Assembly (NCBI GenBank): GCA_019120615.1
Contig: DWUT01000166.1
Span: 1-34,562 of the forward strand
Reading direction: 5' to 3'
Source: Candidatus Mediterraneibacter norfolkensis
GTDB taxonomy: Bacteria; Bacillota; Clostridia; Lachnospirales; Lachnospiraceae
Length of the DNA stretch: 34,562 bases
Positions 1 to 34,562 of the stretch are shown piece after piece. Each line of letters opens with the position of its first letter. The first letter of the stretch is position 1. Under the pieces are notes generated by a model. That model was not told the origin of the DNA. It saw only the letters and a list, made by a program, of their open reading frames with translations, and ran no database searches. Both the position numbers and the translations under genes were made by a program.

Positions 1-696
1 ATGCCCTCTGTTCAGTGCCAGAGCTGCAAAGCAGTGATCCCAGCTCCATACTCCCGGGAAAGCATCTGTAAAAGAAGAGAAAGATTCTCTGTTCTTTTCC
101 AGAAGTTTCGGTAAATCCGGACAGGACTGATCGGGAAGGGCGTTATGGGTCGGAATATCCCGAAGGACTGCACAGAACTGCCCGTCAGAACCGCTTTCTA
201 CTGTGATCACAGAATGATTGTCGGCGGCGTTGCAGCTACCCGCGGGATCGATCTGAACCTTCTGATCCAGCCCGATCGATCCTTCCGGGGCACAGATCAG
301 ATAACGGGTGAGATGTTTGTAGCTGTTTACCATGCAGTACGGGGATTCCGGGCTGCCCAACAGATAACTGTATTTAAAATTATAGAGGGGAAGGGTGTCG
401 AACAGAATCCCGTAATCCTCACCGGTTCCCCGAAATATAAGCCTGTCAGAGCCGGAGAAGGTGATCTCTACCGCTCCGTGCTCTGAACGCAGGGTAAGGG
501 AAATGTAAGATGCGGTTATCGTATAATCCGTCTCGGGAACTCCCCGATATACGGGAGTGATTCGCAGACTTTCCATCCTGGGCTTGGAAACACCGTGGAG
601 GGATTTCAGATAAAGCCCGCTTCCCGCGTCCTCTTTCTTATATGTAAGGGACATATAAGAGCCGAAAAAACTAAAATCAGTTGTTGATAAATCCAT
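1..696 (-). CDS. Glycoside hydrolase, MGH1/GH63-like (partial, C-terminus off window)
   Basis: This reading frame stays open from an ATG at 696 to the left edge, giving the first 232 residues. A clear GGAGG lies just upstream of the start on the minus strand. The first ~200 residues look like a beta-rich N-terminal domain. Near the edge the protein reads VWSWDHCFAALALNRGH, which resembles the start of the (alpha/alpha)6 catalytic barrel of trehalase-like, GH63 or glycogen-debranching glycosidases, where a W-x-WD-x-x-F motif is usual. It is divergent from a trehalose/sucrose-type PTS gene only 46 bp away, so a role in cleaving an imported or extracellular disaccharide is inferred. The catalytic acids lie outside the window, so the exact family and substrate are open. 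Confidence 0.7.
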   Translation of the reverse strand, partial: MDLSTTDFSFFGSYMSLTYKKEDAGSGLYLKSLHGVSKPRMESLRITPVYRGVPETDYTITASYISLTLRSEHGAVEITFSGSDRLIFRGTGEDYGILFDTLPLYNFKYSYLLGSPESPYCMVNSYKHLTRYLICAPEGSIGLDQKVQIDPAGSCNAADNHSVITVESGSDGQFCAVLRDIPTHNALPDQSCPDLPKLLEKNRESFSSFTDAFPGVWSWDHCFAALALNRGH

Positions 697-719
697 AGCA
701 GCCTCCTAAATTTTAAAAT

Positions 720-731
720 CTGTTTAAACAG
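720..731. promoter_or_regulatory. Palindrome between divergent glycosidase and PTS genes
   Basis: The 46-bp gap between the two divergent starts holds the perfect 12-bp palindrome CTGTTTAAACAG. It lies 11 bp before the PTS start, where an operator could act. No regulator gene is visible beside it, and the AT-rich gap shows no convincing -35/-10 pair. Confidence 0.3.
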
Positions 732-742
732 GGTGTGAATAA

Positions 743-2002
743 ATGTCAAGAAGAAAAAAGATGAGTAATATGAAAGAAGATGTTTCCCTGATCATCAAAG
801 TGATTGGCGGAGCAGAAAATGTTCAGTCGGCAACCCACTGTGTAACGAGACTCCGTCTTATATTGAAAGATCAGAATAAGGTGGACGTAAAGAGCCTGGA
901 CGACATTGACAGTGTAAAAGGAAACTTTCTGGCAGGCGGCCAGTTCCAGATCGTCATAGGAGCGGGTGTGGAGAAAGTATATAATGAATTTATTGCCCAG
1001 ACCGGTGTTCAGGAAGTCAGCCAGCAGGAGGCGAAAGAGATCGTCAATGAGAAGAAGAATCCGCTTCAGAGGCTGGTTCGCGTTCTGGGAGATATCTTTA
1101 TCCCGATCCTGCCCGCCATCGTAGCGGCAGGTCTTCTGATGGGAATCGTGCTTGGACTGGTGCTGGTAAATCCGTCGCTGATGTCCGCATATGATTATGC
1201 GGCAGATCCCTCGTCTGCGCCTTACTGGAGTGTCTTCGGCCTCCATGTCAATCAGGTGGGGTATCAGGGACAGGTGATCCCGGTGATCGTAGCTTCCTGG
1301 ATTCTGGCAAAGCTGGAGCAGAAACTTAAGCAGATCGTGCCGGATTCTGTACAGATGGTCCTGGTATCTCCGGTTGCCCTGCTCGTGACCGGATTCCTGA
1401 CATTCATCGTGATCGGACCTGTGACTATGGCGGGAGCGAACCTGATCACGGGCGGCATCCCTGCATTGTTTGACATTTCTCCTGTGATAGCGGGCGCTGT
1501 ATACGCACTGATCTCACCGCCTCTTGTAATTACCGGCATGCATCATCTGTTCCTGGGTGTGAACCTGCAGATGGCGGGCTCGTTGGGGTATGTTACCCTC
1601 TGGCCCATCGGCGAGACCGTGACTATGGCTGCCGGAGCCGCGACACTGACCATGTACTTTATCTTAAAACTGCAGAAGAACAGAAAACTCAGCAATGTCT
1701 CCCTGACTGCCACGATTTCAGCATGGCTGGGAATCATAGAGCCTGCGATCTATGGTATCAATCTCCGGTTTACGTATCCGTTCCTGGCGGTCATGCTTGG
1801 AAGCGCCTGTGGAAGTGCATTTCTGGCGGCCTGCGATGTGAGGGCGACTTCTGTGGGCGTGGGAGGTATCTTTTCCTTCCTGTCCGTATTTCCGGAGATG
1901 TGGGGAACCTATTTTATCGGAGAGGGAATCGCATTTGCGGCAACGGTCATTCTGACTCTTCTTTTCTGGAAAAGCGGGAGGTTCAAGAGTGATGAGAAGT
2001 AG
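743..2002 (+). CDS. PTS EIIBC, trehalose/sucrose (glucose-superfamily) type, internally deleted
   Basis: A phosphotransferase-system permease that would import and phosphorylate a disaccharide. Residues ~12-90 are an EIIB domain with the phospho-cysteine in ATHCVTRLRL (Cys33 from this start). The membrane EIIC domain begins at IFIPILPAIVAAGLLMG and keeps VGYQGQV, VITGMHHLFLGV and IEPAIYGINLR, typical of TreB/ScrA proteins. At about residues 130-137 GLLMG runs straight into IVLGLVLVNP; in family members known to me roughly 60-70 residues with two membrane helices lie between these blocks. Length is 419 aa against about 470 for a usual EIIBC. The start is uncertain: ATGs at 743, 761 and 770 are all weakly supported, and 770 (MKEDV) fits the family best. 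Transport activity is doubtful. Confidence 0.8.
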   Translation: MSRRKKMSNMKEDVSLIIKVIGGAENVQSATHCVTRLRLILKDQNKVDVKSLDDIDSVKGNFLAGGQFQIVIGAGVEKVYNEFIAQTGVQEVSQQEAKEIVNEKKNPLQRLVRVLGDIFIPILPAIVAAGLLMGIVLGLVLVNPSLMSAYDYAADPSSAPYWSVFGLHVNQVGYQGQVIPVIVASWILAKLEQKLKQIVPDSVQMVLVSPVALLVTGFLTFIVIGPVTMAGANLITGGIPALFDISPVIAGAVYALISPPLVITGMHHLFLGVNLQMAGSLGYVTLWPIGETVTMAAGAATLTMYFILKLQKNRKLSNVSLTATISAWLGIIEPAIYGINLRFTYPFLAVMLGSACGSAFLAACDVRATSVGVGGIFSFLSVFPEMWGTYFIGEGIAFAATVILTLLFWKSGRFKSDEK

Positions 2003-2159
2003 CCGGAAGAGTCTGACCCGGTTTGATATTGAAAAGATCAGGAAGGCGGGACATGAGACAACAGTGATCCTCATGCTGACAGAAGACCGCCAGGAAGAAC
2101 CGACAAGGTTTGTAAATGACGGAAGAGTCAGGGCCGGGAAAACGGTGATCGAACAGTAA
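1992..2159 (+). pseudogene. Remnant of PTS EIIA(Glc) domain, C-terminal ~50 residues
   Basis: Overlapping the end of the EIIBC gene in another frame is an open stretch of 55 codons reading RFDIEKIRKAGHETT and, later, GRVRAGKTVIEQ. This matches the layout of the last ~50 residues of glucose-type EIIA domains (FDL..., VV-S-N, G-V--G---I). The part with the phospho-histidine is absent. The simplest reading is that the permease was once an EIIBCA protein and a deletion removed most of EIIA and shifted the frame. It is probably not a functional product; no ribosome site of its own was seen. Confidence 0.6.
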
Positions 2160-2218
2160 AAAGTCCTGACATAATGAAAATGGAATAGAAAGGCTGTCGG
2201 CTGACCGCGGCAATGCGG

Positions 2219-2249
2219 CGGATAGGGGAAATGAATTTTCCCCTATCCG
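2219..2249. terminator. Inverted repeat between convergent PTS and HxlR genes
   Basis: A 13-bp stem (CGGATAGGGGAAA pairing with its complement) with a 5-nt loop ends 2 bp before the stop codon of the first hxlR gene. Its position between convergent genes suggests a bidirectional terminator, but neither side has a clear T-run. Confidence 0.4.
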
Positions 2250-2251
2250 GT

Positions 2252-2590
2252 TCAGTCCAGATTTTCCTGAAGTTTTCTTTTATACTCCGTCCCCCATTTT
2301 TCCATCGCGTCTAGGATCGGCTTCATGGATTTTCCCAGGGACGTCAGGGAGTATTCCACTCTGGGAGGAACTTCCGGATAAACCGTGCGGTTGACGATCC
2401 CGTCTTCCTCCATAGCGCGCAGACTGTCTGTCAGTACTTTCTGGCTGACGCCCTCCAGGTCTCTGCGCAGTTCGTTGAAGCGCCAGGGACGCATTCTGAG
2501 ATTTCTCAGTATCAGGAGCTTCCACTTACTCCCGATAAGTTGTACTGTGGTCGCTACCGGACATGCCGGCATCTCTTCTCTGGTCAGCAT
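2252..2590 (-). CDS. HxlR-family transcriptional regulator (downstream copy)
   Basis: A 112-aa winged-helix protein covering the complete HxlR domain. The N-terminal CPVATTVQLIGSKWKLLILR carries the family's conserved Cys-Pro (Cys10), and the middle reads RRDLEGVSQKVLTDSLR, the recognition helix region, followed by the wing VYPEVPPRVEYSLT. HxlR proteins often sense electrophiles, quinones or disulfide stress through this cysteine and repress nearby oxidoreductases. The start overlaps the stop of the upstream hxlR gene by 7 nt (ATGCTGA), so the two are translationally coupled. It differs clearly from its neighbour and is not a recent exact duplicate. Confidence 0.93.
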   Translation of the reverse strand: MLTREEMPACPVATTVQLIGSKWKLLILRNLRMRPWRFNELRRDLEGVSQKVLTDSLRAMEEDGIVNRTVYPEVPPRVEYSLTSLGKSMKPILDAMEKWGTEYKRKLQENLD

Positions 2591-2928
2591 TCGATTTCCT
2601 CCTTCTCATGCATATAACTGATATATTCCATCCCCCAGGTTCGGATGCTTTCCAGCACCGGGCCGAATTTTTCGCCCATTTCACTCAGTGAATACTCTAC
2701 CTTAGGTGGGATCTGGGGATATTCCGTGCGGGTGATGAGACCCTCCCTCTCGAGCTGTTTCAGTTGCGAAGATAAGGTGGCGTGCGTCATCTTTGGCATT
2801 TTCCTCTGCAGCTCATTAAAACGCGTCGTACCGGAACTCAGATGATGCAGGATCAGGATCGCCCACTTCCCCTGGATCAGCCGCTGAGCGGTCACGAAAG
2901 GGCATACGCCAAACAGATCTTTCTCCAT
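2584..2928 (-). CDS. HxlR-family transcriptional regulator (upstream copy)
   Basis: A 114-aa HxlR regulator with CPFVTAQRLIQGKWAILILH at the N-terminus (conserved Cys9), a recognition-helix region at KMTHATLSSQLKQLEREGL and the wing YPQIPPKVEYSL. The start at 2928 is preferred over a longer frame to 2985 because AGGAGG stands 8 nt upstream. It is the first gene of a two-gene hxlR operon. Upstream DNA holds two dyads, likely operators for one or both proteins. The usual divergent oxidoreductase target is absent: only a 12-codon ORF follows the divergent ribosome site. Two different HxlR paralogs in one operon may form heterodimers, which is speculation. Confidence 0.93.
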   Translation of the reverse strand: MEKDLFGVCPFVTAQRLIQGKWAILILHHLSSGTTRFNELQRKMPKMTHATLSSQLKQLEREGLITRTEYPQIPPKVEYSLSEMGEKFGPVLESIRTWGMEYISYMHEKEEIEC

Positions 2929-2990
2929 AGCTGTTTCCTCCTGAAATTTAAGATTTTCGGTATCTCTCAGGATACCGGGTATCATGAAAG

Positions 2991-3051
2991 ATCGTACTTG
3001 TCCGAAATTTCTAAGGGAATATAATAAAAGTACGATAGTTTGCTAAACTAT
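2991..3051. promoter_or_regulatory. Dyads in the hxlR divergent control region
   Basis: A 9-bp inverted repeat ATCGTACTT (2991-2999) / AAGTACGAT (3028-3036) flanks an AT-rich core, and a second dyad ATAGTTT-GCT-AAACTAT lies at 3035-3051. Both sit between the hxlR operon and the divergent mini-ORF, which is the normal place for HxlR operators. Binding is inferred only. Confidence 0.5.
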
Positions 3052-3085
3052 TATACTAAATAAACCTGGAAGGAGCAAGATACAA

Positions 3086-3124
3086 ATGAATGGGACAGAG
3101 GTTGTTTTTCCAAAATCCCTGTAA
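3086..3124 (+). other. Orphan ribosome site with 12-codon ORF divergent from hxlR
   Basis: A strong GGAAGGAG at 3068-3075 precedes an ATG that opens 12 codons (MNGTEVVFPKSL) before TAA. A hairpin follows at 3134-3180. It may be a leader peptide, a small transcript, or the start of a deleted HxlR target gene. I do not recognise the peptide. Confidence 0.4.
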
Positions 3125-3133
3125 TATAATAAA

Positions 3134-3180
3134 GAAAGGACAAAGAAGTTCGCGTTTGCACAGATTTTCTTTGTCCTTTC
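3134..3180 (+). terminator. Perfect 14-bp stem after the mini-ORF
   Basis: GAAAGGACAAAGAA pairs exactly with TTCTTTGTCCTTTC across a 19-nt loop, followed by the T-rich GTTATTTTAT. It would end a short transcript leaving the hxlR divergent region and insulate the next gene. Confidence 0.6.
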
Positions 3181-3250
3181 GTTATTTTATGGTTCTGTGA
3201 TCAGGAGTTTTTCTCTTGTGAAGATTTTGCAGAAGTGCAGGAGGTGTGTG

Positions 3251-4990
3251 ATGGGAGCATTTGACAAGATACTGAGCGGACTGACGGGAATGGATGAACT
3301 TTTAAACTATATCCGGATGGGAGACAATGTTGTATGGAGTGTATCGGATCTGGCGGATTTTAAGTTTTTCGCAGTCCCGTTTGCGGAGCAGGCGATCAGA
3401 GACGGAAGGAATCTGATCTACATGCGGTTCGCAGAGCATGAACCGCTGCTTACGCCCAGACCAGGCTTAAAGATCTGTGAATTTGATCCGGACCGGGGCT
3501 TTGAGGCGTTCACCGTGGCGATCCATGACAGGATCGCGAAAGAGGGGAAAGACGCCTTCTATGTGTTCGACAGCCTTTCTTCTCTTCAGTCGGTATGGTA
3601 TACGGACCTGATGATGGGGAATTTCTTCCGGGTGACCTGTCCTTATCTGTTCCAACTGGACACGGTGGCGTATTTTCCGCTTCTGCGTGGAAGGCATTCC
3701 TTTGACGCGGTCGCCCGGATCAGGGACACCACGCAGCTTCTTCTGGATGTATATCACGGGGACGGGCGGATGTACCTGCATCCGTTAAAAGTGTGGAACC
3801 GTTACTCCACCAGGATGTTCCTTCCCCATTCCTGCCGGCTTCCGGTTTCGGAACAATGCAATTTCAGGACAGTGGACGGCGGAGTTGCCATGAGCAGATA
3901 TTACCAGCTTGTGGAGGAAGAGGAAGAGAAGAACCAGGATCAGAATTATGACAGTCACGACCGTTTTTTCGCTCTGGCAAAAATTGATTACCAGAGAGGC
4001 GAGTTCAGCACGGAAACGGAGAAACAGATCATAGAGAGCACCCTGACAAGGGATCGTCGTCTTCAGGAAATGATCCGCAGGTATTTCCGCCCCAGAGACT
4101 ATTTCCAGCTCCGGGACCGGATGATCGGGAGCGGCTCTCTTGGTGGGAAGGCGTGCGGAATGCTGCTGTCGCGGAAGATCATACATACGGAACTGCCTCA
4201 GTACAGAGCGTATTTTGAACCCCATGATTCTTACTATATTGGATCCGATGTGTTCTATACTTATATCGTGTCAAACAACTGCTGGGAGACACGGATTGCT
4301 CAGCGGTCGGATGAGGGGTACTTCGCAAAAGCGGGAACGCTCAGGGAAGCGCTCCTTACCGGAAGCTTTCCGCCGGATATCCGGGAAAAGTTCCGTTCCA
4401 TGCTGGAATATTTCGGACAGAGTCCCATCATCGTACGCTCATCAAGTTTCCTGGAGGATGGGTTTGGAAATGCCTTCGCAGGAAAGTATGAATCCGTTTT
4501 CTGCGTTAATCAGGGGACACCGGAGGAACGTCTGGAGGCTTTTGAAGAGGCGGTGCGCAGGGTGTATGCCAGCACGATGGATATTTCTGCCCTTGAATAC
4601 AGAAAGCAGCGGGGGCTGCAGCACAGCGACGAACAGATGGCGATCCTGGTACAGAGGGTATCCGGGCGTTACCTGGAAGACCTCTTTTTCCCGGCAGCGG
4701 CCGGAGTAGGCTACAGCTACAGCTCCTACCGGTGGAATAAATATATGGATCCGTCGGCGGGTCTCCTGCGGATCGTGGCAGGGCTGGGAACTAGGGCGGT
4801 GGACCGTCCGGATCACGATTACCCCAGGCTTGCCAACCTGGACCGTCCGGCAGTTCCCATGCATAACAGCGAGGCGGAACGGCATCGCTTTTCCCAGCGT
4901 GTCATGGATGTGCTGGACACAAAAGAAAATGAGCTGAAGAGCATAGAGATCGATTCCATCATGGCACGGCTTCCGCTCTGGCTGGTATAA
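3251..4990 (+). CDS. KaiC-like domain fused to PPDK-N ATP-binding domain, N-terminal part of a frameshifted gene
   Basis: The start at 3251 has GGAGG 6-7 nt upstream; the longer GTG start at 3197 has none. Residues ~1-200 look like a RecA/KaiC fold: TGMDELLNYIRMGDNVVW stands where a Walker A loop would be but lacks GxxGxGKT, and FYVFDSLSSLQSVW resembles the Walker B strand. From residue ~290 there is a pyruvate-phosphate-dikinase N-terminal (ATP-grasp) domain with GSGSLGGKACGM and, near 396-417, RSSSFLEDGFGNAFAGKY. No phosphohistidine or PEP-barrel domain follows, so it is not a complete PEP synthase. The frame stops at TAA 4988-4990, but the protein clearly continues one frame over at once. 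Intact length would be about 880 aa. Substrate unknown. Confidence 0.8.
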   Translation: MGAFDKILSGLTGMDELLNYIRMGDNVVWSVSDLADFKFFAVPFAEQAIRDGRNLIYMRFAEHEPLLTPRPGLKICEFDPDRGFEAFTVAIHDRIAKEGKDAFYVFDSLSSLQSVWYTDLMMGNFFRVTCPYLFQLDTVAYFPLLRGRHSFDAVARIRDTTQLLLDVYHGDGRMYLHPLKVWNRYSTRMFLPHSCRLPVSEQCNFRTVDGGVAMSRYYQLVEEEEEKNQDQNYDSHDRFFALAKIDYQRGEFSTETEKQIIESTLTRDRRLQEMIRRYFRPRDYFQLRDRMIGSGSLGGKACGMLLSRKIIHTELPQYRAYFEPHDSYYIGSDVFYTYIVSNNCWETRIAQRSDEGYFAKAGTLREALLTGSFPPDIREKFRSMLEYFGQSPIIVRSSSFLEDGFGNAFAGKYESVFCVNQGTPEERLEAFEEAVRRVYASTMDISALEYRKQRGLQHSDEQMAILVQRVSGRYLEDLFFPAAAGVGYSYSSYRWNKYMDPSAGLLRIVAGLGTRAVDRPDHDYPRLANLDRPAVPMHNSEAERHRFSQRVMDVLDTKENELKSIEIDSIMARLPLWLV

Positions 4991-5000
4991 AAAAGCGGTC

Positions 5001-5894
5001 ATGGAGCGGGATTATGAGGCGGAAAATGCCCTGAAGCGCATGAACCGCTGGAGGCAGGTCTGGTTTACGACCTGCCAGGGACTTCTTGAGAACCGGGAAT
5101 TTACCAGTCTGATGCAGAATGTGCTGAAAGTCCTGGACCGGGTCTATGGAAATCCTGTGGATATCGAATATACGGTAAATCTGAACGGAGAGGGAGAGTT
5201 TGTGGTCAATCTGCTCCAGTGTCGTCCGCTCTATACCGGTGAGAGAGGAAACGTCACGGAGATCCCGCAGCTTTCGGAAAAAGAGCTGTTTTTCCGACTG
5301 AAAGACTCGGCTATGGGCAGCTCTGCGAAGGAGAAGATCGATGTTGTGATCCAGATCGATCCCAGGGAGTATTATGAGTATCCCTATGCGCTGAAACCTC
5401 AGGCAGCAGAGGCGGTGGGGGCGATCAACGCATGGTACAGAGGAAAAGGGAAAAATATCCTTTTCATGACGCCGGGCAGAGTGGGAACTTCCTCACCGGA
5501 ACTGGGAGTGCCGGTCAGTTTTGCTCAGATTTCCGGATTCCGGGGAATCTGTGAAGTCTCGGACAGCCGTGCGGGATATATGCCGGAGCTGAGCTATGGA
5601 AGCCATATGTTCCAGGATCTGGTTGAGGCAGGAATATTTTATTGTGCGCTGTGGGGCGATGACAGGACGGAGTATTATAATGAAGAACTGTTTGCCGGGC
5701 TGGAGAATATTTTCCATGAGATCTGCCCGGAACGGAAGGAGCTGTTCGGTATGTTCCGGGTGACGGAGCCGGAAGATCTGTGGTACTGGAATAATGAGCA
5801 GACCGGGGAGACGCTGTGTGGTCAAAGTACCGAAAAAATAGCTGCCAAAATGCCGAAAAATATTACGCTAAAGTGCCGAAAAAATAATTGCTAA
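5001..5894 (+). pseudogene. C-terminal part of the frameshifted PPDK-N domain protein
   Basis: This frame continues the preceding protein. Reading GTA-TAA-AAA as GTA-AAA-AAA (removing the T at ~4988) joins LPLWLV to KKAVMERDYEAENALKR without a gap. It carries the end of the PPDK-N domain (DIEYTVNLNGEGEFVVNLLQCRPL, where the family has EW-...-L-Q-RPL) and a further ~190-residue C-terminal domain. No ribosome site precedes 5001, so separate translation is unlikely. The last ~24 codons after GETLCG are encoded by the 23-bp tandem repeats upstream of the DUF4143 gene, so the native C-terminus was probably replaced when that module arrived. Confidence 0.75.
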
Positions 5895-5912
5895 AATACC
5901 GAAAAAAAGGTA
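5821..5912 (+). repeat. Four degenerate 23-bp tandem repeats
   Basis: Units begin at 5821, 5844, 5867 and 5890 and are exactly 23 bp each, sharing G(T/C)(C/T)AAA(A/G)T(A/G)CCGAAAAA followed by a variable AT-rich tail. They are directly adjacent, with no spacers, so this is not a CRISPR. The first three code for the tail of the upstream ORF; the fourth overlaps its stop codon and the promoter of the DUF4143 gene. The fourth also forms an imperfect hairpin with the following TACTTTTAGC. Confidence 0.9.
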
Positions 5913-5916
5913 TACT
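5888..5916 (+). promoter_or_regulatory. Promoter of the DUF4143 gene inside repeat 4
   Basis: TTGCTA (5888-5893) and TATACT (5911-5916) are separated by 17 bp. GCTAAAATACC and GGTATACTTTTAGC form an imperfect dyad covering both boxes, which suggests control by a protein binding the repeat. Confidence 0.65.
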
Positions 5917-5971
5917 TTTAGCGGGACGGGAAAAGATGTAAGTATACCATATGGCAGGAGGCTTTAGCTAA

Positions 5972-7246
5972 ATGAGAAAATATAAAGCAAGAATTGCGGA
6001 TGAAATATTAAAAAAGCGTCTTCTTGGGAAAGGTGCAGTTTTGATTGAAGGGGCTAAATGGTGCGGAAAAACGACAACGGCTGAGCAGATTGCCGGAAGT
6101 ATTCTTTATATGGCAGATCCGGAAAAAGAAAAACAAAATCTGACTATGGCAGAGATCAGTCCGGGGAGACTTTTGAAGGGAAAAATCCCACGACTGATTG
6201 ACGAATGGCAAATCGCGCCGAAGCTGTGGGATGCCGTCAGATTTGAGGTTGATCACAGGGATGAGCTGGGGCAATTCATTTTGACAGGATCTGCGGTTCC
6301 TGCCTCCTATGAACATATTCATCATACCGGAACAGGACGCTTTTCGTGGATATTGATGCGTCCCATGAGTTTATATGAATCTTTGGATTCGACGGGCGAG
6401 GTAAGCTTAAAAACACTTTTTGAGACACCGGAACAGATTGAAGGAGAAAATCCGCTTGACCTGAATCAACTGGCCTTTCTGGTATGCCGCGGTGGCTGGC
6501 CAAGGGCAACGGACCTGAAAGGAGAAGTTGCTCTTGAGCAGGCCTTTGACTATTACGATGCAGTTGTGAAATCGGATATCTCCCGAGCTGACGGTATTAC
6601 AAGAAATCCGGAACGAGTAAAGCGCCTCATGCGTTCATATGCCAGAAACCAGGGTTCGCAGGCAACAAATATGTTGCTGAAGGATGATATTATGGCGAAT
6701 GATGCGGAATCTCTTGATACAGATACAGTATATTCTTATATAAGCGCATTGAAGAAAATATTTGTAATTGAGGAAATGGAGGCATGGAATCCAAATCTTC
6801 GTTCTAAAACAGCGATCCGGACTTCAAATACCCGATATTTTGTTGATCCTTCTATTGCAGTTGCCGCGCTGGGCTTAGGACCTCAGGATTTGATCGGGGA
6901 TCTGAATACGTTTGGCCTGTTCTTTGAAACAATGTGTATCAGAGATTTACGGGTATTTGCTGATATACTGAATGGAAAAGTGTATCATTTCCGGGATAAA
7001 ACGGGATTGGAATGCGATGCGGTGGTTCATTTGAGAAATGGGGCTTATGGATTGATTGAAGTGAAACTTGGCGGAGATAAGCTGATTGAGGAAGGGGCAG
7101 AAAATCTCAAGACTCTGAAGTGCAAAATTGATACAACAAAAATGAAAGCTCCCTCTTTTTTAATGGTTCTTATTGGGGTGGGCGATTATGCATACAGGAG
7201 ACAGGATGGAGTATACGTAGTTCCGATTGGCTGTCTGAAGGACTGA
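5972..7246 (+). CDS. AAA-14 / DUF4143 ATPase
   Basis: A 424-aa protein of the widespread AAA_14-DUF4143 family, whose cellular role is unsettled. The AAA part has Walker A GAKWCGKTT (27-35), Walker B PRLIDEW (73-79, Asp77 and Glu78) and a GSAVPAS sensor stretch. The C-terminal DUF4143 part ends with ETMCIRDLRVFAD and GLECDAVVH...GLIEVKLGG, a nuclease-like D...ExK arrangement of the restriction-endonuclease fold. AGGAGG lies 11 nt before the start. The gene is more AT-rich than its neighbours, has its own promoter and repeats, and splits the surrounding genes, all suggesting an acquired stand-alone module. It is a solo gene with no visible toxin or transposase partner. Confidence 0.93.
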   Translation: MRKYKARIADEILKKRLLGKGAVLIEGAKWCGKTTTAEQIAGSILYMADPEKEKQNLTMAEISPGRLLKGKIPRLIDEWQIAPKLWDAVRFEVDHRDELGQFILTGSAVPASYEHIHHTGTGRFSWILMRPMSLYESLDSTGEVSLKTLFETPEQIEGENPLDLNQLAFLVCRGGWPRATDLKGEVALEQAFDYYDAVVKSDISRADGITRNPERVKRLMRSYARNQGSQATNMLLKDDIMANDAESLDTDTVYSYISALKKIFVIEEMEAWNPNLRSKTAIRTSNTRYFVDPSIAVAALGLGPQDLIGDLNTFGLFFETMCIRDLRVFADILNGKVYHFRDKTGLECDAVVHLRNGAYGLIEVKLGGDKLIEEGAENLKTLKCKIDTTKMKAPSFLMVLIGVGDYAYRRQDGVYVVPIGCLKD

Positions 7247-7270
7247 TTACGGGGAAGGGAGCCGAGAGCG

Positions 7271-8146
7271 ATGCATGATATCTGGAATCCCTGGCACGGG
7301 TGCAGAAAATGCTCCGAGGGGTGTGAAAACTGTTATATGTATTTTCTGGATCGGATGAGGGATCAGGATGGAAACCGGATCTATCGGACAAAGGGCGGCT
7401 TCCGATATCCTTTATCCAAAGACCGGCAGGGAAGGTATAAGGTGAAGAGCGGAGAAATGATCCGGGTGTGTATGACCTCGGATTTTTTTCTTGAGGAGTC
7501 GGACGTCTGGCGGGACGAGGCGTGGGCGGTGATGCGCCAGAGGAGGGACGTGAAATTCTTTCTCCTCACAAAGCGGCCGGAGCGGGTCGCTTCCTGCCTG
7601 CCCTATGACTGGGGAGAAGGCTGGGATCATATCTTTTTTAATGTGACATGCGAAAACCAGAGAAGAGCGGATGAGCGGATCCCGCTCCTGTTTGAACTTC
7701 CGTTCCGGCATAAGGGGATCATGACAGCGCCGTTGATCGGACCGGTGAATCTTGAGAAATATCTTACCGAGGGACAGATCGAGCAGGTGCTCTGCGGCGG
7801 GGAGAACTATGACGGCTCCCGTCCGTGCCGGTATGAGTGGGTGAAACTCTTAAGCGACCAGTGCCGGGCATATGACGTCACCTTTGACTTTATCGAGACA
7901 GGCACATATTTTGTGAAAGACAAAAAGACATACCGGATCCCTGACAAGCGGACCCAGTCCGTCCAGGCGTATCGCTCCGGACTGAGCTTTCAGGGAAAAG
8001 AGATCCGGTTTCATCTGACGGATGAATGGGGATATGACATTCCGGAAGAGGAACTTTATGTTCCCCATTATCATCCGGTCACATGCAGGGAGTGCGGGAG
8101 CCGTCTGACCTGCAACGGATGCTCGGATTGTGGGAAGTGCGGCTGA
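7271..8146 (+). CDS. DUF5131 (phage Gp37/Gp68-like) protein, radical-SAM-like
   Basis: A 291-aa protein beginning MHDIWNPWHGCRKCSEGCENC; the four cysteines 11, 14, 18 and 21 form the clustered CxxCxxxCxxC of the DUF5131 family, which is related to radical SAM enzymes and could bind an iron-sulfur cluster. Further family blocks are FFLLTKRPERV, NVTCENQRRADERIP and GGENYDGSRPCRYEWV. The tail CRECGSRLTCNGCSDCGKCG is a second cysteine-rich knob, possibly a zinc ribbon. GGGAAGGGAG lies upstream of the ATG. It follows the DUF4143 gene by 24 bp but probably belonged with the broken PPDK-N gene before that insertion. The reaction is unknown. Confidence 0.85.
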   Translation: MHDIWNPWHGCRKCSEGCENCYMYFLDRMRDQDGNRIYRTKGGFRYPLSKDRQGRYKVKSGEMIRVCMTSDFFLEESDVWRDEAWAVMRQRRDVKFFLLTKRPERVASCLPYDWGEGWDHIFFNVTCENQRRADERIPLLFELPFRHKGIMTAPLIGPVNLEKYLTEGQIEQVLCGGENYDGSRPCRYEWVKLLSDQCRAYDVTFDFIETGTYFVKDKKTYRIPDKRTQSVQAYRSGLSFQGKEIRFHLTDEWGYDIPEEELYVPHYHPVTCRECGSRLTCNGCSDCGKCG

Positions 8147-8195
8147 CCGGCAGGGGCATCTGCAGGGCAGAAGTGGGACTGACCGGAAAAAATTA

Positions 8196-8224
8196 TTGAT
8201 TGTGTACGAATATGGTGATAGGCT
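8196..8224 (+). promoter_or_regulatory. Possible azlCD promoter
   Basis: TTGATT (8196-8201) and TAGGCT (8219-8224) are spaced by 17 bp in the gap before azlC. The -10 box is weak. Confidence 0.35.
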
Positions 8225-8252
8225 AGTAAAGAAGAAAATTGAGAGGAAGGAG

Positions 8253-8279
8253 AGGAGCGGACTTTACGAGTCCGCTCCT
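8253..8279 (+). promoter_or_regulatory. Perfect 11-bp hairpin just before the azlC ribosome site
   Basis: AGGAGCGGACT pairs exactly with AGTCCGCTCCT around the loop TTACG, ending 6 bp before the AGAGGA ribosome site. There is no T-run, so it is more likely an mRNA leader or stability element than a terminator. The left arm contains AGGAG, a Shine-Dalgarno-like sequence held in the stem. Confidence 0.5.
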
Positions 8280-8294
8280 GTACAGAGGAAAAAC

Positions 8295-9050
8295 ATGCAG
8301 TCAGAGTCAACCGCTTTACAGTCTGAACAGGCTGTTACAAAATCCAGAATACTGAAAAAGGCGTTTAAGGCGGCCTTTCCCTATACTATACCGATCTTTG
8401 CGGGATTCTGGTTTCTTGGTATTACATACGGGATCTATATGAATGTATCCGGGTTCAGTTTCCTGTATCCGATGCTCATGAGCATTACAATCTTTGCCGG
8501 ATCCATAGAATTTGTCACCGTCAATATGCTTCTCGGGGCCTTTGACCCTCTGCAGGCGTTTGCCATGACGCTGATGATCAATGCGAGGCATCTGTTTTAC
8601 GGGATCTCCATGCTGGATAAGTTCCGGGGGATGGGGTGGAAGAAATTTTATCTGATCTTCGGAATGTGTGATGAGACATTTTCCATCAATTATACCGCGG
8701 ATATCCCGGAGGATGTGGACCGGGGATGGTTCATGTTCTTCGTTACCCTTTTGAACCACCTGTACTGGTTCTCCGGCGCCACGCTTGGAGGGATCTTCGG
8801 CTCCCTGATCAGTTTCAGCACAGAGGGCCTTGAGTTTGTCATGGTCGCCATGTTCGTGGTGATCTTCCTGGAGCAGTGGCTCAAGGAAAAAGATCATACG
8901 AGTTCACTGCTGGGGCTGGGGATTTCCCTGCTCTGCCTGACCGCTTTCGGGGCGGACAGTTTTATCATTCCGGCAATGCTGGCGATCCTTGCGGTCCTGA
9001 CGCTGATAAGGCGTCCGCTTGAGAAGAGAGAAGGAGGAGAAGTACAATGA
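8295..9050 (+). CDS. azlC: AzlC-family branched-chain amino acid exporter, large subunit
   Basis: A 251-aa membrane protein of the AzlC family, which with AzlD exports branched-chain amino acids or analogues. The start at 8295 follows AGAGGA by 5-6 nt; a longer frame upstream has no support. Family blocks include [33 protein letters not shown] and [15 protein letters not shown]. Several hydrophobic helices follow, with a charged break at the [11 protein letters not shown] loop. The stop overlaps the azlD start by 4 nt (ATGA), a coupled pair. Confidence 0.95.
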
Positions 9051-9373
9051 CACTGACACAACAGATCATCACAGTCGCAATGGTAGTGCTGGGGACGGCG
9101 GTCACCCGGTTCCTGCCCTTTCTGGTCTTCCCGTCCGGAAAACCGACGCCGAAGTATGTGCAGTTCCTTGGGAAGTTCCTTCCTGCCGCGGTGTTCGGAC
9201 TCCTTGTCATCTACAGCCTGAAGGATGTGAACGTTTTCTCGGGAAGCCACGGGATCCCGGAGATGATCTCGATCCTTCTGGTCATCGCGCTGCACGTGTG
9301 GAAGCGGCAGATGCTTTTGTCTATCGCGGGGGGAACAGTGTGCTATATGCTGCTGGTGCAGTTCGTATTTTAA
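9047..9373 (+). CDS. azlD: AzlD-family branched-chain amino acid exporter, small subunit
   Basis: A 108-aa protein with about four transmembrane helices, the usual size for Azl[10 protein letters not shown] near the N-terminus and [19 protein letters not shown] in the middle are characteristic. It partners AzlC in the membrane exporter. It is coupled to azlC by ATGA overlap and has GGAGGAG just upstream of the start. No terminator follows immediately; the next 230 bp hold the promoter and hairpins of the ATP-grasp operon. Confidence 0.95.
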
Positions 9374-9429
9374 GGCTTCACCGGTGTTGTGAAAATAATC
9401 CTGCATCGGTGCCCTGAAATAATCCGCTC

Positions 9430-9458
9430 TTGACAATCGGCGGAAAATCATTTATATT
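9430..9458 (+). promoter_or_regulatory. Strong promoter of the ATP-grasp operon
   Basis: A consensus -35 TTGACA (9430-9435) and TATATT (9453-9458) with a 17-bp spacer. It is the best sigma-70 promoter in the window. The expected start near 9465 lies just before the first leader hairpin. Confidence 0.8.
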
Positions 9459-9470
9459 AACAGGCATAGC

Positions 9471-9505
9471 AAGGGCGCTTGATCATCGGGTCAGGTGCCC
9501 TTTTT
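9471..9505 (+). terminator. Leader terminator/attenuator 1
   Basis: AAGGGCGCTTGA pairs with TCAGGTGCCCTT (two G-U pairs) around an 8-nt loop, followed by TTTTT. It starts only a few bases after the predicted transcription start, so it either ends a ~40-nt RNA or controls entry into the operon. Confidence 0.65.
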
Positions 9506-9537
9506 ACATAGATCAGGTATGAAAATAAGAAGGAAAC

Positions 9538-9575
9538 AAAGGCGTTTCTCTGCAGAGGGCAGAAGAAGCGCCTTT
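9538..9575 (+). terminator. Leader hairpin 2 before the ATP-grasp gene
   Basis: AAAGGCGTTTCT pairs with AGAAGCGCCTTT (one G-U pair) over a 14-nt loop, ending ~14 bp before the AGGAGGG ribosome site. The tail ATTCAGTTTT is a weak T-tract. With hairpin 1 it makes a two-step structured leader. Confidence 0.5.
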
Positions 9576-9604
9576 ATTCAGTTTTACAGGAGGGAAGCGA
9601 TCAT

Positions 9605-10927
9605 ATGAGAGAACTGATTGAACACACGGAGGGGATCAACCGGCTGATGGCGCGCTACGGCGTCAAATTCGGGATTTATAAAGGCGGTGAGTTCCACGAG
9701 CAGCTTTTCCCCTTTGACGCGATTCCCAGGGTCATCACCCACGAGGAGTTTCAGCAGCTTGAAAAAGGGCTGATCCAGCGGGTGGACGCCCTGAACCTGT
9801 TCCTGAATGATATATACGGAGAAAAGAAGATCATACATGACGGCGTGATACCCGAGGAGTTCGTGTTTATCTCATCCGGTTATCTGCCACAGTGCGAGGG
9901 GATCACGCCGCCGAAGAACATATACAGCCACATCTCGGGCATCGACCTGGTGCTGGGGAAGGATGGGGAATGGTATATCCTTGAGGATAACCTGAGGATC
10001 CCATCGGGAGCCTCCTATCCCATGATTGCCAGGGAAATCTGCAGGAGAGTCTCCCCGGCCACCTTCGGAAATAATTCTGTGGTGGACAACAGGAATTACG
10101 CTGCCATGCTGAAAGAGACGCTGGACTGGGTGAACACGGGAGGCATCCCGGTGATCATGACGCCCGGGCGCTATAACGCGGCATACTTCGAACACTCCTA
10201 TCTGGCGGAGAGGACGGGCAGCGAACTTGCCACCTGCACGGACCTGTTCGTCGAGGATAACTATCTGTACTACCGGGATTACCGGGACCGGAAACAGAAG
10301 GTTGGCGTGATCTACCGGAGGATTTCAGACGACTATCTGGATCCGATGACGTTCCTTCCGGAGTCGCTGATCGGCATCCCGAATATCATGGACGTGTACC
10401 GCAGCGGCAATGTGGCGATCGTGAATGCGCCCGGCAACGGTGTGGCGGACGACAAGGGAATCTACTATTTTGTGCCGAAGATGATCCAGTACTATCTGGA
10501 TCAGGAGCCGATCCTGAAAAACGCGCCCACCTATCTGCCCTTCTACGAGGAAGACCGGAAGTATGTGCTGGATAACCTGGAAAAGCTGGTCATCAAGGAT
10601 GTGGCGGAGGCAGGCGGCTATGGTGTGATCTTCGGAAATGAGCTGAGCAGGGAAAAACTGGCGGAGATGAAGCAGATCATTGAGAAAGAGTCCCGCCGTT
10701 TTATCGCGCAGGAGGTCATCGACTTTCAGGATATGGAGGTCATGGACGGAGAAGAAAAGGTACTGCGCAAGGCAGATCTGAGGGTGTTTGTCCTCTCGGG
10801 AGAGAAGACGAGGGTATGGCCCAGCGGGCTGACAAGATTTTCAAGAAATGCGGACTCGTTTGTAGTCAACTCATCACAGGGAGGAGGATTTAAGGACACA
10901 TGGGTGTTATCTCAATGGAAAAAGTAG
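9605..10927 (+). CDS. Circularly permuted ATP-grasp ligase-like protein
   Basis: A 440-aa protein of the circularly permuted ATP-grasp family, which comparative genomics links to amide-bond formation on peptides or small molecules alongside alpha-E and transglutaminase proteins. Hallmark blocks are FPFDAIPRVI (35-44), RVDALNLFLNDIYGE, LEDNLRIPSG (126-135), GVIYRRISDDYLDPMTF, NAPGNGVADDKGIYYFVPKM and, at the end, SSQGGGFKDTWVL. All core blocks are present, so the enzyme is probably active. The N-terminus is some 25-40 residues shorter than many homologs, but the AGGAGGG upstream supports this start. It is the first gene of a five-gene operon, and its end overlaps the alpha-E gene by 28 nt. Confidence 0.93.
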   Translation: MRELIEHTEGINRLMARYGVKFGIYKGGEFHEQLFPFDAIPRVITHEEFQQLEKGLIQRVDALNLFLNDIYGEKKIIHDGVIPEEFVFISSGYLPQCEGITPPKNIYSHISGIDLVLGKDGEWYILEDNLRIPSGASYPMIAREICRRVSPATFGNNSVVDNRNYAAMLKETLDWVNTGGIPVIMTPGRYNAAYFEHSYLAERTGSELATCTDLFVEDNYLYYRDYRDRKQKVGVIYRRISDDYLDPMTFLPESLIGIPNIMDVYRSGNVAIVNAPGNGVADDKGIYYFVPKMIQYYLDQEPILKNAPTYLPFYEEDRKYVLDNLEKLVIKDVAEAGGYGVIFGNELSREKLAEMKQIIEKESRRFIAQEVIDFQDMEVMDGEEKVLRKADLRVFVLSGEKTRVWPSGLTRFSRNADSFVVNSSQGGGFKDTWVLSQWKK

Positions 10928-11574
10928 ACCATCTGTACTGGCTGGGACGCTATACAGAGAGGGTGTATACAACGCTGCGTATGTTTTTTCATATCTACGA
11001 TAAAATGATCGAGCAGCCGGAGGGGATTTATGCAAAATACTGTGAGAGGCTGAATATTCCGGACATTTATACTTCAAACCGGCAGTTTGTAAGGTCTTAT
11101 CTATTCGGTGAGGACAACCCGGATTCTGTATATTCCAATATGAAACGGGCATACGATAACGCAGTGGTGCTCCGGGACGAACTGAGCACCACAGTCCTGT
11201 CCTATGTGCAGCTTGCCCTGGATACATTTGAGTCCTGTGGGAAGACGACGGCGCCGCTTCTGGAGCTGCAGCAGGTGATCGATTATCTGCTGGCTTTCTG
11301 GGGCGGGGCGGACGACTACGTGGAACAGGAGGACTGCCGGAACATCCTGAAGTGCGGAAAATATGTGGAGAGACTGGATCTGTGTATCCGGCTGGATTAC
11401 CACACGAAGTATCTGGAGAAAGAGTACAGGAAACTGTGCAACCGGCTGGAAAAGACAAACCTGAGTTATAACAGGAAGAATCTGGAACGCCTGGAGGAGA
11501 TCATCCTTAAGGAAGATGATCCGAAGTCCTGTTACCGGGAAGCTCTGGGGTGTCTTGGGGGACTTTTTACATAG
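10900..11574 (+). CDS. Alpha-E domain protein, partner of ATP-grasp
   Basis: A 224-aa largely helical protein. The opening VDHLYWLGRYTERV is the diagnostic alpha-E start (usually LYWLGRYxERAE), and RDELSTTVLSYVQLALD and GGADDYVEQED fit the rest. Alpha-E proteins nearly always accompany the circularly permuted ATP-grasp and may hold the substrate or form the ligase complex. Usual length is around 300 aa, so this is a short version. The start at 10900 has AAGG 5 nt upstream and overlaps the ligase gene by 28 nt; a second in-frame ATG lies at 10915. The last third is rich in Lys and Glu. Confidence 0.9.
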   Translation: MGVISMEKVDHLYWLGRYTERVYTTLRMFFHIYDKMIEQPEGIYAKYCERLNIPDIYTSNRQFVRSYLFGEDNPDSVYSNMKRAYDNAVVLRDELSTTVLSYVQLALDTFESCGKTTAPLLELQQVIDYLLAFWGGADDYVEQEDCRNILKCGKYVERLDLCIRLDYHTKYLEKEYRKLCNRLEKTNLSYNRKNLERLEEIILKEDDPKSCYREALGCLGGLFT

Positions 11575-11640
11575 GATGCTATATAAAAATATATGGATAA
11601 GCTGAGAAACTCAATGCCATAGGAAAGCCGAGGCTTATAG

Positions 11641-12471
11641 ATGAGAAAACTGAAATTTGAGTACAGTATGGAACTGAAGTTTTCGTCTCCGGTGAGCAGC
11701 CATTATTTTGCACTGCGCTGCGTCCCCGGGGACTCTTTGCGGCAGAAGGTGCGGCTGACGGAGTGCCGGGTCAGTCCGGCGGACTATACAAGCGCGCTGG
11801 AGGACGGATTCGGGAACCTGAAACTCAGCGGATGCTGTCAGGCGCCCCATGATGTGTTTGGCTACAGCGTCGCGGGGACAGCCGGGACGAAGGGGATGAT
11901 CGTGCAGAAATGCCCGCTCCATCCCATGTACCGTTATCCTTCAAAGTATACGCGGTTTGAACCGGAAGTGGTCCGTTTCGCGGAGAAGATCAGAGAGGAG
12001 TGCGGGAGGGAGTCTGCCGGGACTGTCCTTGAGAAAGCGGTCTGTGCCATGCATTACCTGCATAAATATTTTGAATATGTGTCGGGGATGACGGATATCG
12101 GGACAACGGCGGCCGGAGCGCTTAAGCTGGGGAAAGGAGTGTGCCAGGACTATGCCCACATCATGATCGCCGTGATGCGGTATCTGGGGATTCCGGCGCG
12201 GTATGTGAACGGTCTTATGATCGGGGAGGGGGCGACCCACGCATGGGTGGAGGTGTACACGGACGGCGGCTGGTACGGGCTTGATCCGACCAATGACCTG
12301 CATATCGATGAATATTATATCAGCCTTGCTCATGGGCGGGACTACGGGGACTGTATTGTGGACAGGGGGATTTTTCTGGGAAATACATCTCAGGAGCAGA
12401 AAATTTATGTAAATGTGGAGGAGATCAAAGATGGTAGAGACAGTTGTGTCAATGGAACTGCCGGTGGATGA
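11641..12471 (+). CDS. Transglutaminase-like cysteine peptidase
   Basis: A 276-aa protein with an N-terminal beta domain (KFSSPVSSHYFALRCVPGDS) of bacterial transglutaminase proteins and a papain-like core. The triad is visible: Cys168 in GKGVCQDYAHIMIAVMRYLG, His200 in ATHAWVEV and Asp215 in GLDPTND. Most bacterial members hydrolyse peptide or isopeptide bonds. No signal peptide is present, so it acts in the cytoplasm on material made there. It sits 66 bp after the alpha-E gene, and the GAGG before its start lies in a small AAGCC-GA-GGCTT hairpin. Its end overlaps the next gene by 41 nt. Confidence 0.93.
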   Translation: MRKLKFEYSMELKFSSPVSSHYFALRCVPGDSLRQKVRLTECRVSPADYTSALEDGFGNLKLSGCCQAPHDVFGYSVAGTAGTKGMIVQKCPLHPMYRYPSKYTRFEPEVVRFAEKIREECGRESAGTVLEKAVCAMHYLHKYFEYVSGMTDIGTTAAGALKLGKGVCQDYAHIMIAVMRYLGIPARYVNGLMIGEGATHAWVEVYTDGGWYGLDPTNDLHIDEYYISLAHGRDYGDCIVDRGIFLGNTSQEQKIYVNVEEIKDGRDSCVNGTAGG

Positions 12472-13384
12472 AAAACTGACGATCCGGAAGAACCGGATCA
12501 TGCCCATGCATCCAACCGGGGAGGAAAAGAGGATCGCGATCGTGACGGGGACTCACGGAGATGAGCTGGAAGGGCAGTTTGTCTGCTATGAGCTGCTCCG
12601 CAGACTGAAGGCGGAGCCGGGGTATCTGAAAGGGATCGTGGACGTCTATCCGGCGCTGAACCCGCTGGGGATCGATTCGATCACAAGAGGGATTCCCATG
12701 TTTGATCTGGATATGAACCGGATCTTTCCGGGAAATGATGAGGGACCGATGATGGAGTCCCTGGTTTACAGACTGACGGAAGACCTGAAGGGAGCGGATC
12801 TGTGCGTGGATATCCACGCCAGCAACATTTTCCTCATGGAGCTTCCTCAGGTCAGGATCAATGAGCTTACGGCAAAGGAACTGGTCCCTTTGGGTAAGAA
12901 GATCAATGTGGACTTTGTGTGGGTCCATGCATCGTCCACGGTGCTTGAATCCACTCTGGCTTACAGCCTGAACAGCGTCGGGACGCCCACTCTCGTGGTG
13001 GAGATGGGAGTCGGCATGCGGATCACGAAGGCATATGGCTATCAGCTTGTGGAGGGAATCCTGAATGTAATGAAAGAGATGGGAGTCTGGGAAGGGGCTG
13101 TCGGACGGGTCAGGACGCCTGTTGTATCCACGGACCGCGAGGTGGGATATCTCAATGCGGACAGCGCCGGGATCTATGTGCCGAAGGCAAAGATCGGGGA
13201 TCATGTAAAAGAGGGAGATCTTCTGGGAGAGATTCTGAACCCGCTGACCGGAGACGTGGAGCAGGCAGTGACCGCTCCTATTCCGGGCATGGTGTTTACC
13301 AGGAGAGAGTATCCGATAGTCTACAGCGGCTCGCTTCTGGGACGGATCCTGGGAAGCAGAGAGGAAGGAGAGGCCGAATCATGA
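12431..13384 (+). CDS. M14-family AstE/AspA-like deacylase or carboxypeptidase
   Basis: A 317-aa zinc hydrolase of the succinylglutamate desuccinylase/aspartoacylase branch of M14. Zinc ligands are His42 and Glu45 (GTHGDELEG) and His129 (VDIHAS); the catalytic base is probably Glu191 (LVVEMGVG). DMNRIFPG (94-101) is the conserved substrate-side loop. The C-terminal ~90 residues (GIYVPKAKIGDHVKEGDLLG) form a barrel-sandwich domain like biotinyl domains, usual in this branch. The start at 12431 has GGAGGAG 7 nt upstream, better than the ATG at 12413. It overlaps the transglutaminase gene by 41 nt and the next gene by 4 nt. It would remove an acyl or amino-acid cap from an amidated product. Confidence 0.93.
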   Translation: MVETVVSMELPVDEKLTIRKNRIMPMHPTGEEKRIAIVTGTHGDELEGQFVCYELLRRLKAEPGYLKGIVDVYPALNPLGIDSITRGIPMFDLDMNRIFPGNDEGPMMESLVYRLTEDLKGADLCVDIHASNIFLMELPQVRINELTAKELVPLGKKINVDFVWVHASSTVLESTLAYSLNSVGTPTLVVEMGVGMRITKAYGYQLVEGILNVMKEMGVWEGAVGRVRTPVVSTDREVGYLNADSAGIYVPKAKIGDHVKEGDLLGEILNPLTGDVEQAVTAPIPGMVFTRREYPIVYSGSLLGRILGSREEGEAES

Positions 13385-14316
13385 GAAAGACAACAGTTTA
13401 TACAATGGGGTCCCCGTACCGGGAGAAACTTACTGTCAGCGGATATTCCTTCGGACACGGAAGAAAAGCTGCCTGTATCGTCGGGAGCATCCGGGGAAAT
13501 GAGGTGCAGCAGCTTTACGTCTGCTCACAGATCATAAGGAAGCTGGAAGAACTGGAGGCGTCCCATTCTATCGTGTCGGATAGGGAGATCCTCGTGATTC
13601 CCTCCGTGAACCATCACGCCATGAATATCGGGAAACGGTTCTGGCCGGTGGACAATACTGACATCAACCGGATGTTCCCCGGGTATGATCAGGGAGAGAC
13701 GACCCAGAGGATCGCGGCAGGTGTGTTTGAGGCGGTAAAGGACTACGATTATGGCATACAGTTTGCAAGCTTCTACATGCCCGGTGATTTTATTCCTCAT
13801 GTCCGTATGATGGACACGGGAAGACAGAACACCAGTCTTGCCTGCCTGTTCGGACTGCCTTACGTAGTGGTGCGCAGACCGAAACCGATCGATACGACTA
13901 CGCTGAATTATAACTGGCAGATCTGGGATACCAATGCCTTTTCCGTATATACGACGGAAACAGATTTTATCGACGAGGTGTCCGCACGCCAGGCAGTGGC
14001 GGCGGTGCTCCGTTTTCTGACCCGCATGGGAATCCTGAAATATAACAGCCATAACGGCTACATCTCCACTGTGATCGAAGAGGAAGAACTGGCGTCTGTG
14101 AGGACTGCTGCAGGAGGAATCTACAGGAGGCTGTGCCGCCCCGGGGACGAGGTGCAGATGGGGACGCCTCTCGCCGAGATCGTCCATCCTTACGAGGGGA
14201 ATGTGATCTCCACGGTACTCTCTCCCACAGAGGGAATCGTGTTCTTTACGCATAAAAAGCCGCTGGCAACGGAGAATGAGGTGGTATGCAAGATCATTCG
14301 CAGGCTGCATGGATGA
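13381..14316 (+). CDS. M14 AstE/AspA-like paralog lacking zinc histidines (probable pseudoenzyme)
   Basis: A 311-aa homolog of the preceding gene with the same overall plan: DINRMFPGYDQG (94-105) and a C-terminal barrel-sandwich domain (GGIYRRLCRPGDEVQMGTPL). The zinc site is changed: the GxHGxE motif reads GSIRGNE, so His is replaced by Arg38 while Glu41 stays, and the DxH strand reads YDYGIQFAS with no histidine. A glutamate at the catalytic position (Glu193, VYTTET) may remain. Loss of both histidines suggests it cannot bind zinc as usual and serves as a regulatory or substrate-binding partner of the active copy, with which it is coupled by an ATGA overlap. Alignment is by eye. Confidence 0.88.
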   Translation: MRKTTVYTMGSPYREKLTVSGYSFGHGRKAACIVGSIRGNEVQQLYVCSQIIRKLEELEASHSIVSDREILVIPSVNHHAMNIGKRFWPVDNTDINRMFPGYDQGETTQRIAAGVFEAVKDYDYGIQFASFYMPGDFIPHVRMMDTGRQNTSLACLFGLPYVVVRRPKPIDTTTLNYNWQIWDTNAFSVYTTETDFIDEVSARQAVAAVLRFLTRMGILKYNSHNGYISTVIEEEELASVRTAAGGIYRRLCRPGDEVQMGTPLAEIVHPYEGNVISTVLSPTEGIVFFTHKKPLATENEVVCKIIRRLHG

Positions 14317-14322
14317 ATTGTG

Positions 14323-14340
14323 TTACAGTGTGAACTGTAA
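14323..14340 (+). terminator. Short hairpin after the operon
   Basis: TTACAGT-GTGA-ACTGTAA lies 6 bp after the second M14 stop codon. Without a T-run it is a weak terminator at best. Confidence 0.35.
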
Positions 14341-14381
14341 CTGAACCGTTGCTAAAACCATAAAAGAGTCAGGATACACAC

Positions 14382-14410
14382 TGTACGTATAGGATAAGGA
14401 GTGCTATAAT
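14382..14410 (+). promoter_or_regulatory. Extended -10 promoter of the 39-aa protein gene
   Basis: TGCTATAAT (14402-14410) is a perfect extended -10 box. The matching -35 region, TGTACG, is weak. The ribosome site GGGAGGTGAG follows 35 bp downstream. Confidence 0.6.
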
Positions 14411-14454
14411 ACGGTTATAACATAATGTTCGGATGTTTACCGGGAGGTGAGCGT

Positions 14455-14574
14455 ATGGATGCATTGGGATTTGTACTCTTTATACTGGCGTGCGGAGGCA
14501 TAGTCGTATTGATGTTCCTGCGCGGCAGGGCTTGGAAGGATTTTACGGACAGCGTGACGGATAAGAAAGAGTAA
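14455..14574 (+). CDS. Small single-pass membrane protein, 39 aa
   Basis: A strong GGGAGGTGAG stands 5-7 nt before the ATG. The peptide is one hydrophobic helix, LGFVLFILACGGIVVLMFL, followed by a positive stop-transfer (RGRAWK) and a charged tail ending in DKKE. It has its own extended -10 promoter and a strong terminator, so it looks like a real gene rather than a chance frame. No known family is recognised. It follows the M14 pair by 138 bp and may or may not serve the same system. Confidence 0.75.
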   Translation: MDALGFVLFILACGGIVVLMFLRGRAWKDFTDSVTDKKE

Positions 14575-14624
14575 ACGTACGAGTTTACCGGCGCACGTAA
14601 GAGACAGACAAAAACATCAGAGAA

Positions 14625-14674
14625 CAGAAAAGGGAAGCACAGGCTCTCGCAAGAGCCTGTGCTTCCCTTTTCTG
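14625..14674. terminator. 23-bp perfect bidirectional terminator
   Basis: A perfect 23-bp stem (CAGAAAAGGGAAGCACAGG... and its complement) with the 4-nt loop CGCA separates the 39-aa gene from the convergent DUF2798 gene. AAAA before and TTTT inside the ends give T-runs on both strands. Confidence 0.9.
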
Positions 14675-14682
14675 TATATGAC

Positions 14683-15174
14683 CTATGCGCATTCTTCAGA
14701 CGCTGCTGCGGATTTCGTCTGTCTGAAGACAAGCCGGAAGACAAATCTTACAAACGGTCCTGCGTAGCACATCTGCCAGAAGAAAGCCATCGGGAAATTC
14801 AGAGCGACGGTCTGGAGCCATACAGGGATAAGCTCCGTTCCTGCGTTTTTGAAAAGAAGCGTTGCCACAAAGCTCATCAGCGGGCACATCCACATGACAG
14901 ACACGGCTGAGATCGCGAGCACAAGGTGGAACGGATTCTCCTTTTCCGGATTGACAAGTTTAAACGCGGTCTTCTTTGCCATTTTCCCGACAAAGAAAAA
15001 GTCAAGGATAAAGGCGACGGGCGCCATGATCACAAGCTCGTGGAAAGCGGACAGAAAGACCGAAGAACTCATTCCTCCTGTGCTCAGCGCGATATTGTAG
15101 CAGATCATCGCGTAGACCATGACAAATACCATAATGATCGTAAAGATAACGTCTTCAAATTTTGTTCTGGGCAT
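14683..15174 (-). CDS. DUF2798-family integral membrane protein
   Basis: A 163-aa protein with four hydrophobic segments arranged as two similar halves, as in DUF2798 proteins: FEDVIFTIIMVFVMVYAMICYN with ELVIMAPVAFILDFFFVG, then VLAISAVSVMWMCPLMSFVAT with FPMAFFWQMCYAGPFVRFVF. Function of the family is unknown. The start has AAAGGAGG 7 nt upstream on the minus strand. It is a single-gene unit, convergent with the 39-aa gene and divergent from the dehydratase operon. The C-terminal tail is short and charged. Confidence 0.85.
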   Translation of the reverse strand: MPRTKFEDVIFTIIMVFVMVYAMICYNIALSTGGMSSSVFLSAFHELVIMAPVAFILDFFFVGKMAKKTAFKLVNPEKENPFHLVLAISAVSVMWMCPLMSFVATLLFKNAGTELIPVWLQTVALNFPMAFFWQMCYAGPFVRFVFRLVFRQTKSAAASEECA

Positions 15175-15387
15175 AAAAAATCCTCCTTTAATAATGAATA
15201 AACAAGCAACTGAAATCCGTGTTGTTCGTTAATCATTCAGGAGAATGGACGTTTCCAATATAGACCGGGATTTTCTCAACGGGCACGATTCTATCATATA
15301 TGTTCAGGCAATGTCAAGACTTTCTTAACAGGATTCTCCTCTGGAAATTTTCATGGAAATGTGCTATATATTTATTTTGTATTATTT

Positions 15388-15417
15388 TTGGAACTACAGA
15401 CAGACTGTATTTATACA
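15388..15417 (+). promoter_or_regulatory. Dehydratase operon promoter with internal dyad
   Basis: TTGGAA (15388-15393) and TATACA (15412-15417) are 18 bp apart. The spacer holds the dyad TACAG-ACAGA-CTGTA (15395-15409), a possible operator. The rest of the 269-bp gap (15175-15443) is AT-rich with no further gene seen. Confidence 0.5.
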
Positions 15418-15443
15418 TCAATGTGAGATCTGGAGGGAATAAA

Positions 15444-16760
15444 ATGTGGATCGCAGATAAATATATCGATCATGTAAAAGAAGAGACCACGGAGCATCCC
15501 GGAGAGAGCTGGGATCAGATGCTCCTCGGATTCAAACTGAACAAGCTCCGGACGAAGCTGCTCCCGAAAAAAGGGATATCAAAAGGCTACCAGAAGCTGG
15601 AGGCGATGATGATGTCCTTTGTGGCGGATTCTCTCGGCCGCCCGGACAGCTATGTGTGGGGCAATATCTTTTCACCCTGTGAGATCATAGGATGTTTCGG
15701 ACTGAGCACACTTTCGATCGAGTGTCTTTCCTGCTACTTCACCGGATATCATCTGGAAGATTTTTTTATAGACTATGCACAGAATACGGGGATCGCGCCG
15801 ACACTGTGTTCCTATCATAAGACCTTTGTGGGAGCGATTGACAGCGGGGCGGTGCCTGTGCCGGAGTATGCCGTGACGACTTCGCTTTCCTGTGACGGAA
15901 ACCTGAACACGTTCCGATATCTGGAAAAGAAGAAGGGCGTCCCGTTCACGTTCCTGGACGTGCCGTACCGTGACGATGAGGCGTCGGTGGATTATCTGGC
16001 GGAACAGTTGAAGGATTTCGCCTCGGAGCTGGAGAAACGCTTCGGAACAACCTTTGACGAGGAAAAACTGAAAAAAGCGATACGGATCGAGAATGAGACA
16101 AGAAGGGAACTGCTCCGGTTCTTTGAACTTCAGAGCGAGCGGTACTATCCGGGCGAGCTGATCAGCCATCTCTATATGATGATGGGGATGCATCTGCTCA
16201 TCGGGACACAGGAGTTCCTGGATCTGATCCGGTTCATGATAAAGGATATCGAGAACTATCCGAAGTTTGACGGGAAGAAAATTCTGTGGATCCATCTGCT
16301 CCCGTTCTATCAGGAGACACTGCAGAGCTATTTCAACGACAGCCGTAAGTACCAGATCATTGCAAGTGATATTATCATTGACTCTATGGAAGAAATGGAT
16401 GAGACAAAGCCGTTCCACGCCCTGGCAAAGAAGATCATCCGGAATCTGTATAATGGTTCCTATTCGCACAGGGCAGATATGGTCGGAAAGCTGGCAGACC
16501 GGCTCCATCCGGACGCAGTGATCCAGTTCTGCCACTGGGGATGCAAGCAGTCTTCAGGGGGAAGTATCCTTCTGAAAGAGAAACTGAAGGAAATGGATGT
16601 CCCCATGCTGATCCTGGACGGAGACGGAATCGACCGGCGCAACAGCCATGACGGACAGATCAAGACCAGGCTGGAAGCATTCCTGGAGATGCTGGAAACA
16701 GGTGACGCAGAAGAGACAGAGAATGAAGAGACAGCAGAGAGGGAACAGAGGATATGTTAG
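15444..16760 (+). CDS. 2-hydroxyacyl-CoA dehydratase subunit (HgdB/FldC-like)
   Basis: A 438-aa protein of the 2-hydroxyacyl-CoA dehydratase family, which removes water from 2-hydroxyacyl-CoA in amino-acid fermentation using a [4Fe-4S] cluster and an ATP-driven electron from an activator. Candidate cluster cysteines lie in FSPCEIIGCFG, TTSLSCDGN and FCHWGCKQSSGG, the last a typical C-terminal block. GGAGGG stands 6 nt before 15444; the frame extends to 15300 but without a ribosome site. Its end overlaps the fusion gene by 7 nt. The acidic tail (DAEETENEETAERE) is unusual. The substrate cannot be told; no CoA-transferase or 2-hydroxyacid dehydrogenase is beside it. Confidence 0.88.
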   Translation: MWIADKYIDHVKEETTEHPGESWDQMLLGFKLNKLRTKLLPKKGISKGYQKLEAMMMSFVADSLGRPDSYVWGNIFSPCEIIGCFGLSTLSIECLSCYFTGYHLEDFFIDYAQNTGIAPTLCSYHKTFVGAIDSGAVPVPEYAVTTSLSCDGNLNTFRYLEKKKGVPFTFLDVPYRDDEASVDYLAEQLKDFASELEKRFGTTFDEEKLKKAIRIENETRRELLRFFELQSERYYPGELISHLYMMMGMHLLIGTQEFLDLIRFMIKDIENYPKFDGKKILWIHLLPFYQETLQSYFNDSRKYQIIASDIIIDSMEEMDETKPFHALAKKIIRNLYNGSYSHRADMVGKLADRLHPDAVIQFCHWGCKQSSGGSILLKEKLKEMDVPMLILDGDGIDRRNSHDGQIKTRLEAFLEMLETGDAEETENEETAEREQRIC

Positions 16761-18478
16761 GTTATATATGTAAATATGCTCCGGTGGAAGTTTTTGAGTC
16801 CATGGGGGTGAAAATGGAGAGGATCGAGCCGGATGTGACCAACTTTAACCAGGCAGAGATCCGGATGCATCCGAATATCTGCAGTTTTGCAAAAGGGGTG
16901 CTGGAGGAAGTTATGAGAGGTGAGTATGAAGGAGTGATCCTGACCACCTGCTGCGACAGCATCCGAAGGCTTTACGATGTGCTCAGGGAAGAGTTCCCGG
17001 ACAAATTTATCTATATGCTGGACACACCGCGGATCACAAAGGACGCGGGGATCACCCTTTATGAACAGCGCATCCGGGCGATGATCCGGGAGTATGAGGA
17101 GTTTTCGGGAAAGACATTTGACGAGAATGAATTCTGCGGATTCCTGAAAGGAAAAGAGGAAGAACAGCAGTATGCCGTCAAGAGCAATTATGTCAATATC
17201 GGCATCATCGGCGCAAGGGCCAACGAGAGCATCAAGAAGATCCTGGCGGAAAACGGAGCCAATGTAGCCTTTGACCTGACCTGTACCGGTCTGGGGAGAA
17301 AGATCCTGGTGGAAGAGGAAAATGTCCTGAACGGATATGCCAGAGGACTGCTGAGTCAGTTCCCGTGTATGCGCATGGAGCAGGCGGCGAACAGGGATGA
17401 ACTGATCAAAAGGAGCGCGGGAAGTGTGGACGGTATTATCTATCACACGGTACAGTTCTGTGATAATTATGCCTATGAGTATGCCTGGCTGAAGGGCTGG
17501 CTTGACAGACCGCTGCTCCTGCTTGAGACAGACTATACCAGACAGAGCGGCGGACAGGTGAGGACCAGGATCGAGGCGTTTCTGGAGTCGCTGTCATCAG
17601 GACGGGACAGCGCACAGGGGACTGGAACAGGAAGCAGGACAGGCAGAGCGGGAAGACTGCAGGATGCTGCAGAGAGATGGAAGAAGGGAGACGGACCAAT
17701 GTATGTGATGGGAATCGACAGTGGATCCACATCGACCAATGCGGTCATCATGGATCAGGACAGAAAGATAAAGGCGTTCTCTGTGGTACGCACCGGAGCG
17801 AAGTCCGGTGTCAGCGCGGAACGGGCATTAAAGGACGTGCTTGAGAAGGCAGGGCTTACCAGGGAGGATATCTCCTGGATCGTGTCCACCGGCTACGGTC
17901 GCGTCAGCATTGAGTTTGCCGATGAGAACGTGACGGAGATCAGCTGTCATGGTAAGGGAGCACACTATTTCAATCCGAAGATCCGGACGATCCTGGATAT
18001 CGGAGGACAGGACAGCAAGGCGATCCGTCTGAATGAAAACGGAGAGGTGAAGGACTTCGTCATGAACGACAAGTGTGCTGCCGGGACGGGACGGTTTCTG
18101 GAGATGATCGCCCGCACGCTGGAAGTCTCCCTGGACGAGCTGGGCGCCATCGCGCTGACTTCTCAGGAGAAGATCGAGATCACAAGCATGTGCTCTGTCT
18201 TTGCCGAGTCCGAGGTGATCTCTCTGATCGCGAACAACAAGGAAAAAGCGGATATCGCGGACGGCGTCTGCCACGCGATCGCCAACAAGGCTTCCGGCCT
18301 GCTGCGCCGGGGAGGCATGGAGCCGGAGTTCATGATGACCGGCGGTGTGGCGAAGAACCCCGGAGTTGTGCGCGCCGTGGAAGAGAAGATCGGTTCAAAG
18401 CTCTATATCTGTGATGAACCGGAAATCGTCGGAGCCGCCGGGGCGGCGGTGTACGCGCTGGAGAAATGCGGAGTTTGA
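16754..18478 (+). CDS. Fused 2-hydroxyacyl-CoA dehydratase subunit and dehydratase activase
   Basis: A 574-aa fusion. Residues 1-~285 are a second dehydratase subunit (FAKGVLEE, TTCCDSIRRLYD, FCDNYAYEY, LETDYTRQSGGQVRTRIEAF). A Gly/Ser/Arg-rich linker (~286-312) leads to an acyl-CoA dehydratase activase from residue 316: MYVMGIDSGSTSTNAVIMD is the ASKHA ATP-binding start, DIGGQDSKAI follows, and Cys441 (NDKCAAGTGRF) and Cys480 (TSMCSVFAE) match the two cysteines that hold the bridging [4Fe-4S] cluster in HgdC-type activators. Activators are usually separate ~260-aa proteins. AAGGGAG before the internal ATG (17699) could also allow a free activase to be made. ATP hydrolysis in this half would power electron transfer to the dehydratase half. 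Confidence 0.9.
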   Translation: MLGYICKYAPVEVFESMGVKMERIEPDVTNFNQAEIRMHPNICSFAKGVLEEVMRGEYEGVILTTCCDSIRRLYDVLREEFPDKFIYMLDTPRITKDAGITLYEQRIRAMIREYEEFSGKTFDENEFCGFLKGKEEEQQYAVKSNYVNIGIIGARANESIKKILAENGANVAFDLTCTGLGRKILVEEENVLNGYARGLLSQFPCMRMEQAANRDELIKRSAGSVDGIIYHTVQFCDNYAYEYAWLKGWLDRPLLLLETDYTRQSGGQVRTRIEAFLESLSSGRDSAQGTGTGSRTGRAGRLQDAAERWKKGDGPMYVMGIDSGSTSTNAVIMDQDRKIKAFSVVRTGAKSGVSAERALKDVLEKAGLTREDISWIVSTGYGRVSIEFADENVTEISCHGKGAHYFNPKIRTILDIGGQDSKAIRLNENGEVKDFVMNDKCAAGTGRFLEMIARTLEVSLDELGAIALTSQEKIEITSMCSVFAESEVISLIANNKEKADIADGVCHAIANKASGLLRRGGMEPEFMMTGGVAKNPGVVRAVEEKIGSKLYICDEPEIVGAAGAAVYALEKCGV

Positions 18479-18507
18479 ATGAATAAGATTAATAGATGTA
18501 CAGAGTA

Positions 18508-18549
18508 AAGAATCGCCAGTTCCGGCATATGCAGGAACTGGCGATTCTT
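18508..18549 (+). terminator. Terminator after the dehydratase operon
   Basis: AAGAATCGCCAGTTCC pairs with its exact complement (16 bp) around a 10-nt loop. The T-run is poor (TTGGTTAT), but stem and position fit the end of the operon. Confidence 0.7.
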
Positions 18550-18605
18550 GGTTATAGATTTGTATGAGGGAAAAGGGGACACTCTGTCATTCGGATGGTT
18601 ACGGC

Positions 18606-18634
18606 TTGCCGTTTCACAAAACCGATGGTAAAAT
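18606..18634 (+). promoter_or_regulatory. Promoter of the AAA/PD-(D/E)XK gene
   Basis: TTGCCG (18606-18611) and TAAAAT (18629-18634) with a 17-bp spacer, 38 bp before the start codon. A small ACGGC-TT-GCCGT dyad overlaps the -35 box. Confidence 0.5.
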
Positions 18635-18671
18635 TGAGGCAGATGTTCGGAGAGGAGTGTGACAGGGCAGA

Positions 18672-20396
18672 ATGGAAGAGAAGATGAGAAAGAAACTTCC
18701 GATCGGGATTGAGAGCTTTGAAAAGATCAGGGCGGATAATTTTTATTATATTGATAAGACAGGGATGATCCGGGATCTGCTCCTTAACTGGGGAGAAGTG
18801 AACCTTTTTACCCGCCCCAGAAGATTCGGAAAATCTCTGAATATGAGCATGCTGAAGAACTTCTTTGAGATCGGCTGCAGGAGTGAATTTTTTGACGGGC
18901 TGGCGATCATGAAAGAGACAGAACTGTGTGAAAAATATATGGGAAAATTCCCGGTGGTCTCAGTCAGCCTGAAAGGTGTGAACGGAAACGATTATGAGAC
19001 GGCCCGCTCCATGATGTGTACTGTGATTGGCGGGGAGGCCATGCGGTTTCAGTTTCTGGCAGAGAGTGAGAAGCTGACAGACAAAGAGAAGGAACTGTAT
19101 GATCAACTCACCACAATCGGGAAGCGGAATGAAGGGGTTTTTGAACTGACAGACGCGGTCCTGATGGAAAGCCTTTATACACTGACGCTTCTTCTGAGAA
19201 AGCACTACGGCAGCAGGGTCATTGTTCTCATCGACGAGTACGATGTCCCGCTCTCTAAAGCAAATGATAATGGGTATTACGATCAGATGGTACTCCTGAT
19301 CCGAAATATGTTTGAACGGGTTCTGAAAACAAATGACAATCTTTATTTTGCCGTGCTGACCGGATGCCTGCGCGTGGCAAAGGAAAGCATTTTTACCGGT
19401 TTGAATAATTTTAATGTTCTGACGATCACAGACGTGGGATTTGAGGAATATTTCGGGTTTACAGACCGCGAAGTGAGAGAAATGCTGGAGTACTACGGAC
19501 TGTCCGAGCAGTATGATACTGTGAAAAAATGGTATGACGGATACCGCTTTGGAAATATGGATGTGTACTGCCCCTGGGACGTGATCTGCTATTGCGGACG
19601 GCTGAGGCTGAACCCGAAGGCGCAGCCGGAGGCATACTGGTCCAACACGAGCAGCAATGCGGTGATACGGCGTTTCCTGGAGAGCGCCAGGTCGACGACA
19701 AAGCAGGAGATAGAACGGCTGATCTCGGGCGAGAGCATCGTGAAGGCGGTACGGCAGGAACTGACATATAAAGAAATGTATGACTCGCCGGACAATATCT
19801 GGAGCGTGCTTTTTACGACCGGATACCTGACGCGGAGAGGGGATGCAGAAGGGAATAAACTTCGTCTGGCGATTCCGAATAAAGAAATCCGGATGATCTT
19901 TGATGAGCAGATCTCCGAGTGGTTCCAGGAGACGGCGAGAAAAGACGGGGAGGCGCTGGATTCTTTCTGCGAGGCGTTTAAAGACGGGGACGCTCAGAGC
20001 GTGGAAAAGAAATTCGGAGGATATCTGAGCCGGACGATCAGCATTCGGGATACGGCCGTTAGAAAAGAGATGAAGGAGAATTATTATCACGGGATCCTTC
20101 TCGGGCTGTTAAGCTATAAAGAAGACTGGTATGTGGCTTCAAACAGAGAGTCCGGTGACGGATACTGCGAAATCCTTGTTGAAATCGATGGAGATGATAC
20201 CGGCATTGCGATCGAGATGAAATATGCGGAGAACGGAGACATGGATGCAGGATGCCGGGAGGCGTTAAAACAGATTGACGAACGGCGGTATACGGAACTC
20301 CTTCGGGATGACGGCATGGAGAAAATCCTGAAATATGGTATAGCATGCTACAAAAAGAGATGCGGAGTGATGATGGAAGAAGAACATGAATTATGA
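18672..20396 (+). CDS. AAA-ATPase-like / PD-(D/E)XK nuclease superfamily (DUF1703) protein
   Basis: A 574-aa member of the large family that starts LPIGIESFEKIRADNFYYIDKT. The N-terminal AAA-ATPase-like domain has the Walker A variant RPRRFGKSLNMSML (48-61) and VIVLIDEYDVPLS as Walker B. The C-terminal nuclease-like domain carries GDGYCEILVEIDGDDTGIAIEMKYAE, with the acidic residue and ExK of the PD-(D/E)XK fold. The role is unsettled; copies are numerous and scattered in anaerobe genomes, often called mobile. ATGs at 18672 and 18684 are both possible; MRKKLPIG from 18684 fits family starts well. It overlaps the following AraC gene by 11 nt. Confidence 0.92.
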   Translation: MEEKMRKKLPIGIESFEKIRADNFYYIDKTGMIRDLLLNWGEVNLFTRPRRFGKSLNMSMLKNFFEIGCRSEFFDGLAIMKETELCEKYMGKFPVVSVSLKGVNGNDYETARSMMCTVIGGEAMRFQFLAESEKLTDKEKELYDQLTTIGKRNEGVFELTDAVLMESLYTLTLLLRKHYGSRVIVLIDEYDVPLSKANDNGYYDQMVLLIRNMFERVLKTNDNLYFAVLTGCLRVAKESIFTGLNNFNVLTITDVGFEEYFGFTDREVREMLEYYGLSEQYDTVKKWYDGYRFGNMDVYCPWDVICYCGRLRLNPKAQPEAYWSNTSSNAVIRRFLESARSTTKQEIERLISGESIVKAVRQELTYKEMYDSPDNIWSVLFTTGYLTRRGDAEGNKLRLAIPNKEIRMIFDEQISEWFQETARKDGEALDSFCEAFKDGDAQSVEKKFGGYLSRTISIRDTAVRKEMKENYYHGILLGLLSYKEDWYVASNRESGDGYCEILVEIDGDDTGIAIEMKYAENGDMDAGCREALKQIDERRYTELLRDDGMEKILKYGIACYKKRCGVMMEEEHEL

Positions 20397-21411
20397 GGCT
20401 CTTATAGAAGAATTGAAGAAATGGGATGAAGACGAGAAGTTCTACCGGGAGGTCTGGCAGCGCAGGAAGAAGGGAGAGCCGCTGGATCCGCTTTATAAAA
20501 GAGAAGATATTGATCCGGAGGTGCAGGAATGGGCGCTGGATCCGGACAGTATGGATCCGTACAAGACAGAGGAAACGTTTTTTGCAAATGGAAGGAATGT
20601 GACTCTGGTAAAGCATCCCAGATTCCTCCCCTTTTTTACACACCGGCATGCGTTTTTTGAGATCCTGTACGTGCTGTCCGGGCACTGCCGGGAGGTGACC
20701 AGTGACCGTCAGGTTGAGTTAAGGGAGGGGGATCTCTGTATCCTTGCGCCAAACGTGACCCATGGGATCGAGGTGTTTGACGACAGCATCGTTCTGAACA
20801 TTCTGATCCGGTACAGTACCTTTATGGATATCTTCTATAATATTATCCGGTACAAGAGCCAGATCGCTGTCTTCTTCCTTGGAAATCTTTTTGAGAAAAA
20901 CAAGACAAGATATCTTCTGTATCATACGTCTGAGGATGAAGTGATAAGAAACTATATCCTGGATATGTATATGGAACAGATGCATATGGATGATTATTCA
21001 GACCGCATCATCTGCAGCCTGCTCACGATCTTTTTTACCCAGCTCACGCGGCGGCATGGAAGGACCGTGGAAATCCCGGAGAAAGCAGGGAGAAAGACAG
21101 AGTATGACGATGAGATCCTGAACTATATCATTCAGAACTATAATACCGTGACCCTTGGTGACGTTGCGTCCCGTTTCCATTTTTCGGAGCCCTACTGCTC
21201 CAAACTGATCGCCGGGATCACCGGGACCTCGTTTTCGGAACTTCTCACCCGGATCCGTCTGCAGAATGGAGAAAATATGCTCGCCCACACCCAGATGAGC
21301 ATCGCGGATATCAGTGAAAAGATCGGGTATAAGAATCCGGAGACATTCGTCCGTAGTTTTAGTCGGAATTACCATATGACGCCTAGCAAGTATCGGAAAA
21401 GCCTGGGCTGA
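20386..21411 (+). CDS. AraC-family transcriptional regulator
   Basis: A 341-aa protein. After an acidic N-terminal extension (~60 residues), a cupin-like sensor domain reads FFTHRHAFFEILYVLSGHC and LREGDLCILAPNVTHGIEV. The last ~100 residues hold two helix-turn-helix motifs: VTLGDVASRFHFSEPYCSKLI and MSIADISEKIGYKNPETFVRSF, followed by MTPSKYRK. Gene order suggests that it controls the rhamnosidase just downstream, probably sensing a sugar. Its start lies inside the end of the AAA/DUF1703 gene, an odd pairing that suggests that gene was placed upstream secondarily. GGAAG precedes the start by 6-7 nt. Confidence 0.93.
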   Translation: MNYEALIEELKKWDEDEKFYREVWQRRKKGEPLDPLYKREDIDPEVQEWALDPDSMDPYKTEETFFANGRNVTLVKHPRFLPFFTHRHAFFEILYVLSGHCREVTSDRQVELREGDLCILAPNVTHGIEVFDDSIVLNILIRYSTFMDIFYNIIRYKSQIAVFFLGNLFEKNKTRYLLYHTSEDEVIRNYILDMYMEQMHMDDYSDRIICSLLTIFFTQLTRRHGRTVEIPEKAGRKTEYDDEILNYIIQNYNTVTLGDVASRFHFSEPYCSKLIAGITGTSFSELLTRIRLQNGENMLAHTQMSIADISEKIGYKNPETFVRSFSRNYHMTPSKYRKSLG

Positions 21412-21569
21412 GAAGGGGCTGTCCCTAAGTAAGGTACGGACTGTATAGATTATCTAAAGTCAATTAATCTGATTTTCCAGAGTCATAGAAAGAACAGCCT
21501 GCGTTTTATATAATGATGCCAGAAAGGAAAGGAGTGGCAGCGAATTATGAAAGGCAGGTGGAATGCAAA
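21412..21569 (+). promoter_or_regulatory. Rhamnosidase control region
   Basis: This 158-bp gap has TATAAT at 21509-21514 inside TTATATAATG, with a poor -35, as expected for an AraC-activated promoter. AGATTA and TAATCT (about 21448-21474) form an inverted pair. The ATG at 21513 lies within the -10 box, which argues against that start for the rhamnosidase. Confidence 0.5.
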
Positions 21570-24332
21570 ATGTACCGCTTAAACAGACTTTATCTCACAG
21601 ATCTTACTGTAGAACATATGCGGAACCCTCTCGGTATCGATGAGGAAAGCCCGAGATTTGCATGGAAACTCAACAGTGACAGAAAAAATGTAAGACAGAC
21701 CTCCTACTGTCTGCGGCTATATGATGACACAGGGCTGTGCGCTGAGAGCGGAACGGTATCTTCGGATCAGAGCGTTGAAGTGGTGGTGCCAGGATTCAAG
21801 GCGCAGCCCTTGACCCGCTATGAAGTCCGGCTTGAGGTGACGGACAACAAAGGGGAGAGCGCTTCCCTGGAGACCCATTTTGAGACCGGGAGGATGGATC
21901 TGCCGTTCCGGAGCAGATGGGTGGAGCCGAAACAGCAGCCAACTCCCTCATCCATGGATCGAGACGGAGATTCGATTATTGCCGGGAGTGCTTATGTGGA
22001 TGGAAAGAGAGATTTCCATGAATTCATGCCTGCACAGTACGTGCGTATCCCCTTCCGGGTGAAGAAAGGCGTAAAACGTGCAAGAGTCTATGCGACGGCT
22101 CATGGCCTTTACCGTCTTACCGTAAACGGCGTCCGTCCGGACGACCGGGAATTCGCGCCGGAGAATACTGCATACAATAAGCTGATGTACTATCAGACCT
22201 ATGATGTTACCGGACTGCTGAGACCGGAGGAGAATGTGATCGGTGTGATCCTGGCGGACGGATGGTGGGCAGGCCGGGTCGGGACCACCGGAGACTGCTG
22301 CCAGTACGGGGACACCACGGCTCTCCTTCTGGACGCAGAGATTGAATATATGGACGGGACAAAGGAGACAGTCACAGGGGAAGAGGGGGTATCCTCCACC
22401 GGACCGATCATTTTCTCGGATCTCTTTGTCGGGGAGAAGTACGACGCAAGGAAAGAGATGCCAGGCTGGGACTGTGCAGGATTTGACGACAGCGACTGGG
22501 AAAAGGTGATCCCAATGGAGTCCGGAAAAGAGAATGAGGGGAATGAGAAAGAATACCGGAAAGACAATCTGAAGGGGCAGCCTCTTGCGCCGGTTCGTCC
22601 TGTCCGGATCTTCCATCCCGAGAGGATGTTCACCGCTCCGAACGGAGATACGATCCTGGACGCAGGGCAGACACTTGCCGGAAATATCCGGTTTACGGTG
22701 ACTGCGGAAGAAGGCGATGTGATCACACTGGAACATTTTGAGGTGCTGGATCAGGAAGGAAATTATTTCAACTCTATCCTCAATAATAACAAAGAACAGA
22801 CCGAGATTTATATCGCCCGGAAGGGGACACAGACTTATCAGCCCGCATTTACCTATCACGGATTCCGTTATGTCCGGATCCGGGGATGGAGAGGAACGCC
22901 CTCCACAGAAGATTTCACCGTCTATGCCTACTCAAGCGCGATGGATGAGATCGGCTCCTTCCACACTTCGGATGAACGGCTCAACCAGCTTCAGAGCAAC
23001 ATCTGGTGGAGCCAGATCTCAAATACCATATCTATTCCAACGGACTGTCCGCAGAGGGAGAAAGCCGGATGGACCGGGGACATCATGGTCTACTCCCCGA
23101 CCATGTGCTTTAATACAGAGGCGGATGCTTTCTTAAGCTCCTGGATGGACAATGTCCGGGCGGAACAGATGGAGGACGGCGCGGTTCCCATGATCGTTCC
23201 CTACCTGAAGGCATACGCCACGTTTCTGAGGGATAACCTGGGAGCGGATACGAGCTGCGGCTGGGGAGATGCAGTGATCATGGTGCCATACAGCGTTTAT
23301 CGTGCATACGGGGACCGCAGGATCCTGGAGGAAAACTACGACGCTATGACCCGGTGGATGGAGTACATTGATTCCCGCGCGGCGAACAGCCATCCGGAAG
23401 GGTATGAGAACTGGGATGAAGACCGCAAAGCCCGCAGCAGATATCTCTGGAACACGGATTTCCATTTCGGTGACTGGCTGATCCCAAGCATTGTCCTGAA
23501 CAATCCGGACGCCAATGCCATGAACGATACGGCATACGCGACCATGGGGACTGTGGCGCCCGCATATTATGCCTTCAGCGCGAAGAACATGGCAGAGATC
23601 GCCCGGATTCTGGGAAAGGAGAAAGATGCGGAACATTATGAGGAGCTGTACGGGAAGATCCGGCAGGCGTTCATCGAGGAATACATCCATGAGGACGGCA
23701 CTATGGACGCGGATTTCCAGGGAATTTATGTGATCGCCCTGAAGATGGGACTTGTCACGGATGAGGCGCGCCCGAAGAAGGTACAGCATCTGTGCGATAT
23801 GATCAGGAAGAACTCAGACCGCCTTGATACCGGGTTCTTAAGTGTCCGTTTCCTGATGGATGTACTCTGTGAAAATGGAAGAAGTGATGTGGCGTATAAG
23901 CTTCTCTTCCAGGAGGGATGCCCGGGCTGGCTCTATGAGGTAGAAAAAGGAGCCACTACCATGTGGGAGAGCTGGGGCGCAGTCGCAGAGGACGGTACAG
24001 TCAGCACCTACAGTTATAACCACTATGCGTTTGGCTGCATCGGAGAATGGATGTATCAATATCTGGGCGGTCTGAACATTCTGGAAGCAGGATATAAGAG
24101 ATTCCGTGTGGAGCCCGCCTTTGACAGCGGACTGACTTCCGTATCTGTCAGCGAGGAGACTCCTTATGGAACAGCAGCGGTCGATTGGGAGATCGTGGAG
24201 GATCAGATCCTTGTTCATGTGACAGTGCCGGTGAACACAGAGGCGGAGATCTGTCTGCCGGGCAGGGAGCGGGAGACAGTCGGAAGCGGAACATACAGTT
24301 TTCTCTGCAGGAGGTGTTATGATGCAGTATAA
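21570..24332 (+). CDS. Alpha-L-rhamnosidase, GH78
   Basis: A 920-aa enzyme that releases L-rhamnose from plant glycosides or polysaccharides. Two beta domains come first (NPLGIDEESPRFAWKL, then VRIPFRVKKGVKRARVYATAHGLY), followed by the (alpha/alpha)6 barrel. The hallmark TDCPQREKAGWTGD lies near residues 490-503, CGWGDA near 565, and GATTMWESW near 800, where GH78 keeps the catalytic Glu. A C-terminal beta domain ends the protein. No signal peptide is visible, so it is probably cytoplasmic. The start at 21570 has AGGTGG 9 nt upstream. The end overlaps the aldo/keto reductase gene by 14 nt. Confidence 0.92.
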   Translation: MYRLNRLYLTDLTVEHMRNPLGIDEESPRFAWKLNSDRKNVRQTSYCLRLYDDTGLCAESGTVSSDQSVEVVVPGFKAQPLTRYEVRLEVTDNKGESASLETHFETGRMDLPFRSRWVEPKQQPTPSSMDRDGDSIIAGSAYVDGKRDFHEFMPAQYVRIPFRVKKGVKRARVYATAHGLYRLTVNGVRPDDREFAPENTAYNKLMYYQTYDVTGLLRPEENVIGVILADGWWAGRVGTTGDCCQYGDTTALLLDAEIEYMDGTKETVTGEEGVSSTGPIIFSDLFVGEKYDARKEMPGWDCAGFDDSDWEKVIPMESGKENEGNEKEYRKDNLKGQPLAPVRPVRIFHPERMFTAPNGDTILDAGQTLAGNIRFTVTAEEGDVITLEHFEVLDQEGNYFNSILNNNKEQTEIYIARKGTQTYQPAFTYHGFRYVRIRGWRGTPSTEDFTVYAYSSAMDEIGSFHTSDERLNQLQSNIWWSQISNTISIPTDCPQREKAGWTGDIMVYSPTMCFNTEADAFLSSWMDNVRAEQMEDGAVPMIVPYLKAYATFLRDNLGADTSCGWGDAVIMVPYSVYRAYGDRRILEENYDAMTRWMEYIDSRAANSHPEGYENWDEDRKARSRYLWNTDFHFGDWLIPSIVLNNPDANAMNDTAYATMGTVAPAYYAFSAKNMAEIARILGKEKDAEHYEELYGKIRQAFIEEYIHEDGTMDADFQGIYVIALKMGLVTDEARPKKVQHLCDMIRKNSDRLDTGFLSVRFLMDVLCENGRSDVAYKLLFQEGCPGWLYEVEKGATTMWESWGAVAEDGTVSTYSYNHYAFGCIGEWMYQYLGGLNILEAGYKRFRVEPAFDSGLTSVSVSEETPYGTAAVDWEIVEDQILVHVTVPVNTEAEICLPGRERETVGSGTYSFLCRRCYDAV

Positions 24333-24852
24333 AGAATTCAAAGACGGCGTACAGCTATCCAGGCTGGGGATGGGAGCCATGCGGCTTCCGGTGAAAGGCG
24401 ACGACAGCCGGATCGACTATGAAAGTGCAAAAGAGATCATTGACCAGGCGATGAAGAGCGGGATCAATTACTATGATACGGCGTATATCTACCACGGAGG
24501 AAAATCCGAGGAGTTCCTCGGAGAGGCGCTCAGAGACTATCCAAGAGACAGCTTTTATGTGGCAGATAAGTTTAATTTCCAGGCAGATCCGGACTATGAG
24601 AGGCGGTTTGGAGAACAGCTTCGCCGGCTGAAGATGGACCGGATTGATTTCTATCTCCTTCACGGGATACAGGACTCCTTTGTGGACGATATCCTGGCAA
24701 GCGGCTGCGTGGAATATTTTGACAGACTTAAAACAGAGGGGAAGATCCGGTACCTGGGCTTTTCCTTTCACGGAAGCCCGGAGACTCTGAAAAAAGCAAT
24801 ACAGTATTATCCCTGGGATTTCGTGCAGATGCAGCTGAATTATTACGACTAG
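24319..24852 (+). CDS. Aldo/keto reductase with ferredoxin domain, N-terminal part (in-frame TAG)
   Basis: The first 177 residues of an NAD(P)H-type aldo/keto reductase. The TIM-barrel active-site region is visible: Asp53 and Tyr58 in YYDTAYIYHGGKSEEFLG, VADKF with the likely Lys, and FYLLHG with the likely His. The frame ends at TAG (24850-24852) within LNYYD|YCENAEEIY. The same frame then continues for another 194 codons with the rest of the protein. A Trp is common here in this family, so a single TGG to TAG change is the simplest cause. AGGAGG precedes the start by 4-5 nt. It overlaps the rhamnosidase gene, suggesting a shared operon. Confidence 0.85.
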   Translation: MMQYKEFKDGVQLSRLGMGAMRLPVKGDDSRIDYESAKEIIDQAMKSGINYYDTAYIYHGGKSEEFLGEALRDYPRDSFYVADKFNFQADPDYERRFGEQLRRLKMDRIDFYLLHGIQDSFVDDILASGCVEYFDRLKTEGKIRYLGFSFHGSPETLKKAIQYYPWDFVQMQLNYYD

Positions 24853-25437
24853 TACTGCGAAAATGCAGAGGAAATCTACCTTATACTGGAAGATGCCCGG
24901 ATCCCGGTCATGGTCATGGAACCGGTGCACGGCGGTCTTCTGGCAGATCTGACCGAAGACGCGGCTGTAGTGCTGAAAAATCTGGATCCAGAATGTTCTC
25001 AGGCTTCCTGGGCGATGAGATGGGGGATGAGCCGGAAACAGATACAGGTAGTTTTAAGCGGAATGTCTGACCGGGCGCAGCTTGCGGATAATGTGAAGAC
25101 ATTCAGCGAGGGCAGAACATTGAATGAGGATGAAGAGTCTGCTCTTAAAGAGGCAGCGCAGATTCAGTACCGGAAGGTTGCGGTGCCCTGTACCTCCTGC
25201 CGTTACTGTACGCCAAACTGCCCGATGGATCTGGATATCCCGGTCCTTCTCCGGGCGTATAATGATGCGAAGATCGGAGGAGAGTGGAGACTGACCGGTC
25301 TGACGGCTCTGCCAAAAGAAAAACTCCCGGAAAACTGCATCGGGTGCGGCGCGTGTACACAGTACTGCCCGCAGAGCTTTGATATCCCCGGATATATGAG
25401 AGAACTGAAAGAAATGATGGAGCGGCTCGCAGGGTGA
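24853..25437 (+). pseudogene. C-terminal part of the aldo/keto reductase, with two 4Fe-4S motifs
   Basis: Directly after the TAG, in the same frame, comes the end of the barrel (MVMEPVHGGLLADL, QASWAMRWGMS, VVLSGMSD) and a ferredoxin-like tail with two cluster motifs, CTSCRYCTPNCPMDLDIP and CIGCGACTQYCPQSFDIP. Such fused aldo/keto reductases are common in anaerobes. No start codon with a ribosome site precedes it; the first ATG is at 24910. Unless the TAG is suppressed or is a sequence error, this part is not made. Confidence 0.8.
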
Positions 25438-25471
25438 TCAATTTGCGGTCAACAGGCGGGCGATAGATAAG

Positions 25472-25505
25472 AAGACCTTTGGTTTGACGACCGGAGGTCT
25501 TTTTT
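25472..25505 (+). terminator. Terminator after the rhamnosidase/reductase operon
   Basis: AAGACCTTTGGT pairs with ACCGGAGGTCTT (one G-U) around a 6-nt loop and is followed by TTTTTT, a classic intrinsic terminator. Confidence 0.88.
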
Positions 25506-25600
25506 CATGCGATAAGTCCGGCAAGCGGCTGCCGCGGGACATTCGCGAAATTTACACGGCCTTTTCTGAAACAGAAAACAGGCAGTTCCGAAAAAGGGTA

Positions 25601-25631
25601 TTGCTATCACGTCAGCGTGATGAAGTATGCT
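25601..25631 (+). promoter_or_regulatory. MerR-type promoter with 19-bp spacer and central dyad
   Basis: TTGCTA (25601-25606) and TATGCT (25626-25631) are separated by 19 bp, the long spacer used by MerR activators. The dyad ATCACG-TCAG-CGTGAT (25606-25621) fills the spacer. A second palindrome, TTTTCTG-AAA-CAGAAAA, lies at 25562-25578. Confidence 0.65.
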
Positions 25632-25659
25632 CTGAGATACGGGGAAAGGAAAGACCGTG

Positions 25660-26076
25660 ATGAAAAAGACAAATGAAGTGAGCAAACTGGTTGGAGTCAG
25701 CAGGAGAACGCTGCAGTATTATGACGACGAGGGGCTGCTCATGGTAGAGAGATCTTCTAACAATCACCGGATGTATGACCGGCGGGCACTGGAAAGGATA
25801 TGGGAGATTCTGGTGTATAAGGAAATGGATTTTGAACTAAGGGAGATAAAAATTCTGCTGGATGTCCCGGATGAACAGCGGCAGAGGTATCTGGAAGAGA
25901 GAATGGAAAAAATCAGAGATAAGATTATGGAACTAAAGGTACAGATGAGGTTTGTTTCTCTGATCAGGGATAAAGGGATACCGGCAGCGCCGACAGAGGA
26001 GAGCGGGAAAACTTATGTGAAAAGTATAGAAGAATTGAGAGAAAAAGTCAGAAAGGAAATTGTAAAAGAAGAATAG
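25660..26076 (+). CDS. MerR-family transcriptional regulator
   Basis: A 138-aa protein with an N-terminal winged-helix domain: MKKTNEVSKLVGVSRRTLQYYDDEGLL is the MerR signature, followed by RMYDRRALERIWEILVYKEM. The rest is a long helix (residues ~75-105) for dimerisation and a short polar tail without a cysteine pair or large ligand domain, so the signal is unknown. The start at 25660 follows GGAAAGGAAAG; GTG at 25657 is the alternative. It is probably self-regulated through the 19-bp-spacer promoter. The next gene has its own promoter. Confidence 0.93.
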   Translation: MKKTNEVSKLVGVSRRTLQYYDDEGLLMVERSSNNHRMYDRRALERIWEILVYKEMDFELREIKILLDVPDEQRQRYLEERMEKIRDKIMELKVQMRFVSLIRDKGIPAAPTEESGKTYVKSIEELREKVRKEIVKEE

Positions 26077-26089
26077 AATATGGCTCGGG

Positions 26090-26118
26090 CAAAAGACATC
26101 AGAAAAAGGTGTCTTTTG
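26090..26118 (+). terminator. Terminator after merR
   Basis: CAAAAGACA and TGTCTTTTG form a 9-bp stem with an 11-nt loop 14 bp after the merR stop codon. Confidence 0.6.
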
Positions 26119-26169
26119 TTCGATTTCAGAAACACAGGATCAGAAAATGGGATAAATAGAGCAGAAAGG

Positions 26170-26198
26170 TTTCATTTTACAGATAAATCATGTATTAT
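26170..26198 (+). promoter_or_regulatory. Promoter of the EcsC-like gene
   Basis: TTTCAT (26170-26175) and TATTAT (26193-26198) are 17 bp apart. The start of transcription near 26205 fits the GTG start at 26251 and rules out the longer frame from 26080. Confidence 0.5.
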
Positions 26199-26250
26199 AG
26201 GCAGTATGGTGTGGACAGAGAACGGTCAGTTTTTACGGGAGGGAGAAAAA

Positions 26251-27222
26251 GTGGATCTGAAAAAGTTACGTAAGCCGGTTGCTGAAATTGCAGGAGAGAT
26301 TCATACGAGTGCTGTTCAGGGAGTTCAGAAAGTTACGTCTTCAGCTTCTGACAAAGTAAAAAAAGGTGTGGATAAATCAACCAAGATGGTAAATAAAGTA
26401 ATGGATGTTAACGGAGACGGTCAGGTTGATATTGAAGACATTATTATAATGAGTTTGAAAATTCCGGGAATTTGTATAGACCGTGAACAATTTCTACGAA
26501 GCGAGTTCAGGAAAGAATTTCCGGCTGAAATTATAGAAGATGCAATTAATTTTAATCCGGCGCATGCAGGGATCACACAGGATAAGATTGAAAAATATGC
26601 AGATGAAGTTATAAAATTTGAGAGAAATTGTGTGACAGGAATTTCAGCGGCGTTGTCAACCCCTGGGGGCTTTACTATGGCAGCTACAATTCCAGCGGAT
26701 ATTGCTCAGTATTATGGTTACATGATGCGTGTTGCTCAGAAGTTATTATATTTATATGGATTTCCTCAAATTGATGTTACGGAAAAAGGGAAAAAGTTTG
26801 ATACAGAAACATTGAATATTCTCACACTATGTCTGGGCGTAATGTATGGCGTTGCAGGGGCAAATAATGCATTAAAGGCTGTAGCAAAAGCCCTTGGCTC
26901 AGGGGTACAAAAACAACTGATGAAAAAAGCATTGACAAAGGGGACAATTTATCCGATTGTCAGAAATATTGCAAAATGGTTCGGCGTCAGAATGACAAAA
27001 GAGGTTTTTACTGGATTTTTCAAACATGCAATACCGGTTGCAGGCGGAGTGATCGGAGGAGGATTGACATATATGTCATTTAAGCCTTGCTGCGATAAAC
27101 TGAAAAATTCTTTAAAGGATACTTTGTTGAGCAACCCAGATGCAGAAAAAACGGAAGAAAAAAACGAGATTGTCATTGATATCGAAGAGATAGAAGATGT
27201 GAAAGACACAGAATGCCAATGA
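26251..27222 (+). CDS. EcsC-like domain protein with dockerin-like calcium loop
   Basis: A 323-aa protein starting at GTG 26251 after GGGAGGGAG. The N-terminal ~45 residues are polar and helical. Residues 52-63 read DVNGDGQVDIED, an exact dockerin-type EF-hand loop (Asp52, Asn54, Asp56, Gln58, Asp60, Asp63). Residues ~130-300 resemble EcsC-family proteins: ISAALSTPGGFTMAATIPADI, QYYGYMMRVAQKLLYLYGFP and a C-terminal hydrophobic AIPVAGGVIGGGLTYMSF. The tail is acidic. The DNA is clearly more AT-rich than its neighbours, suggesting transfer. It is followed by the DUF4230 gene 37 bp on, probably in one operon. Function unknown; membrane association is likely. Confidence 0.75.
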   Translation: MDLKKLRKPVAEIAGEIHTSAVQGVQKVTSSASDKVKKGVDKSTKMVNKVMDVNGDGQVDIEDIIIMSLKIPGICIDREQFLRSEFRKEFPAEIIEDAINFNPAHAGITQDKIEKYADEVIKFERNCVTGISAALSTPGGFTMAATIPADIAQYYGYMMRVAQKLLYLYGFPQIDVTEKGKKFDTETLNILTLCLGVMYGVAGANNALKAVAKALGSGVQKQLMKKALTKGTIYPIVRNIAKWFGVRMTKEVFTGFFKHAIPVAGGVIGGGLTYMSFKPCCDKLKNSLKDTLLSNPDAEKTEEKNEIVIDIEEIEDVKDTECQ

Positions 27223-27259
27223 AATTTCTTTGATGATAAAAAGCAGAGGAGATTATTTT

Positions 27260-27895
27260 ATGAATGAACAAAACGAACAAAAAGAAAAAAAGAAAGGAAG
27301 CCGGAACGGACTGCTGAAGCTGTACCTTTCACAGAAACTCATCAAGATCATCCTGGTGATTATTGTCATCGCAGCTCTTTTACTTGGAGTCACAAGATAC
27401 TTTTCCACAAGGGGTACAACGACATCGATCGGTTTTGAAAATATCGGTGAATTGGCCACACAGTCGGCGTACTGTAAGGAAGTTAATGTGCTGGAGGGGG
27501 CAAGAGATTTATTCGGATTTACGATTCCGTTCACGCAGAGCAAATATATCTATAGTTATGGAGTAGAAGTCAAGGCGGGCTTTAACTTTGAAGAGATCGA
27601 ATGGGAATTCAATGACCATACGATCGAGGTCAGACTCCCTGAAGCCGAGATCTTAAGCACAGAACTTGATACAGATTCTTTTGAAGTATATCACGAAGAG
27701 GAGAGTGCTTTCCGCAAGATTACGCTGGAAGAAATCAACGAGGGGCTTGATTCCCTGCAGGAGCGCGCCCGGCAGGACGCGATAGAAAGCGGGCTTCTTG
27801 AGAATGCGAGAAGCAACGCGGAAACGATCCTCACAGGATTTTTCGGCAATGTGTATGACATGGATGAATATGAGATTGTATTCAAGGACAAGTAA
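27260..27895 (+). CDS. DUF4230-family membrane-anchored protein
   Basis: A 211-aa protein with a Lys-rich cytoplasmic head (NEQKEKKKGSRNG), one transmembrane helix at ~29-45 (KIILVIIVIAALLLGVTRYF) and an extracytoplasmic domain typical of DUF4230: FENIGELATQSAYCKEV, YGVEVKAGFNFEEIE, IEVRLPEAEILSTELD. Family function is unknown. The start at 27260 follows GAGGAG by 8 nt; the longer frame to 27230 is unsupported. A 27-aa membrane peptide follows 12 bp later in the same operon. Confidence 0.88.
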   Translation: MNEQNEQKEKKKGSRNGLLKLYLSQKLIKIILVIIVIAALLLGVTRYFSTRGTTTSIGFENIGELATQSAYCKEVNVLEGARDLFGFTIPFTQSKYIYSYGVEVKAGFNFEEIEWEFNDHTIEVRLPEAEILSTELDTDSFEVYHEEESAFRKITLEEINEGLDSLQERARQDAIESGLLENARSNAETILTGFFGNVYDMDEYEIVFKDK

Positions 27896-27907
27896 GGGAG
27901 GCAGCAT

Positions 27908-27991
27908 ATGAAAAAGAAGATCCTGACGGTGCTGGGGATCATTGTGGCAGTTATCGTCGTGTTTTATTTTATATTATTTCTGACAGCATAA
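27908..27991 (+). CDS. Small membrane peptide, 27 aa
   Basis: A GGGAGGCAG site 5-9 nt upstream drives MKKKILTVLGIIVAVIVVFYF plus ILFLTA. It has a positive head and one long hydrophobic helix. It lies 12 bp after the DUF4230 gene and before that operon's terminator, so it is probably co-translated and could be a subunit or stabiliser of it. No known family is recognised. Confidence 0.65.
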   Translation: MKKKILTVLGIIVAVIVVFYFILFLTA

Positions 27992-28042
27992 GAAAAAAGT
28001 GTGCTGCTGAATACAGAAGAATAGGCAGAAACCGAGAAAAAG

Positions 28043-28090
28043 GATTCCGAATGTGTAGAGGGAAAAACTCTCCAGGCGGAATCTTTTTTT
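28043..28090 (+). terminator. Terminator of the EcsC/DUF4230 operon
   Basis: GATTCCG and CGGAATC close a 41-nt hairpin whose inner part contains a smaller GAG/CTC stem; AAAAAG precedes it and seven Ts follow. Confidence 0.8.
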
Positions 28091-28128
28091 CATGCTTTTC
28101 AGGCATGTCGCCATATGAAAACTAAGTA

Positions 28129-28158
28129 TTGGATATATCTTATCCAAAGAACTATACT
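28129..28158 (+). promoter_or_regulatory. MATE gene promoter with operator dyad
   Basis: TTGGAT (28129-28134) and TATACT (28153-28158) are 18 bp apart. The perfect dyad TTGGATA-TATCT-TATCCAA (28129-28147) covers the -35 box and spacer, so a repressor or MerR-like activator is likely; none is encoded beside it. Confidence 0.6.
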
Positions 28159-28198
28159 TTTAGCTGAAAGAAATGAAGGATAAGAGGGGAAATATCTG

Positions 28199-29596
28199 AT
28201 GCGAGGACTGATATACCGGCTGACAGAGCCGGCGGGGACAATACCGGATGAGAGAAAGATCTTTTCAAACCATGACCTGAAGGTCCTGATCGTACCGCTT
28301 TTTCTGGAACAGCTTCTGGAGGTGCTGGTGGGGGTCTCCGACACGTTTATGGTCAGTTATGCGGGGGAGGCGGCGGTATCCGGGGTCTCCCTTGTGAATA
28401 TGTTCAATACGGTTTTTATCTTTCTGTTTTCCGCGCTGGCGGCCGGCGGCGCCGTGGTGGTAAGCCAGTATATCGGCAGCAGGGACGAGAAGAACGGAAA
28501 TCTCTCCGCGGGACAGCTGGTGATGATCTCGGCAGTCTTTTCCGCGGCGGTGACCGTCTTCTCTCTGGCGCTGAACCGTCAGCTTCTTAGGCTCCTGTTC
28601 GGAGAGGTGGACCCGGATGTGATGGAGGTGTGCGTGACATACCTTCAGATCTCGGCATACTCCTATCCGGCGATCGCGATCTATAACGCCGGGGCAGCAG
28701 TCTACCGGAGCATGGGAAAGACCAGTGTGACCATGAATATCTCTCTGGCTTCAAACGGGATCAATATCGTCGGGAATGCCGTTGGGGTGTTCGTACTCCA
28801 TGCAGGCGTGGCGGGGGTCGCGTATCCATCCCTGATCGCCAGGACATTTTCCGCGGTGGTGATCCTGATCCTCTGCTTCCGAAAGAAAAGCGGCCCGGTC
28901 AGTGTCCGCCTTGCCTGGAAAAATATCTTCCGCTGGGAGGGCAGCATGGTAAAGCGGATCCTGAGCATTGCCGTGCCCAACGGGATCGAAAACGGACTGT
29001 TCCAGCTCACGAAAGTCGCCCTGAGCAGTATCACAGCTCTGTTCGGGACGGTACAGATCGCGGCAAACGGAGTGGCCCAGAGTTTCTGGTCCGTGGCGGC
29101 ATTGATGGGGACCGCTCTGGGGCTTGCCTTTGTCACTGTGATCGGGCAGTGCATGGGAGCGGGAGATACGGAAGCGGCGGAATATTATATGAAGAAACTG
29201 CTGCGGATCACCTTCCTTGCGTCGATCCTCTGGAATGCCCTGATCCTGGCTGCGACGCCCCTTGTCCTGAAGGGATATGCGCTGTCGGATAAGGCGGCGG
29301 ATCTGGTGGTGGTCCTGGTCATCATACACAATATCTTTAACGCTCTGTTCTATCCTCTTTCCGGCGCTCTCGCAAACGGGCTGAGAGCAGCGGGAGATGT
29401 GAAATATACCATGTATGTGAGTATTTTTTCCACCATCGGATGCCGCGTGGTATTCTCAATCCTGTTCGGGATCTTCCTGGACCTGGGCGTGATCGGGATC
29501 GCGTTCGCCATGTGTCTGGACTGGATGATCCGGGCTGTATTCTTCTGGATCAGGTTCCGGAGAGGAAAGTGGAAAGAGTTCCGTGTGATCGGATAG
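28199..29596 (+). CDS. MATE-family efflux transporter
   Basis: A 465-aa protein with about 12 transmembrane helices in two homologous halves, the normal MATE size. Typical blocks are VPLFLEQLLEVLVGVSDTFMV, AAGGAVVVSQYIG and, opening the second half, SIAVPNGIENGLFQLTKV, with ANGVAQSFWSV after it. MATE pumps export cationic drugs or metabolites using sodium or proton gradients. The ribosome site GAGGGG lies 9 nt before the ATG. It is a single-gene unit controlled by the dyad promoter just upstream. Confidence 0.95.
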   Translation: MRGLIYRLTEPAGTIPDERKIFSNHDLKVLIVPLFLEQLLEVLVGVSDTFMVSYAGEAAVSGVSLVNMFNTVFIFLFSALAAGGAVVVSQYIGSRDEKNGNLSAGQLVMISAVFSAAVTVFSLALNRQLLRLLFGEVDPDVMEVCVTYLQISAYSYPAIAIYNAGAAVYRSMGKTSVTMNISLASNGINIVGNAVGVFVLHAGVAGVAYPSLIARTFSAVVILILCFRKKSGPVSVRLAWKNIFRWEGSMVKRILSIAVPNGIENGLFQLTKVALSSITALFGTVQIAANGVAQSFWSVAALMGTALGLAFVTVIGQCMGAGDTEAAEYYMKKLLRITFLASILWNALILAATPLVLKGYALSDKAADLVVVLVIIHNIFNALFYPLSGALANGLRAAGDVKYTMYVSIFSTIGCRVVFSILFGIFLDLGVIGIAFAMCLDWMIRAVFFWIRFRRGKWKEFRVIG

Positions 29597-29664
29597 GAAA
29601 ACGGATATCCTCCATGCGATGAGCATGGTTTGATATAGATAAGATTTCAGAGGAGGTATCAGTG

Positions 29665-30837
29665 ATGAACTACAATTTTTTTGACCCTACAAGAGTGCTC
29701 TTCGGCGCAGGACAGCTCAGCCATCTTCATGAGCAGACCATGCCGGGAAAGAAAGCGATGGTGGTGATCTCAAACGGAAAATCTACAAGGGAGAACGGTT
29801 CTCTGGACCGCACGATGGAGGAACTCCATCAGGCAGGCGTGGAGACAGTCCTTTTCGACAAGGTGGGAGCCAACCCGCTGAAATCCGTAGTGGAAAAGGG
29901 CGGAAGGTTCGCCCGCGACAACGGATGTGATTTCGTTGTGGCTCTGGGCGGAGGTTCTGTCATGGATGCTGCGAAGATCATGGCGATGTATGCGCTCCAG
30001 CCGGGAGACCTGTGGGATTATGTTGCAGGTTCTACAGGTAAGATGCAGCCGCTGGTCAATCCGACTCTCCCGCTGATCGCGATCACGACCACGGCAGGTA
30101 CAGGTTCCGAGGTGGACCAGTGGGGAGTTGTGACGAATCCGGAGACCAACGAGAAGATCGGCTGCGGCGGTATGGACAGCCTGTTCCCGGTGATCGCGGT
30201 GGTAGACCCGGAACTGATGGCAACAGTTCCGCCGAAATTTACGGCATATCAGGGCTTTGACGCGCTGTTCCACTCTACGGAGGGCTACATGTCCGGCGTG
30301 ACCAGTCTGATGGGCGATATGGTCCAGCTTGCAGCCATCGAGAATATCGGAAAATATCTGGCGCGGGCAGTGAAAGACGGAAGTGATATGGAAGCCAGGG
30401 AGCATGTGGCATTTGCGAATACCATGTCCGGTTATTCCATGGTAGTAGGAGCATGTACCAGCGAGCATGCCATGGAGCACGCCATGAGTGCCTACCATCA
30501 GGATCTGCCCCACGGCGCGGGACTGATCATGATATCAAAAGAGTATTACACCCATTTCGTAAACAAGCACTGCTGCGATGAGCGGTTCATCCGCATGGCA
30601 CAGGCACTGGGAAAGACGGACGCGAAAGATCCCATGGATTTTGTGACAGCGCTCGTTGAACTTCAGGAGGCATGCGGTGTGGCGGATCTGAAGATGTCCG
30701 ACTACGGCATTCAGAAGGACGAGTGTATGACGCTGGCGAAGAATGCACGCGCGACCATGGGAGGTCTGTTCATGGCGGACCCGGTCCAGATGACGGACGA
30801 GGAGTGCGCGGCGATCTATGAGAGATCTTACCGGTAA
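29665..30837 (+). CDS. Iron-containing alcohol dehydrogenase
   Basis: A 390-aa NAD(P)-dependent enzyme of the group III (iron) alcohol dehydrogenases. GGGSVMDAAKIMA (95-107) binds the coenzyme phosphates and TTAGTGSEVD (142-151) is conserved. Metal ligands are Asp199 and His203 (GFDALFHSTEGY), with His268 or His272 and His283 (EHAMEHAMSAYHQDLPHGAGL). The sequence is close to the butanol-dehydrogenase-like branch. AGAGGAGG stands 8 nt before 29665. It probably reduces fermentation aldehydes. It is convergent with a TetR gene, and they share the terminator region. Confidence 0.94.
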   Translation: MNYNFFDPTRVLFGAGQLSHLHEQTMPGKKAMVVISNGKSTRENGSLDRTMEELHQAGVETVLFDKVGANPLKSVVEKGGRFARDNGCDFVVALGGGSVMDAAKIMAMYALQPGDLWDYVAGSTGKMQPLVNPTLPLIAITTTAGTGSEVDQWGVVTNPETNEKIGCGGMDSLFPVIAVVDPELMATVPPKFTAYQGFDALFHSTEGYMSGVTSLMGDMVQLAAIENIGKYLARAVKDGSDMEAREHVAFANTMSGYSMVVGACTSEHAMEHAMSAYHQDLPHGAGLIMISKEYYTHFVNKHCCDERFIRMAQALGKTDAKDPMDFVTALVELQEACGVADLKMSDYGIQKDECMTLAKNARATMGGLFMADPVQMTDEECAAIYERSYR

Positions 30838-30868
30838 ATGGATCATAAAGAGTGCTATTATTGCATAT

Positions 30869-30904
30869 CAGCAGGAGAGGCGGCGAAGGTCACTTCTCCT
30901 GCTG
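30869..30904 (+). terminator. Alcohol dehydrogenase terminator overlapping the tetR 3' end
   Basis: CAGCAGGAGA pairs with TCTCCTGCTG over a 16-nt loop, followed by TTTATTAT. Its right arm lies inside the last codons of the convergent tetR gene. Confidence 0.75.
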
Positions 30905-31507
30905 TTTATTATCATCTGTGTCATCTGCCTGTTTTGCCATCAGCCCGGCCCCGTCCAGCCCGTGCAGGATCAGGTGTGTGGCAAGAGGCAGCATTTCCTC
31001 GATGGGGATCCGCTGTCCGTCTACCTCCCACTGCCGGTAGATGACTCCAAGAGAGACAGAGAAATAGGTGATGATCAGATTGGTCTCAAAGCGGGTATAG
31101 CCGGGGAAACGGTCATACTTTCTGAAGAAGTACTCCCGGATCAGATCGGGAGGGTTCAGTCCCTCCGGGAAATGCCCTTTGCTTGAGAGGATTTTTTTGT
31201 CAACAGGATCGAGGGAAGCCATGAACTCAAAGCTGTGCTGTATGATCTGCTCTGCGTCATCCGGGAATGCAGTCTTTGAGATCATCTCAAGGGCAGGAGA
31301 CATGAGTTCAAGCTGAAGGGTAGTGAGCAGATGATCCAGAGAGGGATAATGCAGATAAAAGGTTTTACGGTTGATCTGAGCCCTCTCTGTAAGTTCTTTG
31401 ATCGATATTTTGGAATACTCGTTCTCTTTCATCATTTCACGAAATGTTTTTCGGATCAGATTTTCGTTTTTTACAAAACGGAGATCATGTTTTTCTGTCT
31501 GGTTCAT
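30890..31507 (-). CDS. TetR-family transcriptional regulator
   Basis: A 205-aa protein. The N-terminal helix-turn-helix reads LIRKTFREMMKENEYSKIS and IKELTERAQINRKTFYLHY, the TetR signature. The remaining ~140 residues form the helical ligand domain (the TetR_C_7-like pattern), and the tail is very polar (KQADDTDDNKQQEK). The start at 31507 is chosen for GGAAGGA upstream; the frame continues to 31531. It may repress the divergent kinase-like gene or itself through the dyad at 31546-31560. Confidence 0.92.
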   Translation of the reverse strand: MNQTEKHDLRFVKNENLIRKTFREMMKENEYSKISIKELTERAQINRKTFYLHYPSLDHLLTTLQLELMSPALEMISKTAFPDDAEQIIQHSFEFMASLDPVDKKILSSKGHFPEGLNPPDLIREYFFRKYDRFPGYTRFETNLIITYFSVSLGVIYRQWEVDGQRIPIEEMLPLATHLILHGLDGAGLMAKQADDTDDNKQQEK

Positions 31508-31545
31508 TTTCGATATCCTTCCTGACAGCATATATATTTAAATTA

Positions 31546-31560
31546 ATACACATTTTGTAT
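31546..31560. promoter_or_regulatory. Probable TetR operator
   Basis: ATACA-CATTT-TGTAT is a 15-bp dyad 38 bp upstream of tetR. The half-site context ATTAATACAC recurs at about 31661-31670, so two sites may flank the divergent promoters. TATAAT at 31626-31631 is the likely -10 box of the kinase-like gene, with no clear -35. Confidence 0.45.
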
Positions 31561-31761
31561 AAAAATGAGGATTAAACCACACGCATGACCAGTTGTCCAT
31601 TGTGGTAAAATCATATTTTTATTATTATAATACCATAGCAAAGGGGAATCAACGGGTGGATATTAATACACTTGTGAGAAATAACCGGAAAAATATTCGC
31701 CGGTCAGATTGTCTTTGAGATCACAAAGAGCTGTCCGGACGTTTCAGGAGGTAGAGAGACT

Positions 31762-32364
31762 ATGAAATTTCGTTATATTACAATTGAAAGAGAATATGGA
31801 AGCGGAGGAACAAAGATAGGGCGCAGGCTTTCAGAGGTCTGCGGCGTTCCATGTTATGGAAGAGAAATCCTGGAGGCAGTGGCAAAGAAACAGGGAATGC
31901 CGGTGGAGCAGATCAATCAGTATGAGGAGAAGGCGACAGGAAGCCTGATCTATTCCATGTTTGTTATGAGCCGTGTCCAGACAGGGGATCCGAGTATGTT
32001 GACAACAGAGGGAAAGGTTTTTCTGGACGAACAGCTTGAGATCCGCAGGCTGGCGCTGGAAGGACCGGCAATCTTCCTTGGGCACTGTGCTTCTGACGCG
32101 CTGAGAGAGCAGAAAGGTGTTGTGAAAGTATTTATCCATTCTGAGAATGAGGACGAGATAAAGAACAGGATCGTGAAAGATTACGGGATCGCGCCGGAAG
32201 AAGTGGAATCCACCCGCAGATATTACAATAAAAAGAGAGCGGGTTATTTCCGGGCAAATACCGGGAAAGAGTGGAAGGACCTGAAGAATTACGACGTGGT
32301 TCTGGATTCATCGAAGCTGGGGATCGAAGGCTGCGTGAATGTGCTGAAGGGAATCTTTGAGTGA
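31762..32364 (+). CDS. Cytidylate kinase-like family protein
   Basis: A 200-aa P-loop protein of the cytidylate-kinase-like (Cytidylate_kin2) family. ITIEREYGSGGTKIGRRL holds the nucleotide-binding loop (residues ~11-23). Other blocks are VPCYGREILEAVAKKQG, GPAIFLGHCASDAL and RRYYNKKRAGYFRANTGKEW near the C-terminus, which supplies the lid-type basic residues. True substrates of this branch are unknown. AGGAGG precedes the start by ~11 nt. It is a single-gene unit with hairpins on its 3' side. Confidence 0.9.
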   Translation: MKFRYITIEREYGSGGTKIGRRLSEVCGVPCYGREILEAVAKKQGMPVEQINQYEEKATGSLIYSMFVMSRVQTGDPSMLTTEGKVFLDEQLEIRRLALEGPAIFLGHCASDALREQKGVVKVFIHSENEDEIKNRIVKDYGIAPEEVESTRRYYNKKRAGYFRANTGKEWKDLKNYDVVLDSSKLGIEGCVNVLKGIFE

Positions 32365-32367
32365 GCA

Positions 32368-32384
32368 GCTCAGAGGTTCTGAGC
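32368..32384 (+). terminator. Short hairpin after the kinase-like gene
   Basis: GCTCAGA-GGT-TCTGAGC begins 3 bp after the stop codon. There is no T-run, so a full terminator role is doubtful. Confidence 0.4.
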
Positions 32385-32465
32385 GGAAATTACATATATG
32401 CCCGGAAAGCATCAAAAAAGATGAGATTTAGGTATTAGACATAAAAGAAAAATCATAATTATAAT

Positions 32466-32510
32466 ATGAGTGTAGACAGAGGGGAAATCTGATGTCTGCA
32501 CTCATTTTTT
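32466..32510 (+). terminator. Strong terminator before the C39-like peptidase gene
   Basis: ATGAGTGTAGACA pairs with TGTCTGCACTCAT (one G-U) over a 14-nt loop, followed by TTTTTT. Confidence 0.85.
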
Positions 32511-32578
32511 ATCTGCAGACAGTTGTAGAACAAACCAGGAAATAATAACAACAAGAAAAAAGGACGAAAGGAAAACAG

Positions 32579-33478
32579 ATGACAGGAAAGATACTTACAG
32601 GAGCGATCCTGAGCCTGACGCTGCTGGCCTGCGCTGCACTGGGGATCCAGGGCGGATGCAGTGTTCAGGGGGCATGCCGATCGGAGGAACAGAAGATGAC
32701 CGGGCAGATTCAGAATCTGGAGATGCGTGAAACGGATATAGAAACCGTTTCCGGATCTGCTGAAGCGGAAAACGAAGCGCCCGCGGATGACAGTGAAGAA
32801 AATGAGGTGGCGGAGGCTGCTGTCGTCGAAAACGGGGCTGCCGAAAATGAAACAGACGAAGAACTCAGCACCTCTTCGCAGATCGAGGACTTTCCCATCG
32901 TAAATCAGATGCCGGAGCTTCCGACCGGATGCGAGATCACGGCTCTCACCATGGCGCTCAATTACTACGGCTATCCTGTAGATAAGACGGTCATGACCTC
33001 CGAGTATCTGCCAACGGCATCGGCAGACCGTTACTATGGTTCAGACGGAAAACTGTACGGTACGGACATGAACGAGTATTTCATCGGCGATCCCTTTACG
33101 GAAAACGGGATCATATGCGGTACCGGCGCGATTGTGACAGCAGCGGATGATTATCTTGCCGATCAGGGGAGCTCCATGCGTGCGCTGGATGTGACCGGGA
33201 GTTCTCCGGAGGAACTCTATGAGCGGGTAAGTCAGGGACAGCCTGTTGTTGTCTGGGTGACGATCTCCATGGCAGACAGGGGAAGCACCCAGGGGTGGTA
33301 TACGGAAGACGGCGGGTATGTGGACTGGAGTACGAACGATCACGGCGCAGTGCTGATCGGTTATACTGAGACGACAGTGACGATCGCAGATCCTATCTCA
33401 GGCAGAATGGAATATGACAGAGAACAGTTTGAAGATGTGTTTGAGTCACGGGGAAATCAATGTGTAGTCCTGGAGTAA
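32579..33478 (+). CDS. Secreted C39-like peptidase
   Basis: A 299-aa exported protein. A signal segment (KILTGAILSLTLLACAALG) is followed by a ~70-residue acidic, Ala/Glu-rich linker (about 45-100). LTLLAC could be a weak lipobox (Cys18). The papain-like domain starts at IEDFPIVNQMPELPTGCEITAL, with catalytic Cys118; His255 (NDHGAVLIGY) and Asp271 (IADP) complete the triad of C39-like peptidases. The linker would span the cell wall. Substrate unknown; there is no bacteriocin leader or ABC transporter nearby. GAAAGG lies 7 nt before the ATG. The terminator lies within the convergent araC gene. Confidence 0.88.
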   Translation: MTGKILTGAILSLTLLACAALGIQGGCSVQGACRSEEQKMTGQIQNLEMRETDIETVSGSAEAENEAPADDSEENEVAEAAVVENGAAENETDEELSTSSQIEDFPIVNQMPELPTGCEITALTMALNYYGYPVDKTVMTSEYLPTASADRYYGSDGKLYGTDMNEYFIGDPFTENGIICGTGAIVTAADDYLADQGSSMRALDVTGSSPEELYERVSQGQPVVVWVTISMADRGSTQGWYTEDGGYVDWSTNDHGAVLIGYTETTVTIADPISGRMEYDREQFEDVFESRGNQCVVLE

Positions 33479-33486
33479 GACGCGGC

Positions 33487-34392
33487 TTATTCTGTTCCGG
33501 CAGGATCGAGGGAGTTTCGGAATTCGTTCCGGAACTCCCTCGGACTTTTTCCAAGATGCTGCCGGAATGTTTCCGCATAGTAACTTGCACTTCCAAAGCC
33601 GGCGGAGAGTGCAATCTCCGTGACGGACAGATCGGTGCTGCGCAGCAGATCGAGACTCTTGCTGATCCGGTAGTGGTTCAGATATTCATTGGGCGACTGG
33701 GAAAAATAGCGTGCAAACAGTCTGCAGCATTTGCTCTGTCCCACCGCGCCGGATGAAGCGATATCGGAAAGCGACAGTTTATTTCTGTAATTCTTCTGGA
33801 TAAATCCCACCATATTTTTTACAGTCTGCAGATCCTGGCTCTGGCGGTTCGGCCTTCCGTCGTCTTTGGGCGCGTGTTCACTCAGAAGCGCCCAGATCTT
33901 TGCGAAAGAGGCGAGGGCGTGCAGAGGGGCGGTGCGCAGTTCACGATTCTCATACAGAAGATCAAGGGATGCAGTGATATCGCGCTGCCAGTCCGTGTCC
34001 GGGGAGAGACAGAGAAAGGGAAATTTCCGGTTCCGGATCAGAGGCAGTACAAAATCATTTTCATAGGGGAATACGGACGCCAGAAGCATGGGATGCAGGA
34101 TGATGCACAGGAAATCACACTCTTCTTCTGTATTCGAAAATCCGAAATGCATCTGCCCGGAATTGACGAAGATCCCGCCTCCCGCTTTTAACTCTGAGAC
34201 CTCGCCGTTGACATTATATTTCATGCTCCCGGAAAGGACGCGGATGAATTCCACGTCGTCGTGCCAGTGGTTGGGAGCTTTATAGTCCGGATATCGGGAG
34301 AGAAGCCCTCTCCGGATATAGACAGGATAATCGGGAGCGTTGTAACGCACTTTTTCCGAACGGTCATCGTTTAATATGATAGAAGGGATCAT
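33487..34392 (-). CDS. AraC-family transcriptional regulator
   Basis: A 301-aa protein with an N-terminal cupin sensor (YKAPNHWHDDVEFIRVLSG, LKAGGGIFVNSGQMHFGF) and a C-terminal pair of helix-turn-helix motifs (LSLSDIASSGAVGQSKCCRLF, then LSVTEIALSAGFGSASYYAETF followed by GKSPREFR). The start has GGAGGT 7 nt upstream. Such regulators usually control sugar or host-glycan genes; the target is not in view and may lie to the right of the window. The last ~12 codons (EFRNEFRNSL) coincide with the terminator hairpin of the convergent peptidase gene. Confidence 0.94.
   Translation of the reverse strand: MIPSIILNDDRSEKVRYNAPDYPVYIRRGLLSRYPDYKAPNHWHDDVEFIRVLSGSMKYNVNGEVSELKAGGGIFVNSGQMHFGFSNTEEECDFLCIILHPMLLASVFPYENDFVLPLIRNRKFPFLCLSPDTDWQRDITASLDLLYENRELRTAPLHALASFAKIWALLSEHAPKDDGRPNRQSQDLQTVKNMVGFIQKNYRNKLSLSDIASSGAVGQSKCCRLFARYFSQSPNEYLNHYRISKSLDLLRSTDLSVTEIALSAGFGSASYYAETFRQHLGKSPREFRNEFRNSLDPAGTE
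33508..33550 (+). terminator. Peptidase terminator with TTCG loop inside araC coding sequence
   Basis: A 15-bp stem (GAGGGAGTTTCGGAA with one G-U) closes the stable tetraloop TTCG and is followed, after GGAC, by TTTTT. It starts 30 bp after the peptidase stop codon and lies wholly within the convergent araC gene. Confidence 0.88.
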
Positions 34393-34455
34393 AGTATTAC
34401 CTCCGCGCAGGATTGTTATAGAATCTTGCAGATATCTTATAGAAAATCTGTAATA

Positions 34456-34544
34456 TGTACTGTAAAATCATATTTCAGTACAGAGAAAAAATCAAGGGTA
34501 GTGTCAAATGAGCTATGAAAAAATGGAGCCTAAGAAATAGGCTC
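34456..34544. repeat. Inverted repeats in the right-edge intergenic region
   Basis: TGTACTG (34456-34462) and CAGTACA (34476-34482) form a dyad upstream of the minus-strand araC gene, a possible operator. GAGCCTA-AGAAA-TAGGCTC (34526-34544) is a hairpin near the edge. GGGTAGTGTCAAATGAGC just before it resembles insertion-sequence ends, but the window stops too soon. No gene is seen in 34393-34562. Confidence 0.35.
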
Positions 34545-34562
34545 AGATTGAACCTTGAAAAT

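Follow-up and report, generated by a model that had tools for sequence, protein, structure and literature searches.

An ATP-grasp ligase operon with an active and a zinc-less M14 protein and a leader element common to nitrogen genes

Why would an amide ligase be encoded together with two proteins predicted to break amide bonds and a third that has lost its zinc site? The question is raised by positions 9605-14316 of the window, the whole stretch of 34,562 nucleotides (contig DWUT01000166.1, Candidatus Mediterraneibacter norfolkensis) that was analysed. Five genes, here called A to E, form one operon at this place; all features described below lie on the forward strand, and by their ORF coordinates A overlaps B, C overlaps D and D overlaps E. 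Gene A (9605-10927, 440 aa) encodes a circularly permuted ATP-grasp amide ligase (Pfam CP_ATPgrasp_2, E 6e-138; PF14403/PF04174) with 3n6x as its best PDB match. B (10900-11574) is a short alpha-E protein (Pfam Alpha-E PF04168, E 2e-20) of 224 aa, compared with 307-324 aa in the f148 type, and the alignment reveals a conserved ER motif; at one locus (L144) alpha-E and transglutaminase are fused, which fits the Anbu-like reading given below. C (11641-12471) is a transglutaminase-fold thiol protein (Pfam Transglut_core PF01841, E 2e-22; PF08379). Its Cys168-His200-Asp215 triad is intact, as the sequence-only reading of this DNA had held, and conserved, with Cys168 and His200 kept in 37 of 37 aligned rows and Asp215 in 36. 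D (12431-13384), an M14 AstE/AspA-type deacylase (Pfam AstE_AspA_cat, E 1e-22), starts with the Met at 12431 in an ORF already open from 12413, and is followed by E (13381-14316; AstE_AspA_cat, E 2e-11), an M14 pseudoenzyme.

The same reading had proposed these five genes as a set, and the ORFs, the Pfam assignments and the order kept in many genera bear this out. Among 299 Lachnospiraceae genomes searched, a near-full A was present in 34, of which 31 have A, D and E in order on a single contig, so that the five genes are far from being rare neighbours. A culturable gut isolate, Mediterraneibacter catenae, is among the carriers of the set. The five-gene order also turns up outside the Lachnospiraceae, in further families of Clostridia and Bacillota. 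Conservation across many genera and other families indicates that the association exceeds chance. The possibility, raised at the outset, that the M14 pair usually stands elsewhere turned out to be half correct: 29 of the 65 genomes with a strong E carry neither a near-full nor a listed damaged A, although among these 29 one (G189) has B and C where a contig ends, two (G154, G313) hold scraps of A only and some are truncated by contig edges. D-E also occur alone as a pair without A-B-C, and E is found without D in some loci. Within the window's own genus, two of six relatives have a broken reading frame in A, and a third has one in C, as assembled. Some other A-E loci are broken. Together, the interrupted frames and the broken loci indicate that the set is dispensable. 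A purL-like cluster was seen in 27 of 80 fetched stretches (Pfam on one), and a functional reading of the D-E/purL linkage was dropped; their nearness is probably a matter of chromosomal position, since some loci with A-B-C (L170, L175, L178) have purL about 1.7-3 kb downstream.

The zinc site of D consists of H41, E44 and H128, with catalytic E190 and the pair N95-R96 (numbering starts at the Val after Met); the ligand and catalytic positions of both M14 proteins are assigned after AspA/AstE. In keeping with the intact site claimed earlier, the two His and one Glu ligands and the catalytic Glu are present in 40 of 40 A-B-C-linked rows. Outside such loci H41 is lost in 8 of 29 rows versus 0 of 34 linked ones and R96 in 12 of 29 versus 0 of 34, six same-genus rows having been left out of this comparison. 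On the D tree the A-B-C label switches only twice, and losses per branch length give P values of 0.023 (H41) and 0.049 (R96). A tie between the loss of active-site residues in D and the absence of A-B-C is thus only suggestive.

E belongs to the same Pfam family, and in it the zinc ligands and the catalytic Glu are replaced (R38, A129, Y190), in agreement with the lost zinc site noted before. R38, A or T129, and Y190 recur in nearly all E rows, the single odd row in the count (H38, D127, H129, E190) being the D protein of locus L146; a different M14 protein (L122) was excluded from the alignment (A4). Some 25 residues particular to E are near-invariant, and the Asn-Arg pair is kept. The dN/dS of E, 0.03-0.05, indicates strong purifying selection (the D rows of L049 and L052 had matched the paralogue E and were set aside, and no dS was obtained for E of L088). 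The predicted structure of E (m0b8281cfd059, pLDDT 91.0) retains the M14 fold. E beside D is therefore a clear case of a conserved pseudoenzyme next to its active paralogue, and a distant family in which the zinc ligands are present and the catalytic Glu is replaced may represent an intermediate state toward E. That an active and an inactive AstE/AspA-type protein stand together around an amide ligase in one conserved operon, as the sequence-only reading claimed, is supported.

A fold search with the predicted structure of D (mba7e9095a800, pLDDT 89.5) returned DoeB, 3cdx and the cyanophycin dipeptide hydrolase CphZ as nearest folds, and E is also close in fold to CphZ (8ein/8eip). This likeness would fit turnover of a cyanophycin-type nitrogen storage polymer with D as a CphZ-like dipeptide hydrolase, and M14 enzymes are described as taking part in cyanophycin degradation in the portion of PMC10206079 available to us. 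However, DoeB-type structures outrank CphZ for D, and none of 20 genomes, 15 of them carrying A and 5 a stand-alone D-E, has a cyanophycin synthetase above cut-off. We consider this reading very improbable and rejected it on the missing synthetase.

The leader of the operon (9430-9604, upstream of A), which the sequence-only reading passed over, contains a promoter, TTGACA-17-TATATT (9430..9458, 11 of 12 consensus matches), followed by two hairpins. The promoter-proximal terminator hairpin (9468..9507) has an alternative mini-hairpin from its 5' end with the hexaloop AAGGGC (9468-9479), while the 5' arm of a second, terminator-like hairpin with a short T-run (9532..9577) can alternatively form a 6-bp mini-hairpin with the hexaloop AAAGGC (9532-9549). 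Both hexaloops carry A1 and G4 and overlap the terminator. An Rfam search of the window gave nothing at gathering score. Across loci, a terminator hairpin is present in 39 of 45 A leaders. The A1/G4 hexaloop hairpin lies on the 5' arm of 38 of 54 A-leader terminators (30 of 45 leaders); of 137 control terminators taken from intergenic DNA elsewhere, 10 have it (P 3e-18, the rows being partly related). The remaining 15 leaders, among them that of L046 from the genus nearest to the window's, are without the element, and six of the 15 have no terminator at all. Where D-E stand without A-B-C, only 1 of 29 leaders has it; the persistence of D-E without either the three genes or the element implies that the pair must have a use of its own. 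Both alternative helices covary in 20 hairpins, chosen for even length from 42. A loop-signature count of 38 of 42 is not independent because the search expression demanded the loop G, whereas the 38 of 54 is signature-free.

A search by exact pattern was so strict that even the two hairpins of the window escaped it. A model (R1) was built from the 20 covarying hairpins, with window hairpin 1 in its training set; hairpin 2, outside the set, is matched with E 0.02. In four genomes R1 gave 25 matches with E below 0.03, of which 20 have the hexaloop hairpin: six are A leaders (three in the training set), 12 precede nitrogen-type genes, namely glnA, GSIII, gltB, PII, amino-acid ABC genes or a HisC-type aminotransferase, and two are without gene assignment. 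The genes so marked include those for glutamine synthetases of types I and III, for glutamate synthase and PII, and for amino-acid transporters, and one of the five matches without the hexaloop precedes a Liv-type binding protein. It could be argued that the leader hairpins simply end transcription of the genes before them and that their likeness to nitrogen leaders is generic, as A-/T-tract terminators are common and one stands upstream of 36 of 127 other genes. The enrichment over the control terminators, the promoter ahead of the hairpin in 26 of 45 leaders and the concentration of genome-wide hexaloop matches at nitrogen genes make this highly unlikely.

A candidate regulator is an ANTAR protein. 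One ANTAR gene was found in 11 of 12 genomes, and in 9 of 9 Lachnospiraceae-type loci it stands directly 3' of the glutamine synthetase gene glnA (by reading; Pfam on one); the search covered 14 genomes without a positive control among them. In the window's own genome the gene was not found, and the contig with glnA ends 67 bases past it. The second, upstream hairpin (P1) of canonical ANTAR targets was seen in 3 of 38 cases, with 3.7 expected by chance, which counts against an ANTAR target of the known kind; alternatively, a single hairpin may suffice for ANTAR control. From the leader sequences it is most likely that A-E is switched on in nitrogen shortage.

The leader also bears on the suggestion that the operon makes, trims and recycles a capped peptide-like secondary metabolite. 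A ligase, a thiol peptidase and a deacylase in the same operon would suit such a pathway with D as the trimming enzyme, but the element is common to primary nitrogen genes, the known relative is the operon of the proteasome-like Anbu, and clustering of neighbouring genes brought out none for a carrier, a transporter or a precursor. The 39-aa membrane protein (ORF 14455-14574) once considered as carrier is unlinked to the operon: two species that have lost the operon still carry the ORF, and several intact operons have no copy of it within 1.5 kb. A capped or secreted product is thus not supported and appears improbable.

We favour, with slightly better than even confidence, the view that A-E is the Clostridia/Bacillota version of the Anbu operon, with the M14 pair in place of Anbu and expression under nitrogen limitation. 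In nitrogen shortage the hexaloop hairpin would be bound by the ANTAR protein whose gene adjoins glnA, the terminator would be prevented and A-E transcribed. A, aided by B, would join a carboxylate and an amine at the expense of ATP. C, by its thiol, and D, by its zinc, may cleave amide bonds of the product of A or of an intermediate, and a free amino acid or amine could thereby return to the glutamate pool. E, predicted to be metal-free with its Asn-Arg pair kept, might bind the same ligand as partner or sensor for D. By analogy, the operon probably lets the cell use or recycle a conjugate of an amine or an amino acid as a source of nitrogen; AstE, DoeB and CphZ act in known routes of this kind. 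A further proposal, a nitrogen-starvation amide cycle in which E is the receptor of the conjugate that A makes and D cuts, with a new one-hairpin ANTAR class at the transcript 5' end common to glnA, gltB and PII, is possible and is offered tentatively.

Anbu itself had no match in 20 of 20 genomes, and 12 more gave eight matches above cut-off, all HslV, besides one below it in G495 that was assigned to neither. With Anbu in 0 of 32 genomes tested, the M14 pair holds its place. The A-B-C core and its order, as in Anbu operons, could instead serve protein tagging, in which a tag, either a peptide or an amino acid, is put on proteins by A and B and taken off by C and D, and nitrogen starvation raises the turnover of tagged proteins. 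Such a hypothesis is proposed for Anbu operons in the part of PMC6376114 consulted, and nitrogen control would suit protein turnover. The absence of Anbu in these searches, an operon without an unfoldase and the small amino-acid amides on which D's nearest folds act render tagging doubtful.

In these gut bacteria the shared RNA element ties the ATP-grasp/alpha-E/transglutaminase core to the synthesis of glutamine and glutamate, and so points to a candidate regulator, to possible substrates and to a growth condition with which the role of A-E can be tested. When the Anbu structures appeared, published hypotheses on this core were without experimental confirmation, according to the same part of PMC6376114. 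Among the papers listed by the literature searches, none was seen to deal with an operon of ATP-grasp, alpha-E and M14 genes or with an ANTAR element of one hairpin; Iyer et al. 2009 may mention the M14 pair earlier.

Among known systems, the N-acetyl-diaminobutyrate deacetylase DoeB/EutE (6twl, 6twm) resembles D in fold (TM 0.81), but identity is about 20% and D, at 60 bits, stays far below the DoeB cut-off of 402.7; CphZ shares the M14 family and fold with 16-17% identity. The ANTAR antiterminator targets (EutV, NasR, AmiR), as described in the available part of PMC3369931, have an A1/G4 hexaloop overlapping the 5' arm of a terminator at nitrogen genes, like the A leader, although the canonical target has two hairpins and the A leader one. 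The RimB/RimK and Rlo systems of Pseudomonas likewise oppose an ATP-grasp enzyme with a peptidase, of families other than those of A-E, as far as the consulted portion of PMC12239564 goes. The known relative is the Anbu operon, in which a circularly permuted ATP-grasp protein, alpha-E and transglutaminase stand in the order of A-B-C and Anbu takes the fourth place, held here by the M14 AstE/AspA pair. A nitrogen link has been reported for Anbu, which is raised in nitrogen-limited Pseudomonas putida according to the parts of PMC6376114 and PMC5666114 available (the latter also describes expression of the Anbu operon proteins as unchanged under various conditions), and the operon of the window shares its leader element with nitrogen genes.

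On the + strand, ORF calling placed five consecutive genes, overlapping or separated by one short gap, at positions 9605-14316. Pfam assigned them to a circularly permuted ATP-grasp protein (A), an alpha-E protein (B), a transglutaminase fold (C) and two AstE_AspA_cat proteins, i.e. M14 (D and E), all on the + strand; none of the five proteins reached the cut-off of any NCBIfam model. Among solved proteins, A closely resembles 3n6x, and the Cys-His-Asp triad of C, which the sequence-only reading had described as intact, is retained in the alignment. Pairwise comparisons with six relatives within the genus, which are near saturation (dS 0.7-1.7), gave dN/dS of 0.02-0.04 for A, 0.04-0.08 for B, 0.13-0.21 for C, 0.035-0.066 for D and 0.03-0.05 for E (five of the six).

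Conservation of the set was followed at increasing distances, using ORFs called in this analysis; many of the assemblies are drafts or derive from metagenomes, and related rows are not independent. Among 61 genomes (its own, 36 of the genus and 24 of the order), E was matched in nine. Besides the window's own genome these are six relatives that carry the whole of E at 89-92% and two that preserve just its final 29 or 40 residues; in these two a deletion has removed the operon from between azlCD and a 39-aa ORF. Of the six relatives with full E, three have interrupted genes as assembled: A falls into two frames in L086 and L089, and C is broken in L087. In the window, azlC and azlD (8130-9370) lie directly upstream of the operon and are retained in the two species with the deletion, and the 39-aa membrane ORF (14455-14574) is present in some members of the genus irrespective of the operon. 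At 15300-18478 stands a 2-hydroxyglutaryl-CoA dehydratase D-component gene, assigned by Pfam, and after it a gene that resembles an activator fusion.

Among 299 family genomes, one per genus, E was matched in 77 (strongly in 65) and A in 46 (near-full in 34). The sequence-only reading had proposed the five genes as one operon; across Lachnospiraceae its order proved conserved, with A, D and E in order on a single contig in 31 of the 34 genomes with near-full A, judged from coordinates and fetched stretches (G091:C52 and G211:C185 from coordinates only). In the other three, the set is split by a contig end (G136; L078, L129), A-B-C run to a contig end with D-E located elsewhere (G174), or A-B-C are present with no D-E within 7.6 kb (G329). 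Damaged copies occur in G184, G303, G079 and G097. The class search for A gave 7 matches in 291 genomes, 5 from other families, and four of these 5 have all five genes; in the fifth, L144, the contig ends inside D, and B and C form a single fused protein (L144:6486-8024), which is natural evidence for B and C acting together. The phylum search for E at 1e-30 gave 6 matches in 398 genomes, with the full set in a further family (L233) and a divergent but complete set in family f148 (L234, L235, L257-L259). Matches are thus few, yet order is intact: outside Lachnospiraceae the set is rare and its gene order is kept.

D lies almost always immediately upstream of E, and in 29 fetched loci with at least 3 kb visible upstream the pair occurs without A-B-C. 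In L054 and L050 a scrap of A or B still precedes the pair, indicating that A-B-C was lost in some lines. Five loci (L118, L206, L208, L218, L226) have E without an assigned D in the fetched stretch. The D-less E of the last four adjoins genes which we take to be NYN-type and YbaK-type, and these loci suggest that E may serve a purpose of its own. The loss of the zinc site in E, noticed earlier, is borne out by the alignment, where R38 and A/T129 replace two zinc His and Y190 the catalytic Glu. Near-invariant in E are R14, N40, E41, Q43, Q44, W88, D91, D94, N96, R97, Q127, S130, H140, R142, D171, T174-Q180 and S188, and alignment of E with D suggests that these residues line a pocket. E of family f148 has the zinc-ligand motifs (5/5) and a Met-Leu motif at the Glu position in 3/5, the search expression giving no match in the other two. 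At its C end, E carries a fused methyltransferase domain in L146:5669-7204 and DUF3877 in L209:8001-9503. AlphaFold modelled both D (pLDDT 89.5) and E (pLDDT 91.0) with confidence, the best structural matches being 3cdx, 2qj8, DoeB and CphZ.

A good promoter (9430-9458, + strand) lies upstream of A, and two terminator-like hairpins stand between it and the A start at 9605. Such a hairpin is present in 39 of 45 A leaders, and a first count found it at 22 of 28 A genes versus 36 of 127 other genes. The covariation set comprised 20 of 42 hairpins, chosen for even length; they covary strongly and are paired in 99.6% of cells. The first bases of these hairpins (RRC AARGRC GYY) can instead fold into a mutually exclusive mini-hairpin. 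Its middle pair is A-U in 10 of the hairpins and G-C in the other 10, and its hexaloop carries A1 and G4. The A1/G4 hexaloop is the signature of ANTAR antiterminator targets (PMC3369931), and the leader hexaloop of A resembles these targets in both bases. On terminators located without use of this signature, the hexaloop hairpin occurs in 38 of 54 from A leaders (30 of 45 leaders) versus 10 of 137 elsewhere; the P of 3e-18 is optimistic because the set contains close relatives. Loops with other first bases or without G4 occur on 0-4 of the 54. The element is missing from 15 of 45 A leaders, including L046 of the nearest genus, and occurs in 1 of 29 stand-alone D leaders. Known ANTAR targets have an upstream partner hairpin, P1, whereas A leaders are without it (3 of 38 versus 3.7 expected).

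The RNA model R1, built from the 20 leader hairpins, gave 53 matches to E-value 5 in four genomes (G000, G020, G007, G325), and the 25 under 0.03 were examined. The hexaloop hairpin is present in 20 of them. Six are A leaders, three from the training set, and twelve precede nitrogen or amino-acid genes: glnA (three genomes), GSIII (two genomes), gltB, PII, a GlnQ-like ATPase, amino-acid binding-protein genes (three hairpins, two genomes) and a HisC-type aminotransferase. Gene names are from Pfam or NCBIfam, by reading at L276 and L277. The remaining two of the 20, L281 and L285 (G007 and G000), are hexaloop terminator elements with good promoters and no assigned downstream gene, with HIT-like and HydF-like genes, by reading, on the opposite strand; each is perhaps a small RNA. 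Five matches are without the hexaloop hairpin, one before a Liv-type binding protein (L277) and one before a rhamnulokinase-like gene (L280), both by reading, and three resembling ordinary terminators. A weaker match (L290, E-value 0.77) precedes carA. An ANTAR gene is single copy in 11 of 12 genomes, with 0 of 14 control genomes positive, and directly follows a glutamine synthetase gene in 9/9 Lachnospiraceae-type loci (L295-L303; by reading, Pfam on one locus). It does not follow one in G880 and G933. No ANTAR gene was found in the window's own genome (G000), where the contig with glnA ends 67 bases past that gene.

By its leader, the operon would belong with nitrogen assimilation. A would make an amide bond, C and D can break one, and the nearest solved relatives of D act in nitrogen salvage by taking off acyl caps or cleaving isopeptides. 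Anbu, a proteasome-like protein, is itself reported as raised in nitrogen-poor Pseudomonas putida. We therefore favour an amide cycle serving nitrogen salvage, with E as a ligand-binding partner; substrate, product, direction of regulation and the contact between D and E are inferred. A proteasome-fold search gave no match in any of 20 A-carrying genomes; 10 of the 14 control genomes were positive. Nine of 12 further genomes gave matches, 8 being HslV by NCBIfam and the remaining one (G495, 19.8 bits) below cut-off; this last aside, Anbu was seen in none of the 32 genomes, among which G1085 is known for D-E only and G091 for A, D and E only. The published Anbu operon has ATP-grasp, alpha-E and transglutaminase genes preceding Anbu (PMC6376114, PMC5666114), and A-B-C of the window correspond to these three leading genes.
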